This document shows, in pieces, positions 1-64,000 of a DNA stretch of 64,000 bases. The position numbers and the translations under genes were made by a program. Source of the stretch: Ruegeria arenilitoris (GTDB lineage Bacteria; Pseudomonadota; Alphaproteobacteria; Rhodobacterales; Rhodobacteraceae); assembly GCF_013031355.1 (NCBI RefSeq), contig NZ_WPZO01000005.1, forward strand, positions 62,001 through 126,000, given 5' to 3'. Each line of letters begins with the position of its first letter. Position 1 is the stretch's first letter. Below the pieces are notes generated by a model, which worked only from the letters and a program-made list of their open reading frames with translations, did not search any database and had not been told where the DNA came from.

Positions 1-17
1 ACCGCCTGATCATCAAA

Positions 18-48
18 ATGGCTGCCGGTCACTCTGATCGGCAGCCAT
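18..48. terminator. Inverted repeat upstream of the SapC gene
   Basis: Perfect 10-bp arms ATGGCTGCCG and CGGCAGCCAT around an 11-base loop. Read on the minus strand the stem is followed by TTTT, and on the plus strand by an A-rich stretch. It could end a transcript arriving from either side, or mark the upstream boundary of the SapC/type I secretion genes. The role is inferred from shape only. Confidence 0.5.
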
Positions 49-67
49 AGTAAAAAATGGGGCAATA

Positions 68-886
68 ATGGCGCAGAACGGCCTGGTTCCAGTTACCGTC
101 GCACGGCACGGGCAACAGTACTGGAAACGTTTCAACTCTTACGAATTTGCAGCCAATCGCGCTGACTGCGCAATTGTATTGCAGGAAGCTCCACAAATTG
201 CCGCGGCCTTTCCGATTGTGTTCAGGGAATTTGGCGGGGGCGTTGAACCCAGGGCCGTGTTGTCCCTGACAGACGATATGCCCACGCCTTTCGTTTCGCA
301 GGAAGGACGGTGGCTGGCGAGTTATGTTCCGTCCGAGCTGCGGTGCCATCCCTTTCAGGCACAGCCCCTCGGACAAAACACGCCCGACGGATCTGCCCTG
401 TTTCAACTGAATGTGGATGAAACATCTGGTCTGCTCAGCACCAATCCGAAAGACGAGCCCTTCTTTGATCCGGCCGGAAATCTGTCACCTGCATTGCGGG
501 ACGTGCAGCGATTTCTTCAAACCCGCGTTGCGGCCCGCGAGACGACTCTGGAGCTGTGCCAGACACTCAGGGTCATGGGGCTATTTGAACCCGCTGAATC
601 CCACGACGGTGTCGCTTTGCCGTTCGGGTCATTGGGCATTTCAGCCCCGCGGCTCAAGAAACTGTCGGCGGCAGAGAAACTGAAACTGCTCGATTCGGAT
701 GCGTTGCTGCTGGTCCATGCTCACCAAATCTCGCTTTGCCATTTCGCTTGGCTGGCACGGGTGCAGCAACAGTTAGCAGAGCAAAACTCACAACAGAAAT
801 ACACCGAAAATTCAGACATTTCCGGTTTCCTTAGTGCAATGGCCAACGCGCAGAATGACGATGTCCTCGGAACCAGTGGGGTGTGA
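68..886 (+). CDS. SapC family protein
   Basis: A 272-residue protein resembling the SapC family, named after a Campylobacter S-layer secretion gene. The N-terminal half carries family-like stretches (Y-W-K-R near residue 19, a P-x-x-F-R-E-F block near residue 50, and a G-R-W-L-A-S-Y-V-P block near residue 82). No signal peptide or membrane segment is evident, so it is probably cytosolic. It ends 7 bases before the outer-membrane component of a type I secretion system, which suggests a role with that exporter's cargo. The biochemical function of SapC proteins is not well established. The ATG at 68 is the first in-frame start. Confidence 0.8.
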   Translation: MAQNGLVPVTVARHGQQYWKRFNSYEFAANRADCAIVLQEAPQIAAAFPIVFREFGGGVEPRAVLSLTDDMPTPFVSQEGRWLASYVPSELRCHPFQAQPLGQNTPDGSALFQLNVDETSGLLSTNPKDEPFFDPAGNLSPALRDVQRFLQTRVAARETTLELCQTLRVMGLFEPAESHDGVALPFGSLGISAPRLKKLSAAEKLKLLDSDALLLVHAHQISLCHFAWLARVQQQLAEQNSQQKYTENSDISGFLSAMANAQNDDVLGTSGV

Positions 887-893
887 AACACCT

Positions 894-2237
894 ATGCCTA
901 TACTCAATCGCAGACTTGGATTTGCACCTTTTCTTTTCATTGCCGTCATGTTGTCGGCCTGCACGCCCACGCCTGACCTGACAGGGGTTGAGATGTCCCT
1001 GTCCAGCGGTGCGGTCGGGGCCGGCGCGAGCGCACCTGCGCCTCGGCTGGCGCAGAGTGGGTTTGGTCAGCGGATCAGGGCTGCTGTCGAAACAAACCCG
1101 GATCTGGCGCAAAGTGCCACGAGGCTGGAGATAGCTGCAGCCAACGAGGATGCCGCCAAAGGAGCATTTTTACCCCGCCTGTCCGTCGGCGTAAACGCAC
1201 GGTCCGAACGTATCGACTCCGACATTGCCGATGTCACCCCGTACCTGCGCATTTCACAGTTGGTATACGACGGCGGCGCTGCGTCGAATGATCTGACCGC
1301 AGCAAAAGCCCGCGTGTTGCAAAGCCGCGGAGACCAGGTACAGACGGCATCGGCCGTCGCGCTGTCAGCAATCGAAGCCTATGTCGTGGTTCTTGACCGG
1401 CGGAAAATTCTGGAAATATCGACAAGGAACGTAGCGGTTCATGAAGAGCTGGTGCGCCAGATCACAGAACGTACGGAACAGGGTGTGGGATCGAATGCTG
1501 ACGTTTTGACGGCGCGCTCACGCATGGCAGATGCGCAGACGAGGATGGCAGATGCAAGGGCACGCCTGGACCGGGCAGACGCCCAATATCGGGAGTTCTT
1601 TGGTGCTGCTCCAGCGGCTCTCCCACCGCCTGTCACGGCTCCGAAACTGTCGCGGACCGATACTCAGATCGTTATGGATAGCCCGCAGGTCAGGCGAGCC
1701 GACGCAGCCCTGCTGTCGGCAAAGGCGGAGCAGGCCGCCGCCCTCGCACGCCGCCAGCCGGGCGTTGAAATCGCAGCTTTTGCCGACCGGGATGACAGCA
1801 ATGACGCGAATTTCGGGGTCGATCTGTCTTTCAACTACGAAATCGACAGTACGGGGCAACGACGGGCCGCCATTGCGGCCGCCGAGGCCCAGGTAAAAGA
1901 AGCGGAATTCGCACGGGACTCGGTCATCCGGAACATTCGCCGTGAGCTGGGGTTCGTCCGCTCTGACCAGCAAGCCGGCGCAATTCGCCTTCAGGCAGCC
2001 CGGGTTGCCGTGCAGGCCAACGCCGACAGTGTCACCGCCGCACGCGAACAGTTTACCATCGGCAGGCGCAGCTTGATCGAAATTCTGGATGCACAGCGGG
2101 ATTATGTGAACGCGCAGGAAAGACTGATCTTGGCCGAACAGAACTTCTTTCTGACCAACTACGCCGCGCTGAGCCTCACGGGCGACATCCTGGATCTGCT
2201 GGGCGTCTCAACGGTGAAATGGGGTGACGGTCTATGA
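894..2237 (+). CDS. TolC-family outer-membrane lipoprotein of a type I secretion system
   Basis: Outer-membrane efflux channel subunit, 447 residues from the ATG at 894. I prefer this start over one 60 bases upstream because it gives a clean lipoprotein signal: basic N-terminus, hydrophobic core and a lipobox L-S-A-C with the lipidated Cys at residue 23. The rest is Ala/Arg/Gln-rich, with two repeats of long helices typical of TolC-family coiled-coil barrels. The stop overlaps the start of the ABC exporter gene (ATGA), indicating translational coupling. Lipidation is more typical of RND- or LapE-like outer-membrane factors than of E. coli TolC. Confidence 0.87.
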   Translation: MPILNRRLGFAPFLFIAVMLSACTPTPDLTGVEMSLSSGAVGAGASAPAPRLAQSGFGQRIRAAVETNPDLAQSATRLEIAAANEDAAKGAFLPRLSVGVNARSERIDSDIADVTPYLRISQLVYDGGAASNDLTAAKARVLQSRGDQVQTASAVALSAIEAYVVVLDRRKILEISTRNVAVHEELVRQITERTEQGVGSNADVLTARSRMADAQTRMADARARLDRADAQYREFFGAAPAALPPPVTAPKLSRTDTQIVMDSPQVRRADAALLSAKAEQAAALARRQPGVEIAAFADRDDSNDANFGVDLSFNYEIDSTGQRRAAIAAAEAQVKEAEFARDSVIRNIRRELGFVRSDQQAGAIRLQAARVAVQANADSVTAAREQFTIGRRSLIEILDAQRDYVNAQERLILAEQNFFLTNYAALSLTGDILDLLGVSTVKWGDGL

Positions 2238-4381
2238 CACAGCTTTTGCCTATATCGTGCGCGCCTTCGCTTTCTCCACTCGAGGCTTGTCTGCTGCATG
2301 TCGGGGCCCAACTGGACCGCCCTTTGACATTGGCCGCCTTGCACGCTGCCCAAACCGGCGCATCAGATAAACTTACCCTTCGCGACGCCATCGAAGTGGC
2401 ACAAAGTGCCGGTTTGCAGGCTGGTTATGGCAAGCACAGGTTGCAGGGCTTTGACACGACCCTGTCACCTGCCCTGTTGATTTTGGAGAACGACAAAGCC
2501 GTTGTGTTCCACGGCCGCACGCGTGACGGGAGCCTTCTGATATTCGACCCCGACCTCGGGGACGGGATCGGCGAAGTGTCTGAGGACAAACTGGGCCGCA
2601 CGTATACCGGATACGCAATCCTGTTTCGCCGCGACCATCGGGCCGAGGTATCGGGCGGTGAATCCCCCTCGGCCGATCATTGGTTCTGGTCGGCGATGGC
2701 GGCAAACCGGTGGTCCTATACGCAAGTGGTTCTGGCCGCGGCGCTGGCAAACTTGCTGGGCCTGTCCACATCGATCTTCATCATGGTTGTCTATGACCGC
2801 GTATTGCCCAACGAGGCCACCGAATCCTTGATCGCCCTGACTGCCGGTGTGGGTCTCGCCTTGGGGTTCGACTTCCTATTGAAATTGTTGCGCGCCGGAT
2901 TCATCGACCGCGCCGGACAAAGGGCCGACATGCAGATGGGGCGGCGTGTTTTCGATCAGGTCCTGAACATCCGCATGAAGTCTCGTACCGGGTCAACCGG
3001 CGCCATGGCAAGCACTGTGCGAGAGTTCGAAACCCTTCGCGAGTTTTTTACTTCGGCAACGCTGGTTGCGTTGGTCGATCTGCCATTCATTGCCCTGTTC
3101 GTCTTTGTCATCCATCTGGTCGGCGGTCCGCTGGCCCTGATCCCTGCCCTTGCGGTTCCGATTGTCTTGCTGGCCGGAGTGGCCGTTCAGCCAATACTGT
3201 CGCGTCTGGCCGAAAAAAGCTTCTCCGACGGCCAGTCCAAGCAATCTGTTTTGGTGGAAACCGTTTCGGGGCTTGAGACGATCAAGACCACAGCGGCGGC
3301 CAGACCAATGCGAACCCGCTGGGAAAACGCGATCGAGCGTCAATCCTCGCACGGTGCGCGCAGCCGTATGGTAACCCAGTTCGCCCTGAACCTGACCGGC
3401 TTCACCCAGCAGGCCGCGCAGGTTTTGATCGTTTTTTATGGCGTGTTTCTGATCACCGATGGGCAAGCGAGCATGGGAGCGCTGGTTGCCTCTGTGATGC
3501 TGACCGGGCGCGCGCTGGCTCCGCTGGGACAGCTTGCCCAGACCCTGACCCGTGTCAATCAGGCCCGCAGCGCGTATCGCAATCTGAACGCATTGATGCA
3601 GGCCGAGAGCGAACGGCCGCATGGACGCAGTTGGATCAGCCGGAACAGCTTTGATGGGCGCGTCAGTTTCAAGAATGTCCATTTCGCCTACCCGGATCAG
3701 GCCGAAGATACATTGGCCGGGGTGTCCTTTTCGATCGAACCCGGTGAAAAGGTTGCGATTTTGGGGCCAATCGGCTCCGGAAAAAGCACGATCTCGCGTC
3801 TGTTGCTTGGGCTTTACGAGCCGCGAACCGGTTCTGTCCTGCTGGATGGCGTGGATATCCGCCAGATTGATCCGGGTGATCTGCGCCGCAATGTCGGCTC
3901 CGTGTTGCAGGACATCTGGCTGTTTTCCGGGACCGTGCGTGAAAACATCAGCAGCGGCACTGTTCGGCCACGGGATCAGGATCTGATCCGCGCAGGAAAA
4001 GTGGCCGGAGTGGAAGACTTCGTCGCCCAACATCCCAACGGATACGATCTTCAACTGGCCGAGCGCGGCGAAGGACTGTCCGGCGGGCAACGACAGGCCA
4101 TCGCGCTGGCCAGAGCCCTGATCGGACGCCCTCCGGTTCTGCTATTGGATGAACCCACCAGTGCGATGGACGTGAAAACCGAAGCCGAGGTGATCGGGCG
4201 CCTCAAACAGGCAACTCAGGACACCACGATGGTCATCGTCACCCATCGCACCAGCCTGTTGGAACTGGTCGACCGGGTCATTGTCATCGAAGGCGGGCGT
4301 GTGGCTGCCGATGGTCCCAAGAGTATGCTCGCTCAACACGCCCGCAAAGCAGGGAGGCATCTGAATGTCGCGGCATCCTGA
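2234..4381 (+). CDS. Type I secretion ABC transporter with degenerate C39-like domain
   Basis: Inner-membrane exporter of 715 residues in three parts: an N-terminal C39-like peptidase domain (about 1-135), a six-helix transmembrane domain (about 150-440) and a nucleotide-binding domain. Walker A G-P-I-G-S-G-K-S lies near residue 510, the signature L-S-G-G-Q near 614 and Walker B L-L-L-D-E-P near 635. The C39 part lacks the His expected before the V-V stretch (D-K-A-V-V near residue 90), so it is probably a non-cleaving C39-like domain as in RTX-toxin and LapB-type exporters. Those transporters export large RTX proteins without leader cleavage. It overlaps the upstream lipoprotein gene by 4 bases and the downstream fusion-protein gene by 17. 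Confidence 0.9.
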   Translation: MTQLLPISCAPSLSPLEACLLHVGAQLDRPLTLAALHAAQTGASDKLTLRDAIEVAQSAGLQAGYGKHRLQGFDTTLSPALLILENDKAVVFHGRTRDGSLLIFDPDLGDGIGEVSEDKLGRTYTGYAILFRRDHRAEVSGGESPSADHWFWSAMAANRWSYTQVVLAAALANLLGLSTSIFIMVVYDRVLPNEATESLIALTAGVGLALGFDFLLKLLRAGFIDRAGQRADMQMGRRVFDQVLNIRMKSRTGSTGAMASTVREFETLREFFTSATLVALVDLPFIALFVFVIHLVGGPLALIPALAVPIVLLAGVAVQPILSRLAEKSFSDGQSKQSVLVETVSGLETIKTTAAARPMRTRWENAIERQSSHGARSRMVTQFALNLTGFTQQAAQVLIVFYGVFLITDGQASMGALVASVMLTGRALAPLGQLAQTLTRVNQARSAYRNLNALMQAESERPHGRSWISRNSFDGRVSFKNVHFAYPDQAEDTLAGVSFSIEPGEKVAILGPIGSGKSTISRLLLGLYEPRTGSVLLDGVDIRQIDPGDLRRNVGSVLQDIWLFSGTVRENISSGTVRPRDQDLIRAGKVAGVEDFVAQHPNGYDLQLAERGEGLSGGQRQAIALARALIGRPPVLLLDEPTSAMDVKTEAEVIGRLKQATQDTTMVIVTHRTSLLELVDRVIVIEGGRVAADGPKSMLAQHARKAGRHLNVAAS

Positions 4382-5675
4382 CCTCGCCACCCTTGCGCGT
4401 GAGATGCGCGGACGCTCACCGATACGCGGTTCCCTACTTTTGCTGGTGATCGCCTCCTGCCTGATCGCACTGGGCCTTTGGGCGCATTTGACCGAGTTAG
4501 ACGACGTGACCCGGGTGGATGGACGGATTGTGCCTTCGGCCGACGTGCAGGTGATCGAAGCCACGGAACCCGGAGTTCTGCAATCATTGAAAATTCGGGA
4601 AGGACAGGTGGTCGACAAGGGCATGTTGTTGATGGAGTTCGAAACAACCCAGATCGACAGCCAGTTCAGCCAGGAGCAGCAACGCGCTTACGGCCTGATG
4701 GCGCGAACGCAACGCCTGCAAGCCGAAATCGACGGCACTGACCTCAGTTTTTCGTCGGAACTGATCAAAGGCGCCCCCGAGGTCGTCCGATCAGAAGCCG
4801 CCCTGTACCAAGGGCGACAATCTGAGTTGCACGCCGAAATAGCCATCCTTGAACGCCAACGCCAACAAAGGCAGCAGGAGTATGAAGAAGGCCTTGTGGA
4901 CCGGATCACCGCCGACGAAACGCTCAGGCTTTTGGCGGAAGAGCGCGCGATGATGGAACCTCTGGTGGAAAAACGGATGGAACCCGCAACCACGCTATTG
5001 ACGCTGCGCCGCGGAGAGGCCGAATGGGAAGGTCGGAAAACCCGTGCTGTGGCCGCGAGCAAAAGACTGAAGACCGGATTGGACGAAATAGATGACCGCA
5101 TCCGCGCGACCCGCAGCCGGTTTCGCAGCGCCGCGCTGACCGATCTGGCGGTGGCAACCACCGAACTTGCCGCGCTGCAACCGGTCTTGCCCGCACTTCG
5201 GGATCGGGCCGATAGGGCGCAGGTGCGGTCTCCGGTGCGCGGCATCGTCAACCGGGTGCATCGCAGCACAATCGGAGGAATGGCGCGAAGCGGGGAGGAA
5301 CTGATTGAGATCGTACCCCTGAATGACACGCTGCTGGTCGAAGCCTACGTACGGCCGGAAGACATTGCGTTCCTGCACGCGGGGCAGTCCGTCAAGGTCA
5401 AGATCACGGCCTATGATTTTGCCCGATATGGGGCGTTGGACGGCCAGATCATGCGGATCGGTGCCGATACGATCACACGGTCCGAGCGCAACGACGAAGA
5501 GGTTTTCGTCGTCGAGATTGAAACCAGCAATGCGATGCTCGATGCCGACGGCGTCGCCGTCGAAATCATCCCCGGCATGATTGCCGAGGTTGATATCCTG
5601 TCGGGCCGCAAAACGGTTCTGGAATATCTGCTGCAGCCCGTGGTCAAAATCAAGGACAGAGCTTTGCGCGAATAG
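4365..5675 (+). CDS. HlyD-family type I secretion membrane-fusion protein
   Basis: Periplasmic adaptor, 436 residues, with a short cytosolic N-terminus, one transmembrane helix at about 22-42, a biotinyl-lipoyl-like start after it (V-I-E-A-T-E-P-G-V-L), a long charged coiled-coil hairpin (about 95-290) and a C-terminal beta-barrel. The block V-R-S-P-V-R-G-I-V-N near residue 285 is the returning lipoyl half. It completes the secretion complex with the lipoprotein channel and the ABC exporter, whose gene it overlaps. No RTX substrate gene is in this window; it may lie upstream of position 1 or elsewhere. Confidence 0.9.
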   Translation: MSRHPDLATLAREMRGRSPIRGSLLLLVIASCLIALGLWAHLTELDDVTRVDGRIVPSADVQVIEATEPGVLQSLKIREGQVVDKGMLLMEFETTQIDSQFSQEQQRAYGLMARTQRLQAEIDGTDLSFSSELIKGAPEVVRSEAALYQGRQSELHAEIAILERQRQQRQQEYEEGLVDRITADETLRLLAEERAMMEPLVEKRMEPATTLLTLRRGEAEWEGRKTRAVAASKRLKTGLDEIDDRIRATRSRFRSAALTDLAVATTELAALQPVLPALRDRADRAQVRSPVRGIVNRVHRSTIGGMARSGEELIEIVPLNDTLLVEAYVRPEDIAFLHAGQSVKVKITAYDFARYGALDGQIMRIGADTITRSERNDEEVFVVEIETSNAMLDADGVAVEIIPGMIAEVDILSGRKTVLEYLLQPVVKIKDRALRE

Positions 5676-5684
5676 GGACCTCGA

Positions 5685-5715
5685 CAGTCGGCACAGACCC
5701 GGCAAGTACCGACTG
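5685..5715. terminator. Possible bidirectional hairpin between convergent genes
   Basis: Arms CAGTCGG and CCGACTG (7 bp) sit between the convergent ends of the HlyD gene and the MsbA-like gene. There is no T-run on either side, so this is a weak terminator candidate. Confidence 0.35.
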
Positions 5716-5736
5716 AATCCCTTGGGCTCCCAGACG

Positions 5737-7524
5737 TTATTGCGAGGAGGTTGCTTCCTCGGCAGCCGGCTGTTTGAACTGGTGGTCGAACAACTGACGG
5801 AACACCCCGTCCTTCTCGATCAGCGATTCAAGATTGCCTTCTTCAAGAACTTCGCCGTCCTGAATGACGAAGATCTTGTCCGCCTCAAGTACGGTCGACA
5901 ACCTGTGGGCGATGACGATAGTCGTTACATTCTCGGTCAGCTTGTCCAGAGCTTTTTTCACAAGCGTCTCGGATTCCGCATCGAGGGCACTGGTCGCTTC
6001 GTCCAGCAACAGGATTTCGGACTTGCGCAGAATCGCACGCGCGATGGCCAGCCGCTGTTTTTGCCCGCCGGACAAAAACGCGCCCCTCTCTCCAACCGGG
6101 GTATCGTAGCCATATTCCAGCTTGCTGATGAAATCGTGGGCATGGGCGGCACGGGCGGCTTCCATTACCTCTTCGTCAGTGGCGTCGGGCCGCGCATACC
6201 GCAGGTTATCCATGACTGAAGCCGAGAACAAAAACGTCTCCTGGCCAACATAGGATATCTTTTGCCGCAATGAGGCGAAGGTGACGCCCTGCAAGTCCTG
6301 ACCATCAATTTCGACCGCCCCGGAATCGGGATCGTAAAACCGCAAGATCAGACCGAAGATTGTTGATTTGCCACCACCCGACTGACCAACCAAAGCCGTG
6401 GTTTTACCCGCCTCGAAGGTTAGGTTCATATTCGAGATAACCGGGGTATCCCCTTTGTAGCCAAAGGTAAGGTCCTTAAGGCGGATTTCGCCCGGTCCGG
6501 GTTCCATTGCCTTGGCGTCGGGGCGTTCACGCATGGGTTCTTCTTCATCCAGAAGTTCGAACATCATACCGATTGGAACAAGCGTCGTCTCAATGACAAC
6601 GCGCATCCGCGACAATCGTTTTGCGGGTTCATACGCCATCAAAAGGGCCGTGATAAACGACATCAACTGGCCTGCAGACGTTGGTTCGCTGTCTCCGAAG
6701 CCAATGGCACTGATCACCAGGATGCCCGCAATCGCAAGACCCGCCAGAAACTCCATCAGAGGGCTGGCAACAGACTGCAGTTTGGAAATCGAGTTCGCCC
6801 GTTCTTCGACGGCCCGAATTGCGCCGTTCATCCGACCGGTCATATGTTTCTCAAGAGCGAAAACCTTGATGATCGTGATGCCGCCAGATGTCTCTTGCAG
6901 AACCTTGATGATTTCGGACAGGGCCATCAATTCGGACTGCATGATCGCTTTGACGCGCTTCAGCAGCATCCGAACACTCACCAATGCCACCGGGCCTACG
7001 ACAAAGAACAATACAGACAGCATCGGCTGCTGATAGATCATCACGAAGACAAGACCGACCAAAGTCAGCAGATCGCGCACAAAGCTTGTCACGACGACGT
7101 CAACCAGCACTCTGGCTGCCTGCGCACCATTAGTGACTCGCATCAACAAGCCGGAGGATTCGTTTCTGGAGAAAAAGCCAACCCCGCGCTTGATCAGCTT
7201 CGCGTACAAGCGTTCCTGCTGAACAGCGATAATACGGTTCCCGGCCCGCGCCAGAAAAACCGCCTGAACGTAAGAGGCGGCTGCCTTGCTAAAAAACAAC
7301 CCGATTACGGCAAGGGCGACCCATCCAACCTTGGACCGCATTTCTGGCTCAGTCATCGCGTTGACAATGTTTTCCATCATCCACGCGGTTCCTGCAGTTG
7401 TCCCGGCAACCACAACCATGGCAGCCATCGCGATCCCGTATAACCAACCTTGGTTTCGAAGACTCTCGCCCAGCAAACGGCCGATATGACTGGATTTCCA
7501 TTTGGCCCAGGTTTTATTGAACAT
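5737..7524 (-). CDS. MsbA-like ABC exporter (fused permease/ATPase)
   Basis: Half-transporter of 595 residues: six-helix type I exporter domain (about 20-330) followed by an ATPase domain with Walker A G-Q-S-G-G-G-K-S-T, signature L-S-G-G-Q-K-Q-R, Walker B I-L-L-L-D-E-A-T and an H-loop A-H-R-L. It should act as a homodimer exporting a lipid or hydrophobic compound; the substrate cannot be told from sequence. The start at 7524 is preceded by GGAG with good spacing. An in-frame ATG at 7599 would add 25 unlikely residues. It is a single transcription unit, convergent with the secretion operon. Confidence 0.88.
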   Translation of the reverse strand: MFNKTWAKWKSSHIGRLLGESLRNQGWLYGIAMAAMVVVAGTTAGTAWMMENIVNAMTEPEMRSKVGWVALAVIGLFFSKAAASYVQAVFLARAGNRIIAVQQERLYAKLIKRGVGFFSRNESSGLLMRVTNGAQAARVLVDVVVTSFVRDLLTLVGLVFVMIYQQPMLSVLFFVVGPVALVSVRMLLKRVKAIMQSELMALSEIIKVLQETSGGITIIKVFALEKHMTGRMNGAIRAVEERANSISKLQSVASPLMEFLAGLAIAGILVISAIGFGDSEPTSAGQLMSFITALLMAYEPAKRLSRMRVVIETTLVPIGMMFELLDEEEPMRERPDAKAMEPGPGEIRLKDLTFGYKGDTPVISNMNLTFEAGKTTALVGQSGGGKSTIFGLILRFYDPDSGAVEIDGQDLQGVTFASLRQKISYVGQETFLFSASVMDNLRYARPDATDEEVMEAARAAHAHDFISKLEYGYDTPVGERGAFLSGGQKQRLAIARAILRKSEILLLDEATSALDAESETLVKKALDKLTENVTTIVIAHRLSTVLEADKIFVIQDGEVLEEGNLESLIEKDGVFRQLFDHQFKQPAAEEATSSQ

Positions 7525-7807
7525 TTTTTTCTCCAAAACCTTCAGCGGTTCCGATGCCTGACGGCGACATGGTCTTACCTCATTCCCAACCCGCTCCATT
7601 GCGGCAACGGTCGGGCACGGTGCTGTTAGTTATGCGCGACTGCCCCAAGAATCCATAGGCAGCATGCAGATATTGAGGCCGATGTGTCCCGGTTGACATC
7701 AAGTGCAGTCTTTTCGGCCCAATTCGCACATAACAACATGTAATTCCTAGTCTTTTTTATCGTTGGGACAACAAAGTCAATCAAACCGCAAGATTTTGAT
7801 CGGCGTT

Positions 7808-8509
7808 TTACCGCCACTCGACATCCCCCAAAAAAATATATCCCGCACCATAGATCGTCTTGATAAGGCGCGGATTTTTGGGATCCTCGCCCAGTTTCGT
7901 TCGCAGCCGGGATATCCGTACATCCATCGCCCGGTCGAAACTGTCACCTGCGGCACCGCCCAGTGCTTCCTGCATCTGGGCCCGGCTGATCAGGCGTTTG
8001 GGACTTTCCAGAAACAGCCGCAAAACCTCGCCTTCCGCATGGCTGAACGGTGTTTCCGTTCCGCTGCCATCCTCCAGAACGTAACGATCAAAATGCGCGG
8101 TCCAGCCATTGAAACGTGCCACATCCGATTGCGACGCCTGCGCGCGCGGGGACCGCAACCTTGCCCGGATGCGGGCCACGACCTCGGCAGGGTCGAACGG
8201 TTTGGTGATGTAATCATCGGCCCCTAGCTCCAGTCCAGTGACGCGATCCTGCACCTGGGCCCGGCCCGAAATGATGATCACCGCCGCCCCCTGTTCCAGC
8301 GCCAGCCGGTGAACAAGCGCGAGACCGTCAGTGTCTGGCAAGGACAAATCGACCAGGCACACATCCGGCGTCACGCGTTTCAACGCAGCTTCGAATTCCC
8401 GAGCGCGGGAAAAGCTCTGGGTACGAAAGCCCGCCTCTTCCAGCGCGTCGGTCAGAACACGCCGGATTTCGGGCTCATCATCGACAATAGTGACCAGTGG
8501 TTGTGTCAT
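7808..8509 (-). CDS. OmpR/PhoB-type response regulator
   Basis: A 233-residue two-domain regulator. The receiver domain has the acidic pair D10-D11, phospho-acceptor Asp54 (C-L-V-D-L-S) and the switch Lys in T-K-P-F-D. The C-terminal winged helix ends with the typical I-K-T-I-Y-G-A-G-Y-I-F stretch. Its ATG shares one base with the stop of the upstream hybrid kinase gene (TGATG), so the two are translationally coupled and very likely a cognate pair. The targets are unknown. Confidence 0.92.
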   Translation of the reverse strand: MTQPLVTIVDDEPEIRRVLTDALEEAGFRTQSFSRAREFEAALKRVTPDVCLVDLSLPDTDGLALVHRLALEQGAAVIIISGRAQVQDRVTGLELGADDYITKPFDPAEVVARIRARLRSPRAQASQSDVARFNGWTAHFDRYVLEDGSGTETPFSHAEGEVLRLFLESPKRLISRAQMQEALGGAAGDSFDRAMDVRISRLRTKLGEDPKNPRLIKTIYGAGYIFLGDVEWR

Positions 8510-10404
8510 CAGGCGGCCTCAGTTCGGATCAGGGCGGAGAGTTGCGCCCGTGTAAACGGCTTGCTCAGCACCGGTGCCAGCGTCAGCGCCCGCCGATGCA
8601 GTGGATCAGAATAGGGCAATGAGGTCATAAGTATACAAGGCAGCGCAGGCTTAAGCTGTGCCAGCAAATCCAGACCGGTCCCCTGCCCTTCCAAACGAAT
8701 GTCCGACAGCACAAAAGCAATGTCGTCGATATCCGCCGTCAGCGCTAGGGCTTCGTCGACCGAGGTTGCCTCGATCACCGAGAACCCAAGCTCGACCAGC
8801 ATATCCCGAAACTGCCAACGCAGGTCGTCATTGTCTTCGACCAGTAGGACAAGGCCCTCCTGTTTCGGTGGGGCCGGACGATAGGGCAAACGCATGGCCA
8901 CAGTCGCGCCCGAAGGAGTATTGCGCAGGTTCAGATCTCCTCCCGCAAGTTTCACGGTGTCGTAGACCATTGGCAAACCCAGCCCGGACCCTTTGCTGCC
9001 TTTGGTAGTGAAGAACGGGTTCAGAGCCTTCTCCAAGCCTTCCTCGGAAAAGCCTGATCCGGTGTCCGAGACCGCGATTTCAATCCAGATGTCGCCAATC
9101 TTATGCGCACTGATGGTGATCTGACCGAACCCGCCGCAGGCATCACGTGCGTTCAGCACCAGATTTAAAAGCGCGTCCTGAACCATGCCTGGGTCCAGCA
9201 TCAACGCCTCGTCGGGCAAAGTGTTGACCACCGACAGCCCCACGCCGCGCGGCAAGGAGGGAGAGGCCAGAACGCGCAGATCCTCCAGCAGACCACGCAT
9301 ATCGGTCGCTTTCGGCTGAAAGGTGCGGTTTCCGGTCATGTCCGCGATCCTGTTCAACAACTGCCCGCCCCGCCGGGCGGTTTGCTGGGTGGCATTCACC
9401 AGTTCCCGAGCCTCGGCCGGCAGGTCCATCTTTTCCAGCCGCGACTGCATTCCCAGAATGATCGTCAACAGGTTTGAAAAATCATGCGCCAGCCCGCTGG
9501 TCATCTGCGCCGCCATCGCCCGGCGTCGGGTCTGTTGCAGGGCAACGCGAGCCTGAGTTTCCTCGGTGATGTCGACCGACATCACATAGACGCCACCTTC
9601 ACCATCCGGGGAAAACGACACGCGGATACGGCGGGAATCCTGATCTTCGGTAAACTCGAACACCGATGCTTCGCCGCCATAGGCCTTTTTCAGATGGGGT
9701 TCGACACGCGGGAAGGCCGCGGACCCCAAAGCCGCTGAGACATGCATACCCAGAATTTCAGAGGGGCGGCCCGGCATGACCGAGCTGAGCCGGCGGTTCG
9801 AATAATCATAGCGCCCGTCCGGGTCCAGATGCGCGATATGGGCCGGCATCATCTCGGTCGTCATACGCGTGCGGGCTTCGATCTCGGTCAGCTGGCGTTT
9901 GGCCTCTTCCAGCGCGGCATTGGTGGCGGCCAGTTTTCGGTTGGTTGCCGAAAGCTCTTCGGCACGGTCCAGCAACTGGCCCGACAATTCCTCGGATCGG
10001 GCGCGCAGCAGGGCCTCGGCTTTTTTGGTGTTAGTGATATCGGTGTAAACGGAAACCCAGCCGCCTTTGGGCAGAGGCGCCCCTTCGACCGAAATCACCC
10101 GACCGTTGGCACGCACACGTTCCATGTAATGCGGTTCAAAGGTCAGCGCCTGTTGAACCCTCAACTCTACGGTTGCTTCTACATCCGCGTCTGTGCCGTA
10201 TTCACCCCGCGCTGCCAGAAAGCGGATCGTGTCCCGGAACAGCGCTCCGGGTAGGACCAGTTCGTCCGGCAAATCGAACATCACCTGAAACGGCCGGTTG
10301 CTGACAACCAACCGCAATTGGCTGTCATAAATCGACAACGCCTGCCCGATCAGATTCAGACCGGCGGTCGTCATTTCCTTTATGTGCTTTTCGGTAATGT
10401 CCAA
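8509..10404 (-). CDS. PAS-domain hybrid sensor histidine kinase
   Basis: A 631-residue cytosolic kinase with no membrane segment. In order: a PAS_7-type PAS domain (about 15-130), a coiled coil (about 130-180), a second PAS (about 185-290), a HisKA domain with phospho-His307 (G-L-A-H-D-F-S-N), a HATPase domain with N box (L-N-L-V-L-N-A-R-D-A) and G boxes (D-T-G-S-G-F, G-S-G-L-G-L), and a C-terminal receiver with Asp568 (L-S-D-I-R). It is coupled to the response regulator that follows. The sulfatase-like gene lies 75 bases upstream on the same strand and may be co-transcribed. Confidence 0.92.
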   Translation of the reverse strand: MDITEKHIKEMTTAGLNLIGQALSIYDSQLRLVVSNRPFQVMFDLPDELVLPGALFRDTIRFLAARGEYGTDADVEATVELRVQQALTFEPHYMERVRANGRVISVEGAPLPKGGWVSVYTDITNTKKAEALLRARSEELSGQLLDRAEELSATNRKLAATNAALEEAKRQLTEIEARTRMTTEMMPAHIAHLDPDGRYDYSNRRLSSVMPGRPSEILGMHVSAALGSAAFPRVEPHLKKAYGGEASVFEFTEDQDSRRIRVSFSPDGEGGVYVMSVDITEETQARVALQQTRRRAMAAQMTSGLAHDFSNLLTIILGMQSRLEKMDLPAEARELVNATQQTARRGGQLLNRIADMTGNRTFQPKATDMRGLLEDLRVLASPSLPRGVGLSVVNTLPDEALMLDPGMVQDALLNLVLNARDACGGFGQITISAHKIGDIWIEIAVSDTGSGFSEEGLEKALNPFFTTKGSKGSGLGLPMVYDTVKLAGGDLNLRNTPSGATVAMRLPYRPAPPKQEGLVLLVEDNDDLRWQFRDMLVELGFSVIEATSVDEALALTADIDDIAFVLSDIRLEGQGTGLDLLAQLKPALPCILMTSLPYSDPLHRRALTLAPVLSKPFTRAQLSALIRTEAA

Positions 10405-10479
10405 ATTCGCCCTCCCCGTAGCACATGCGTAACACCGGATCTGCCACAGGTGTAGAGGGCACAGACGCGACAGATTGGG

Positions 10480-12012
10480 TCAGTATCGCGGTTTGGTCTT
10501 TGCCCCGTCCGATGTCAGGGAACACAGCGACAGCGTGTGATCCATGTTGCGCATCCGGTGCCGAAGCATCATCCGCCCCAGACGCGCGAGGTCCGCGGCA
10601 TAGTCGGTGCTCTCGGCAACATTCTCCATTTCGCCCTTGCCCTGATGGTCAAACAGAAGCGGCGGCAGATCGGCGGCGAATTCGACCAGCGTGAAACGGT
10701 CATCCCGCAAGATATCCAAACACGAGTCGCTGTTGCCCGTACCCAGCTTCTGTTGCCACAAGCTGGGGTTTTCGGGGGCCGAAAAATCCAGTTCGCTGAA
10801 CGAATAGCTGCGCCAATCCTCCGGGATCTGCCCTTGCAGCAACGGCATCAGGGATCGCCCGTCCATCGCGTTCGGGATCGGCGACCCCGCCCAATCCAGT
10901 ATGGTCGGGGTGATGTCGATGGATTCTGTTGGCACAGTAACCACGGTTCCCGCCTGATCGTGATTACCGGGCATCCGGATGATCAGCGGCGTGTGATAGG
11001 CTGCGTCATAAACCGTCATCTTGCCCCAGGTGTGGCGGTCGCCCAACATCTCTCCGTGGTCGGCGGTGATCACCACAAGGGTATTGTCATATTGACCACT
11101 GTCCTTGAGGAACTGGATGACACGGCCGACATGATGATCCACTTCGGTCGCCAGTCCCAGATAGACCGAGCGTAGTGTCCGGGCGTTTTCGGGCGTCGGA
11201 TCCACGTTATCGAACCCTTCGACGAAATCCTTCGCCGATTGCTTTTCCATCGCGGGGCCAAAGAAGGGGTGCATCGCACTTTCGTCAGCAGTATTTGAGA
11301 ACCCGGCCGGCAGGGGCAGCGCATCCGGATCGTACATATCATTGTAAGGGGCCGGCGCGACCAGAGGCGGGTGTGGACGGATATAGGTCAGATGCGCAAA
11401 CCAGTTCTGGTCCTTGAACGGCGCCATGCTGCTGAGGAACGCATCGGTCAGAAAGGCGGTGTCGCTGTCCTCGGCCCGATATAGGGCAGGATCGTTCAGG
11501 CGCGGCGCACCACCGTTTAGCGAAACCGGCTTGTACACGTCCCAGTATTTCTCAAATTCGTACCCTTTCTGCATCAGATATGACTGCCAGGGATAAGACT
11601 CCTCCAACCGCATTTCGATGACTTCGTGAAATCCGGCCATAGGGTTTTCATAGGACTTCAGGATCGGATCGCCCGGATCGAAGACTCGCGGATCGGCTGA
11701 TGTGTCGGTATAGCCGAACAGCATGGGTAGGTAGCCAGCCTTGCGCATCTCGGTCGCTATGCTTGGGGTGTCATGCCGCAAAGGTGTGCCATTGCGGATT
11801 GACCGATGGTTCATCGCATATTGCCCCGTCAGGATCGAGGCGCGCGACGGCCCGCAAGGGTTGGTGACCGAAAAGTGCCGGTCAAAGGTCACCGCCTCAT
11901 CCATGAATGCGCGCAGGTTTGGCAGATCGACATGGGCCGCAAGGGCCCCGTTCAGGCAGTCCGCCCGCAACTGGTCGATGATGATGAACAGGACATTTCC
12001 GGGTTTCTGCAT
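10480..12012 (-). CDS. Sulfatase-superfamily hydrolase, phosphonate monoester hydrolase-like
   Basis: A 510-residue alkaline-phosphatase-fold hydrolase. The N-terminal metal site D-Q-L-R-A-D is followed by the formylglycine motif C-G-P-S-R with Cys53, which would be converted to the catalytic formylglycine. A second metal site is seen in T-A-D-H-G-E-M-L-G-D. The blocks around M-N-H-R, G-Y-T-D-T and D-P-R resemble the Rhizobium phosphonate monoester hydrolase/phosphodiesterase subgroup, so the substrate may be a phosphonate or phosphate diester rather than a sulfate ester. No signal peptide is visible, so it is probably cytosolic. The subgroup is inferred from remembered family sequence; superfamily membership is firm. 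Confidence 0.85.
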   Translation of the reverse strand: MQKPGNVLFIIIDQLRADCLNGALAAHVDLPNLRAFMDEAVTFDRHFSVTNPCGPSRASILTGQYAMNHRSIRNGTPLRHDTPSIATEMRKAGYLPMLFGYTDTSADPRVFDPGDPILKSYENPMAGFHEVIEMRLEESYPWQSYLMQKGYEFEKYWDVYKPVSLNGGAPRLNDPALYRAEDSDTAFLTDAFLSSMAPFKDQNWFAHLTYIRPHPPLVAPAPYNDMYDPDALPLPAGFSNTADESAMHPFFGPAMEKQSAKDFVEGFDNVDPTPENARTLRSVYLGLATEVDHHVGRVIQFLKDSGQYDNTLVVITADHGEMLGDRHTWGKMTVYDAAYHTPLIIRMPGNHDQAGTVVTVPTESIDITPTILDWAGSPIPNAMDGRSLMPLLQGQIPEDWRSYSFSELDFSAPENPSLWQQKLGTGNSDSCLDILRDDRFTLVEFAADLPPLLFDHQGKGEMENVAESTDYAADLARLGRMMLRHRMRNMDHTLSLCSLTSDGAKTKPRY

Positions 12013-12274
12013 TTGGCCTAACCTGATTCCACCGTGGCGTTTCAGCTGTGATCTTTGTCGCGGTTCGGGCGATCGGGCAACTACTTCCTGACCTTGGGTT
12101 TTGATCAGGCATAAAAACTGAACTTAAACGAAAAGCAGGGTTGATTCACGCATTCGACCGCACCGGCGCCGGGTCGCTCCGAAATTGTCACACTACTGCT
12201 ATTGCACGGCGGCAATTCCCGGCGCTGCGCAGAAATCCGTTGCAGCCCAACACGGTTTCACATCACATATCGAC

Positions 12275-13399
12275 ATGACGCAGCCCATGATACATCCGGA
12301 CCATGACGCCGACGGCGTCTGCCTGCGTGTTTCGGGCGAAATGCTGACCCAGTCTCTGGAAAAAGTGGAACAGGCATTCGCGGCGATAAAGCCGCAGGGT
12401 GGCCAGGTCACATTTGACCTGTCCAAAATCGAAGCGCTGGATACCGGCGGAGCCTGGCTGATTGCTGATCTGGCACGGCGGGAGCGCGCCGCCGGAGCCG
12501 AAGTCCGGTTCGAAGGGCTGAGCCCGGCCCATTCCGCCCTGCTTGAGACCGTAGCCGAGAACATACCCGACGATCCGGGGATCGTAGCCGAACGCCGCAG
12601 CTTTGCCGACTGGGTCGCCAGTATTGGCATGCGCACCGTCGGGTCGTGGAAAGACACGCTTTCGATGTTGGGTTTTCTGGGCCTGACGCTGCATCGATTG
12701 GTCCGAACCATAGTGATGCCGTGGCGGCTGCGCCGGGCCGCACTGGTGTCGCAGATGGAAGAGGTCGGCTTCAAGGCGATCCCGATTGTGGCCCTGATGG
12801 GATTCCTGATCGGTGTCGTGCTGGCCTTTCAGGGCGCCACCCAGCTGAAACAGTTCGGGGCCGAGATTTTCGTGGTCGAGCTGATCTCGATCTCGGTGCT
12901 GCGTGAGTTGGGCATCCTGCTGACGGCCATCATCGTTGCGGGCCGGTCCGGGTCGGCCTTCACCGCGTCGATCGGATCAATGAAAGTGCAGGAAGAGATC
13001 GACGCCATGCGCACGCTGGGTCTGGACCCGATTGAGGTGCTGGTAATCCCGCGGGTCGTGGCCCTGTTGATAATGCTGCCGATCCTTGGCTTCATTTCCG
13101 ATATGGCAGCCCTTTTTGGCGGTGGCTTGATGAGCTGGATCGATCTGGACATCAGCCCCGGCATGTTCGTGACCCGTTTGAAGGAAAGCACCGGTATCTG
13201 GCATTTCGCCGTCGGCATGATCAAAGCCCCGTTCTTTGCGCTGGTGATCGGCGTGATTGCGTGCTGGCAGGCGATGCAGGTCAAGGGATCGGCCCAAAGC
13301 GTCGGCCAGAGAACAACGGCCTCGGTGGTGCAAGCCATCTTCATGGTCATTGCGCTGGATGCTCTGTTCTCGATCTTCTTCTCGGCGTTGGACGTCTGA
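12275..13399 (+). CDS. mlaE: MlaE-type permease with N-terminal STAS domain
   Basis: Inner-membrane permease of an MCE-type lipid ABC transporter, 374 residues from the ATG at 12275; an in-frame TTG at 12185 would add 30 residues. The first 100 residues form a STAS-like domain (strand-rich, with D-L-S-K-I-E-A-L-D-T-G-G-A), the equivalent of the separate MlaB in E. coli. The rest is MlaE with 5-6 membrane helices and the conserved M-K-V-Q-E-E-I-D-A-M-R-T-L coupling segment. It is the first gene of the four-gene operon, 1 base before the ATPase gene. The system probably moves phospholipid between the membranes. Confidence 0.9.
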   Translation: MTQPMIHPDHDADGVCLRVSGEMLTQSLEKVEQAFAAIKPQGGQVTFDLSKIEALDTGGAWLIADLARRERAAGAEVRFEGLSPAHSALLETVAENIPDDPGIVAERRSFADWVASIGMRTVGSWKDTLSMLGFLGLTLHRLVRTIVMPWRLRRAALVSQMEEVGFKAIPIVALMGFLIGVVLAFQGATQLKQFGAEIFVVELISISVLRELGILLTAIIVAGRSGSAFTASIGSMKVQEEIDAMRTLGLDPIEVLVIPRVVALLIMLPILGFISDMAALFGGGLMSWIDLDISPGMFVTRLKESTGIWHFAVGMIKAPFFALVIGVIACWQAMQVKGSAQSVGQRTTASVVQAIFMVIALDALFSIFFSALDV

Positions 13400-13400
13400 C

Positions 13401-14216
13401 ATGGACGGAACCGTGCTGGAACAGACCTCGGATACCAACGCCCAGCGTGAGGCGGTGATCCGCGTGCGCAACCTGACCAACCGGTTCGGACCGCAGGTCG
13501 TGCACGACAACCTCAATCTGGATGTCTGGCGCGGCGAGGTGCTGGGCATCGTTGGCGGCTCGGGCACTGGTAAGTCGGTGCTGCTGCGCACGATTGTCGG
13601 GCTGAACAAACCCGCCTCTGGCACTATCGAGGTGCTGGGTGTCGACGTGTTGAACGGCCCGGAACAGGAACGCCGACGCATCGAAAAGCGTTGGGGCGTT
13701 GCGTTTCAGGACGGCGCCCTGTTTTCCTCGCTGACCGTTTTGCAGAACGTCATGGCGCCGCTGCGCGAACACACAGGCATCAGCGAAAAGCTGATGCAGG
13801 CCCTAGGAAGTCTGAAGATCAGCCTTGTCGGCCTGCCGCAACTGAGTTGCGGCAAATTCCCCTCGGAACTGTCGGGCGGGATGCGCAAACGTGCGGCCTT
13901 GGCTCGCGCCTTGGCGCTGGACCCCGAGATCGTGTTTCTGGACGAGCCCACCGCCGGGTTAGACCCGATCGGGGCAGCGGCCTATGACGAACTAATCGGA
14001 GAATTGCAGCACGCGCTGGGGCTTACCGTCTTCATGGTCACGCATGATCTGGACAGCCTTTATGCGATTTGTGACCGCATCGCGGTTCTTGCGGAAAAAC
14101 GCGTTCTGGTTGAAGGACCGATTGAAGAAATGACCAAAGTCGATCATCCTTGGGTGCAGGAATACTTCACCGGCCCCCGGGCGCGCGCGGCGCAAGAGAA
14201 GGGGCAGGACAGGTAG
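13401..14216 (+). CDS. mlaF: MlaF-type ABC transporter ATP-binding protein
   Basis: A 271-residue ATPase partner of the STAS-MlaE permease. It has Walker A G-G-S-G-T-G-K-S, the signature L-S-G-G-M-R-K-R (the Met-Arg-Lys form typical of the MlaF subfamily), Walker B I-V-F-L-D-E-P-T-A-G-L-D and an H-loop T-H-D-L-D-S-L. The ATG at 13401 follows the permease stop by one base. It ends 5 bases before the MCE gene, so the whole cluster is one operon. Confidence 0.93.
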   Translation: MDGTVLEQTSDTNAQREAVIRVRNLTNRFGPQVVHDNLNLDVWRGEVLGIVGGSGTGKSVLLRTIVGLNKPASGTIEVLGVDVLNGPEQERRRIEKRWGVAFQDGALFSSLTVLQNVMAPLREHTGISEKLMQALGSLKISLVGLPQLSCGKFPSELSGGMRKRAALARALALDPEIVFLDEPTAGLDPIGAAAYDELIGELQHALGLTVFMVTHDLDSLYAICDRIAVLAEKRVLVEGPIEEMTKVDHPWVQEYFTGPRARAAQEKGQDR

Positions 14217-14221
14217 AGGCC

Positions 14222-15538
14222 ATGGAAACCCGAGCGAATTATATCCTGATCGGCGCCTTCACCCTTGCGGGTATTCTGGGGGCGTTCGGCTTTTTCCTCT
14301 GGCTCGCCAAATTCGAAGTGTCGCGGCAATACGCCTATTACGACGTGCTGTTCGACAATGTCTCGGGCCTGTCGGCGGCGGGCGGTGTAAGTTTTAACGG
14401 CCTGCCGGTCGGACAGGTAATTTCGCTGCAACTGGACGACAACGACCCGTCGAAGGTGCGGGTCAAACTTGAGGTCGATGCCGACATCCCCGTGACCGAG
14501 GATACGATTGCACAGCTGCAATCTCTGGGCGTGACAGGGGTCAGTTATGTCGAACTGACCGGAGGATCGGCCAGCGGTATGCGGTTGCCACAGAACAGTG
14601 TGATCAAAAGCAGGCGCAGTGCGATCCAATCACTGTTCGAAGGTGCTCCGAAAGTGCTGGACGAGGCGGTCACCCTGCTGGAAAACCTCAATGCCGTGGT
14701 CGATGACAAGAACCGCAAATCGGTCAGCGATATCCTGGAAAATGTCGCCTCGGCATCGGGCCGGTTGGACAAGACCCTGTCAGATTTCGAAAACCTGTCT
14801 TCTGATCTGGGCGGCGCGGCAAAGAAACTCGCTGACTTTACCAACAAACTGGACCCGTTGATAGAAAAGGCCGAGACAACTCTGACAACCGGCACGGACA
14901 CATTGGAAAGCATAAAGACTGCGTCTGCGTCCGCGACCGCCACCCTGGACAGCGCCAAGACGGCCATCGAAAACACCGACCGCGTCATTCAGCAAGATGT
15001 CCGCCCACTGATCGAACGGGCGACGACTTTGGCCGAAAACCTGAACGGCCTGTCGGGTGAGGCTGACATTGCCCTGGCGACGATCTCGGAGACGTTCCTG
15101 AACGCAAACGAGACACTGGGGTCCATCACCGGCGCGATGGAGACCGCAAGAGGCACCCTGACCTCCGCCGAGCGCGCCTTTGACTCGGCCAACAAAGTCA
15201 TAAACGAAGATGTCGGTGCCGTGATGGACGACATCCGCACGGCGGCAAACGAGATTTCGTCGACCGTGAAAAACGTCACCGAGCGGCTGGATGATATCTC
15301 GGCCGACATCCTCAGCGCGTCCCAATCTGCCTCGGAACTGATGGGCACGATCGACGGTATCGTTCAGGACAACCGCCGCCAACTGTCAGATTTCCTGCGG
15401 GTCGGCCTGCCCCAGTTCACTCGTTTTGTTGAAGAGTCACAGCGGCTGGTTATCAGTCTGGACCGGCTCGTCGACAAGGTCGAACGTGACCCCGCGCGCT
15501 TCCTACTTGGAACCCAGGCATCGGAGTTTCGCCAATGA
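14222..15538 (+). CDS. mlaD: MCE-domain substrate-binding protein (MlaD-like) with long helical tail
   Basis: Periplasmic lipid-binding subunit, 438 residues. One N-terminal membrane anchor (about 8-28) is followed by a single MCE domain (about 35-115: F-D-N-V-S-G-L near residue 42 and G-V-S-F-N-G-L-P-V-G near 55). The remaining 300 residues are Ala/Thr/Ser/Asp-rich heptad-like helix with no aromatic core. E. coli MlaD is about 180 residues, so the tail is a large extension, as in PqiB/YebT-like or mycobacterial Mce proteins. It may form a helical tunnel or bridge across the periplasm. The stop overlaps the next start (ATGA). Confidence 0.9.
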   Translation: METRANYILIGAFTLAGILGAFGFFLWLAKFEVSRQYAYYDVLFDNVSGLSAAGGVSFNGLPVGQVISLQLDDNDPSKVRVKLEVDADIPVTEDTIAQLQSLGVTGVSYVELTGGSASGMRLPQNSVIKSRRSAIQSLFEGAPKVLDEAVTLLENLNAVVDDKNRKSVSDILENVASASGRLDKTLSDFENLSSDLGGAAKKLADFTNKLDPLIEKAETTLTTGTDTLESIKTASASATATLDSAKTAIENTDRVIQQDVRPLIERATTLAENLNGLSGEADIALATISETFLNANETLGSITGAMETARGTLTSAERAFDSANKVINEDVGAVMDDIRTAANEISSTVKNVTERLDDISADILSASQSASELMGTIDGIVQDNRRQLSDFLRVGLPQFTRFVEESQRLVISLDRLVDKVERDPARFLLGTQASEFRQ

Positions 15539-16185
15539 TCAGGCTTTTTCTTGTGGTTCTTGCCCTTGTGTCGCTGGGGGGCTGCACGGGTCTGGGGACG
15601 CTGCGGCAAGCCTCCAAACCAAACGACCTGTACCTGTTGACGCCCAAAAGCACGTTCTCGTCGTCGCTGCCGCGCGTTCAAAGGCAGATCGTGGTGCAGG
15701 AACCAACGGCCACCGCGGCGGTCAATACCGATCAGATCGCTATCCAGCCCACGCCTTTGCAGGTTCAGTACCTGCCGCGCGCGCGCTGGGTAGATCGCGC
15801 TCCACTGATCGTTCAGGCGCTGCTGGTCGAGAGCTTTGAAAACAGCGGCAAGGTCGCCGCCGTCGGCCGATCAACCGTCGGATTGCGCGCGGATTACGTC
15901 GTCGTTCCTGACCTGCGGGAATTTCAGGGAATGGTGATCAGCGATGCGGACGGCAACCAAACCATCCGGGTCGAAGTTCGCATCAACATCAAGATCATTG
16001 ACGAGTTCGAGGACAAGATCATCGCCTCGGATTCGTTTAGGGAGTTCGTAATCGCGGCCAGCGACCAGACCCCGGATCTGGTCAGAGCCTTTGATGAGGC
16101 TCTGGGCAAAACCATGCGGGACGCAGTGGAATGGAGCGTACGTAAAATACACACCCACGCCGCCAACACTCCGCGCCAGTTTTGA
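15535..16185 (+). CDS. ABC-type transport auxiliary lipoprotein (PqiC/DUF330-like)
   Basis: A 216-residue lipoprotein: hydrophobic signal, lipobox L-G-G-C with Cys17, then an ABC-transport auxiliary domain with the Y-L-L-T-P opening, an R-A-R-W-V-D-R-A-P block and R-V-E-V-R-I-N-I-K strands. PqiC-like lipoproteins sit at the outer membrane and cap MCE tunnels. Its overlap with the MCE gene supports this as the outer-membrane partner, which makes this operon closer to a Pqi-like bridge than to the E. coli Mla shuttle. Confidence 0.86.
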   Translation: MIRLFLVVLALVSLGGCTGLGTLRQASKPNDLYLLTPKSTFSSSLPRVQRQIVVQEPTATAAVNTDQIAIQPTPLQVQYLPRARWVDRAPLIVQALLVESFENSGKVAAVGRSTVGLRADYVVVPDLREFQGMVISDADGNQTIRVEVRINIKIIDEFEDKIIASDSFREFVIAASDQTPDLVRAFDEALGKTMRDAVEWSVRKIHTHAANTPRQF

Positions 16186-16197
16186 CGTCAGCCAAAA

Positions 16198-16223
16198 GGG
16201 GCGCTGCTGAAAATCAGCGCCCC
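16198..16223. terminator. Bidirectional terminator between the Mla operon and the VWA gene
   Basis: Strong stem GGGGCGCTG / CAGCGCCCC around an 8-base loop, placed in the 48-base gap between convergent genes and preceded on the plus strand by AAAA. It could terminate both transcripts. Confidence 0.65.
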
Positions 16224-16233
16224 GAGGCAAGCA

Positions 16234-18219
16234 TTACTGGGACAGCGTTTCGGCCAGACGCATCAGGGTGACGGCTTGGGCCCGATAGCCGAACGGGTCC
16301 TGACCCTTAGCCCCGTTGGCAAGCCTGATCGCATCTTCATACGACCAACCGCCCAGATATTCCCCGCCACGCAGCAACTGGCCAAAACCCGCGATGGCAT
16401 ATGAGAACTGGACATCCCCGGTCGCCTGCCCCTGCCCCGGCAGGATCGGTTCCTCAATCAACTGGCTTTCGGTTTCACCGGGCAGTTTGTAGCGCATCTT
16501 GAAGAACCCGATCTCGTCGGACCCATCGGATACCGATTGTTCGGCATAGCGCAGCGGGCCATTTCGGATCGCGTCCGAGCCCACAGGCGTCACCTCGTAG
16601 ATCGCCGTCACGGTGTGCCCTGCGCTAATATCCCCTGCGTCCACCTTGTCATTCGAAAAATCCTCGCGCCGCAGGGCTCGGGTTTCGTATCCGATCAGGC
16701 GGTACTCGGCGATTTGCACCGGGTTGAATTCGACCTGAATCTTGACGTCATTGGCAATCGGGAACAGGGTCCCGGTCAACTGGTCAACCAGCACTTTGCG
16801 CGCCTCGCCCAGCGTGTCGATATAGGCCGCCTGCCCGTTCCCGTTCTGCGCCAACGCCTGCATGGTCGCGTCGTCCAGATTGCCCCGCCCAAAACCAAGA
16901 ACGCTCAGGAAGGTACCGCTGTCCCGTTTGCGGGCGATGAGATCTTTCAGGGCGTCGGGGTCAGACAGGCCAACATTGAAATCACCATCGGTGGCCAGAA
17001 TGACGCGGGTCACCTCTCCGTCGTCGGCCATGTCTTCTGCAACCTGATAAGCTTGTTGCAACCCGGCCTGCCCGGCGGTCGAGCCACCGGCCTCCAACCG
17101 ATCCAGCGCGGTCAGGATCTTGGCTTTCTCCGAGGCTGCCGTCGGCTCCAGCACCTGCCCGGCACTACCCGCATAGGTAACGATCGAGAGCTGGTCATCA
17201 GGCTGCAGTTCCGACAGCAACAGGCGGAAGGATTGTTTCAGCAATGGAAGCTTGTTCGCATCCTGCATCGACCCAGACGTGTCGATCAGAAAAACGAGGT
17301 TTAGCGGCGGGCGATCCTCGATCTGCGGAAGCGCTCCCTGAACGCCGATATGAACCAGCTGTGTGCCGCCGTTCCACGGCGTTGGTGAAACGGTAATGGT
17401 CGGGCGGAACGGCGCATTCCCTTCGGGCGCAGGATAGCTGTAGGGGAAATAGTTCACCATCTCTTCCACCCGCACCGCGTCTTTCGACGGCAGTTGGCCG
17501 CGCATCAACGACGACCGGATGATCGAGTAAGAGGCCGTATCAACGTCAATTGAGAAGGTCGACACCGGGTCTTCCGCCGTAACTTTCAGCGGGTTGGTTT
17601 CGGCATTCGCGAAGGATTCGGCGTTCTGTTCGGGTACAATATGAAGATCACTTTGAATAGGCGAAGGCGCTATTGAGGCTGTGCCGCCGAATAATTCCGC
17701 ACCCTCCCTAAGTTCGGTTGTGGCACTCAAACCTGTGGTTGCCCGTTTGCTTAAAACGCGGGGGGGCGTTGAAGGCGGCATAGCTTCTTCAAGCACCATT
17801 GGTTCCTCAACAATCGAATCCGGCAGGGCATCCTGCAATAGGCTGTGTTCAACCGCAGCCTCCTGATCTGTTTCCACTGTCGGAACCGGCGCTTCAGCCC
17901 GGCGGTTTTCGGTCCAAGATGTGGGGTTCACCACGTAATCGCGGGTCTGCGGCAGGATCACTACCAGAGCCACAGCAGCGATGGCGGTTGTTGCGGTCAA
18001 AGCACCGCGATGTGAGAGGGCATTCAACATGGATTTCGCTCCTTCTGTCACGCGGGCCATCAGGCCTCGCTTGACAGTCGGACGCATGGCGGCACGCGAT
18101 CCTTGGGCCCGGTCGAAAATTTTCTGCGCCTGTTCCAGATTTTTTGCCCGCCGCTGCGCGTCCGGCGCGGGGGTGGCGGCATTCATCAGCGTTTTGAGGT
18201 CTTCAAGATCGTCTGTCAT
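16234..18219 (-). CDS. Membrane-anchored von Willebrand factor A protein (YfbK-like)
   Basis: A 661-residue protein. The cytosolic N-terminus (about 1-72) is charged, one membrane helix follows (about 73-90), then a Pro/Glu-rich linker, a VWA-flanking domain (about 215-300, with T-F-S-I-D-V-D-T-A-S-Y), a VWA domain with the metal-ion-dependent adhesion site D-T-S-G-S-M near residue 313, and a C-terminal DUF3520-like region. The bulk should face the periplasm. Its start overlaps the stop of the ECF sigma gene, so the two proteins are made together. The cytosolic head plus membrane anchor is the topology of an anti-sigma factor; that role is inference. Confidence 0.87.
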   Translation of the reverse strand: MTDDLEDLKTLMNAATPAPDAQRRAKNLEQAQKIFDRAQGSRAAMRPTVKRGLMARVTEGAKSMLNALSHRGALTATTAIAAVALVVILPQTRDYVVNPTSWTENRRAEAPVPTVETDQEAAVEHSLLQDALPDSIVEEPMVLEEAMPPSTPPRVLSKRATTGLSATTELREGAELFGGTASIAPSPIQSDLHIVPEQNAESFANAETNPLKVTAEDPVSTFSIDVDTASYSIIRSSLMRGQLPSKDAVRVEEMVNYFPYSYPAPEGNAPFRPTITVSPTPWNGGTQLVHIGVQGALPQIEDRPPLNLVFLIDTSGSMQDANKLPLLKQSFRLLLSELQPDDQLSIVTYAGSAGQVLEPTAASEKAKILTALDRLEAGGSTAGQAGLQQAYQVAEDMADDGEVTRVILATDGDFNVGLSDPDALKDLIARKRDSGTFLSVLGFGRGNLDDATMQALAQNGNGQAAYIDTLGEARKVLVDQLTGTLFPIANDVKIQVEFNPVQIAEYRLIGYETRALRREDFSNDKVDAGDISAGHTVTAIYEVTPVGSDAIRNGPLRYAEQSVSDGSDEIGFFKMRYKLPGETESQLIEEPILPGQGQATGDVQFSYAIAGFGQLLRGGEYLGGWSYEDAIRLANGAKGQDPFGYRAQAVTLMRLAETLSQ

Positions 18220-18761
18220 GGGGCCAGCTCCTCTTGCCGCAGGGCGCGCAGGCGCTTGCGGATATCCGACATGCGCCAGGACACCGTGCCCTCGGACACG
18301 CCCAGTACTTCAGCGGCTTCGGCATGGGTCATTTCGTCTTCCAGCGTCAGGGCCAGCGTGTCTTGCAATTCCTGCGGCAGCGATCGCATGGCCCGTTGCA
18401 GCCAATCAACGGCCTCGGCGGTTTCCGCAGCCTCGGCCCGCCGCATCTGTTCGACATCGCCCCACCCAACTGCGGCGCGGCTGTGGCTGGCCTGGCGGCG
18501 GCGTGCGTCTTCGGCGGCGTTGACAACAACCCGGTACAGCCAGGTGGTGAATTTGGCCTGCGCCCGAAACCCGGCAATCTTGGATGGCAATGCCGCGCAG
18601 ATATCCTGCGTCAAGTCTTCAGCCTGATCAGCCCGCCCGGTAAGGCGAAAGGCCAAACGGAAAACCCGGTCGTAATGCCGCGCCAACAGGGCAGCAAACG
18701 CGTCAGCGTCCCCTTTTGCAGCGGCTTTGGCCAGATCCTCATCCGATGTTGTCATGCGCAT
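18216..18761 (-). CDS. RNA polymerase ECF-type sigma factor
   Basis: About 181 residues. Sigma region 2 is at about 10-90 (H-Y-D-R-V-F-R-L-A-F-R-L, then A-E-D-L-T-Q-D and F-T-T-W-L-Y-R-V-V-V-N). Region 4 is at about 120-175 (L-P-Q-E-L-Q-D-T-L, then T-H-A-E-A-A-E-V-L-G-V-S-E-G-T-V-S-W-R). The start could be ATG at 18761, ATG at 18755 or GTG at 18764; none has a strong ribosome site. It is the first gene of a two-gene unit with the VWA protein and is probably released from it in response to an envelope signal. Confidence 0.9.
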   Translation of the reverse strand: MRMTTSDEDLAKAAAKGDADAFAALLARHYDRVFRLAFRLTGRADQAEDLTQDICAALPSKIAGFRAQAKFTTWLYRVVVNAAEDARRRQASHSRAAVGWGDVEQMRRAEAAETAEAVDWLQRAMRSLPQELQDTLALTLEDEMTHAEAAEVLGVSEGTVSWRMSDIRKRLRALRQEELAP

Positions 18762-18816
18762 CACAAAGGGTAGGACGGATCGAAACGGTCAATCCTTGGC
18801 GGCAGGGCGAAAAAAA

Positions 18817-20397
18817 TCAGAAATGATCCGCAGAGGCCATTTTCCAATCCGCCGCGAATCCATCCGGGATCGAGTCCGTCAGCAAAACGCCGTCGTCGAT
18901 GAACGTATAAAGGTCGGCATAGGACCACTCCCTCTCATCCGCTGTGCGGCGGCGGATATCGCCCGGATGCAGGTCCGAGACCTTTTCCTTGCCCATCGCG
19001 CCCAGAAGTTCGCGAAAGCTCTCCAATGTGGCGTCGTGGAAACGATGAACCCGTTTACGTTTTTGCGGTACATGCACCGCCCGTCCACGGATCGGGTCCT
19101 GCGTCGCTACGCCCGAAGGGCAGCGGTTGGTGTTGCAATGCAATGCCTGAATACAGCCCACCGCAAACATCATCGCCCGCGCGGCGTTGCACATATCCGC
19201 ACCGAGTGCGAACTTTTCGACCATGTCATAGCCGGTGGCGACCTTGCCCGAGCAGATGATCCGGATTTTATCACGCAGCCCCACGCCGCGCAGGCAGTTG
19301 TTGACGAAGATAAGCGCCTCGTTCAGCGGCATACCCAGGCGGTTGGTAAATTCGACGGGAGCCGCGCCGGTGCCGCCTTCGGCGCCGTCGATGGTGATGA
19401 AATCGGGCAGAATGCCTGTTTCCAGCATCGCCTTACAGATCGCCATAAACTCGGACGGCCTGCCGATACACAGTTTGAACCCGATGGGTTTGCCGCCCGA
19501 CATCTCTCGCAGGTGTTGGACGAAATGCAATAGACCGGTTGGCCCTTCAAAGGCCGAGTGGATGGGCGGAGAGATAACATCCTGATGCTCGGGCACGCCG
19601 CGGATTTCCGCGATTTCCTTATCCACCTTAGCTGCGGGCAAGACCCCTCCATGGGACGGTTTTGCGCCTTGGGACAGTTTGATCTCAATCGCCTTAACCA
19701 CGTCTTTTTTGGCCTTTTCCGCGAACAGGTCCTTGTCGAACCCGCCGTCCGGTGTGCGACACCCGAAATATCCAGTACCGATCTGCCAGATGATATCTCC
19801 ACCTTCGGCCAGATGGTGCGGGGACAGCCCGCCCTCGCCGGTGTTATGCGCAAAACCGCCGTCCTTAGCACCGCCGTTCAACGCCCGGATCGCATTGGCG
19901 CTGAGTGCACCGAAGCTCATGGCCGACACGTTCAGACGCGAGGCGCTATAGGGTTTTGTACATTGCGGCCCACCCAGCATGATCCGCTCTTCACTTTCCG
20001 GGACCTCCTTGGGCGCAAGCGAGTGGTTGGCCCGGTGATAGCCCACGGTCAGGATGTCGTACTGAGTGCCAAATGCCTGTGTGTCCACCTGCCCCTTGGC
20101 ACGAGAATAGACCAGGCTGCGAATGATCCGATTGTAAGGGCGCCCGCTTTCGTTGGTCTCCACGAAATACTGACGGATTTCTGGGCTGACGAATTCCAGC
20201 ATATACCGGAAATGGCCCAGAACCGGGTAGTTGTTCAGCACGTTGTGCTTGGTGGTCAGCATGTCATACAGACCAACCACGGCATAGGGGATCAGGATCA
20301 CCAGCAACCAATGGGCCGGTGGCCAGAAAAACCCCCACAGCAAGGTCAGGGGAAGGCACACGTAGCTCAGGATATAATAGAGTCTGCGTACAATCAT
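18817..20397 (-). CDS. FMN-binding glutamate synthase family protein (GltB2-like)
   Basis: A 526-residue protein with two N-terminal membrane helices (about 8-45) and a glutamate-synthase FMN/TIM-barrel domain (about 90-500): S-A-M-S-F-G-A-L-S, H-N-T-G-E-G-G-L-S, F-I-T-I-D-G-A-E-G-G-T-G-A-A-P and a Cys-rich C-N-T-N-R-C-P-S-G-V-A-T near the end. It lacks the glutaminase domain and is a stand-alone membrane-anchored form whose substrate is uncertain. The ATG at 20397 is preceded by GGGAG; the in-frame TTG at 20412 is less likely. Confidence 0.88.
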   Translation of the reverse strand: MIVRRLYYILSYVCLPLTLLWGFFWPPAHWLLVILIPYAVVGLYDMLTTKHNVLNNYPVLGHFRYMLEFVSPEIRQYFVETNESGRPYNRIIRSLVYSRAKGQVDTQAFGTQYDILTVGYHRANHSLAPKEVPESEERIMLGGPQCTKPYSASRLNVSAMSFGALSANAIRALNGGAKDGGFAHNTGEGGLSPHHLAEGGDIIWQIGTGYFGCRTPDGGFDKDLFAEKAKKDVVKAIEIKLSQGAKPSHGGVLPAAKVDKEIAEIRGVPEHQDVISPPIHSAFEGPTGLLHFVQHLREMSGGKPIGFKLCIGRPSEFMAICKAMLETGILPDFITIDGAEGGTGAAPVEFTNRLGMPLNEALIFVNNCLRGVGLRDKIRIICSGKVATGYDMVEKFALGADMCNAARAMMFAVGCIQALHCNTNRCPSGVATQDPIRGRAVHVPQKRKRVHRFHDATLESFRELLGAMGKEKVSDLHPGDIRRRTADEREWSYADLYTFIDDGVLLTDSIPDGFAADWKMASADHF

Positions 20398-20595
20398 TTC
20401 GTGCTCTCCCAAAGTGCTGCCATATCAACCTTGTAGCAACCGTGGATCAAATCGACATTTGATTGCAAGCGTTTGCGCCCGGGCTCACGCGATCCGGCGG
20501 GATTGTGAGGCAGGCAGAGGATTTGGTGGCAGTTGATCCAAGCTTCGGCAGTAGGTATGCCGAGACTGAGGTAAACTTGAGCAGGACAACCGGCC

Positions 20596-21003
20596 GTGAC
20601 AAAAACCCGACCAGCCGTCCGGACCACGGCCATCATGTTCGTCGCTGTTTTTGTTGGCGGCGCGGCGGGATCGTTGCTGCGCGAGGCGTTCTCGGCCCAG
20701 ATCCCCGGTGCTCCAGTGCTGACGGCAACTTTCGGCATCAATATTGTGGCCTGTTTCGTGCTGGGCTGGCTTTATGCGGTTCGCAACCGCGTCCACGCGC
20801 ATGTGCTGCATCTGGGGGCGGTCGGGTTCTGCGGCGGGTTGTCGACCTTTTCCTCTTTTGTAGCCGAGCTGGAACGAATGGCTGAAACGCACCTTTGGAG
20901 TGCCATTTCCGCCGCCTCACTAGAAATTGCCGTCGGGCTTGCCGCGGCCATTCTGGGCGAGGCCCTTGGGCGGCGGCTTCACGGGCAGAGGTCGGCGGGA
21001 TGA
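20596..21003 (+). CDS. crcB: CrcB/Fluc fluoride channel subunit 1
   Basis: A 135-residue, four-helix membrane protein with family motifs G-G-A-A-G-S-L-L-R in helix 1, a conserved Asn in helix 2 (G-I-N-I-V-A) and G-F-C-G-G-L-S-T-F-S-S-F in helix 3. Fluc channels expel fluoride as dual-topology dimers. The start is GTG at 20596 (ATG at 20635 is possible). The stop overlaps the ATG of a second crcB gene, suggesting heterodimer formation. Confidence 0.88.
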   Translation: MTKTRPAVRTTAIMFVAVFVGGAAGSLLREAFSAQIPGAPVLTATFGINIVACFVLGWLYAVRNRVHAHVLHLGAVGFCGGLSTFSSFVAELERMAETHLWSAISAASLEIAVGLAAAILGEALGRRLHGQRSAG

Positions 21004-21362
21004 GCGCGTTATTTCTTCACGCCATGTTCGGATTGGGCGGCGGATTGGGCGCGGTTCTGCGTCACTGGATCGCTTTGCGCGTCAACCATGACCTACCCTT
21101 TGCAACGCTGATCGTGAACGTCCTGGGCAGCCTCCTGCTGGGTCTGTGGATTGGTTACCTTGGCGGGCCGGTGGACTTGGGCGAGGAAGAAAGACGGCTG
21201 GTATTTGGCTTCTGCGGCGGCTTCACCACGTTTTCCAGCTTTGCGTATCAATCGCTGGAGCTGCGGCGGGAACGGACAATCGTGCTGGCCGCGGGAAACA
21301 TCCTGCTCAGCCTCGGATTATGCTGGTTTGCCCTATGGCTGGGTTTGGTGCTGATGCGCTAA
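21000..21362 (+). CDS. crcB: CrcB/Fluc fluoride channel subunit 2
   Basis: A 120-residue paralogue of the preceding gene with G-G-G-L-G-A-V-L-R in helix 1, the helix-2 Asn (L-I-V-N-V-L-G-S) and G-F-C-G-G-F-T-T-F-S-S-F-A in helix 3. The start at 21000 overlaps the upstream stop as ATGA. A longer in-frame ORF from 20895 only shadows the first crcB gene. Its stop overlaps the stop of the convergent efflux gene. Confidence 0.9.
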   Translation: MSALFLHAMFGLGGGLGAVLRHWIALRVNHDLPFATLIVNVLGSLLLGLWIGYLGGPVDLGEEERRLVFGFCGGFTTFSSFAYQSLELRRERTIVLAAGNILLSLGLCWFALWLGLVLMR

Positions 21363-22882
21363 TGCGCGGCAACGGCAGCCTGCGTTCCGGGTTTGGGCGC
21401 TTTGCAGAAAAACAGTAGCGGTATCGTTGCCAAGGCCAGCAATCCCAGATTGTTGAAGACAGTCAGATAGGAAATCAGCTCGGCCTGCTGGCCGATCACC
21501 TGCCCCAGAATGGCAGCCCCTTCGGCACTTTCGGGCGTCAAGCCAAGCGGCTGCAGGTAAGCCTGCGCCGCCGGATTATATGGCGTCACATTCTGGCTCA
21601 GCACCGCTGTATTCGTCTGCAAGCCACGCACGACCCACGTGCCCACCAGCGATATCCCAACCGACGAGCCCAGTTGCCGGGTCACGTTGAACAGGCCCGA
21701 AGCTTCGTCCTGCCGGGATTTGGAGATGCTCTCGAACGCCAGAATCGACATCGGCACAAAAACCAACCCCATCCCCAGCCCGCTGACTGCCCCCGGCCAG
21801 GCCAATTCCCAGAACCCGGCATTCATGTTCAGCGCGCCCATCATGAAGTTGCTTATGGCCGTCAACAGCATCCCCACCCCGGCCAGAAGACGCGGATCAA
21901 ACCGCGACACCAGCACCGCTCCGGTCACAACCATCGATAGCCCGGCGGTGATGCCACGCGGAATGAACAGGTGCCCCGAGGCGATAACGGGATAGTCCAG
22001 CAGGTTCTGCACAAAGGTCGGCAGGATCGCGATGCCGCCAAACAGTGAGATGGCAAAACCCGCGATGACCAGATTGCACAGGGCAAAGTTACGATCCGCG
22101 AAAAATCGCAAGTCCACTACTGGCCTTTTGGTGGTCAACGCGTGGGCGATGAACCCCAATGCACCCAGAACCGACGCGATCAGTGCCACCTGAATGACAC
22201 GAGACGACAACCAGTCCTTGGTCTCGCCCTGATCGAGGATGAATTGCAGGCAGCCGATGCCAATTGCCAGCAGGGCCAGGCCTGCCCAGTCGATCCGCAC
22301 CTCTTTGGTTTTGTCATCGGGCAGCTCGCCCGCCAGCAGCAACAAAGCCATCGCGGCCACCGGGAGGTTGACGAAAAATACCATCCGCCACGAGAAGTAC
22401 TCGGTCAGAAGCGCCCCAACTGTCGGCCCCAACACCGGGGCCACCACAACACCCAGCCCAAAAACCGCCATCGCCTGGCCGCGTTTTTCGCGGGGGAAAG
22501 CATCGAAAAGAATGGACTGAGACAACGGGATCAGAAACGCGCCGAACATGCCCTGCGCGAGACGAAAGAAAACGATGGTCTCAAGGCTCCAGGACAGGCC
22601 GCACATGACAGACATCGTGGTGAAACCGGTGATGGCCGTCAGGATCAGCCGCCGGCGCCCGACGCGGCGAGCGACAAATCCGGTCAGAGGCATGATCACA
22701 ACCGCCGAGACAATATAGCTGGTCAGAATCCAAGTCGCCTGATCGGTCGTGGCCCCAAATGCCGCCTGAATATGGGGCAGCGCGACGTTGACGATGGTGC
22801 TGTCCAGCACCTCGAGAATGGCGCTGAGCACAACAGCGACAACAATCACCGGATTGACGCGGCTTGCCGCCGATCCGGTCAT
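21359..22882 (-). CDS. emrB: DHA2-family multidrug efflux MFS transporter (EmrB-like)
   Basis: A 507-residue, 14-helix drug/H+ antiporter. Helix 1 has the L-D-S-T-I-V-N-V-A-L-P signature; loop 2-3 has G-F-V-A-R-R-V-G-R-R-R; motif C is seen in V-A-P-V-L-G-P-T-V-G. It overlaps by 4 bases the stop of the HlyD-like partner, which should form the periplasmic adaptor. It is the distal gene of a run that begins with cyoA. Confidence 0.92.
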   Translation of the reverse strand: MTGSAASRVNPVIVVAVVLSAILEVLDSTIVNVALPHIQAAFGATTDQATWILTSYIVSAVVIMPLTGFVARRVGRRRLILTAITGFTTMSVMCGLSWSLETIVFFRLAQGMFGAFLIPLSQSILFDAFPREKRGQAMAVFGLGVVVAPVLGPTVGALLTEYFSWRMVFFVNLPVAAMALLLLAGELPDDKTKEVRIDWAGLALLAIGIGCLQFILDQGETKDWLSSRVIQVALIASVLGALGFIAHALTTKRPVVDLRFFADRNFALCNLVIAGFAISLFGGIAILPTFVQNLLDYPVIASGHLFIPRGITAGLSMVVTGAVLVSRFDPRLLAGVGMLLTAISNFMMGALNMNAGFWELAWPGAVSGLGMGLVFVPMSILAFESISKSRQDEASGLFNVTRQLGSSVGISLVGTWVVRGLQTNTAVLSQNVTPYNPAAQAYLQPLGLTPESAEGAAILGQVIGQQAELISYLTVFNNLGLLALATIPLLFFCKAPKPGTQAAVAAH

Positions 22883-23862
22883 TTCCCGGACTGATCCGCT
22901 GTGGTGTCCACGGTCACCTTACTGCTACCGCCCACGCGCAGCGGTACATCGGTCGGGTCAAGTTCCACACGCACCGGGAACCGGCGGGTCACCTTGACCC
23001 AGTTGCCGCTGGAATTCTCAGACGGCAAGAGCGAGAACGTGTCCCCCGAGCCGCGCCCGATCGAGGCCACTTTGCCCGTCAGGGCAACCCCCGGCAGCAT
23101 ATCAACCTTGATCGTAACCGGCTGGCCGGGTCGGATACGCGGCAGTGCGGTTTCCTTGAAATTGGCATCCACCCACCAGTCAGAGGATTCGACGATGGAA
23201 AACTGCGGCGCATTAGCCGAAACGGCCGATCCCGGGCGCAATGTCAGGTTTGCGATCCAGCCGTCTGCGGTGGCGTAGACCTTTGTCCAATTCAAGTTGG
23301 CCTGTGCAATCTCAAGCTGCGCTCGTGCGGCCAAAACTTCGTCCTGCTTCGCGGCAAGCCCGCTTTGCAGCGCCAACAGTTCGGATTGGCTGGTGGTCAG
23401 ACGGGCCGAGGCCTCGGCAAACGCCGTTGTCGCCTGATCCAGCGAGACCTGCGCCAGATCGCCGTCCGAAAACAGCGCCTTGGACCGTTCAAAATTATTC
23501 TTGGCAGTGTTGAAGGCCGATTGAGAAGACTGAACCGCCGCCTCAGCCGAAGTAATCTGATTGGAATAGGATTGCGCCTGTTGAAGCGAACTGTCCAGAT
23601 CAGCCTGTGCCTGATCCACTGACGCCTTGAACTGCGTGTCGTCGATCGTGAACAGCAGATCTCCAGCCTTGATCGGCTGGTTGTCGGTGACCGGAACTTC
23701 AGCGACCTGCCCCGTCACCTGCGCCGCCACGTTAATGATGTTCGCACCCACATAAGCGTCTTTGGTCGAGGGATACCGTTCCTCGTGCCGCCAATACAGA
23801 AACAGCCCGCCGGCGATGGCAATCAGCATGGCTGCGACGGCGGCGATTTTGAAAGATTTCAT
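22879..23862 (-). CDS. emrA: HlyD/EmrA-family membrane-fusion protein
   Basis: A 327-residue adaptor: N-terminal membrane helix (about 5-25), lipoyl half (V-A-A-Q-V-T-G-Q-V-A-E-V near 47), a Gln/Ala/Ser-rich coiled-coil hairpin (about 80-185), the second lipoyl half and a beta-barrel with D-G-W-I-A-N-L-T-L-R-P-G near 203. It pairs with the EmrB-like transporter. It starts 22 bases after the stop of cyoD on the same strand, so it may be co-transcribed with the quinol oxidase. Confidence 0.92.
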   Translation of the reverse strand: MKSFKIAAVAAMLIAIAGGLFLYWRHEERYPSTKDAYVGANIINVAAQVTGQVAEVPVTDNQPIKAGDLLFTIDDTQFKASVDQAQADLDSSLQQAQSYSNQITSAEAAVQSSQSAFNTAKNNFERSKALFSDGDLAQVSLDQATTAFAEASARLTTSQSELLALQSGLAAKQDEVLAARAQLEIAQANLNWTKVYATADGWIANLTLRPGSAVSANAPQFSIVESSDWWVDANFKETALPRIRPGQPVTIKVDMLPGVALTGKVASIGRGSGDTFSLLPSENSSGNWVKVTRRFPVRVELDPTDVPLRVGGSSKVTVDTTADQSGK

Positions 23863-23884
23863 GCATCAGGCCTCATGCAGGTCG

Positions 23885-24211
23885 TTACATCGGATAGGTG
23901 TGCATCCGCACCGCCAGATTGCCCATGATCCAAACGGTTCCGAGGATGATGATCAGCAGGACCAGCGTGGAAAACAGGACCAAGTCAAGGTCTTCGCGGC
24001 TGCTGCGGCGACGGTCGATATGCAGGAAATAGACCAGTTGCACGATCAGTTGCGCCAAGCCCAACAATGCAATCGAGAGGTAAACGCCCGTGGTTTTGAT
24101 GCCGTATTTATAGGCGATGAGAAACACCGCCGCCGTCAGCAAAAGCGAGCCGCCATAGCCGATGACGTACCGCCGACGTTCGCGCCGGTGCATCTCGCTG
24201 CGCTTATCCAT
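23885..24211 (-). CDS. cyoD: Cytochrome o ubiquinol oxidase subunit IV
   Basis: A 108-residue protein with three membrane helices (about 17-38, 47-68 and 82-102) separated by short loops, the CyoD fold. It assists assembly of the binuclear centre. It overlaps the cyoC stop by 8 bases and is the last oxidase subunit of the operon. Confidence 0.9.
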   Translation of the reverse strand: MDKRSEMHRRERRRYVIGYGGSLLLTAAVFLIAYKYGIKTTGVYLSIALLGLAQLIVQLVYFLHIDRRRSSREDLDLVLFSTLVLLIIILGTVWIMGNLAVRMHTYPM

Positions 24212-24836
24212 AGGTCAGCCCTCCGAAATAGACGATGGTGATGATGCCGATCCAGATCAGGTCGAGGAAATGCCAGAACAGCGCCAACCGCACCACGCGC
24301 GACATCAATAGGTCGGTCAGGCCAAACACCCGTAGTTGGATGCCCAAAACGATCAGCCACAGACAGCCAGCCGCCACATGCAACCCGTGCAGCGGCACCA
24401 ACCCGTAGAAGGCGGACAGGAAACCGCTGCGCTGGGGGATACCGCCCTTTTCAGCCATTGCGATGAAGTCCCGGATTTCCAGCACCAGAAAGCTGAGGCC
24501 CAACACCAGTGTCACGCAGAACCAGAAAACGATCCGCCATCGGGGCAGGTTGTATTTCAGCGCCAGCATCGCCAGACCCACCGTCAGACTGCTGGTCAGC
24601 AGGATCAGCGTTTGGGCAAAGATGCTGTACAGATCGAACAGCTCATGCGGACCCGGCCCCCCCGCCTGTGCGTCGATCATGGTGATATAGATGGCAAACA
24701 TCAGGCCGAAATAGACCAGGTCGCTCATCAGAAAGACCCAGAAGCCAAAGGTGACAACCTCGGTGGCCCTGTGGGCACTTTCGTGACGCCGCCCAAGGTT
24801 CAGGCCGGGATAGCTGTGGGTGGGCGCACGCTTCAT
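24204..24836 (-). CDS. cyoC: Cytochrome o ubiquinol oxidase subunit III
   Basis: A 210-residue protein of the heme-copper oxidase subunit III family with five membrane helices. Typical elements are G-F-W-V-F-L-M-S-D near the N-terminus, L-H-G-L-H-V-A-A-G near residue 155 and the C-terminal L-F-W-H-F-L-D-L-I-W. It overlaps both cyoB and cyoD. Confidence 0.93.
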   Translation of the reverse strand: MKRAPTHSYPGLNLGRRHESAHRATEVVTFGFWVFLMSDLVYFGLMFAIYITMIDAQAGGPGPHELFDLYSIFAQTLILLTSSLTVGLAMLALKYNLPRWRIVFWFCVTLVLGLSFLVLEIRDFIAMAEKGGIPQRSGFLSAFYGLVPLHGLHVAAGCLWLIVLGIQLRVFGLTDLLMSRVVRLALFWHFLDLIWIGIITIVYFGGLTYG

Positions 24837-26917
24837 GTCAGGGCCTCCAGATCGGGGCGGGCAAGGCCGCGGTTTTCTGGGGTCGTTTCATAGTCGCGAT
24901 CTACAGGTTTGGAGTTGCGCACCAGATCAAGCCAGGCTTCGTGTTGTTTGCGCACCTCTTCGGCCGGAATGACTTCTTCAAAGTCGGTTTTGAAAGTCCA
25001 GGCGATGAAGGACGCAAGCATCAGAACTGTCATCAAGGCCGCCAGCCACCAGATCCACCAGACCAGTGCAAACATCCAGACACCGCTGAGCACACAGAGT
25101 GTAAACCCGATCGCAGTATTGCGCGGCATCGCGATATCCTCATAGGTGTCGGGGCTGGGATAGGCCTCGCCCCGCTCCTTGGCCACGGCGAAGTTATCCC
25201 GGTCAGTAACCTGCGGGATGATAGCGAAGTTATAGGGCGGCGGTGGTGACGGGATCGACCATTCCAGCGTGCGCCCGTCCCATGGGTCGCCAACAGGGGC
25301 GCGGGTTTTCTCACGGTCCCGGATGCTGACCCACAGCTGGACGAGGATGGACAGCAGCCCGCAGGTGATGATCAAAGCACCGATAATCGCGACGAGCATG
25401 TAGGGGTGGAATGAGGCGTCGCTATAGCTGAAGGACCGGCGCGGCATCCCCATGAGACCCACGAAATAGAGCGGCATGAAGGTCAGCAGGAACCCGACCG
25501 TCCAGCACACGACCGAAACCCGGCCCCAGAACTCGTTCAGGCGGAACCCGAAGGCCTTGGGAAACCAGTAGTTGTAGGCCGCCAACAAGCCAAACAGCAC
25601 CCCCGGCAACAGCGCGTTGTGGAAATGCGCCACCAGAAACAAGGTGTTATGGACCTGATAATCGACTGTGGGATTGGCTAGGATCACGCCCGACAACCCA
25701 CCGATGACAAACAGCATCAAAAAGGCCAGGCCATACAGCATCGGAACGGAAAACCGGATGCGCCCGCGGTACAAGGTGGCCATCCAATCATAAACCTTCA
25801 CCCCGGTCGGGACCGCGATCAGCATCGTCGCAATGCCAAACACCGCATTGATCAGTGCGCTTTGGCCCATGGTGAAGAAATGGTGCAGCCAGACGGTGAA
25901 GGAGAGTACCGCGATACACATGGTGGCTATGACCAGCGAGTTATATCCGTACAGCCGCTTGGCCGAGAAGGTGGCAAAAACCTCGGAATAGATGCCGTAG
26001 GCGGGCAGAACCAGCAGGTAGACCTCGGGGTGGCCGAACAGCCAGAACAGGTTGGCATAGTTCATCATGTTGCCGCCAAGGTCATTGGTGAAGAAGTGGA
26101 AGTCCAGATACCGGTCCGCCGCCAGCATTAGCGCGGCAACGCCAAGCGGCGGCATGGCAAAGATGATCAGGATCGAGCTGCTGATGATCGTCCAGCAATA
26201 CATCGGCAGCCGCATGAACTTCATCCCGGGCGCACGCAGCTTGTAGATGGTGACGGCAAAGTTGATCCCCGTCAGCGTAGTGCCGATACCCGAGACGACA
26301 ATAGCCCAGATCCAGTAATCCGGCCCCACCCCGGGATTGAACGCAGCGCCCGTGTAGGGCGGATAGGCCGTCCAGCCGCCGGTCGAGAAATTGCCCACCA
26401 CCAGAGACACCATCAACATCATGCCGGCCGAGACGGTGAGCCCGAGGCTGATCTGGTTCATCACCGGAAAGGCCACATCCCGCGCGCCGATCATCAGCGG
26501 CACCAGATAGTTCGCTACGCCAAAGACAAAGGGCACGGCCACAAAGAACACCATTATGGTGCCATGGGTGCTGAACAGCTCGGCGAAATGTTCGGCCTCT
26601 AGGAAACCATCGCCCGGCCCTGCCGCCTGTTGGGCGCGCATGACCACGCCCTCAAGCACGCCCCGCGCCAGCATGACGATGGCAAAGACGATATACATGA
26701 TGCCGATCTTCTTGTGGTCGGCGCTGGTCAGCCAGTCACGCCATAGCGGCCCCCACAGGCGGAACCACGACAGCAACCCGACTACAGCGATCACGCCCAC
26801 GACAACAATGCCAGCGGCCGCATTCGCCACGATCTCATTCGTGTTAGGCGTCTGGATCAGGCCGGCAATCGGAAACACGTCCCAGTTCAGGCGGCCAAAG
26901 AACCCGGTATCGGTCAT
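24833..26917 (-). CDS. cyoB: Cytochrome o ubiquinol oxidase subunit I
   Basis: The catalytic subunit, 694 residues, 14-15 membrane helices. Heme and copper ligands are visible: F-S-T-H-G-T-I-M near 114 (low-spin heme His), W-L-F-G-H-P-E-V-Y near 290 (CuB His-Tyr pair), L-H-H-F-F-T-M near 340 and V-A-H-F-H-N-A-L near 427. It reduces oxygen to water with quinol electrons and pumps protons. It overlaps cyoA by 4 bases. Confidence 0.95.
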   Translation of the reverse strand: MTDTGFFGRLNWDVFPIAGLIQTPNTNEIVANAAAGIVVVGVIAVVGLLSWFRLWGPLWRDWLTSADHKKIGIMYIVFAIVMLARGVLEGVVMRAQQAAGPGDGFLEAEHFAELFSTHGTIMVFFVAVPFVFGVANYLVPLMIGARDVAFPVMNQISLGLTVSAGMMLMVSLVVGNFSTGGWTAYPPYTGAAFNPGVGPDYWIWAIVVSGIGTTLTGINFAVTIYKLRAPGMKFMRLPMYCWTIISSSILIIFAMPPLGVAALMLAADRYLDFHFFTNDLGGNMMNYANLFWLFGHPEVYLLVLPAYGIYSEVFATFSAKRLYGYNSLVIATMCIAVLSFTVWLHHFFTMGQSALINAVFGIATMLIAVPTGVKVYDWMATLYRGRIRFSVPMLYGLAFLMLFVIGGLSGVILANPTVDYQVHNTLFLVAHFHNALLPGVLFGLLAAYNYWFPKAFGFRLNEFWGRVSVVCWTVGFLLTFMPLYFVGLMGMPRRSFSYSDASFHPYMLVAIIGALIITCGLLSILVQLWVSIRDREKTRAPVGDPWDGRTLEWSIPSPPPPYNFAIIPQVTDRDNFAVAKERGEAYPSPDTYEDIAMPRNTAIGFTLCVLSGVWMFALVWWIWWLAALMTVLMLASFIAWTFKTDFEEVIPAEEVRKQHEAWLDLVRNSKPVDRDYETTPENRGLARPDLEALT

Positions 26918-27876
26918 TGCGTGGCCTCCTTTCCGAATTCAACCGTTCCCGGCTGTTGATCCACTGGCAGAGGTTGCCCGCCGTGATAACGATGCAGAAT
27001 GGACTGAAACAGATCACCGCCCTCCAGCGTGAAATACAAAGCGTTGAGCGGCATGAGAGGGGTTCCCAATTCCGCCTGAACCTCATCCCGATCCGTGCGC
27101 TTGGCCAGTGTTCTGTATGTGTCCTCGGTCAACGGAATGCCGTTGGCGCGGACGCTTTCAACCCATGCATTGAAATCTTCGGGTTGCATGGCCTGCGTCA
27201 GGAACTTCTGTTTGGTGAACCCACGGCCATTATACTGCGTGTTTTCGCCTTGCATCGTCTCAGGCGCGTCCGCCACAAGATGCAGTTTTGTCGTCATGCC
27301 GGGCATGGCGTAAATCTGCCCCGCCAAGGCTGGGATCATGAACGACTGCATGACCGTGTCCGTGGTCAGCGTCATCGCAACCTGCTGTTTGACCGGAATT
27401 CCCAATTCACCAACAGTGGCTATACCCAGATCGGGGTAGATAAACAGCCATTTCCAATCGAGGCCAACGACCTGAACGTTCAGCGCCGGTGTCTCACCGA
27501 AAGCGGCCGAATATGGATCCAACCGGTGCGTCGCTTTCCACAAATAAAAGGACAGCAGCGCTACAATCACCACCGGCACGCCCCACATGACGAATTCCAG
27601 CTTCGCGGAGAAATCCCATTTCGGCCGATAGACCGCCGTACCGCCCTTGCGTCGCCGATACCGCAGGGCAATCAACGGCACCAGAACCAGCACCGGAAGC
27701 ACGGCAATCATGATCAGAACGGTCGCCCGCAACAGATGGGTTTTCTGGACAGCCGCAATTGGGCCCTGAGGGTCCATGAAACTGTCGGCGGCCCACGCCA
27801 TCTGCGCTGATACAGCCACGCTTGCGGCCGATACCAGCACTGCCCATGCCGCAGCTGAAGGTCTGAGTAAGGTCAC
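26914..27876 (-). CDS. cyoA: Cytochrome o ubiquinol oxidase subunit II
   Basis: Subunit II with a signal-like first helix, two membrane helices and a periplasmic cupredoxin domain. The CuA Cys-x3-Cys cluster is absent from the region after S-F-M-I-P-A-L-A-G, which marks a quinol oxidase rather than a cytochrome c oxidase. I chose GTG at 27876 because it gives a signal-peptide N-terminus and 320 residues, close to E. coli CyoA, with AGAGGA upstream. An in-frame ATG at 27957 with GGGGA upstream is also possible. It is the first gene of cyoABCD. Confidence 0.9.
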   Translation of the reverse strand: MTLLRPSAAAWAVLVSAASVAVSAQMAWAADSFMDPQGPIAAVQKTHLLRATVLIMIAVLPVLVLVPLIALRYRRRKGGTAVYRPKWDFSAKLEFVMWGVPVVIVALLSFYLWKATHRLDPYSAAFGETPALNVQVVGLDWKWLFIYPDLGIATVGELGIPVKQQVAMTLTTDTVMQSFMIPALAGQIYAMPGMTTKLHLVADAPETMQGENTQYNGRGFTKQKFLTQAMQPEDFNAWVESVRANGIPLTEDTYRTLAKRTDRDEVQAELGTPLMPLNALYFTLEGGDLFQSILHRYHGGQPLPVDQQPGTVEFGKEATQ

Positions 27877-28059
27877 GCCTGATCGTCCTCTTCTGCCTTC
27901 GTTTCGGCCAACTATCGGCAGAGTCACGAAATTTCTCAAGGTTTTTTCCAAAACCATCGATTGTCCCCGGCGTCACCTGAACAACCAAAGCTTTAGGAGT
28001 GTACAAAACGCCACTAATGCTGCGGTTGACTTGACCCTACAGGCACGCGACACATTCCA

Positions 28060-29298
28060 GTGATGCGTTGGATTGTTCTTGCCCTCAGCCTGTGGTGCCT
28101 TTCGACAAGCGCCTATGCGCAGGATCGCGCTGCAGTTGAGCGGCAATTTCAGGTTTGGTTGAACGAAACGGTCTGGCCACGTGCCAGGGCCAAAGGCGTC
28201 TCACGCAAGACCATGAAGCAGGCCTTTGACGGGGTGACGCTCAATTGGAAACTACCGGATCTTGTACCGCCGGGGCAAAAGGCAGAAACACCCAAACAGC
28301 AAAAACAGGCTGAGTTCGGATCGCCCGGGCGCTATTTCAACGCAGGCTCTGTGCAGGGTGCGACAGCCACAGGGCGGCAGATGGCGCGCCGCCATGCGAC
28401 AACACTGGCGCGGGTCGAGGCCGAAACCGGCGTGCCCGGCCGCATCATTCTCGCAATCTGGGGCCGCGAAAGCGGATATGGGCAAGTCCCCATCCGCCAC
28501 AACGCGTTTCAGGTGCTGGGGACCAAAGGCTTCATGAGCACCCGCTCGGACTATTTCACCGAGGAACTGATCGCCGCTTTGCAAATCGCCGAGGCCAGGC
28601 ACGCCCCGTCCGGCACGTTAAAAAGCAGCTGGGCCGGTGCGTTGGGCCAACCGCAATTCATGCCCTCGAACTTTCTGACTTATGCGGCGGACGGCAATGG
28701 TGATGGGCGATCCGATATCTGGGTCTCACCCGAGGATACAATCGCGTCGATCGGGAATTTTCTGTCCCAACATGGTTGGATCGCCGGGCGCGACTGGGGC
28801 TTTGAAGTGACCGTCCCGCCCTCGGTTTCCTGTGCCTTGGAAGGACCGGATCAGGGCAAGCCCATTCGGGACTGGGTGGCGATGGGCGTAACCCGAGTGT
28901 CGGGCAAACCGTTCCCGAAACATGAACTGCCGGGCGAAGGCTTTCTGATGATGCCCGCAGGGCGCAATGGCCCAGCCTTCATCGTCACACCGAATTTCTA
29001 CGTCCTGAAGGACTACAACAAAAGCGATCTCTACGCCCTGTTCGTCGGCCATGTCGGAGACCGCATTCAGTATGGCGTCGGAGATTTCAGCGCCCGCTGG
29101 GGCAAGGTCGGCAGTCTGTACCGGTCTGATGTGGCCGCCATGCAGAGGGCTTTGGAACGCCAGGGCCATGATGTCGGCGGCGCGGACGGGTTGCCCGGAT
29201 TCAAAACCCGCCGCTCGATCGGGCGCTGGCAACAGGCCACGGGCCGCACCCCGACCTGTTTCCCCGAAGCCAGCATGAAATCCACCCTGAACCAATAG
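28060..29298 (+). CDS. Lytic murein transglycosylase (MltB-type) with peptidoglycan-binding domain
   Basis: A 412-residue secreted enzyme: signal peptide ending in A-Y-A-Q (about 21 residues), an SLT_2/MltB domain with catalytic Glu at about residue 137 (I-W-G-R-E-S-G-Y-G) and the S-W-A-G-A-L-G-Q-P-Q-F-M-P-S block, then a C-terminal peptidoglycan-binding domain (A-M-Q-R-A-L-E near 360). It cleaves peptidoglycan glycan strands. The start is GTG at 28060 or the adjacent ATG at 28063. It diverges from cyoA. Confidence 0.92.
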   Translation: MMRWIVLALSLWCLSTSAYAQDRAAVERQFQVWLNETVWPRARAKGVSRKTMKQAFDGVTLNWKLPDLVPPGQKAETPKQQKQAEFGSPGRYFNAGSVQGATATGRQMARRHATTLARVEAETGVPGRIILAIWGRESGYGQVPIRHNAFQVLGTKGFMSTRSDYFTEELIAALQIAEARHAPSGTLKSSWAGALGQPQFMPSNFLTYAADGNGDGRSDIWVSPEDTIASIGNFLSQHGWIAGRDWGFEVTVPPSVSCALEGPDQGKPIRDWVAMGVTRVSGKPFPKHELPGEGFLMMPAGRNGPAFIVTPNFYVLKDYNKSDLYALFVGHVGDRIQYGVGDFSARWGKVGSLYRSDVAAMQRALERQGHDVGGADGLPGFKTRRSIGRWQQATGRTPTCFPEASMKSTLNQ

Positions 29299-29699
29299 CG
29301 ATTCGCACGGTCCCTTACGTCACTTCGTCGGCAAAACCCCGTCCTTTGGGCAAAGCACAAATCGAGACCTTCACGAAAGTGTTAAGAACCGCTGGAGTTT
29401 CCTCATTATATTTCGGAACCACCCCGGGTTTCATTCACAATCCACCTATAGTTGCCTATTTTTCAGGCAAAGGCTTTATCCTTTTTTGAAATAGTGCCAC
29501 CTTCGGCGCCAGTGAAAGGCGACTTTCGCAACCACGTTCCCGACTGCAAACCGAAAGACTGCGACGCGGTGTTCATTGCGATCTGAAAAAGCAAAATTCG
29601 AACGGGTCCCGGTCTCGACCAGAGTCGGACAAACAAGGTGGCCAGCAGCCATCCTGAATGGATGCGCGCGCCTTGCCTCTAAAAAATGGGAGTAGAAAA
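29299..29699. other. 401-bp intergenic region before the oligopeptide operon
   Basis: No gene or named motif recognised. It is less GC-rich than its surroundings and should hold the promoter and leader of the peptide ABC operon. A GGGAG ribosome site at 29688-29692 precedes the oppA start. Confidence 0.4.
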
Positions 29700-31328
29700 A
29701 TGAACAAGTATATTCGTACATCTCTGGCCGGGCTGTTGACCTCGACCATGATTACCGGCGCGGCCTTTGCCGCAGGGACCCATCCTGAAACCGGCGAGGC
29801 GCTGGCGGACGATCAGACCTTCATCTATCGCCTTCTGGACGAAACCACGTCCTTTGACCCTCAGGTCGTTGAAGACGTCGACGGCTCGGATATCGTCCGG
29901 GACCTGTTCGAAGGCCTGATGAACCAGGACGAAGACGGTAATCTGGTTCCCGGTGTTGCCACCGGCTATACCACAAACGACACCAAAGACGTTTATACCT
30001 TTACCCTCCGCGACAACGCCAAGTGGTCGAACGGCGACCCGGTGACGGCAAATGACTTTGTCTTCGCGTGGAAACGGGCCGTCGATCCTGCCCTGTCCTC
30101 GCCCTATGCCTGGTTCATGGAGCTGATGTCGATCGAGAATGCGTCTGAGATCATCGCAGGTGAAAAACCCGTCGATGAACTGGGCGTCACCGCGATCGAC
30201 GACCACACGCTTGAAGTCAAGCTGAGCGCACCGCTGCCCTATTTCGCGCAGATGACCACTCATACCACCACCTTCCCTGCCCCGCAGAAAGTCATTGAAG
30301 AGCTTGGCAGCGAATGGACCAAACCCGGAAACATCGTCTCGAACGGCGCCTACGTGCTGACCGAACACCTGCCGCAGGAACGTTCGACCCGTGAGCGCAA
30401 CGAGATGTACTGGGACAATGAAAACACGATCCTCGACAAGGTCGTTGCGCTAGTCATCAACGACGAGAACGTCGCCCTGACCCGTTATCTGGCTGGTGAG
30501 CTGGACCGCACCGATATCCCGGCAGGTCAGTTCCCGCGTTTGAAAAAAGAACACCCGGAAGAAGCCGTAAGCTATCCGCGTCTGTGTAACTACTATTACA
30601 CTTTCAACCTGTCCGAAGGTGGCCCCGAAGCGTTCAAAGATCCGAACGTACGTCAGGCGCTGTCCCTGGCCGTGGATCGCAAGATCATCACCGAAAACGT
30701 CATGGCAGGCGGCCAACCACAGGCCTACACCTTCGCGCCTGAAGCCACCGCCGGGTTTACCGTACCCGAAGTCGAGATGGCCTCGATGTCTCAGCAGGAA
30801 CGGGATGAGCTGGCCAAGGAACTGCTGGCAGAAGCAGGCTATGGCCCCGACAACCCGCTGAGCTTTGAAATGGTGTACAACACATCCGAAGCGCACAAGA
30901 AAGTGGCTGTCGCGCTAAGCCAGATGTGGAAACAGAAGTTGGGCGTAAACGCCAACCTTGCGAACATGGAATGGAAAGTGTTCCTGGAAGAGCGCGGCAA
31001 CCAGAACTTCGATCTGGCCCGTGGCGCATGGTGTGGCGACTACAACGAAGCCTCGACCTTCCTGGACCTGCTGCAATCGCAGTCCGGCTATAACGACGGC
31101 AAGTACAACAATGCACGTGTCGACGAATTGCTGGCCGAAGCGAAAACCTCGGACGACCCGGCTCCGCTGTACACCGAAGTGGAACGGATCATCGCGCAAG
31201 AGACCCCGGTTATCCCGATCTACCACTATGCTGGCGTCTTCATGATCGACAGTGATCTCGGAAACTGGCCGATCAACAACGTAGAGCAGAACTGGTATTC
31301 CAAGAACCTCTACAAACGCGCCGAATAA
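29700..31328 (+). CDS. oppA: Oligopeptide ABC transporter substrate-binding protein
   Basis: A periplasmic family 5 solute-binding protein of 542 residues. The ATG at 29700 gives a good signal peptide (basic N-K-Y-I-R, hydrophobic core, A-F-A-A cleavage near residue 24). The mature part begins T-F-I-Y-R-L-L-D-E-T and shows the SBP_bac_5 pattern: a D-L-F-E-G-L-M block, W-S-N-G-D-P-V-T-A-N-D-F-V-F-A-W-K-R near 110 and W-C-G-D-Y-N-E-A near 445. It resembles E. coli OppA, so oligopeptides are the likely ligand. It is the first gene of oppABC(DF). Confidence 0.93.
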   Translation: MNKYIRTSLAGLLTSTMITGAAFAAGTHPETGEALADDQTFIYRLLDETTSFDPQVVEDVDGSDIVRDLFEGLMNQDEDGNLVPGVATGYTTNDTKDVYTFTLRDNAKWSNGDPVTANDFVFAWKRAVDPALSSPYAWFMELMSIENASEIIAGEKPVDELGVTAIDDHTLEVKLSAPLPYFAQMTTHTTTFPAPQKVIEELGSEWTKPGNIVSNGAYVLTEHLPQERSTRERNEMYWDNENTILDKVVALVINDENVALTRYLAGELDRTDIPAGQFPRLKKEHPEEAVSYPRLCNYYYTFNLSEGGPEAFKDPNVRQALSLAVDRKIITENVMAGGQPQAYTFAPEATAGFTVPEVEMASMSQQERDELAKELLAEAGYGPDNPLSFEMVYNTSEAHKKVAVALSQMWKQKLGVNANLANMEWKVFLEERGNQNFDLARGAWCGDYNEASTFLDLLQSQSGYNDGKYNNARVDELLAEAKTSDDPAPLYTEVERIIAQETPVIPIYHYAGVFMIDSDLGNWPINNVEQNWYSKNLYKRAE

Positions 31329-31347
31329 TCATCCTGAAAACACGCTT

Positions 31348-31372
31348 TGCCCCGAAAACCACTTTCGGGGCA
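31348..31372 (+). terminator. Intercistronic stem-loop between oppA and oppB
   Basis: Perfect 10-bp arms TGCCCCGAAA and TTTCGGGGCA with a 5-base loop and no T-run. Such hairpins after binding-protein genes often protect the upstream mRNA or partly attenuate, giving more binding protein than permease. Confidence 0.65.
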
Positions 31373-31394
31373 GAGCCAATAACGGGGGCATGAA

Positions 31395-32318
<924 letters not shown>

Positions 32319-32328
32319 GGGTCTGGCA

Positions 32329-33258
32329 ATGCTTGGAAAATCACAAAAAGCCGCCCAACTGGCCGAAGATGTCACCGACTACACGGTCATTCAGGGGCGC
32401 TCGCTCTGGCAGGACGCGCGGATGCGCTTTGTCCGCAACAAGGCCGCGATGGCCAGCGTATTCATTCTGGTGCTGATCGTTCTGTTCACGATCGTCGGCC
32501 CATATTTCGCCGTGTGGAACAACGAGGAAATAGACTGGAACGTCATGGGTGACGTTAGCGGCATGGGGATGCCGTCCGTTGAGACCGGGCACTATTTCGG
32601 TGTCGATGATCTGGGGCGCGACCTCTACAGCCGTGTCATTCAGGCAACGACCACGTCGTTGCTGGTGGGTCTGATCGGGGCGGCAACCGCGCTGATCGTA
32701 GGCACCTTCTACGGTATCGCGGCAGGGTATATCGGCGGTCGTACCGACAGCGTGATGATGCGCTTTGTCGATATCCTGCTGGCCATCCCGGCCACACTTA
32801 TCATCATCCTGTTGCTGGTGGTCGCGGGGCGCTCGTTCTTCATGCTGTTCATCGCTCTGGGTGCGGTCGGCTGGCTAACGATGGCGCGGATCGTTCGAGG
32901 GCAGACTCTGACCTTGAAAAACCGCGAGTTCATCGAAGCCGCACGCGCCGCCGGTGTCAGCGAATTTACCATCATGTATCGCCATATCCTGCCCAACCTG
33001 CTGGGCGTAGTGATCGTCTATGCCTCGCTGCTGGTGCCCGAGATGATCCTGACGGAAAGCTTCATCTCGTTCCTTGGACTGGGCATTTCGGAACCCTATA
33101 CCTCGTTGGGTCGTCTGATCGCCGAAGGTGCAGGCACGATGGGTTATGGCACCCTGTGGCAGCTGATGTTCCCCCTGACATTCTACGTCGCCATCATCAT
33201 CACGATGTTCTTCATCGGGGATGGTCTGCGTGACGCTCTGGACCCGAAGGATCGCTGA
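32329..33258 (+). CDS. oppC: Oligopeptide ABC transporter permease OppC
   Basis: A 309-residue permease. The N-terminal cytosolic segment contains the [16 protein letters not shown] block of OppC proteins; six helices follow, with the EAA loop E-A-A-R-A-A-G-V-S near residue 205. I chose ATG 32329 over a longer in-frame ORF from 32287 because that extension overlaps oppB. The ATPase gene starts one base after its stop. Confidence 0.93.
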
Positions 33259-33259
33259 T

Positions 33260-35065
33260 ATGAGCCTGTTTTCTGTTAAAGACCTGAGCGTCCAGTTCGA
33301 TACCCCCGACGGCGTGGTCGAGGCCGTCAAAGGCATCAGTTTCGACATCAACCCGGGCGAATGCCTTGGCATCGTCGGCGAGAGCGGGTCGGGCAAAAGC
33401 CAGACCTTCATGGCCGCGATGGGATTGTTGCCACCCGCCGGTCGGGCCTTGGGATCCGCCACTCTGAACGGCAAGGAAATCCTGAACCTGCCCATCAACA
33501 AGCTGAACAAGATTCGCGGCGACGACGTCGGCATGATCTTCCAGGACCCGCTAACCGCCCTGACCCCGCATCTGCGGGTCGGCCAGCAAATGCGCGAGGT
33601 CCTGCAGGTGCATGAAGGGCTGCAGGGCTCGGCCGCGCGGGCGCGCTGTCTGGAATGGCTGGATCGGGTCCGCATACCCGAAGCAAAGCGGCGGCTGAAC
33701 CAATACCCGCACGAGCTGTCGGGCGGGATGCGCCAGCGCGTCATGATCGCCATGTCGATGCTGTGTAATCCCAAGCTATTGATCGCGGATGAGCCGACAA
33801 CAGCGCTGGATGTGACAGTTCAGGCCGACATTCTGGACTTGATGGTGCGTCTGCAGAAGGACGAAGGCACGGCGATTGCCCTGATCACCCATGACATGGG
33901 CGTGGTTGCCCGGATGTGCGACCGCATTCAGGTCATGCGTCTGGGTCAGTTTGTCGAAGCCGGGGACACGCGCGAAATCTTCCGTTCACCGCAGCATGAC
34001 TACACCCGGACATTGCTGGACGCGATGCCCCGCATTGACGCCGGCGACGCGCCCAAGGCGCTGGACAATATCGATGAGCCGCTTCTCAAAGTCGATGACG
34101 TCAAGGTGCACTTCCCGATCCACGTCTCAGGCGGACTGTTCGGGCGCAAGGTGCCGCTGAAGGCCGTCGACGGCGTTAGCTTTGACATCCGCAAAGGGGA
34201 AACGTTGGGCGTAGTGGGTGAGTCCGGCTGCGGCAAGTCCACTTTGGCGCGGGCGGTTCTGCAACTGATCGAACCCAGCGCGGGCAATGTCAGCTGGCTG
34301 GGCCACCCCATCGTCGGGCTGAAACGGGCCGAGCTGAACAAGTACCGCAAGGACCTGCAGATCGTGTTCCAGGATCCGCTGGCCAGCCTAGATCCGCGGA
34401 TGACGATCTCGGCCTCGATTGCCGAGCCGTTGAAGACCTATCGCCCCGATCTGACCGATCGCGAACGCAAGGATATGGTCGCGCAGATGATGGAGCGGGT
34501 CGGCCTGAAGGCCAACATGATCAACCGCTATCCGCACGAGCTGTCCGGCGGCCAGAACCAGCGCGTCGGCATCGCACGCGCGATGATCAACAAACCCAAG
34601 TTGATCATCTGCGATGAGGCGGTCTCGGCCCTTGATGTGTCCATTCAGGCGCAGATCGTCGAATTGTTGCGCGAGTTGCAGCAAGAGTTCGGGCTGTCGA
34701 TGATCTTCATCAGCCACGACCTGTCGGTGGTGCGCGCAGTGTCGAACCGGATCATGGTTTTGTATCTGGGCCGGATCGTTGAGCTGGGCGACGGAGAGGT
34801 GATCTGTTCCGATCCGATCCACCCCTACACGAAGTCCCTGATCTCGGCGGTTCCGATCCCGGACCCGGATGTCGAACGGACCCGCCAGCGGTTGAAACTG
34901 CCGGGTGAGCTACCCTCGCCCATGGACCCGAAAGCTGCGCTTCGGTTCCTGCCCAGCCGGTTGGCCGCGGGGGAAAACAACTATGTTCCGCAGCTTACCG
35001 AAGTGAGACCCGATCATTTCGTGGCCGAACATGACCCGCTGGAGGCCATCATGAACCCGGGCTGA
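33260..35065 (+). CDS. Fused oligopeptide ABC transporter ATP-binding protein (OppD-OppF)
   Basis: A 601-residue tandem ATPase. The first module has Walker A G-E-S-G-S-G-K-S near 40, signature L-S-G-G-M-R-Q-R and Walker B L-L-I-A-D-E-P-T. The second has Walker A G-E-S-G-C-G-K-S near 320, signature L-S-G-G-Q-N-Q-R and Walker B L-I-I-C-D-E-A-V. Each has the C-terminal oligopeptide extension ([11 protein letters not shown] and [10 protein letters not shown]). OppD and OppF are separate proteins in E. coli, so one polypeptide supplies both sites here. The start is ATG 33260, one base after oppC. Confidence 0.93.
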
Positions 35066-35072
35066 CGCCCCT

Positions 35073-35102
35073 GCCCCGAAGCCCTTTACCCGGCTTCGGG
35101 GC
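35073..35102 (+). terminator. Hairpin at the end of the opp operon
   Basis: Perfect 11-bp arms GCCCCGAAGCC and GGCTTCGGGGC with an 8-base loop, 8 bases after the last stop. No U-tract follows, so termination may be partial or the stem may stabilise the mRNA end. The remaining 268 bases before galU show no recognised feature. Confidence 0.6.
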
Positions 35103-35370
35103 AAATCGCTGTAACACGTCCGACCGGCCACTTCTGCACTGCCTCAGCAGACACTGTTCGGATGCCTCATTTCGCCGCAGAGGACGCAGAAACCCGCGAT
35201 GTTTCAGCGGCTGTAGGTCGATCGTTTTGACTTATACCCCACTGGGTGGCACCATCTTGGGAATTCGCGGTCTGTTTACCCGTTGACGTTGAATGTTCGG
35301 GCCACAGGTCCTAAGAGGTCTGCGTAGTAAACACACTGTCAGACATTGTTTTAGTAGCTTGAGAGGTCAA

Positions 35371-36264
35371 ATGGCACGTAAGGTCACAAAGGCGATCTTC
35401 CCCGTCGCAGGACTCGGCACCCGATTCCTGCCGGCGACAAAGTCGGTTCCGAAAGAGATCATGACTTTGGTTGATCGCCCGCTGGTACAATATGCCATCG
35501 ACGAGGCGCGCGCCGCCGGTATCACCGAATTCATCTTTGTAACGTCACGCGGCAAATCTGCTCTGGAGGACTATTTTGACCACAACCTGGTTCTCGAGCA
35601 GGAATTGAAAGCCAAGGGCAAGGATCAGCTGCTGGAAACCCTGAGCGCGACCAATATGGAAAGCGGTGCAATCGCCTATATCCGCCAGCACAAAGCGCTG
35701 GGTCTGGGTCACGCGGTCTGGTGTGCCCGCCGTCTGATCGGCGATGAACCCTTTGCCGTGATGCTGCCCGATGACGTGATCGCTGGCGACAAACCCTGCC
35801 TGAAGCAGATGGTCGAAGCCTATGAGGAAACCGGCGGCAACATGGTTGCGGCCATGGAAGTTCCGGCCGACAAAACCAGCGCGTACGGCGTTTTGGATGT
35901 GGGTGAAAATATCGGCTCGGTCGTCCGTGCGCGCGGTATGGTCGAAAAACCGAAACCCGAGGAGGCACCGTCGAATCTGGCGGTCATTGGGCGTTACATT
36001 CTGGGCCCGTCGGTTCTGTACAACCTGAACCAGATGAAAAAGGGCAGCGGTGGAGAAATCCAGCTGACTGATGCGATTGCCGAGGATATCGGGAACGGTG
36101 TGCCGGTCTTTGGCTACAAGTTCAAAGGGCAGCGTTTTGACTGCGGGTCCAAGTCCGGCTTCCTGCAGGCCACGGTTGCCTTTGCACTGGCCCGCGACGA
36201 CCTGCGCGAAGACCTGAGCCAGTATCTGCACGACATCGTCGCCACAGGTCAGGCTGCGCAGTAA
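35371..36264 (+). CDS. galU: UTP-glucose-1-phosphate uridylyltransferase
   Basis: A 297-residue nucleotidyltransferase making UDP-glucose. The N-terminal G-L-G-T-R-F-L-P-A-T-K-S loop binds the nucleotide; K-E-I-M-T-L-V-D-R-P and L-P-D-D-V-I carry the substrate and metal site residues, and V-E-K-P is present near residue 192. The ATG at 35371 has GAGAGG upstream. It feeds polysaccharide synthesis together with the nearby fcl and gmd. Confidence 0.95.
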   Translation: MARKVTKAIFPVAGLGTRFLPATKSVPKEIMTLVDRPLVQYAIDEARAAGITEFIFVTSRGKSALEDYFDHNLVLEQELKAKGKDQLLETLSATNMESGAIAYIRQHKALGLGHAVWCARRLIGDEPFAVMLPDDVIAGDKPCLKQMVEAYEETGGNMVAAMEVPADKTSAYGVLDVGENIGSVVRARGMVEKPKPEEAPSNLAVIGRYILGPSVLYNLNQMKKGSGGEIQLTDAIAEDIGNGVPVFGYKFKGQRFDCGSKSGFLQATVAFALARDDLREDLSQYLHDIVATGQAAQ

Positions 36265-36295
36265 CGAACCGCCTTTAAACAGGTTCAAGAATTCC

Positions 36296-36325
36296 AGCCG
36301 GGGTGTTCTGCACCCCGGCTTTTTT
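36296..36325 (+). terminator. Rho-independent terminator after galU
   Basis: 10-bp arms AGCCGGGGTG and CACCCCGGCT, a 5-base loop and a run of T; a textbook intrinsic terminator 32 bases past the galU stop. Confidence 0.92.
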
Positions 36326-36449
36326 GTGCGCCTGCAAAAGTTAGCAAGTGGTTTTTCGGGCGTCCGGCCCGGTCAGACAGGATTCATGCACCACACGGCA
36401 ATGTGGCGCGCAATTCAATTGTCGGACCGACAGCCTCAGGAGGACGCCC

Positions 36450-37526
36450 GTGTCACAGAACTCACCTCGCTTAAACCTGCCATTTTTACAGCCGTCGCAG
36501 GCGCAAAAACACGTCACCCATAACGAAGCGCTGCGGCAGCTGGACCTGATCACGCAACTGAGTGTGGCCACGACAAACGCCTCGACCCCGCCCGCCGTCC
36601 CGGACCAGGGAGAGGTCCACGCGTTGGGCCCATCACCCACGGGGGATTGGACCGGGCAAGCCGGGAAGCTGGCCGCGTGGCTGGACAATGCTTGGCATTT
36701 CGTGACGCCCGGCATGGGCTGGCGCGCGTGGGATGAGAGCGCCGGGCAAATAGTAATCTGGGATGGCAGCGCCTGGATCAATCCTCCGGTCGCGACGCAA
36801 AACTTGGACGGTGTGGGTATCGCCACCGGGTATAACAGCACAAACCGTCTTTCGGTGCGGTCTCCGGCGACGCTTCTCAGTCATGATGGCGGCGGGCATC
36901 AGTTGAAGATCAACAAGGCCAACGCAGGCGACACCGCGTCCCTGTTGTTTCAATCCAACTGGACCGGCCATGCCGAGATGGGCTTGTCCGGCGACACCGG
37001 CTTTGCCATCAAAGTCTCGCCCGATGGCAGCAGCTGGACCGACGCGCTGAGTTTCGATCCAGCGACCGGAGCCGCCAGCGGCGCGGCTGTTCAGACCAGC
37101 GCGGATGACACCACCGCTGGTCGGCTGATGCGGGCGGACTTCGGCTATGGCCCGGGCAACCTGCTGGGTGTCGTGGCGCAGAGCGGTGGCAGTCCGACCG
37201 GGGGCGTCATCGAACGCGGTTCAAACGCAAATGGCGATTATGTGCGCTTTGCCGATGGTACCCAGATCTGCGCCGTCTCGCTGACGGCCATGGACTGTAC
37301 GAATACAGAAGGTGCTTTGTTTGCAAGCAATGCGGTGGTTTGGGATTTCCCGGTGGCTTTTGCGGTGGGCTCAACCGTTGCGGTGTCCGGTAGCGGAGGC
37401 GCTACCACCCGTTTCATGGGGCTCGATGCACCGACTGACACTCAGGTACAGTTCAAGGTTCTGTCCACCGCGATTGATGCGACGGCGCTGGCACCAACGG
37501 CCACTGCAATTGGCCGCTGGTTCTGA
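36450..37526 (+). CDS. DUF2793 domain protein, phage tail-fibre-like
   Basis: A 358-residue protein. Its N-terminus (L-N-L-P-F-L-Q-P-S-Q-A-Q-K-H-V-T-H-N-E-A-L) is the DUF2793 signature found in phage and gene-transfer-agent tail-region proteins of Rhodobacterales. The C-terminal 200 residues are Gly/Ser/Thr/Ala-rich, as in fibre or receptor-binding domains, and contain no predicted enzyme motif. GTG at 36450 is preceded by AGGAGG. There are no other phage genes nearby, so it is an isolated domesticated or stray tail gene between galU and the fucose genes. Confidence 0.8.
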   Translation: MSQNSPRLNLPFLQPSQAQKHVTHNEALRQLDLITQLSVATTNASTPPAVPDQGEVHALGPSPTGDWTGQAGKLAAWLDNAWHFVTPGMGWRAWDESAGQIVIWDGSAWINPPVATQNLDGVGIATGYNSTNRLSVRSPATLLSHDGGGHQLKINKANAGDTASLLFQSNWTGHAEMGLSGDTGFAIKVSPDGSSWTDALSFDPATGAASGAAVQTSADDTTAGRLMRADFGYGPGNLLGVVAQSGGSPTGGVIERGSNANGDYVRFADGTQICAVSLTAMDCTNTEGALFASNAVVWDFPVAFAVGSTVAVSGSGGATTRFMGLDAPTDTQVQFKVLSTAIDATALAPTATAIGRWF

Positions 37527-37535
37527 TCTCGAATT

Positions 37536-37559
37536 GCCCGGGCCCACGCCCGGGCTTTT
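37536..37559 (+). terminator. Terminator between the DUF2793 gene and fcl
   Basis: GCCCGGG / CCCGGGC stem with a 6-base loop and a TTTT tail on the plus strand, in the gap between convergent genes. The tail overlaps the fcl stop codon. Confidence 0.8.
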
Positions 37560-38535
37560 ACTTTGCGCGCAGATCCGCGTCCGCCTGATCCAGGAACCAG
37601 GCATAGGTTTCGCGAATCCCGTCTTCGAGCCCGACGCGCGCGCGCCAGCCCATATCAGCCAGACGAGACACATCCATCAGCTTGCGCATAGTGCCGTCCG
37701 GTTTGCTGACATCCTGCGTGATCTTGCCGGTGAATCCGGTGGTTTTCGCCACCAGAGCCGCCAGTTCCGCGATCGAAACATCCTCGCCACAGCCGACATT
37801 GATATGGCTCAACATCGGCTGGGTGTTCGCCTCATAAACATCGCGGGGCAGGTCGAGCACGAACAGCGACGCTTCGGCCATGTCATCCACATGGAGGAAT
37901 TCGCGGCGGGGTTTGCCGGTGCCCCAGATCACGACCTCATCCAAACCATCCCGCTGCGCCTCGTGGAAGCGACGGATCAGGGCAGGCAGCACATGGCTGT
38001 TTTCCGGGTGGAAATTGTCGCCCGGGCCATAGAGGTTGGTCGGCATGACCGAGCGGTAATCGACACCGTGTTGCCGGTTATAGCTTTCACACAGTTTGAT
38101 CCCGGCGATCTTGGCCACCGCATAGGGTTCGTTGGTCGGCTCAAGTACGCCGGTCAGCAATGCATCTTCGCGCATCGGCTGCGGTACAGCGCGCGGGTAG
38201 ATGCAGGAACTGCCCAGTTGCAGCAGATGCTTCACCCCGGCGGCAAAGGCCTGATGGATCACGTTACATTCGATCATCAGGTTGTCGTAGATGAAATCCG
38301 CGGGATATGTGTTGTTGGCGTGAATACCGCCCACTTTGGCCGCGGCCAGGATCACGACATCCGGGCGTTCGGTCTGCATGAAATCGCGCACGGCGGCCTG
38401 ATCGGTCAGGTCCAACTCAGCATGTGTACGGGTGACCAACTCAAGCGCTTCGCCTGCGGCCTTCCGATCCTGCAAGCGGCGCAGGATTGCGCCACCAACC
38501 ATGCCGCGGTGGCCTGCTACGTAGATCTTGCGCAT
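37558..38535 (-). CDS. fcl: GDP-L-fucose synthase
   Basis: A 325-residue extended SDR that epimerises and reduces GDP-4-keto-6-deoxymannose to GDP-L-fucose. It has the nucleotide motif G-H-R-G-M-V-G near the N-terminus, S-S-C-I-Y-P near residue 108 and [10 protein letters not shown] with the catalytic Tyr-Lys. It lies 10 bases downstream of gmd, which makes its substrate. Confidence 0.94.
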
Positions 38536-38545
38536 GGCGCCCTCC

Positions 38546-39673
38546 TCAGCCGTTTTCCAGACTTACAGGCAACTCATAGCCATGCTCTTTCAACAGCGCA
38601 TGACGTTTCGAGGTCTTGAGGTCCTCGACAACCATCTCGGCGCACATTTCCTGAACGGTCAGCTCGGGCTCCCAGCCCAGCTTGGTCTTGGCATTCGACG
38701 GATCGCCCAGCAGCGTTTCCACCTCGGCCGGACGGAAATATTGCGGGTCGATGCGCATGATCACATCGCCCGGTTTCAAGGCCGGTGCGTTGTCGCCCTC
38801 GATCGATTTGACCGTTGCAATCTCATCCACGCCTTCGCCTGTGAACTCCAGGGTGATGCCTAACTCAGCCGCCGACCATTCGATGAACTGACGGACCGAA
38901 TACTGCACGCCGGTCGCGATCACGAAATCTTCGGGGTTGTCCTGTTGCAGCATCAGCCATTGCATCCGCACATAGTCTTTCGCATGGCCCCAATCGCGCA
39001 GGCTGTCGATGTTGCCCATATACAGGCAGTTTTCCAGACCCTGCGCGATATTCGCCAGACCGCGGGTGATCTTGCGGGTCACGAAGGTTTCACCGCGGCG
39101 GGGACTCTCGTGGTTGAACAGGATGCCGTTGCAGGCATACATGCCATAGGCTTCACGGTAGTTCACCGTGATCCAGTAGGAATACAGCTTGGCCACCGCG
39201 TAAGGCGAGCGCGGGTGGAACGGCGTTGTCTCACGCTGCGGGATTTCCTGCACCAGACCATACAGTTCCGAAGTCGAGGCCTGATAGAACCGGGTTTTCT
39301 TCTCAAGCCCTAGGAACCGGATCGCTTCAAGCAGGCGCAACGTGCCGATGGCATCGACATCGGCGGTATATTCCGGAGATTCAAAACTGACCGCGACATG
39401 GGACTGCGCGCCGAGGTTGTAAACCTCGTCCGGCTGCACTTCCTGAATGATTCGCGTCAGGTTCGACGTATCGCTGAGGTCACCGTAATGCAGATACAGA
39501 TTTGGGTTGGGAACATGCGGGTCTTGATAGATATGGTCGATCCGCTGCGTGTTGAACGAGGACGCGCGGCGCTTAATCCCATGAACTTCATAGCCTTTTT
39601 CCAACAGAAACTCGGCCAGATAAGACCCGTCCTGTCCGGTAATACCGGTAATCAACGCCTTTTTCGTCATCAT
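38546..39673 (-). CDS. gmd: GDP-mannose 4,6-dehydratase
   Basis: A 375-residue extended SDR catalysing the first step of GDP-fucose synthesis. It has N-terminal [25 protein letters not shown], the active-site S-T-S-E-L-Y-G and Y-A-V-A-K-L-Y. It is the first gene of the gmd-fcl operon. No glycosyltransferase is nearby, so the user of GDP-fucose is elsewhere. Confidence 0.96.
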
Positions 39674-39871
39674 TTTTTCCCACGGAATACTGTGTGCATC
39701 TTTGACGTCTCAGAAACAGCAAGAACTCGCGGAATGCAACCCAAGGCTAGAAATGGCCGAAATTACCGGCGGCAGGTTCCTGCCTGCACGCCGGTCAGGG
39801 AAATCGAAGGATAACAGAGGTTTTGCAACAGGCGGCGAAGTCAGCGCCTAACACTGTCTGCTGTGGTCAGC

Positions 39872-40750
39872 CTACCCGTACAACGGAACCGCGCTTTTGG
39901 CCCCATCCGCCAGCGCCTTGCTCTGATCCCTGCGCACCTGTTCGTAAAGGGCCAACGCCCGCTCCGAGAACAGGTGGCTTGGCGGCTCGACATGCACGAA
40001 GTTGGACTGCCCGTCCTGTCCACGCGCCAACATGGCATAGTCACGATCCGCAACCAGCTGCTTTGCGTTGGGGTTCAGATACCGGATGGCCAGACCGATC
40101 CTGCGATCCTCGGACCGGTTCGGACCCGAGCCGTGAATGGTCAGCCCGTGGTGCAAGGACATCTGCCCGGGTGCCAGTTCGATATGGGTCTTGTCCTCCT
40201 CGGCCACATCGACAGCAACCTCCTGACCGCGCGACAGCAGGTTGGTTTCGGAATAGGTATCGTTATGCGGCAGGATCGGGTTCTTGTGGCTTCCCTGCAC
40301 GAAGTCCATGCAGCCGCTTGCGACCGTGGCAGGGGACAGCGCAATCCAGGCGGTGACCTGATCCGGCGTTTCACCCATACCCCAATAAGTCAGGTCCTGA
40401 TGCATACCCACGGTGTGATCGGTATGTGCCTCTTTAATAAAAAACTCGGCCGACCAAACCATGATATCCGGGCCCAGAACGCCCTCAACCGCGTCCAACA
40501 CCCTAGGGTCCAGCGCGATCCGGGCCGCCAGCGGGATCACCAAATGCGCGTTTACACGCTTGTAGGTGTTCAGCGGCAGGGGCAAATCCGCAGCCAGCCA
40601 ATCCTGTTCAAGCTGTTCCAGCTCAGCGCGAATCTCGGCGGATTCCTGGGCTGAAAAAATCGTCAGCGGAAAAAGAAACCCGTCTTCCCAATACTGTGCG
40701 GATTGGGCTGCAGTCAGCGCGGTTTCAGACTTTGGGGCGGTTTGCGGCAT
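39872..40750 (-). CDS. Phytanoyl-CoA dioxygenase (PhyH) family protein
   Basis: A 292-residue Fe(II)/2-oxoglutarate-dependent dioxygenase. The metal triad is visible: His117 and Asp119 in G-M-H-Q-D-L-T-Y-W-G, and His206 in L-T-I-H-G-S-G-P-N-R-S, followed by Arg residues suited to bind 2-oxoglutarate. I chose ATG 40750 (AGAGGT upstream); an in-frame start at 40813 would add 21 unlikely residues. The substrate is unknown. The divergent LysR regulator is the likely controller. Confidence 0.88.
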   Translation of the reverse strand: MPQTAPKSETALTAAQSAQYWEDGFLFPLTIFSAQESAEIRAELEQLEQDWLAADLPLPLNTYKRVNAHLVIPLAARIALDPRVLDAVEGVLGPDIMVWSAEFFIKEAHTDHTVGMHQDLTYWGMGETPDQVTAWIALSPATVASGCMDFVQGSHKNPILPHNDTYSETNLLSRGQEVAVDVAEEDKTHIELAPGQMSLHHGLTIHGSGPNRSEDRRIGLAIRYLNPNAKQLVADRDYAMLARGQDGQSNFVHVEPPSHLFSERALALYEQVRRDQSKALADGAKSAVPLYG

Positions 40751-40853
40751 GTCGTACCTCTTGGATGCGTGTCGCCGAAGGATAGGGCACAAACCAATCG
40801 GGCCAGCGCGCAACCTCTTGCCCGTGAGGATAAGTTCAGCTTAGCCTTTGTTC

Positions 40854-41744
40854 ATGTCGTCCCGCATCCCCTCTCTTAATTGGCTGCGCGTGTTCGAGGC
40901 CGCGGCCCGCACCGAAAGCTTTGCCCGCGCTGCCACTCAGTTGAACATGTCGGCAGCAGCCGTCAGCCAACAGGTCAAGGCGTTGGAGACACGGCTGGGC
41001 ACGCCGCTGTTTCACCGCCACGCCCATGCGGTGACCCTGACCGAGGCGGGACGGGCTTATCTGCCATCGGTTCAGCAATCTCTGCTGATGCTGGAAACCG
41101 CCACTACAGGGCTATTTGGCGAATCCCGGGCACAACGGTTATTTGTACAGTCCGTCCTGTTGTTCGCGCATGGCGTGATTGCCGGTGGCTTACCGGATTT
41201 TCAGACAGCGCATCCTCAGATCAACCTGTCCTTGACCACTGGGAATCTGGTGTCGGATTTTGCCAACCAGTTCACCGATTTGCAGATCGTCTTCGGCAAC
41301 CCGGCGCTCTACGGGACCGAAAGCGACATGTTGCTGCATGAAACCCTGTATCCGATGGCCCCGCCCGTGATTGCAGCGCAGATCCAAAGCCCACAGGACC
41401 TGTTTCAGTTCCCGCTGATCGAGGTCTCGACCCATCGCGCAAGCTGGCTGCACCTGTTCGAAACCTTGCGTCTGCCCGCCGGTCAGGCACGGTTTTTCTT
41501 TGCCGACAATTCGCTGATGGCGGCCGAGCTTTCGGCCAGCGGCGGTGGCATTGCGCTGGCCCGCGCGCCTGCCTCCGATCGTATCATGCAACTGTCCGGC
41601 CTTGTCCCCTGCCTGCCGGACATTCAGGTTGCCGGGCAGGAAGCCTATCATCTGGTCTATCCGTCGCGCGCCGCACTGCGCCCTCCTGCGCGTGCGTTTC
41701 GCGACTGGCTGCTGGATTACAGCGCCGCAGTCCAGACCCGGTAA
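40854..41744 (+). CDS. LysR-family transcriptional regulator (GcvA-like)
   Basis: A 296-residue regulator with an N-terminal winged HTH (I-P-S-L-N-W-L-R-V-F-E-A-A-A-R, then M-S-A-A-A-V-S-Q-Q-V-K-A-L-E) and a periplasmic-binding-like effector domain. The opening and the A-A-V-S-Q-Q-V-K helix match the GcvA subgroup. It is transcribed divergently from the PhyH gene 103 bases away. The 3' end overlaps the convergent DUF1612-like gene by 28 bases. Confidence 0.92.
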   Translation: MSSRIPSLNWLRVFEAAARTESFARAATQLNMSAAAVSQQVKALETRLGTPLFHRHAHAVTLTEAGRAYLPSVQQSLLMLETATTGLFGESRAQRLFVQSVLLFAHGVIAGGLPDFQTAHPQINLSLTTGNLVSDFANQFTDLQIVFGNPALYGTESDMLLHETLYPMAPPVIAAQIQSPQDLFQFPLIEVSTHRASWLHLFETLRLPAGQARFFFADNSLMAAELSASGGGIALARAPASDRIMQLSGLVPCLPDIQVAGQEAYHLVYPSRAALRPPARAFRDWLLDYSAAVQTR

Positions 41745-42796
41745 CGCCCCTGCCCTGTCACCTCGCGGATCAGGCCACGTCGGGTAAATCTGTCGATATT
41801 GCGTTGCACCGCCGCGCGTGAGGCTTTGGTCAATTCTTCGGCCAGCGGCGCCGAAACCATGGGCCATGCGGTCAGAACATCAATCAACAGGGGTGGTGTC
41901 CGTCCACTGAGCCCGCTGGTGGCCTCGCGCGCGCGCTGGTCCCAGGCGCTGACCCGGTCCAGGTGCATCAACGCGGCCAGCGCCGCCTGCCCTGCCCCCC
42001 GGACCCAGGCCGAGAGCTTTTCGTCCACCTCCCCTGCCCCGCGCAACGCGCCCGGGCCTGACAGGGCCAGCGGCATGAACATCGCCCCGCCCCGCCCCAT
42101 CGTTGCCGCATGACGGGCCGCGATGATTGCGGCCTCGGTATCCTGCCCAATACCCTGCGACAGCGCGCGCCAGGCGTGAAAGGCCATTGCGGCCTGCGTG
42201 ACCGGGTGCAGACCTTCCGAGTTGCGCATCACTTCGGCCAGATCGGCCACCGCCTCGGGGATGTCTTCGATCCCCTGCGCCATCCGGTCCAGAAACGCTG
42301 TCAGGCCGGTCTCCCACCCGCCCTCCGAGGGGCCGGGACCGGCAGTTAGCCGCCGCACCGCCCATCCTGCGCGGAACAGCGCCTGAACGTCGTCTCCGGT
42401 TGCACCGATGCGCAGACCCGTCCACAGCGCCAGTCGATCCACACTGATCCGGTCGCCGGTCCACCAGCCCAGATCGGACACATCCATCAGAGCCAACCGA
42501 TGGGTCCACCCATCCGGCCCTGCGCGCAACCGTTCGTCCAACGCACCGAAGATCGCAGCGAGATCGGCCAGTTCATAGGACAGCTCGGCCTGTGCCGCGC
42601 GCCAATCCCGCGGATCGAACAACAATCGGCGATCCACCTTGGGACCGGGGATCAAATAGTCCTCGACCGCCTCTTCATCCTCGGGCGGTAGAAACCACAG
42701 ATCGTCGTCTTCGGGCGGGTCCACGTCATAGATACTGGGAGGACCAACCGCGTCGGCGTCCTCATCCGGATCAGGTATGACAGGTCTTGTCGTCAT
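41717..42796 (-). CDS. DUF1612/HTH-type protein (RHE_PE00001-like)
   Basis: A 359-residue protein. The N-terminus is very acidic (residues 8-50: repeated D/E and P). The middle, with A-L-D-E-R-L-R and a region of paired Arg/Asp helices, resembles the DUF1612 family of rhizobial and rhodobacterial replicons. The C-terminal 45 residues form a winged-HTH-like unit (A-A-V-Q-R-N-I-D-R-F-T-R-R-G-L-I-R-E-V-T), so DNA binding is likely. Family assignment is from memory of the pattern and is moderate. It is encoded upstream of an ECF/anti-sigma pair on the same strand arm, with no obvious operon link. Confidence 0.6.
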   Translation of the reverse strand: MTTRPVIPDPDEDADAVGPPSIYDVDPPEDDDLWFLPPEDEEAVEDYLIPGPKVDRRLLFDPRDWRAAQAELSYELADLAAIFGALDERLRAGPDGWTHRLALMDVSDLGWWTGDRISVDRLALWTGLRIGATGDDVQALFRAGWAVRRLTAGPGPSEGGWETGLTAFLDRMAQGIEDIPEAVADLAEVMRNSEGLHPVTQAAMAFHAWRALSQGIGQDTEAAIIAARHAATMGRGGAMFMPLALSGPGALRGAGEVDEKLSAWVRGAGQAALAALMHLDRVSAWDQRAREATSGLSGRTPPLLIDVLTAWPMVSAPLAEELTKASRAAVQRNIDRFTRRGLIREVTGQGRYRVWTAAL

Positions 42797-42854
42797 ATCC
42801 GGTATATTTCGGGGAATTGCCGCAGTTCACAAGGCGTTTTTACACCCCGTGCCA

Positions 42855-43601
42855 TCAGCCCGGGAAACTTGTGGTCAGGATGTCCAGCTGCCCGGCCAGA
42901 TCGGTCTGATCCTTGGCGCCGATCAGCATGTATCCATACCCATCCCGCGCCCAGGTCGCCGTGGCCAACCCGCTGAGAACCGCCTCTTTCAGTTCCCTTG
43001 TCGGCGCGCCTTCGCCCTGCCGGATCACACAAAAGGCAAAGGGCTGACCCTGTTCGTCGGCAAACACGACCTGAACCAGGGGCTTGCCCTTGAATGACAG
43101 GATCTGCGCGCGTTTCAGTTCTCCGCCCGGCAGGGCTTCAAGCGCCGCGCGGTTCAGCGACCGCCCCAGCTGTTCCTCGGCCATCGCAAACTGCGCGTCC
43201 AGCGCCTGAGGCGAGCTGTCCAGAGACGCGATCGTGTCCGGCGTATAGAGCGACTGATAAATGGCCGCCTGCGCGGCCCAGCCCAAAGGTTTCGGACGCA
43301 TAGCCCAGTAGGTGGCGGATACGGCCACAACCGCGACCGAGGCTGCAACGGCCAGCAACCGCAACCCACCTCCCGCAGGCCGAACGGGCGCAACAGGCAC
43401 GTGCTCGGGCAGATCCACCGCAGGCGTTTCGGCGGGGACACGCTCGAACACCGCCTGCACCACAGGCGCAAACGGGTCCAGCGCCATCAGGCGCTGCTCA
43501 AGCTCGGGGTCGGCCTCAACCGCGCTTTCGATGGCGCGGGCTTCGGCCTCGTCCAGTTTGCCTTCCAGATACGCTGTCAGCGTCTCGTCGGAAAACTTCA
43601 T
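42855..43601 (-). CDS. Membrane anti-sigma factor
   Basis: A 248-residue protein with a short cytosolic zinc-less anti-sigma head (M-K-F-S-D-E-T-L-T-A-Y-L-E-G-K-L-D, about 1-50), a Pro-rich linker, one membrane helix (about 80-100) and a periplasmic domain. The E-G-K-L-D-E-A-E motif is common at the start of such anti-sigmas. Its ATG overlaps the stop of the ECF sigma gene (ATGA), the classic arrangement of a cognate pair. Confidence 0.85.
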   Translation of the reverse strand: MKFSDETLTAYLEGKLDEAEARAIESAVEADPELEQRLMALDPFAPVVQAVFERVPAETPAVDLPEHVPVAPVRPAGGGLRLLAVAASVAVVAVSATYWAMRPKPLGWAAQAAIYQSLYTPDTIASLDSSPQALDAQFAMAEEQLGRSLNRAALEALPGGELKRAQILSFKGKPLVQVVFADEQGQPFAFCVIRQGEGAPTRELKEAVLSGLATATWARDGYGYMLIGAKDQTDLAGQLDILTTSFPG

Positions 43602-44137
43602 TTGCCACTCCGTCGAACGGCGTCTGCCGCCTCATGCTGCATCACGGTTTTCAGTTTCTGCCGGGCGTTGGACAGCCGGCTCATAATCGTTCCTATCGGC
43701 ACCTCCAGCAACGCGGCGGCCTCGCGGTAGCTATAGCCCTCGACGAACACAAGCATGACCGTCTCGCGCTGCGCTTCCGGAAGTTGCATCACTTGAGTAA
43801 ACACTTCAGCGGCGAAAATATTCGTTTCCGCGTCCGGCCCGGCAGCAATCAGTTCCGCTTCGGGCGTGACCGACAGTGCCTGCGCCTTGCGGACCGAACG
43901 AGCCCGCACCTCATTCAGCCAGATCGAGCGGCAGATGGTGATCAGCCAACTGTCCAGCCGCTCGAAGGACGTCACCTGATGATGGCGTTCCAGCGCGCGC
44001 AGACAAGTGGATTGCAACAGGTCGTCGGCCACATCCGATGCACCGGACAGCGCCAGCCCGAACCGCCAAACACGTTTCGAGTGCATCTGGATCGCGCCGC
44101 GCACGGCCTGTTCCGAGCTTGTTTCAACACTCATCAA
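43598..44137 (-). CDS. RNA polymerase ECF-type sigma factor
   Basis: A 179-residue sigma factor with region 2 (A-D-D-L-L-Q-S-T-C-L-R-A-L, then D-S-W-L-I-T-I-C-R-S-I-W-L-N-E) and region 4 (Y-S-Y-R-E-A-A-A-L-L-E-V-P-I-G-T-I-M-S-R-L). It is coupled to the membrane anti-sigma gene downstream. It is distinct in sequence from the ECF sigma at 18.2-18.8 kb. It diverges from tex. Confidence 0.93.
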   Translation of the reverse strand: MMSVETSSEQAVRGAIQMHSKRVWRFGLALSGASDVADDLLQSTCLRALERHHQVTSFERLDSWLITICRSIWLNEVRARSVRKAQALSVTPEAELIAAGPDAETNIFAAEVFTQVMQLPEAQRETVMLVFVEGYSYREAAALLEVPIGTIMSRLSNARQKLKTVMQHEAADAVRRSGK

Positions 44138-44362
44138 AAAATTCGCGACCTGTTTGTGTTACTCACGGACCAGGGTCCGAAGGCTCAGAATTGACATAGC
44201 CCGAGGAAGAAAGAAATGAAACGTCTGATCCGGGTCGATATGTCAAAGTCCCAAAATCTCGGCACGATGACCTGCAGGGGTTCGCCGAACAGGTCCGATC
44301 CCCCTTCCCCTTGGGGATGCGGCTGGCTAAGAAGTTCCTCCAGACATTTTCAGGAGGCCCCC

Positions 44363-46669
44363 TTGGACCGCATCGCCCGCACCATCGCCACCGAGATCAA
44401 CGCCCGCCCTGAACAGGTGGGGGCAGCGGTGAAACTGCTGGACGAAGGGGCCACCGTCCCCTTTGTCGCCCGCTATCGAAAAGAGGTAACCGGCGGGCTG
44501 GACGATACCCAACTGCGGACCCTATCCGACCGGCTGACCTATTTACGCGAGCTTGAGGCCCGGCGCGAGACTATCTTGGGCTCGATCAAGGATCAGGGTA
44601 AACTGACCGACGATCTGGCCAAATCCATCGCGCAGGCTGATACCAAAGCACAGCTGGAAGACATCTATCTGCCTTACAAACCCAAGCGTCGAACCAAGGC
44701 GATGATCGCGCGGGAAAATGGGCTGGAGCCGTTGGCCGATGCCATTCTGGACGACCGGTCCGCCGATCCCGAAACTCTGGCGCAGGGTTATGTGACCGAG
44801 GCGGTGCCGACCACAAAAGACGCGCTGAACGGCGCGCGGGATATCATCACCGAACGGCTGACCGAAAACGCCACCCTGCTGGGCGAGCTGCGCGATTTCA
44901 TGCAACGCGAGGCTCTGCTGACTTCGAAAGTGATCGACGGCAAGGAACAGGAAGGCGCAAAATTCAGCGACTATTTCGGCCACACCGAGCTTTGGTCGAA
45001 AACCCCGTCGCACCGGGCGTTGGCGATGCTGCGCGCCTCGAAAGAAGGGATCGTAACGCTGGATATCGCGCCGGAACCCGAAGCGGGCGCCGCGCGGGCT
45101 GAGGCCATCGTCGCCGCCCATCTGCACACGCGTGGTGACGGCCCCGCGGATAAGTGGCTGCGCAAAGTGGCCGGGTGGACCTGGCGGGTGAAACTGTCCC
45201 TGTCGATGATGGTTGAGCTGATGGCCGACCTGCGCAGCCGGGCGCAAGACGAAGCTATTCAGGTTTTTTCCCGCAATCTCAAGGACTTGCTGTTTGCCGC
45301 GCCGGCCGGAGCGCGGGCAACCCTGGGTCTGGACCCCGGTATCCGCACCGGTGTCAAAGCAGCCGTTGTTGACGCCACTGGCAAGGTGGTCGCAACGGAC
45401 ACGCTTTACCCGTTTCAGCCAAAGAATGATCTGCGCGGTGCACAGGCCACTATTCTGAACCTGATCGCCGCCCACAAAATCGAATTGATTGCCATCGGTA
45501 ACGGCACCGCCAGCCGCGAAACCGAGAAGATGGTGGCCGACGCGCTGAAGCTGTTGCCCAAAACCGTGAAAACCCCGACCAAGGTGGTTGTCTCCGAAGC
45601 AGGCGCCTCGGTCTATTCCGCTTCAGAACTGGCCGCGCGCGAGTTTCCTGATCTCGATGTGTCGTTGCGCGGAGCCGTGTCAATCGCTCGGCGGCTGCAG
45701 GACCCACTGGCCGAGCTGGTCAAAATCGAACCGAAGTCAATTGGCGTCGGTCAGTATCAGCACGACGTGGATCAGCACCGCCTGTCGCAATCCCTGGCCT
45801 CGGTGATCGAAGACGTGGTGAACGCCGTGGGCGTTGATCTGAATACGGCTTCGGCGCCCCTGCTCTCTCATGTCTCGGGTCTGGGCCCCGGGCTGGCCGA
45901 AGCGATTGTCCTGCATCGCGACCTGAACGGCGCGTTTCAATCGCGCAAGGAGCTGCTGAAAGTGGCCCGCCTTGGCCCCCGGGCTTATGAGCAATGTGCG
46001 GGCTTTTTGCGCATTCGCGACGGCTTGGAACCTTTGGATGCCTCCTCGGTTCACCCCGAAGCCTATGACGTGGCGCGTCGGGTTGTTTCCGCCTGCGAAC
46101 GCGACATCCGGCAGATCATGGGCCATGACGGCGCTTTGAAAGGACTGCGAGCCGAGCAATTCGTCAACGACACGTTCGGCCTGCCGACCGTTCGGGATAT
46201 CTTTGCCGAATTGGAAAAACCCGGCCGCGATCCAAGACCGAGCTTTGTCACCGCCTCATTCACCGATGGCGTTGAAGAGATCACCGATCTGAAACCGGGT
46301 ATGGTGCTGGAAGGTACTGTCACCAACGTCGCCGCCTTTGGTGCCTTCGTGGATATCGGTGTGCATCAGGACGGGCTCGTGCATGTCAGCCAACTGGCGG
46401 ACCGGTTCGTCAAGGACCCGCATGAAGTGGTCAAAACCGGCCAGGTTGTCAAAGTCACAGTGGTTGAAGTGGATGTTCCCCGCAAACGGATCGGCCTGAC
46501 GATGCGCAAGGATGGCGGTGCCTCAGCGCGCGAGGATCGGGCCAACCGTGAACCGAAAAAGAGCTTTGGTCACTCAAAAGCCAAAGGAACACAACGCGCA
46601 AAATCTGACGGTAATGCGCACAACAGTGCATTCGCGGATGCACTTAAGTCGGCGATGAAAGACCGTTGA
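44363..46669 (+). CDS. tex: Transcription accessory protein Tex
   Basis: A 768-residue nucleic-acid-binding protein. Order: Tex N-terminal helical domain, YqgF/RuvC-like domain ([10 protein letters not shown] near 325), helix-hairpin-helix region ([12 protein letters not shown] near 510) and a C-terminal S1 domain ([16 protein letters not shown] near 650) with a basic tail. I assign the start to TTG 44363: AGGAGG lies just upstream and the family begins at this point. An in-frame ATG at 44216 would add 49 residues with no family likeness. It interacts with the transcription machinery. Confidence 0.93.
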
Positions 46670-46675
46670 TGTTCC

Positions 46676-46702
46676 AAGGGGCCGTTTACGGCCCCTTCTT
46701 CC
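46676..46702 (+). terminator. Terminator between tex and rep
   Basis: AAGGGGCCG / CGGCCCCTT stem with a short TTTA loop and a T-rich tail, in the 38-base gap between the convergent ends of tex and the replication initiator gene. Confidence 0.85.
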
Positions 46703-46707
46703 GACGT

Positions 46708-47967
46708 CTAGGTGAATGCGTCGGGTTCAAGTTCTTCCCAAAAATCGAAGATAGCGTTGGCGTTCAGACCCGAACGCCAGCCATGAGCGCGGAAATGCTC
46801 CCGGTCCAAATCATTGTCGAGCCCTGCCAGAAACAGCCGTTTGTCCGCATCCCTCTGAGTGGGGTTTCGCCGCGAAACCAGCTCTTCGACGATGGACAAT
46901 TTGCGGGACCGCTCGGCCCGTTCCGCTGCGCGCGCCGCGTAGGCCTGATCCTCGAGCACCTTTTCGGCCTTGCGCACGCGCGCAGCCTCAACGGCTTCGG
47001 GACTGGGTTCAGCCGGTACTTCTTTTTCCGGCGGCTGGTAGTCGTCCCGCAAAGCCGCGGACAAATAGCCGACCGTGGATTTCACGTCCCCCTGCCCGCT
47101 GACATAATCCAGCTTCTGCTGCACGTAGTCCTCGCCATGCTCTGCGATCCATTGGCGGGCAAGCCGGTCTGACACCCCTTGTTTGCGCAGCGTCTTGTAG
47201 ACCTGCAGGTTGCGAACGCCATCGCTGTCGTCGATCTCGAACATCGCCTTTTGCGGGTTTCCCTTGATCAGAAACCGAATATCGGTGACCGTGCGTCCCT
47301 TTTTCTGAAACTCTGGCTCGATCAAAATGTCCGAGCTTTTGTTCACTTCGGCAACGGCCGGCTTGATGATCTTCGCATTCAGGTGCTTGAAGCTGCTGTA
47401 ATAGTCGCTGCCATCGACCCCCATGAGCTTGCGGAACACATCCAGCGCCCACCATCCCGTCGACCCGGTTCGAACGAAACGGTAGCAATTCTCATAAAGC
47501 GCCAATCCATGGCCCGAGCTGAAGTTCCTTTGGATTTGGACGTTGATCAGCGCATAGATTTTTGGGTCATAGAGTTTCTGCGCCAAGGCCGGAGAATAAG
47601 CGTACTCACAAATCCCGTTCTTCAGCTTGGCAAAACTGAGCAGCGAGGACACACCCCATTCCTGCCGACCCTGTTCGTCCAGCATATCCCACTCTGCGAC
47701 GGTCTCGGCCAGCGCTCGCAAGCTGGCCCGCAGCGTATCGAAATCGTTGGAGTTGTAGCCGACCATCATCGCAAGGGTGCGGGCGTCAATAGTATGTGTC
47801 TGTGCAGAGGTCAGAGCGTCATAGGCATTCAGCAACAGGACATTGGACAGCTTGCGCTGCAACAACGTAAGTTTGCCGCTGATGTGAATCGCGGCGACGT
47901 TTTTCTTGACCGTCTCCCGGCGCAGTGCCCCGGAAAGCTGATCCATATCCAATTGTGTATCCGGCAT
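46708..47967 (-). CDS. Rep_3-superfamily plasmid replication initiator
   Basis: A 419-residue initiator. The first 250 residues fit the two-winged-helix Rep_3 plan of iteron-binding proteins: I-H-I-S-G-K-L-T-L-L-Q-R-K-L-S-N-V-L near the start, M-V-G-Y-N-S-N-D-F-D-T-L-R-A-S-L-R near 70 and W-W-A-L-D-V-F-R-K-L-M-G near 170. A C-terminal extension of about 150 mostly Arg/Glu/Ala-rich residues follows. It should bind the 22-bp iterons in the adjacent intergenic region and melt the AT-rich stretch. It diverges from parAB. A 17-bp parS-like palindrome lies within its coding sequence near the 3' end (46863-46879). Confidence 0.88.
   Translation of the reverse strand: MPDTQLDMDQLSGALRRETVKKNVAAIHISGKLTLLQRKLSNVLLLNAYDALTSAQTHTIDARTLAMMVGYNSNDFDTLRASLRALAETVAEWDMLDEQGRQEWGVSSLLSFAKLKNGICEYAYSPALAQKLYDPKIYALINVQIQRNFSSGHGLALYENCYRFVRTGSTGWWALDVFRKLMGVDGSDYYSSFKHLNAKIIKPAVAEVNKSSDILIEPEFQKKGRTVTDIRFLIKGNPQKAMFEIDDSDGVRNLQVYKTLRKQGVSDRLARQWIAEHGEDYVQQKLDYVSGQGDVKSTVGYLSAALRDDYQPPEKEVPAEPSPEAVEAARVRKAEKVLEDQAYAARAAERAERSRKLSIVEELVSRRNPTQRDADKRLFLAGLDNDLDREHFRAHGWRSGLNANAIFDFWEELEPDAFT
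46863..46879. promoter_or_regulatory. parS-like palindrome inside rep
   Basis: Perfect 17-bp palindrome GGTTTCGCCGCGAAACC in the reading frame of the initiator gene. The 15-bp core GTTTCGCCGCGAAAC is repeated exactly at both ends of parB. It is a likely ParB-binding centromere site. Confidence 0.75.
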
Positions 47968-48031
47968 GATTCTGCCTGGCTGCTCGTTTTCGGTATATCT
48001 GACATGAAAAGTACCTGCGGATCAAATCAAT

Positions 48032-48080
48032 TTGGGTACCCAAATACAGGAATGAAGGAATCCCGTATCTGGGTACCTAG
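48032..48080. promoter_or_regulatory. Inverted iteron-like pair upstream of rep (putative autoregulatory operator)
   Basis: Positions 48061-48080 match the iteron on the plus strand (TCCCGTATCTGGGTACCTAG). Positions 48032-48051 match it on the minus strand. Inverted iteron pairs upstream of Rep_3 genes are known operators at which Rep dimers repress their own gene, so autoregulation is the likely role. Confidence 0.65.
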
Positions 48081-48097
48081 CGTCAAACTCAGGTAAG

Positions 48098-48106
48098 TTA
48101 TCCACA
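48098..48106 (+). promoter_or_regulatory. DnaA box
   Basis: Exact consensus TTATCCACA on the plus strand, between the operator pair and the iterons, as expected for host DnaA assistance at an iteron origin. Confidence 0.8.
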
Positions 48107-48203
48107 GAAACGGTCCATGAATGCGCCTCCAATAGACACTGTCACCTAAATCCACCCACCGAAAGGTCCGGGTTTAGGGTCTAAACTGTCCGAAAATTCA
48201 AAG

Positions 48204-48313
48204 CCCTGCGAATCGGCACCCTTCTTCCCGCAAACCGGAACCTTTGGTCCTGCATGTGGGTTCTTTTGATCCCGGAATCGGGTACCTTTGATCCCGTATT
48301 CAGGTACTGGAAG
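48204..48313 (+). repeat. Five tandem 22-bp iterons
   Basis: Repeat units start at 48204, 48226, 48248, 48270 and 48292, an exact 22-bp period (two helical turns). The best copies share the pattern TCCCG-n(1-2)-A-n(1-2)-C-GGGTACCTTT; for example the unit at 48270 reads TCCCGGAATCGGGTACCTTT. The outer copies are more degenerate. These are the probable binding sites of the initiator. Confidence 0.85.
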
Positions 48314-48317
48314 TACA

Positions 48318-48390
48318 CCTAACTATTGTTTTATAATGATTTTTTTGACTTAAAGATTCTAAAACATCTAAAAATAATAAACTCTTTGTT
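48318..48390. other. AT-rich stretch, probable DNA unwinding element
   Basis: A run of about 73 bases, dominated by A and T with T7 and A5 tracts, directly beside the last iteron and unlike the GC-rich surroundings. The position fits a melting region. Confidence 0.7.
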
Positions 48391-48415
48391 GGCCTGTGTG
48401 CTCTCTTTTCTTTTA

Positions 48416-48430
48416 GTTTCGTGGCGAAAC
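48416..48430. promoter_or_regulatory. parS-like palindrome variant upstream of parA
   Basis: GTTTCGTGGCGAAAC has the same GTTTCG/CGAAAC arms and 15-bp length as the three sites in rep and parB, with a different 3-base centre. Confidence 0.6.
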
Positions 48431-48488
48431 CGAGCACCAAGACCATATTCTGTGGAAAACTCCCTTTCAGAGGATAGCCTCAGCGCAA

Positions 48489-48532
48489 AATGTTCGCTAT
48501 GTTGGGCAATATACGCCGGTAAGGCGAACATT
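48489..48532. promoter_or_regulatory. Inverted repeat at the parA promoter
   Basis: Perfect 9-bp arms AATGTTCGC and GCGAACATT separated by 26 bases, ending 16 bases before the parA GTG. It is a candidate operator for ParA-mediated autorepression of parAB. Confidence 0.55.
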
Positions 48533-48548
48533 ATCTGAGGCATCGACA

Positions 48549-49934
48549 GTGAATAAATCTACCCAACCTCCTCTGCCGCCCTATTTGAACCTGGACCCCG
48601 AGCTTGCAGCGGAGAAGCTGCCTGATCCTATCGGGACCTCTCGATTCGCAAAAGCGGCTACGTTCTGTGCCAAGGGACGCGAAGATCTGGCCCGTCGGGG
48701 ATATGCCCCGGATGGTGAGAAAAGATTGCGCCGGTTCTCGATTTGGGAAATCACCAAATACCTGATCCCAGTGGCTCCCGCTCATTTGCGCCGGGTTCTG
48801 AAGGCAAACCCGGATCTGCCCCAGGGTGAAGGCGAGGCTGGTTCGAAATGGTTCACGCTGGAAGAAGTTCTCACACTCAGGCAGCATTTCGCCGCGGAAG
48901 GCGTCAGCACTAAGGAATACTTGCCGTACCGACCAGAAGGGTTGCCTGCTAAAGTCGTGGCGGTTGCCAACTTCAAAGGCGGTGTCGGCAAAACCTCGAC
49001 CGCTGCGCATCTGGCCATGTCTGCTGCGTTGGACGGGTATAAAGTACTGGTCATCGACCTGGACAGTCAGGGATCGATGACCTCCATTCTGGGTGGAAAT
49101 GTTGCGGATGAATGGCAAACGGTATTTCCGCTGATTGCCAAAGATTACGCTCGTGCCGTGCAGGAGGAAAACAGGGTTAGGGATGCTGCGGGTCAGCCTG
49201 AAATTCCCCTGGATGAGACCCTGCAAGAGGCGCTGAATACCCTGCCCCGCGATGTCATTCAAAAGACGCACTGGCCCAATATCGATCTGATAGGCGCTCA
49301 GCTGAACCTTTATTGGGCCGAGTTTCAGATCCCGGTCTGGCGTATGGGGCTGCGCAGCTGGCCGCTTTGGGACGGCTTGACCAACTTCCTGCATGATGAA
49401 GGCGTTCTTAACGATTATGACATCGTATTCCTGGATACGCCTCCTGCACTTGGGTACCTAACGATCAACGCGCTGGCTGCTGCTGACATTTTGTTGGTCC
49501 CCCTCGGCGCGTCATTCCTTGAGTTCGACTCGACGGGTCGGTTCTTCGACATGCTCTACACGACTTTCGCAAGCATTGAGGATGGTGAGAACGCGGCCCA
49601 GCGGGCGGCGGGTTTACCTGAACTTAAGTTTGAATGGGATGTAGTGCGGGCGATCATCACCCGCTTCGATGCCAGCCAACAGACGGATATGGCCAACGTT
49701 ATCCAGGCCTATTTCGGGGATTTCATGAACGCATACAGGCAGGACTATACGGCGTTGGTCGGGCAGGCTGGGGAACAGGTGAACGGCATCTATGAGGCCG
49801 ATTACAGGGATTTCAACCGGGACACATACGTAAGAGGTCGGGAAACGTTTGACCGCACCTATGCCGAATTCAAACAGGTTCTGATCGGCTGCTGGTGGCG
49901 TGACGCTCAGATGGGAGGAGAAGCAGATGGCTAA
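48549..49934 (+). CDS. parA: Plasmid partition ATPase ParA (type Ia, with N-terminal DNA-binding region)
   Basis: A 461-residue ATPase that drives segregation of the replicon. The first 130 residues carry an MerR/HTH-like region (S-I-W-E-I-T-K-Y near 60), which in this class represses the par operon. The deviant Walker A N-F-K-G-G-V-G-K-T-S is near 145, A' motif V-I-D-L-D-S-Q-G near 172 and Walker B-like V-F-L-D-T-P-P-A-L-G-Y near 296. The start is GTG at 48549 with TGAGG upstream. The stop overlaps the parB start (ATGGCTAA). Confidence 0.92.
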   Translation: MNKSTQPPLPPYLNLDPELAAEKLPDPIGTSRFAKAATFCAKGREDLARRGYAPDGEKRLRRFSIWEITKYLIPVAPAHLRRVLKANPDLPQGEGEAGSKWFTLEEVLTLRQHFAAEGVSTKEYLPYRPEGLPAKVVAVANFKGGVGKTSTAAHLAMSAALDGYKVLVIDLDSQGSMTSILGGNVADEWQTVFPLIAKDYARAVQEENRVRDAAGQPEIPLDETLQEALNTLPRDVIQKTHWPNIDLIGAQLNLYWAEFQIPVWRMGLRSWPLWDGLTNFLHDEGVLNDYDIVFLDTPPALGYLTINALAAADILLVPLGASFLEFDSTGRFFDMLYTTFASIEDGENAAQRAAGLPELKFEWDVVRAIITRFDASQQTDMANVIQAYFGDFMNAYRQDYTALVGQAGEQVNGIYEADYRDFNRDTYVRGRETFDRTYAEFKQVLIGCWWRDAQMGGEADG

Positions 49935-51012
49935 GCGCAGAAGATTGACCGCTCCGGATACTGCGGAACTGGAACAGCTTGAGGCCGGTTTCGCCGCGAA
50001 ACCGTCAATTAGCCCGTTTGAGACCATATCCTCAACGCCCCCGATTGCTCAGGTTGCGGCTGAGGCAGCGACTTTGAATGGCATGACCGCCGTCACGGAT
50101 CGTCTGGCCCTGGCGCAGGATCAGGGGGATGCGGCACGGTGGCGCGATGCTCAAGACGCAGGGTTGGTGGCGGAAATGCTGCCATTGGATCAAATCGACG
50201 CAGACTTCATTCGCCGCGACCGGATGGTCGAAGACGAAGATGCCATGGCCGAACTGCTCGAGTCGCTGCGCGTCCACGGTCTGCGTACTCCGATCGAGGT
50301 AACGCGGGATGGGGACAGTTACGGGCTGATCTCGGGATTCCGACGTCTGAACGCCTTTCGGCGTCTTGCGGACACGGATCCGCGTTTTGCTGAAATCCCG
50401 GCCTTCATCCGCGAGGCGGGATCGGGGCAGGGTGCCTATGTGTCCATGGTCGAGGAAAACGAGCTCAGGTCAAACCTCAGCCCTTATGAACGCGGTCGCA
50501 TTGCGGTGCTGGCTGCAGGGCAGGGGGTGTTTGCGTCGACCGAAGCCGCTGTCGATGTCCTGTTTGCAGCGGCCTCCAAGGCAAAACGATCCAAGGTTCG
50601 CAGCTTTGCGATGGTGCACGAAGCGTTGGGTGACCTGTTGCAACATCCCGTTGCTTTGTCCGAGAAGTCTGGCTTGAAACTGGCCTCGGCACTGCGGGAC
50701 GGTGCGCAGACCAAACTGCGTCAGGCTCTGGCCGGGGTAGGGGAGCTGGATCCGAAATCGGAGTGGGCTTTGCTGGAGGACGCCTTGAAAACGTCACCCG
50801 CACCGTCAAAGGACAAGGCGCGCGGGGGGCGTCCACAGCAGGTTCAGCGGTTGCCGACTGTCGCCCTGCCTGGGGGAGGCGATATCATGGCCGAAGTTTC
50901 CGCCGGAGAGCTGCGCATTCGTGTTCGTGGGAAAGAGGTCTCTGCCGAGGACGCACAGGATATCGTAGGGAAACTTGCCGAATATCTCGGTGAGTTTCGC
51001 CGCGAAACCTGA
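49927..51012 (+). CDS. parB: Partition protein ParB
   Basis: A 361-residue centromere-binding protein. An N-terminal ParA-contact segment, a CTPase/ParB domain (R-R-D-R-M near 100, G-L-R-T-P-I-E-V near 120, G-F-R-R-L-N-A-F near 140 and V-E-E-N-E-L-R-S-N-L-S-P-Y-E-R-G near 180), an HTH region and a C-terminal dimerisation part are seen. The ATG at 49927 overlaps the parA stop. Both ends of the gene contain a parS-like palindrome in frame, encoding G-F-A-A-K-P near residue 22 and F-R-R-E-T at the C-terminus. Confidence 0.92.
   Translation: MAKRRRLTAPDTAELEQLEAGFAAKPSISPFETISSTPPIAQVAAEAATLNGMTAVTDRLALAQDQGDAARWRDAQDAGLVAEMLPLDQIDADFIRRDRMVEDEDAMAELLESLRVHGLRTPIEVTRDGDSYGLISGFRRLNAFRRLADTDPRFAEIPAFIREAGSGQGAYVSMVEENELRSNLSPYERGRIAVLAAGQGVFASTEAAVDVLFAAASKAKRSKVRSFAMVHEALGDLLQHPVALSEKSGLKLASALRDGAQTKLRQALAGVGELDPKSEWALLEDALKTSPAPSKDKARGGRPQQVQRLPTVALPGGGDIMAEVSAGELRIRVRGKEVSAEDAQDIVGKLAEYLGEFRRET
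49986..50004. promoter_or_regulatory. parS-like palindrome at the 5' end of parB
   Basis: Perfect 19-bp palindrome CGGTTTCGCCGCGAAACCG within parB codons 20-26. Contains the exact 15-bp core found in rep and at the parB 3' end. Confidence 0.78.
50994..51008. promoter_or_regulatory. parS-like palindrome at the 3' end of parB
   Basis: Exact 15-bp core GTTTCGCCGCGAAAC ending 4 bases before the last base of the parB stop codon. Confidence 0.75.
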
Positions 51013-51105
51013 GCCTGGACCAAAAGACTTGATGTTACGGGTGACGTTAGTGGTGCGCAAAACGACTTTATTTTGCGCACCCAACCAACTGATTGCCATA
51101 CTATA

Positions 51106-51283
51106 GGGGCTCTGTTGCGAAGCTTATCACTGAACGAGGAGATCACGCCGGACCAGCGGGTTAAGAAGCCAGTTTCGCGAATTGGAGAAATGGGCAGAGC
51201 CCAGGCGTGAATTGACCTTTGCGGATCATGTTTGCGACTTCGATTCCATCCAAAGTTGCCGCAGCAGAAGCAAAGTCTTTGCC
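51106..51283 (-). mobile_element. Truncated IS6-family element, transposase C-terminus and right end
   Basis: The last 40 or so codons on the minus strand, ending with TAA at 51161, read as a transposase tail with A-S-A-A-A-T-L-D-G-I-E-V-A-N-M-I-R-K-G-Q-F, like the DDE-domain end of IS6 transposases. The terminal inverted-repeat-like GGGCTCTGTTGC follows at about 51107. The rest of the element is missing; an open frame continues to 51583 but shows no transposase likeness before about 51283. It is a decayed insertion beside parB. Confidence 0.75.
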
Positions 51284-51539
51284 CGATTGTTCAAACCTGG
51301 ACCGGAACGGGTAGGGCGCTGAAAAACGGCACCAGCTTGCTTCGTACGTAGTTGCACTCGTGTCAGCATCCAAGCTGTCCTCATCGGGGCACGAACGGGC
51401 GGGAAGCAGATCTTCACTGCGACTGCATTGACAGAGGCTCAAGTATCGTAAGTAAGCCGACGCCATATTTCTGACCATCGGAAATTGAAAAGTGTATCGG
51501 AGACTGATCCTGATTTGCGGCGGTAGATTAGTATGTCTG
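51284..51539. other. Gene-poor stretch between the IS remnant and mtlK
   Basis: No recognisable gene. Open frames here have no family likeness and overlap the IS remnant. It may be non-transposase DNA brought together by the insertion or deletion event. Confidence 0.4.
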
Positions 51540-53039
51540 TCAAACCAGAGTGACATATTCAGCAATAGCTCTCCGACCGCCACTCTGCCAGATCGTGTTC
51601 ATCCACGCGGTGAAGGCTTCGGAAAACTGTTTGCTGATGCTGGACGTGCCATAATATTGGCGTTGGTTCAGCCAAAGTTCCGGATCGGCTTTGGACGCCA
51701 GGGCTGTCTTTTGAAGGTCTTCCCAATACGGGTCGTTTGGCGCAATTTCGGAGCCGTCTTCACGAACACCAGTGCACATCCTGCACCAAAATGCTTCGGC
51801 CAGTGCCAGTCCTTGTATGGAGGACCCGGAAACAACCGCATCGCGCAATGAGGGCAGCAAAAAAACCGGGTGTCGGGAAGATCCGTCAAACGCGACCCGG
51901 CGTGTTGTGTCGTGAACTGCACTGTTGGAAAATCTCTTCTTTACCAATTCAAGATATTCCTCCCCGGTCGTCCCGGGTACAGCTTGGACGTGAGGTAGAA
52001 TTTCCTCCGCCTGAACTTTCTCAAAAAATGCCAGGATGTCAGGGTCCAGCATGCAGTCTGAAATCGTCGGGATACTCAGAATTTCCCCAACATTTGCCAG
52101 CAGTTGGTGCCCTCCGTTCAAAACCCGCAGTTTCATGATCTCATAGCTGTGGACATCATGGGTGAGCGTTACGCCCACTTGTTCCAAAGGTGGCCGCCCG
52201 GCGCAGAAGTCATCTTCGATCACCCATTGGCGAAAATTTTCGTGCGAAACAGGAGCGCGGTCGTCGATGCCAAGCGCGAGGCTTTGCGAGACCACTTGGT
52301 CCGTCGTTGCGGGCACGATGCAATCGACCATCGAATTGGGGAACGCGCCGTGTCCATCAATCCAGTTGGCCAGATCAGGGTCGGACATACGCGCCAAGCC
52401 TACAACACAGTCGCGCAGGATTCTGCCATTGCCCTGAAGGTTGTCGCAGCTGAGCGCAGTAAAGGGCTTGAGGCCGTTCGCCCGGCGCTGCTTTAGCGCC
52501 GCTACAATGGCACCAAAAGCCGTGCGGGGTTGGTTCGGGTTCCGCGCATCATGGCGAATATCTTCGTGATCCGTGTCGAAGGCCCCGGTGTTGGCATCCA
52601 GAAAGTACCCGCCCTCGGTTACTGTCAGCGACACAATCCGGATGGATGGGTCAACCAACTTACGGATCAGGGCAGCATTGTTGTCCTCTATCGGCAGGTA
52701 GTCGATCATCGGGCCGATCACTTCGGCGGAAATGCCTGTCGGGTCCAGTTCGATCAAGGTGGTCAGGCAGTCCTGCGCGAGCAACCTCTCGCGCATCACG
52801 ACATCATATTTTCGTACACCGGCCCCGATGATCGCCCAGTCATAGGCCAGACCCTGCTGCATCATCTGGTGAATATACCAGGCCTGATGTGCGCGGTGAA
52901 AATTGCCTAGCCCGATATGGACGATCCCCGGCGTCAGGTCAGTGCGCGCATATGTCGGAGTCCTGACGGTTGCCGGCAGGTCCGAAAGACTATCGCGCCG
53001 CAGCCGCGCCGGAGGGTTTGCCTTCGTCACAGGGTTCAT
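51540..53039 (-). CDS. mtlK: Mannitol 2-dehydrogenase
   Basis: A 499-residue polyol-specific long-chain dehydrogenase oxidising D-mannitol (or D-arabitol) to the ketose. The N-terminal Rossmann motif H-I-G-L-G-N-F-H-R-A-H-Q-A-W and the C-terminal mannitol dehydrogenase domain with the K-L-R-V-L-N-G-G-H-Q active-site block (near residue 304) are intact, as is the length. It is the last gene of the polyol operon, 1 base after smoS, and feeds fructose or xylulose to XylB-type kinases. Confidence 0.94.
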   Translation of the reverse strand: MNPVTKANPPARLRRDSLSDLPATVRTPTYARTDLTPGIVHIGLGNFHRAHQAWYIHQMMQQGLAYDWAIIGAGVRKYDVVMRERLLAQDCLTTLIELDPTGISAEVIGPMIDYLPIEDNNAALIRKLVDPSIRIVSLTVTEGGYFLDANTGAFDTDHEDIRHDARNPNQPRTAFGAIVAALKQRRANGLKPFTALSCDNLQGNGRILRDCVVGLARMSDPDLANWIDGHGAFPNSMVDCIVPATTDQVVSQSLALGIDDRAPVSHENFRQWVIEDDFCAGRPPLEQVGVTLTHDVHSYEIMKLRVLNGGHQLLANVGEILSIPTISDCMLDPDILAFFEKVQAEEILPHVQAVPGTTGEEYLELVKKRFSNSAVHDTTRRVAFDGSSRHPVFLLPSLRDAVVSGSSIQGLALAEAFWCRMCTGVREDGSEIAPNDPYWEDLQKTALASKADPELWLNQRQYYGTSSISKQFSEAFTAWMNTIWQSGGRRAIAEYVTLV

Positions 53040-53808
53040 CAGCTCATCCAGTTTCCGCCATCAACATTGTAGGTCTGTGCGACGATGTACTTGGCCTCGT
53101 CCGAGGCCAGAAACACCGCCATTCCGGTCAGGTCTTCGGCGCGCCCCATCCGGCCATAGGGGACCGCCGCCGCCACTTCGTGTTTCTTTTGTCCAAGGGG
53201 TTTGCCTTCGTGTTTTGCAAAGAACGCATCGACACCGTCCCAGTGTTCGCCGTCCACTACACCCGGAGCTATGGCGTTCACGTTGATCCCGTGAGAGATC
53301 AGGTTCAGTCCGGCCGATTGGGTCAGGGATATGATTGCCGCCTTGCTGGCGCAGTACACAGCGACCAGGGGCTCGCCACGTCGTCCGGCCTGAGACGCCA
53401 TGTTGATGATCCGGCCTTTGGTCCCGTGTTCGATCATGTGACGCGCGACGGCCTGCATCGTGAACAGTGTACCAGCGACGTTGATTTCGAAGACGCGGGT
53501 ATAGTCGGCGCGCTCGATCTCGACGATTGGGGCGGCGGTGAAGATGGCCGCATTGTTGATCAGAATGTCGATGGGACCGAAATGCGCGGCCGTTTGCGCG
53601 ACGGCGTCATCTATGCTGCTCTGGTTGGTTACGTCCATTCCGACGGCCATGGCGGCGTCCCCGATTTCGGTCGCTTCCTCTTGCGCCCGACGGTCGTCAA
53701 TGTCGGCTATCGCGACACGCGCGCCTTCGGCAGCATACGCCTTGGCAAAGGCCAACCCTATGCCACGCGCGGCCCCGGTGATGAGGGCGGTTTTGCCAGC
53801 CAGGCGGT

Positions 53809-53812
<4 letters not shown>
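53039..53812 (-). CDS. smoS: Sorbitol dehydrogenase (SDR family)
   Basis: A 257-residue classical [13 protein letters not shown] near residue 13, N-N-A-A near 87, and the S-Q-A-G-R and Y-C-A-S-K-A catalytic Ser/Tyr/Lys. It matches the polyol/sorbitol dehydrogenase that follows the smo transporter genes in Rhodobacter. It overlaps the ATPase gene by 4 bases and shares its first base with the mtlK start position. Confidence 0.91.
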
Positions 53813-54813
<1,001 letters not shown>

Positions 54814-54825
54814 ACGGAAGGCTCC

Positions 54826-55656
54826 TTATTTCACAGCGCCGAAGGTCAGGCCGCGGACAAGTTGTTTCTGGCTGAACCAGCCAAGGATCAGGATCGGTGC
54901 AATCGCCATGGTCGAGGCCGCGCTGAGCTTGGCAAAGAACAGGCCTTCGGGGCTGGAATAGCTGGCGATGAAGGCAGTGAGCGGGGCCGCGTCAACAGCT
55001 GTCAGGTTGAGGGTCCAGAACGCCTCGTTCCACGCCAGGATGAAGTTCAACAGCACGGTCGAGGCGATGCCGGGAATGGCCATGGGTGTCAGGACATAGA
55101 GGATTTCCTCTTTCAAGGTCGCCCCGTCCATCCGCGCTGCCTCAAGGATTTCTCCGGGGATTTCGCGGAAATAGGTGTAGAGCATCCAGACGATGATCGG
55201 CAGGTTGATCAACATCAGGACCACGACCAACCCTCCGCGTGTGTCCAGCAGACCCAGACGGATGAACAGCAGGTAGATCGGGTAGAGAACGCCTACCGCT
55301 GGCAGCATCTTGGTGGACAGCATCCACAATAGGATGTCTTTGGTGCGTTTCGAGGGCACGAAGGCCATCGCCCATGCAGCGGGCACTGCGATGATCACGC
55401 CCAGAATGGTGGAACCGCCTGCGATGATGACCGAGTTCCACAGGAACCGCATGTAATCCGAGCGTTCCTGCACGATGGCATAGTTCTCAAGCGTCCAGTT
55501 GAAGTTCAGGAACAGCGGTGGGCTGGCGATGGCTTGCGCTTCGGTCTTGAAGCTGGTCAGGATCGTCCAGAGGATTGGGAAAAAGATCAGCAGTCCAACA
55601 GCCCAGGCAAGGGCGGTGTTCAGCGATTTGCGGCGGGTTGTGACGGCGCGGGCCAT
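54826..55656 (-). CDS. smoG: Polyol ABC transporter permease SmoG
   Basis: A 276-residue CUT1 permease with six helices and the cytosolic EAA loop E-A-A-R-M-D-G-A near residue 175. It pairs with SmoF. It lies 12 bases before the ATPase gene and 12 bases after smoF. Confidence 0.92.
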   Translation of the reverse strand: MARAVTTRRKSLNTALAWAVGLLIFFPILWTILTSFKTEAQAIASPPLFLNFNWTLENYAIVQERSDYMRFLWNSVIIAGGSTILGVIIAVPAAWAMAFVPSKRTKDILLWMLSTKMLPAVGVLYPIYLLFIRLGLLDTRGGLVVVLMLINLPIIVWMLYTYFREIPGEILEAARMDGATLKEEILYVLTPMAIPGIASTVLLNFILAWNEAFWTLNLTAVDAAPLTAFIASYSSPEGLFFAKLSAASTMAIAPILILGWFSQKQLVRGLTFGAVK

Positions 55657-55668
55657 GGTCGTTCCTCC

Positions 55669-56535
55669 TCACGCGTCCAGGTTTTTGCCGACGATGCGCA
55701 TCAGGAAGATGGCAACGATGTTGGCAAGTATGATGGCGTAGACACCTCCGGCTGATCCAAGGCCAACGTTCTGGCTTTCCAGCACGCGCTGGAAGATCAG
55801 GTAGGTGAGTGTGCGGGTGCCGAACGCGCCGCCGGTGGTCACGAAAATCTCGGCGAAGATCGACAGAAGGAAGATCGTCTGGATCAGGATCACGATGGTA
55901 ATCGCGCGGCTCAGATGCGGCAAGACGATGTGGTAGAAGCGTTTTAGGACAGGTGCGCCGTCCATCTCGGCCGCTTCCAGCTGTTCGCTGTCCAGCGACT
56001 GGATCGCGGTTAGCAGGATCAGCGTGGCGAAGGGTAGCCACTGCCACGAGACGATCATGATGATCGAGGTCATCGACGCTTCGGACAGCCATGAAATCGG
56101 CTCGGCCCCGAAAAAGCGCCATAGGTGGGCCAGCAGACCGTTCACCGGGTCCATGAACATGTTCTTCCAGACCAGCGCTGAAACCGTCGGCATGACGAAG
56201 AACGGTGCAATCACCAGAATGCGGACAACGCCTTGGCCCCACATCGGTTGATCCAGCAGCATCGCCAGCAGGATGCCCAGCACCACCGTGATCACCAGAA
56301 CGCCGCCGACGATCACCAGCGTTGCCTGAACCGCGGGCCAGAACGAGCTGGATGAGACGAAGCGGATGTAGTTGTCCAGACCAACCCAGCCCAGATCACC
56401 ACCACGCAGCGGCAGGTATTTCTTGAAGGAAAAATACAGTGTCATCGTCAGTGGCACGAGCATCCAGCCAAGCAGTAGGACCACGGCGGGTGCCATCATA
56501 AGGCGCGCAACGGATCGGGAATGTTGAGTTGCCAT
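55669..56535 (-). CDS. smoF: Polyol ABC transporter permease SmoF
   Basis: A 288-residue CUT1 permease with the MalF/UgpA-type N-terminal helix (A-R-L-M-M-A-P-A-V-V), an EAA loop E-A-A-E-M-D-G-A near residue 185 and six helices. It starts 106 bases after smoE; a GC-rich stem-loop (GGCGGG...CCCGCC) in the gap may adjust the ratio of binding protein to permease. Confidence 0.92.
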   Translation of the reverse strand: MATQHSRSVARLMMAPAVVLLLGWMLVPLTMTLYFSFKKYLPLRGGDLGWVGLDNYIRFVSSSSFWPAVQATLVIVGGVLVITVVLGILLAMLLDQPMWGQGVVRILVIAPFFVMPTVSALVWKNMFMDPVNGLLAHLWRFFGAEPISWLSEASMTSIIMIVSWQWLPFATLILLTAIQSLDSEQLEAAEMDGAPVLKRFYHIVLPHLSRAITIVILIQTIFLLSIFAEIFVTTGGAFGTRTLTYLIFQRVLESQNVGLGSAGGVYAIILANIVAIFLMRIVGKNLDA

Positions 56536-56641
56536 GACGCAAGACCTCTCTGTTCAGGCGCTTACCAGCCTGCGAGAAAAACGTGGGTTGTGGAAGGGTA
56601 AGGCGGGGGGCAGATCTCTGCCCGCCCGCGGGGAGGATGCC

Positions 56642-57946
56642 TCAGTACCCTGCGGCTTCCATTTCTTCGGCGGTGAAGGCTTGCGCTTTTTCCAGCGCCT
56701 CTTCGACCGATTGCTGTCCGGCGTAGACCGCCGAGAATTCCTGGCTGACTTGTGTGGCGATGCCTGCAAATTCCGGGATCGCCGCAAACTGGATGCCAAC
56801 ATAGGGCACCGGTTTGACTGTCGGGTTGTTTGGGTCAGCTGACAGGATCGAATCCAGCGTCATCTTGGCGAAGGGTACCTTCTGATACTCGGGGTTCTCA
56901 TACAGCGAGGTGCGCGCACCCGGCGGGACGTTGGCCCAACCTTCGTTTTCGGCCACCAGCTCGATGTAGTCCTTGGAGGTTGCCCACTCGATGAACTGTT
57001 TGGCCGCGTCCTCTTGCTGTGTGCCCGCCGGAATGGCCAGCGCCCATGCCCAGAGCCAGTTGGAGCGTTTGTCAACGCCCTCGGCGTTCGGGGCCAAGGC
57101 GAAACCGACCTTGTCCGCCACGGTCGAGTCGTCGGGATTGGTTACGAATGAGGCCGCAACGGTGGCGTCGATCCACATACCGCACTTGCCTTGCTGGAAC
57201 AGCGACAGGTTCTCGTTGAAGCCGTTCGTCGCATAGCCAGCAGGCCCGGATTCAGCCATCATGTCCACAAAGAACGTCAGCGCTTGGTTCCATTCGGGCT
57301 GGTCAAACTGGGGCTTCCAGTCTTCGTCGAACCAGCGCGCACCGAAGGAATTTCCGGTCACGGTGATAAAGGCGCCGCCCTCACCCCAGCCTGCCTTTCC
57401 GCGCAGGCAAATCCCGTTGATGTCATTGTCGCGATCGGTCATCGCCGCCGCCGCTTCGCGGATGAACTGCCAGGTCGGTGCGTCGGGCATCTCAAGACCT
57501 GCTTGTTCCATCAGGTCGGTGCGGTACATGACCATCGAGCTTTCGCCATAGAATGGCGCGGCATAGAGCGTCCCGTCGTTGCTCAGACCGTTGCGCATCG
57601 CGGGTAGGATGTCGTCCACGTCATACTCGGCGGACATGCCTTCCAGCGGCACCAGCCAGCCATTGGCACCCCAGATCGGGGTTTCGTACATGCCGATGGT
57701 CATGATGTCGAACTGACCGCCTTTGGTGGTGATGTCGGTGGTTACGCGCTGGCGCAGCACGTTTTCTTCCAGCGTCACCCATTCGACGTCGATGCCGGTC
57801 GCTTCGGTGAATTTGTCAGTATAGCCCTGCATCCTGATCATGTCGCCATTGTTTACCGTGGCGATCGTGATGGTCTGCGCGTGGGCCGCGGCCGTTGCGA
57901 CGAACGTCAATGCAGTCGCCGCGCGAAGTGCGTGCTTCAGATACAT
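56642..57946 (-). CDS. smoE: Sorbitol/mannitol substrate-binding protein
   Basis: A 434-residue family 1 sugar-binding protein. Signal peptide: basic M-Y-L-K-H, hydrophobic core, cleavage after A-H-A-Q near residue 24. The mature part opens I-T-I-A-T-V-N-N-G-D and has I-D-V-E-W-V-T-L-E-E-N, P-F-Y-G-E-S-S-M-V-M-Y near 125 and W-L-W-A-W-A-L-A-I-P near 290. It is the first gene of the transport operon; a TTTACGCGCGTTAAA element sits 72 bases upstream of its start. Confidence 0.93.
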   Translation of the reverse strand: MYLKHALRAATALTFVATAAAHAQTITIATVNNGDMIRMQGYTDKFTEATGIDVEWVTLEENVLRQRVTTDITTKGGQFDIMTIGMYETPIWGANGWLVPLEGMSAEYDVDDILPAMRNGLSNDGTLYAAPFYGESSMVMYRTDLMEQAGLEMPDAPTWQFIREAAAAMTDRDNDINGICLRGKAGWGEGGAFITVTGNSFGARWFDEDWKPQFDQPEWNQALTFFVDMMAESGPAGYATNGFNENLSLFQQGKCGMWIDATVAASFVTNPDDSTVADKVGFALAPNAEGVDKRSNWLWAWALAIPAGTQQEDAAKQFIEWATSKDYIELVAENEGWANVPPGARTSLYENPEYQKVPFAKMTLDSILSADPNNPTVKPVPYVGIQFAAIPEFAGIATQVSQEFSAVYAGQQSVEEALEKAQAFTAEEMEAAGY

Positions 57947-58017
57947 CCCTGTCCTCCCTGAGCTTGGATGTCATGCAGGGAGCGTAGATCGTAAATTGTC
58001 GCGACGTCAATAAAAAC

Positions 58018-58032
58018 TTTACGCGCGTTAAA
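58018..58032. promoter_or_regulatory. LacI-type operator candidate before smoE
   Basis: TTTACGCGCGTTAAA, built on the palindromic core ACGCGCGT with T/A-rich arms, between the LacI-type gene and smoE. It shares the CGCGCG centre and TTT...AAA arms with the palindrome before xylB. Confidence 0.6.
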
Positions 58033-58041
58033 AATAGTGAG

Positions 58042-59067
58042 TTATGCGGAGTCCCTTAAAACAAGTCTTGCGGGGAAGAGGGTTTCAGTTCGGGAATCGA
58101 ATTTCCCTCCACTTTCAATAAGTTCGAACAAAGTTTCGACGCTACGGGCGGCCACGTTGTCATAGTCATGCGCTGCCGTTGTCAAAGACGGGCACGTGAA
58201 TTTTGCGAACGGATGATCGTCATTTGAGGCCACGCGCAGCGTGCAATCTTCTTTCCGACCGACCCGAATCCCTTGTTCGAAACAGGCTGCAAGAAAGCCG
58301 ATGGCAAGCCGGTCATTGCTGCACAGCACCGAATCCGTCTTCAGGCCACGCTCTTCCAGGACTTTCAGTGCGCCCCTGTGCCCAATCTCTTCAAACGCCC
58401 ATCCTTTGCCGTCGACTTTGATGATATGAGGCTCGAACCCGAGGCGCTCCATCACGTCAACATAAGCCTTCCTGCGCTTGTTGGCGTTTGGGTTCGCAGG
58501 CGTTCGCATTTCAAAAAACGAAGGCGGTTCGCCCGTCCGGGTCATATATTCCACGGTCTGCGATACAAAGCTGAAATTGTCCGACCCGATAAAGGCTGCC
58601 CCCAGACCATCCAGGTTGCTGTCAAACAGAACTGTCGGAACATTGGCGCAGAACTTCTCGATCGCTGATCGGTCTGAAATCCGTCCTAATGGCGCCAGCA
58701 AAACCCCGGCGGGTTTCAGGGATTGCAGGCCGTCTAGAATCTCATTTTCCAGTTTTTGCTCGCCATGTGCGCTAAACAAGAATGGGCGATACCCCGCCGC
58801 GATACAGCTTTGCTCAAGATAGCGCGCGATTTCGGCAAAGAACGGATCGGCCAGATAGGGCACGACAATGCCGATATTCTTCGTCAGCTTCCGGTTTTGG
58901 TTCACCGCATAGATATTGGGACGATAGTCGAACCGCTCCAGCGCCTCTTCGATGCGTGCTCTTGTTTTTGGGCGAACACTGTCGGGATCGTGGAAGTATT
59001 TGGACACCGTGGGCCGCGAGATACCGCTGAGGGCCGCGAACTCTTCCATATTCTTAATTTTGGTCAT
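58042..59067 (-). CDS. LacI-family transcriptional regulator of polyol catabolism
   Basis: A 341-residue regulator: N-terminal LacI HTH (M-E-E-F-A-A-L-S-G-I-S-R-P-T-V-S-K-Y-F, hinge Y-R-P-N) and a periplasmic-binding-type effector domain (I-G-I-V-V-P-Y-L-A-D-P-F near 65; C-S-N-D-R-L-A-I-G near 255). ATG 59067 fits the family start; an upstream ATG at 59088 adds seven residues. It lies between smoE and divergent xylB, each preceded by a similar palindrome, so it probably represses both. The ligand is likely a polyol or its product. Confidence 0.92.
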   Translation of the reverse strand: MTKIKNMEEFAALSGISRPTVSKYFHDPDSVRPKTRARIEEALERFDYRPNIYAVNQNRKLTKNIGIVVPYLADPFFAEIARYLEQSCIAAGYRPFLFSAHGEQKLENEILDGLQSLKPAGVLLAPLGRISDRSAIEKFCANVPTVLFDSNLDGLGAAFIGSDNFSFVSQTVEYMTRTGEPPSFFEMRTPANPNANKRRKAYVDVMERLGFEPHIIKVDGKGWAFEEIGHRGALKVLEERGLKTDSVLCSNDRLAIGFLAACFEQGIRVGRKEDCTLRVASNDDHPFAKFTCPSLTTAAHDYDNVAARSVETLFELIESGGKFDSRTETLFPARLVLRDSA

Positions 59068-59122
59068 GCCAGTCTGCCTGCGGATCATCGCCGCCTTGAT
59101 CTTATCATCGTTTTACATATTC

Positions 59123-59136
59123 TTTGCGCGCGCAAA
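59123..59136. promoter_or_regulatory. LacI-type operator candidate between lacI-type gene and xylB
   Basis: Perfect 14-bp palindrome TTTGCGCGCGCAAA in the gap between the divergent regulator and xylB. Centre CGCG and T/A arms match the site before smoE. Confidence 0.7.
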
Positions 59137-59175
59137 AAAATCAATAGCCAGGCATGGGTCGGGCAAGGGGTTTGA

Positions 59176-60612
59176 ATGTATCTCGGGATCGATATCGGAA
59201 CGTCAGCGGTCAAGCTTGTCTGTGCGGACACCGACCGAATTCTTGCGTCGTCTTCCGTCGGGATCCAGACCTCCTCGCCGCAGCCCGGCTGGTCAGAGCA
59301 ACACCCGGAGCTCTGGTGGCAGGCGACGCGTGATGCGCTGACGCAACTTGCCGGGCAAATCGCGCTGTCGGAGGTTAAAGCCATCGGGTTGTCCGGCCAA
59401 ATGCACGGCGCTGTTTTGCTGGACCGTGATCTGCGTCCGGTCCGTTCAGCAATCCTGTGGAATGACAGTAGGGCAGTACAGGAATGTGAGGACCTGCGCG
59501 CGGCCCAGCCGGAAATTGGCCAGATTGCCGGCGTCCTTCCCTTGCCGGGCTTTACCGCGCCCAAGATTGCTTGGTTGAAAAAACATGAGCCTGCCAACTA
59601 TGCACAGCTTTCCCATATTCTCCTGCCCAAGGATTATATTGGGTTATGCCTTCATGGAGAATTGGCAACCGACGCGTCCGATGCCGCCGGGACATTGTGG
59701 CTGGATCAGGCGTCGCGAAACTGGCATGCCGGAATTGCCGAGGCTTCTGACGTGGCACGCGATTGGCTGCCGCAGATTTTCGACGGCCACAGTGTCGTTG
59801 GCACTGTGACAGCACAGGCCGCAGCTGAGACAGGATTGAGACCTGACGTGCCCGTCGTGGCCGGAGGAGGGGATGCCGCAACCGGGGCGGTGTCTTTGGG
59901 TGCCACCGAACCGGGGCGAGGCTTCATCTCGTTAGGAACGTCCGGCCAGCTGTTCGTGGCGGATCGGGCTTACAAACCCAACCCCGAACGCTATGTACAT
60001 GCTTTTGCACACACTTTGCCCGGCCGTTGGTATCAAATGGCGGCGATGCTGAATGGCGCAAGGCCGATTTCATGGATTGGCGGTCAACTGGGACTGTCCG
60101 CAGCCGAGGTTGTCGCACTTGCCGAAACGGTCAGCGGTGACCGCGTTCCAATTTTCCTGCCGTATCTGACTGGTGAGCGCAGCCCGCTCGGCGATCCTCA
60201 TATTCGCGCCTGTTTCTTTGGTCTTGAGGATGCGACGACACGCGCAGACATTTGCCGTTCTGTATTGGAGGCCATTGCGTTTTGCTTTGCTGATGCGGCA
60301 CAGAGTTTCGGCGACACGATCAACGGCTTGCCGGAACTGGCCGCTATCGGAGGGGGCAGCAGATCAGATCTTTTGCTGGGTATGATCGCATCGGTTACAG
60401 GCAAACCCATTGTTCGCTCAGAGGACGCGGACTCCGGTCCGGCCTGCGGCGCGGCCCGTTTGGCAGCCTGTGGCGACGGGGCATTGAGCATGACGGATCT
60501 CGCGCTTCGGCCGCCGGCTGTCGAAATGTTTGAACCCTCTGACCCATCTGCAATGTCCGAGCGATTGTCGCGGTTTCGCAGGCTTTACTCTGCGGTCAGT
60601 GCGGTCGATTAG
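59176..60612 (+). CDS. xylB: Xylulokinase
   Basis: A 478-residue FGGY sugar kinase, phosphorylating D-xylulose (possibly also D-fructose-derived ketose). L-G-I-D-I-G-T-S-A-V-K at the N-terminus is the phosphate 1 motif; G-L-S-G-Q-M-H-G near 75 and W-N-D-S-R near 95 match xylulokinases; the second actin-like half has G-G-G-D-A-A-T-G-A near 230 and A-I-G-G-G-S-R-S near 390. It diverges from the regulator gene and takes the ketose made by MtlK/SmoS. Confidence 0.93.
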   Translation: MYLGIDIGTSAVKLVCADTDRILASSSVGIQTSSPQPGWSEQHPELWWQATRDALTQLAGQIALSEVKAIGLSGQMHGAVLLDRDLRPVRSAILWNDSRAVQECEDLRAAQPEIGQIAGVLPLPGFTAPKIAWLKKHEPANYAQLSHILLPKDYIGLCLHGELATDASDAAGTLWLDQASRNWHAGIAEASDVARDWLPQIFDGHSVVGTVTAQAAAETGLRPDVPVVAGGGDAATGAVSLGATEPGRGFISLGTSGQLFVADRAYKPNPERYVHAFAHTLPGRWYQMAAMLNGARPISWIGGQLGLSAAEVVALAETVSGDRVPIFLPYLTGERSPLGDPHIRACFFGLEDATTRADICRSVLEAIAFCFADAAQSFGDTINGLPELAAIGGGSRSDLLLGMIASVTGKPIVRSEDADSGPACGAARLAACGDGALSMTDLALRPPAVEMFEPSDPSAMSERLSRFRRLYSAVSAVD

Positions 60613-60774
60613 TTGCCATCGCGTTGAATGCCGACGTAGCACTACGTGAACATGCGGCGATGAACGTAGCGATCACAAGTGCTCTGAAAATTCGTCCAAA
60701 TCTCAGGTTGCCGCACTGCGTTGCAACGTCTGCTTTGGCGCAAGTTGAATTGAGCGAGTTCAACCCCTGCTCAC

Positions 60775-61581
60775 TCAAAACTGCCAGGCGAATTCCGTTG
60801 CTTCTTCGGACACATCCCACAGCTTGGTCATAACCTGCTTGTCGTGAGCGTGGGGATGCAGCGTGCCCTTGCCTACCGCACCAACAAACTCCAAAAGCCC
60901 GGTCGGGCCATAGAGCGCGCGCTGCTCCAGATCATTCCCGGTCGCACACATGACTTCGGGCCAGGAGACTTTCTCGGCCGACTGAACAATCGGGAGGAGT
61001 GACATCAAGCCGAACAGGATCCTTGTCTTCAGGTCCGCGCTGGTTTGGACAAGTGACGTGCGTAATGCGCCGGGATGGCAGACATAGACTTCGACGGTTG
61101 TTCTTCCGGCGGCGGCCAGCCGATCCCGTAGTTCAAATGCAAACATCATCTGCGCCAGTTTACTCTGACAGTAGGTGCGGCTCTGGTGATAGTTCTTGTC
61201 CCAGTTCAGGTCGTCGAACTGGATGGTTTTGATCCCCATGTTGTAGCCAAGGCCGCTGATAACCACGATCCGGCTGTTCGATGCCTCGACGCGTTCGAAG
61301 AGCAGTCCGCCCAGCAGGAAGTGACCAAAATGGTTCGTCCTCAACATGCTTTCATGGCCGTCCGCGGTGATTATTTGCGTTGGCACCTGCGCGATGGCGG
61401 CGTTGCAGATAAGAGCGTCGATGTGAGGCACAGTTTTCAGGACTTCTGCGGCGGCTTCGCGCACACTGGCGAGCGAGGCGAGGTCCATTCGGATAAATGT
61501 GACGTTTGCGCTGTCACCTTCATACAGAAATTGGATCGGTTGCTTACCGAGGCTGTAGCGCTGTCCAGTAAAAGCCACCAT
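60775..61581 (-). pseudogene. SDR oxidoreductase lacking its nucleotide-binding N-terminus
   Basis: The frame from 61581 reads as the central and C-terminal parts of a retinol-dehydrogenase/light-dependent-reductase-like SDR: L-I-C-N-A-A-I-A, N-H-F-G-H-F, I-V-V-I-S-G-L and Y-C-Q-S-K (Tyr-x3-Lys). The expected T-G-x3-G-x-G loop and first two strands are missing; a TAG stop lies directly before the ATG, and the upstream frame has no SDR sequence. About 45 residues are lost, so it is probably non-functional. It could be mis-called only if the N-terminus is recoded elsewhere. Confidence 0.7.
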
Positions 61582-61770
61582 CTACCCCAGCCCGATTTCG
61601 GCTTATTCTGTTCGGCTGTGGCGAAAGGAAAGTTTGAAGTTCAAGGTTGCGAATGGCCGGTCTGTTGACGTTCGCCGCGTACCAGCATCCGCGCGTTGCA
61701 TGTGCGAGGAGAAGTTGCGGCAGCAGTATGTGCAAGTTCACAAGGCCGCTGTCCGCTTCTACCTTCGGGT

Positions 61771-62364
61771 TCAGCTTTGCGCGGTGACACCAGACAAGAA
61801 GACTTGCGTCGCCCTTGTTGCGTGCTCTTCAAGTTCCGCCTTGGTCGGATGGTGCACGTCCAACAGGGCCTCATCTTGGAACGCGAACAACATGGCGGTC
61901 CACAAGCGGATCATGGGGGCTGGCTCTTGGATATGGAGCCGCTCGGTGAAGAACCGTCGCAATCGTTCTTCAGTTCCGGCGGGGCCGACCGAGAAGAAGG
62001 CCTGGATCATCTCCGGGGCGCGGACGCTTTCAGAGACAAGCAAGCGGAAGGTGCACAGGTGTTCTTTAGACAGGTGGGCCTGCATGAAACTGATGGCAAA
62101 GCAGCGCAGCGCCTCTTGGGTGTCAGGAAGGTCAAGTAGATCGCTTGCGCCATCATCATGGCGCGCACCCATCGCTTTCAGCGTTTCCCGGAATAGATCG
62201 GCCTTGGACGGGTAATAGCGATAGACCGTTTGCTTGGTCACGCCCGCCTGTGCGGCGATAGCGTCCATGTTGGCGTCGGAATACCCGTCAGTCAAAAACG
62301 CCTGTTCGGCAGCCTCAAGGATGGCTTGGCGCTTTAGCTCTCGTTTGGCTTCCATCTTGCTCAT
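61771..62364 (-). CDS. TetR-family transcriptional regulator
   Basis: A 197-residue repressor with an N-terminal HTH (K-R-Q-A-I-L-E-A-A-E-Q-A-F, then A-G-V-T-K-Q-T-V-Y-R-Y-Y-P-S-K-A-D-L-F) and a helical ligand domain with the TetR_C-like A-R-A-T-Q-V-F-L end. ATG 62364 starts at the family position; 62379 is possible. It diverges from a DMT exporter gene, with two 16-bp palindromes in the shared promoter region, the usual layout of a repressor-exporter pair. Confidence 0.92.
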   Translation of the reverse strand: MSKMEAKRELKRQAILEAAEQAFLTDGYSDANMDAIAAQAGVTKQTVYRYYPSKADLFRETLKAMGARHDDGASDLLDLPDTQEALRCFAISFMQAHLSKEHLCTFRLLVSESVRAPEMIQAFFSVGPAGTEERLRRFFTERLHIQEPAPMIRLWTAMLFAFQDEALLDVHHPTKAELEEHATRATQVFLSGVTAQS

Positions 62365-62384
62365 GTGTAGGCACCTCAAATAAT

Positions 62385-62448
62385 CATACTAAATAGTATG
62401 GCAATATTGACTCCTTCTCAAGAATCATTAAGCATACCGGCAAGTATG
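62385..62448. promoter_or_regulatory. Two TetR operator candidates
   Basis: CATACTAAATAGTATG (62385-62400) and CATACCGGCAAGTATG (62433-62448) share CATAC-n6-GTATG arms and length. Their centres are 48 bp apart between the TetR gene and the exporter gene. Confidence 0.75.
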
Positions 62449-62464
62449 ATTTTGGGGAATCGAC

Positions 62465-63349
62465 ATGACTAATACGTCCATCCACTCGGCGTCCGGTGAT
62501 GCTCAGATGACCGGCATCCTGATCGCCTTGGCCGGGGCAACGTTGATGAGTTTCGACGCAATCTTCATTCGGTTGTCCGGTGTGGGCGGCTTTGACACGG
62601 CCTTTCTGTTTGGCCTGTTCACCGCTCTTTCCATGTCGGCCTTCATTCAACTGCGCGAGGACAAGGGGTTGATCGGAACACTGAAGGCAAGCGGTTGGCC
62701 AGTTATCCTCTCGGGCCTCTTGATGCTGGGCAGCGCGACGGCTTTGATCTTCAGTCTCAAAAACACCTCAGTTGCCAATACCATTGTAATCCTCAGCACA
62801 TCCCCCGCCTTAGCGGCGCTATTCAGTTGGGTCTTCTTGGGTGAGGTGACGCGGCGCGCCACCTGGATTGCCATCGCTTCAGTGATGGTCGGGATCGCAA
62901 TCGTCGTGTCCGGCTCGTTCGGGTCGGGCAACCTGTTGGGAGACGCCCTGGCGCTGATTGCAGTCAGCTTTGTCTCGCTGAACATGGTGCTTTTGCGCCG
63001 GTTTCAGGCGGTCAGCCGAATGGCGAGCGTTGGCATGGGCGGTTTCTTTCTTGCCATCGTTATGGTGTTTCTGGCTACACCATCAACCTATAGCGCAAGC
63101 ACCTGGGCGGTCATGGCGGTGATGGGACTGTTTACCGCGCCGTTTGGACGGGTCCTGTCGCAAGTGGCAACTCGATACATCACAGCACCCGAGGTGGGGA
63201 TGATCCTGATGGCCGAGGCGGTTTTGGCCCCGCTTTTCGCTTTTGGGGTCTTCGGGGAAATCCCGCCGCTGGCCAGCTTCGCAGGTGGGGGTGTCATCCT
63301 TGCTACACTGCTGACCTACACCACGCTGACGAACAGACCATCGAAGTGA
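62465..63349 (+). CDS. DMT-superfamily (EamA) transporter
   Basis: A 294-residue inner-membrane transporter with ten helices in two EamA repeats (first repeat ending P-A-L-A-A-L-F-S-W-V-F-L-G-E; second ending A-P-L-F-A-F-G-V-F-G-E-I-P). EamA proteins mostly export metabolites. It is likely repressed by the divergent TetR protein. It is followed by the TrmO-like gene 11 bases later, so the two may be co-transcribed. Confidence 0.9.
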   Translation: MTNTSIHSASGDAQMTGILIALAGATLMSFDAIFIRLSGVGGFDTAFLFGLFTALSMSAFIQLREDKGLIGTLKASGWPVILSGLLMLGSATALIFSLKNTSVANTIVILSTSPALAALFSWVFLGEVTRRATWIAIASVMVGIAIVVSGSFGSGNLLGDALALIAVSFVSLNMVLLRRFQAVSRMASVGMGGFFLAIVMVFLATPSTYSASTWAVMAVMGLFTAPFGRVLSQVATRYITAPEVGMILMAEAVLAPLFAFGVFGEIPPLASFAGGGVILATLLTYTTLTNRPSK

Positions 63350-63360
63350 AAGAGCAGACA

Positions 63361-63753
63361 ATGACATTTGACTTAACGTTCATCGGTCATATCGAAACGC
63401 CCTATCAGTCGCTGGACGAGTGCCCAAACAATATTCAGGCCGACGGCCCGCTCTGCGCTATTGTCTTGGATCCTCGTTTTGCCGAAGGGCTTTTGGGCCT
63501 TGAAGCCGGGCAAACCATCCTTGTGCTCTATTGGCTCGAAGGAGTCGACAGGAACCTGCTGGTTCAGCGTCGGGGCGGCAGGTGCGAGGAGAGTCCGCGC
63601 GGCGTCTTTGCGCTACGCTCGCCCCACCGTCCCAACCCGATTGCAACTGCGCGCGTGCAGATCGAGGCGATCACGAACGGGCGCATCACAGTGCGGGGCA
63701 TGGATTGCCTGAACGGGACCAAGCTGATCGACATCAAACTGGACACGAAGTGA
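63361..63753 (+). CDS. trmO: tRNA m6t6A37 methyltransferase TrmO-like (TsaA family)
   Basis: A 130-residue protein of the TsaA/TrmO fold, which N6-methylates t6A37 in tRNA-Thr. It has I-G-H-I-E-T-P-Y near the N-terminus, L-Y-W-L-E-G-V-D-R near 60, and R-G-V-F-A-L-R-S-P-H-R-P-N-P-I near 87, the TsaA SAM-binding signature. It lacks the longer C-terminal domain of E. coli TrmO, as in many short TsaA proteins. The start is ATG 63361. Confidence 0.87.
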   Translation: MTFDLTFIGHIETPYQSLDECPNNIQADGPLCAIVLDPRFAEGLLGLEAGQTILVLYWLEGVDRNLLVQRRGGRCEESPRGVFALRSPHRPNPIATARVQIEAITNGRITVRGMDCLNGTKLIDIKLDTK

Positions 63754-63781
63754 TGCTCCAAAGTCCAGACGATGAACCAGA

Positions 63782-64000
63782 TCAGCCCATGGTCTTTTGC
63801 AACGTCCCGACCTGTCGGTCGATCTTGTCCAGCTGCGCCTGTTTTTCAGGATCGCTCAAGAACGAACCGGCAAAGGAATTCTTGGCCAATTGAATGACGT
63901 CTTTTTCGCTGAGGTTCAGGTTCTTCTGAACGGCGCGATAATTGTCATTGATATAGCCACCGAAATAAGATGGGTCGTCCGAGTTGATTGTTACCAGGAG
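63782..64000 (-). CDS. Adenosine/adenine deaminase family protein, C-terminal part (cut by window end)
   Basis: 73 in-frame codons on the minus strand end with TGA at 63782. They contain V-T-I-N-S-D-D-P-S-Y-F-G-G-Y-I-N-D-N-Y, the metal-site Asp-Asp segment and C-terminal helix of the adenosine deaminase family. The start lies beyond position 64000. It is convergent with the TrmO-like gene. Confidence 0.87.
   Translation of the reverse strand, partial: LLVTINSDDPSYFGGYINDNYRAVQKNLNLSEKDVIQLAKNSFAGSFLSDPEKQAQLDKIDRQVGTLQKTMG

Follow-up and report, generated by a model that had tools for sequence, protein, structure and literature searches.

What keeps a short palindrome identical at three places within about 4 kb of a bacterial replication and partition module, each time inside the codons of a gene? 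The window analysed here, a stretch of 64,000 nucleotides from Ruegeria arenilitoris, raises this question. A pattern search of the window returns GTTTCGCCGCGAAAC exactly once in rep and twice in parB, and the related GTTTCGTGGCGAAAC between rep and parA (Table 1), so that both the three exact copies and the variant reported in the initial annotation are recovered at their positions. The variant differs from GTTTCGCCGCGAAAC by two mismatches when read on the plus strand and by one on the minus strand. The palindrome is perfect over 19 bp at the parB 5' copy (49986-50004), as had been claimed, and extends over 17 bp at the rep copy and 15 bp at the parB 3' copy. One detail needs a small correction: the parB 5' copy touches codons 21-26 and not codons 20-26.

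Table 1. Features of the replication and partition module (window coordinates)
Feature	Position	Strand	Remarks
rep, Rep3-type (RepB) replication initiator, 419 aa	46708..47967	-	PF01051 4.1e-19, PF21205 4.9e-16
parS copy R (predicted)	46864..46878	.	exact GTTTCGCCGCGAAAC, 3' part of rep, VSRRNP on minus strand
DnaA-box-like TTATCCACA	48098..48106	+	between rep and parA
putative oriV iterons, spacing 22 bp	48247..48309 (48247, 48269, 48291)	.	related copy 48060 (48060-48078)
parS copy U (predicted)	48416..48430	.	variant GTTTCGTGGCGAAAC, intergenic, upstream of parA
inverted DnaA-box-like TGTGGAAAA	48451-48459		between rep and parA
parA, partition ATPase, 461 aa	48549..49934	+	PF13614 4.3e-30
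parB, 361 aa	49927..51012	+	8-bp overlap with parA; PF02195 5.4e-07; fold matches Noc, ParB, KorB
parS copy B5 (predicted)	49988..50002	.	exact GTTTCGCCGCGAAAC, parB codons 21-26, GFAAKP
parS copy B3 (predicted)	50994..51008	.	exact GTTTCGCCGCGAAAC, last parB codons EFRRET, then stop

The copies are far from a chance expectation, as had been argued from the window. At its base composition, the 14 arm bases are expected 0.0003 times in 64 kb and 0.021 times in 4.91 Mb. The exact-pattern search of the genome that the initial annotation had called for (4,912,483 bases, 31 contigs) finds the 15-mer three times, always in the replication and partition module, and not the scatter over the genome that was named there as counter-evidence. 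A scan of the whole assembly for GTTTCGC and GCGAAAC separated by 0 to 4 bases gave no occurrence beyond these three places. When up to three mismatches are allowed on both strands, the window holds 12 matches, and 100 shuffles of it give 3.34 on average and 10 at most. The codons read TCG CGG CGA AAC in rep, GGT TTC GCC GCG AAA CCG at the parB 5' copy, and GAG TTT CGC CGC GAA ACC TGA at the parB 3' copy. Because the three exact copies are read in three frames, protein conservation cannot account for the shared sequence. An RNA hairpin or terminator was also considered and rejected by argument from sequence, since a 7-bp stem with a loop of 1-2 nt cannot close.

The surrounding module has the features of a type I (ParABS) partition system: a gene for a ParA-type Walker ATPase adjoins parB, ParB combines a ParB_N (CTPase) domain (PF02195) with a helix-turn-helix (HTH) DNA-binding domain by model matches, and the palindromic sites are clustered at the par genes, rare elsewhere in the genome, and conserved as DNA. 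Against partition RepA/SopA models, parA scores under the model cut-offs. The Rep3 initiator gene diverges from a tight parA-parB pair, as in RepB-type (Rep3) replicons of Rhodobacterales. In a repABC replicon, by comparison, RepC would be found in the same operon; here the initiator is Rep3 and divergent from parAB, with no RepC in the same operon. The iteron region is likely oriV. The iteron-like repeats adjoin an AT-rich stretch, with palindromes on both sides, and TTATCCACA and TGTGGAAAA resemble the DnaA-box consensus. A Tex family gene adjoins rep in the window (44216-46669) and also in the Ruegeria sp. B32 plasmid (L045, 303-2744); the replicon may be chromid-like. Among named ParBs the nearest come from Ruegeria (94% identity), the ParB of the Ruegeria sp. 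B32 plasmid is 78% identical, and many close relatives have 355 aa compared with 361 aa in the window. ParB of pPGA1_78 is 57% identical, and pGal_D78 of Phaeobacter gallaeciensis, the counterpart of pPGA1_78, is typed as RepB-I in the available text of PMC4148982. The predicted model of ParB (mean pLDDT 73, pTM 0.42) has its best fold matches among Noc, ParB, and KorB (Noc 7nfu; 6t1f over 82-292), with a weaker match to SopB-DNA (3mkz over 183-290). By these matches, ParB would load as a CTP-dependent clamp and spread.

Related modules were collected from ParB relatives at E <=1e-40, which occur at 136 places in 107 of 295 family genomes. Together with L198, a further stretch of genome G203, and six PLSDB records, these make 143 loci, among them the window's own (L051) and one plasmid that is in twice (L047, L053). 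The RepB (Rep3) set comprises 58 loci, including a far outlier (L192) and six loci placed by ParB similarity with no rep on the fetched stretch. Two loci outside the set carry an RPA-type initiator by a Pfam check, that is, the RepA type, and most of the others are assumed to be of this type. Unless called exact, sites have at most one mismatch in the 14 arm bases, and by this rule 18 of the 143 loci encode a related ParB but hold no site (e.g., L149, L156, L185, L189). The motif with a 1-bp spacer and a central C or G is present in 49 of the 295 family genomes. A scan of GTDB contigs for the 1-bp-spacer motif returned at least 118 stretches; among the 80 matches listed, single copies are scattered over many phyla, and all 14 stretches with at least two copies are from what we take, by their titles, to be Rhodobacterales.

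In the RepB set, sites recur at five places: the 3' part of rep, upstream of parA, within parA about 690 bp before parB, at +61/62 of parB, and around the parB end. Among the 55 class-called loci of this clade, a site is found inside rep in 16 (rep is absent from some stretches), inside parA in 26, and upstream of parA in 32, the last being a catch-all class for sites not in genes, most of them about 1.5 kb before the parB start. The parB 5' site (codons ~21-26, at most one mismatch) is present in 48/58 loci (48 of the 55 class-called ones) versus 4/525 control windows of 80 nt elsewhere in parB; with more mismatches it can also be seen in two of the remaining ten loci, L081 and L096. The proposal that ParB is loaded at the start as well as the end of parB finds no direct support. 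In relatives, the site at the parB end mostly follows the reading frame. Two of 55 loci have it wholly inside the ORF and 28 have a site after parB, up to 1.6 kb away; counted as sites, two lie wholly within the ORF end versus 35 from the stop codon to 1.6 kb downstream. In 29/58 loci a site falls in the interval from 25 bp before the parB end to 250 bp beyond it, and around the parB end of Ruegeria sp. B32, the closest named relative, there is none. The parB 3' copy stands at a place that is usually not part of the gene; in the window, the ORF has probably come to include it.

Placement inside genes is commoner in the RepB set than in the other loci. Exact sites of the RepB set number 16 in rep, 44 in parB, 18 in parA, and 48 outside these genes, versus 13 inside the three genes and 103 outside them in the other 85 loci. 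In the 58 loci of the RepB set, the parA and parB genes overlap or abut (median gap -8 bp, range -23 to 14); in most of the others there is a space between them (median 65.5 bp over the 76 loci counted). Sites in the parA-parB gap occur in 0/58 RepB loci versus 31/76 others, and sites at the parB 5' end in 48 versus 3/76, two of which (L053, L198) we suspect to be RepB-type loci left out of the set. In-gene placement goes with overlapping parA-parB genes; in our reading, the gap was lost around a site that stayed where it was.

Several loci depart from the common arrangement. Many relatives encode VSPRNL at the site within parA; the window, at about 49237-49251, has no site there and reads TLPRDV, as matched by position and eye. 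All four sites of L081 (3027, 5408, 6167, 7203) have another arm base, GTTTCGT-S-ACGAAAC, which is a candidate for a further specificity. Five sites with a 2-bp spacer lie exactly 41 bp apart after parB in L163 (+1248 to +1412, three with one mismatch). Clusters of three or four sites with a 1-bp spacer, ~35-115 bp apart, occur in L159, where they follow parB, and in L256 and L301, both from Leisingera.

These observations make it very probable, on sequence evidence, that the palindromes represent parS, centromere-like sites at which ParB loads on a RepB-type (Rep3) replicon; the parS-like nature first proposed for them gains from their confinement to the module and from the conservation of the palindrome in relatives. 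We infer that ParB is the reader and that the sites serve partition. A ParB dimer would read the two inverted half-sites, GTTTCGC and GCGAAAC, via its HTH domains, load there, and spread over the origin region, and ParA would move the ParB-loaded plasmid. In many modules of the other, RepA-type clade the site occupies the parA-parB gap; in the RepB type, where the genes overlap or abut, it falls within the coding sequence of parB, at a linker that precedes the CTPase domain and is probably disordered. The palindromes could instead be operators or initiation sites for Rep or for the N-terminal region of ParA, as one copy lies upstream of parA, another inside rep, and the group brackets the iteron region. 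This alternative is improbable, however, given that modules whose initiator is unrelated (RPA, PF10134; Pfam check of two) contain these half-sites as well, so that Rep is not the common factor. Across modules, the sites follow ParAB and not the initiator. Moreover, outside the RepB clade they lie between parA and parB in 31/76 loci and at the parB end in many, and the window has iterons of a different sequence.

Still less credible is a mobile repeat or a recombination (resolution) site that spread through the module. Several identical copies in 4 kb and an inverted-repeat structure resembling recombinase sites would fit such an origin, and an integrase gene adjoins parB in one of six annotated relatives (the TM1040 megaplasmid). 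However, the flanks of the window copies differ past a base or two, sites occupy homologous places across divergent modules, no exact copy exists elsewhere in the genome, and no recombinase is annotated in the other five stretches.

The comparison of homologues indicates what is conserved at these places. At the parB 5' site, 20 loci encode a GFAAKP-like peptide, 20 an EFRRET-like one, and eight a GFARET-like one: the same DNA slid against the reading frame. For a test of codon identity, loci were picked by peptide (20, 21, 12, and 25 for parB frame 1, parB frame 2, rep, and parA, respectively), a choice that avoids the bias of a profile anchored on motif-chosen parB sites. Within the palindromes, conserved residues have the same codon in 569/685 pairs for parB frame 1, 689/727 for parB frame 2, 253/264 for rep, and 876/900 for parA, versus fractions of 0.44, 0.43, 0.47, and 0.48 in the rest of the respective genes, or 83-97% versus 43-48% of pairs overall; the pairs share ancestry, and it is the same ancestry on both sides of the comparison. 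In the 12 rep loci with VSRRNP, the codons of S and N are each identical in 66/66 pairs and those of R in 121/132. The one low residue is the alanine of parB frame 1 (179/295), whose codon includes the central base that is free to vary. The use of three registers that give different peptides, together with the high codon identity, shows that selection is on the DNA itself, in rep, parA, and parB. Hence the palindrome is kept while codons drift, and the loss in homologues that would have counted against it is not what the relatives display. That a codon-usage or conserved-peptide coincidence in a GC-rich genome produced a motif readable as ordinary codons is scarcely conceivable, against 0.021 arm copies expected per genome, a single place read in three registers as different peptides, a codon identity far higher than in the remaining gene, and a parB 5' site so much more frequent than in control windows. 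The initial annotation had also held that the sites constrain the proteins. They are embedded in codons, but the parB 5' site, rather than constraining an important part of ParB, falls in a low-confidence stretch of the model (residues 21-42, pLDDT under 50), where the protein may accept the imposed peptides.

In many loci that lack the 15-mer, its arms are present at the corresponding places as part of a 16-mer. Over the 1.42 Mb of the 143 loci, exact arms occur 119 times with a 1-bp spacer, 132 times with a 2-bp spacer, and never with a spacer of 0 or 3-7 bp; with at most one mismatch in the arms, the counts are 177, 146, and five for other spacings. By class, 49 loci have only spacer 1, 60 only spacer 2, 16 both, and 18 none. 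Modules nearly always keep to one spacing throughout: in-gene and intergenic classes agree in 37 of 38 modules with one class on each side, a count that leaves out five modules with both classes and 15 without sites on one or both sides. In a quick tree of 139 ParBs (without the duplicate L053 and the short L076, L197, and L198), in which 57/136 inner branches have under 80% support, the class changes at least eight times overall and at least six times within the RepB set; starred branches only give six independent class-differing pairs, four in the RepB set. For example, a spacer-1 group (L141, L159, L176) is nested in a mostly spacer-2 clade. Central bases also tend to be alike within a locus, in 87/93 pairs for the strong/weak class of spacer 1 (shuffle mean 64, highest 78 of 2000) and in 53/73 for the dinucleotide of spacer 2 (shuffle mean 31, highest 49).

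Phaeobacter inhibens DSM 17395, a cultured strain, has both spacer classes. Over its whole record, in two stretches, the RepB-I plasmid pPGA1_78 has one exact spacer-1 site, in rep, three with one mismatch (one each upstream of parA, within parA, and within parB), and a further one-mismatch match elsewhere (21350); spacer-2 sites are absent. On pPGA1_65, likewise covered whole in two stretches, spacer 2 occurs at two exact sites and spacer 1 at none; this plasmid is the counterpart of a RepA-I plasmid, according to the available text of PMC4148982.

Tentatively, and with slightly less than even confidence, we propose that spacing is a specificity switch of plasmid centromeres: the arms would stay fixed, the spacer would toggle between 1 and 2 bp, and the central bases would provide a finer code, giving new compatibility groups. 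Spacing would then be a determinant of specificity with an effect on plasmid compatibility. As one base more or less shifts the frame, in-gene copies would be hard to alter; frame-locked, they would slide into another register (GFAAKP, GFARET, EFRRET) or decay, leaving fossils of former specificities. In the RepB set, 17 spacer-1 sites lie inside rep and 27 inside parA, with no spacer-2 site in either gene, and the 5' end of parB has eight spacer-2 sites. Both spacings occur together as exact copies in L089, L094, L164, L171, and L297. In L297, the exact sites with a 2-bp spacer lie upstream of parA and at the end of parB, and the exact one with a 1-bp spacer lies in the 5' end of parB. The class called for L084 and L092 is spacer 2, and their parB 5' ends hold the spacer-1 form with one and three mismatches. 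L089, L094, L297, L084, and L092 seem to be modules in the course of a class change, and since some loci hold both spacings, one ParB may tolerate both.

Three further ideas were tried and set aside. Parsimony does not single out the spacer-2 form as a necessary middle state between the two spacer-1 registers: its cost of 3 equals that of unordered change, but frame 1 in the middle also costs 3. ParB residue 247 was considered as a spacing code, being K in 32/44 spacer-1 and R in 11/11 spacer-2 loci of the RepB clade, but the pattern is absent in the other clade, and the four independent pairs on starred branches are not significant (mean 1.5 in favour, 0 against, 2.5 no difference). This residue corresponds, as matched by eye, to position 201 of Caulobacter crescentus ParB (PMC7383237); five sequence alignments with solved ParB/Noc chains stop at residue 188. 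Co-residence carries no signal either: RepB and RepA-type modules differ in spacer in 14/17 genomes (permutation mean 14.2), or 15/18 when G200, set aside for the duplicate L053, is added by hand. In the same-spacer genomes G067, G107, and G270, the central bases differ, an after-the-fact observation.

How plasmids gain new partition specificities, and hence compatibility groups, is a long-standing question. This family, in which half-sites hardly change, the distance between them changes repeatedly, and mixed and decaying intermediates are on record, suggests that a change of spacing may be a route to new, mutually compatible plasmid types. It also supplies centromere predictions for RepB-type and RepA-type Rhodobacterales plasmids and shows cleanly how a single DNA element can be preserved across several reading frames of one gene. 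A literature search over mostly open-access text found neither unchanging half-sites set at two distances within one ParB family nor one centromere in three registers of the same gene. It likewise found no centromere predictions for these plasmid types, two 2011 papers lying outside it; only a 7-mer of the motif strings was present among the matches listed, and the in-gene parS wording had no match. In-gene parS and compatibility groups defined by palindromes are already known from what is available of PMC9040568 and PMC5613091, and the two spacer classes are the more novel part.

In Bacillus subtilis, one parS lies within spo0J. Chromosomal parS is the 16-bp TGTTTCACGTGAAACA in the available text of PMC5450999; it shares with the window family inverted GTTTC half-sites and a ParB with CTPase and HTH domains, and differs in its half-site (GTTTCAC versus GTTTCGC) and in having no spacer instead of 1 or 2 bp. 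The window sites do not belong to the TGTTTCACGTGAAACA family. Both kinds occur in the same genome, with two copies of chromosomal parS on contig C26 and the module on C27, of which the window covers positions 62001-126000. Sites embedded in codons had been thought unlike most parS clusters; the embedding stands, but it has precedent in repABC replicons, for which the accessible part of PMC9040568 reports sites at the repB 5' end in Rhizobiales and within ORFs downstream of repC in Rhodobacterales. As described in that text and in PMC5613091, repABC palindromes likewise lie at rep/par genes, some inside ORFs, and the compatibility groups RepABC-1 and -2 are told apart by the palindrome through one reciprocal base. 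In contrast to the window family, the initiator is RepC, the sequences are other, and the reported difference is a base and not the spacing. With the Bsr parS of secondary replicons in Burkholderiales (PMC5450999, available part), co-resident replicons likewise have ParBs that are related to one another and short palindromes that are related too; these are 16-bp palindromes with a central CG, and no 15/16-bp spacing classes were found in that part. The KorB operator of RK2, TTTAGC(C/G)GCTAAA (PMC2680271, available part), is a palindrome of odd length whose GCSGC core has a single free C/G, and KorB is among the fold matches of the window ParB model. Its arms differ, however, KorB also represses many promoters, and that part contains no spacing variants. 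The Phaeobacter RepB-I and RepA-I plasmids (pGal_D78, pGal_F69, and their P. inhibens counterparts) are of the same replicon types as the modules compared here; the available text of PMC4148982 gives no parS for them, and both palindrome classes are found here in DSM 17395.
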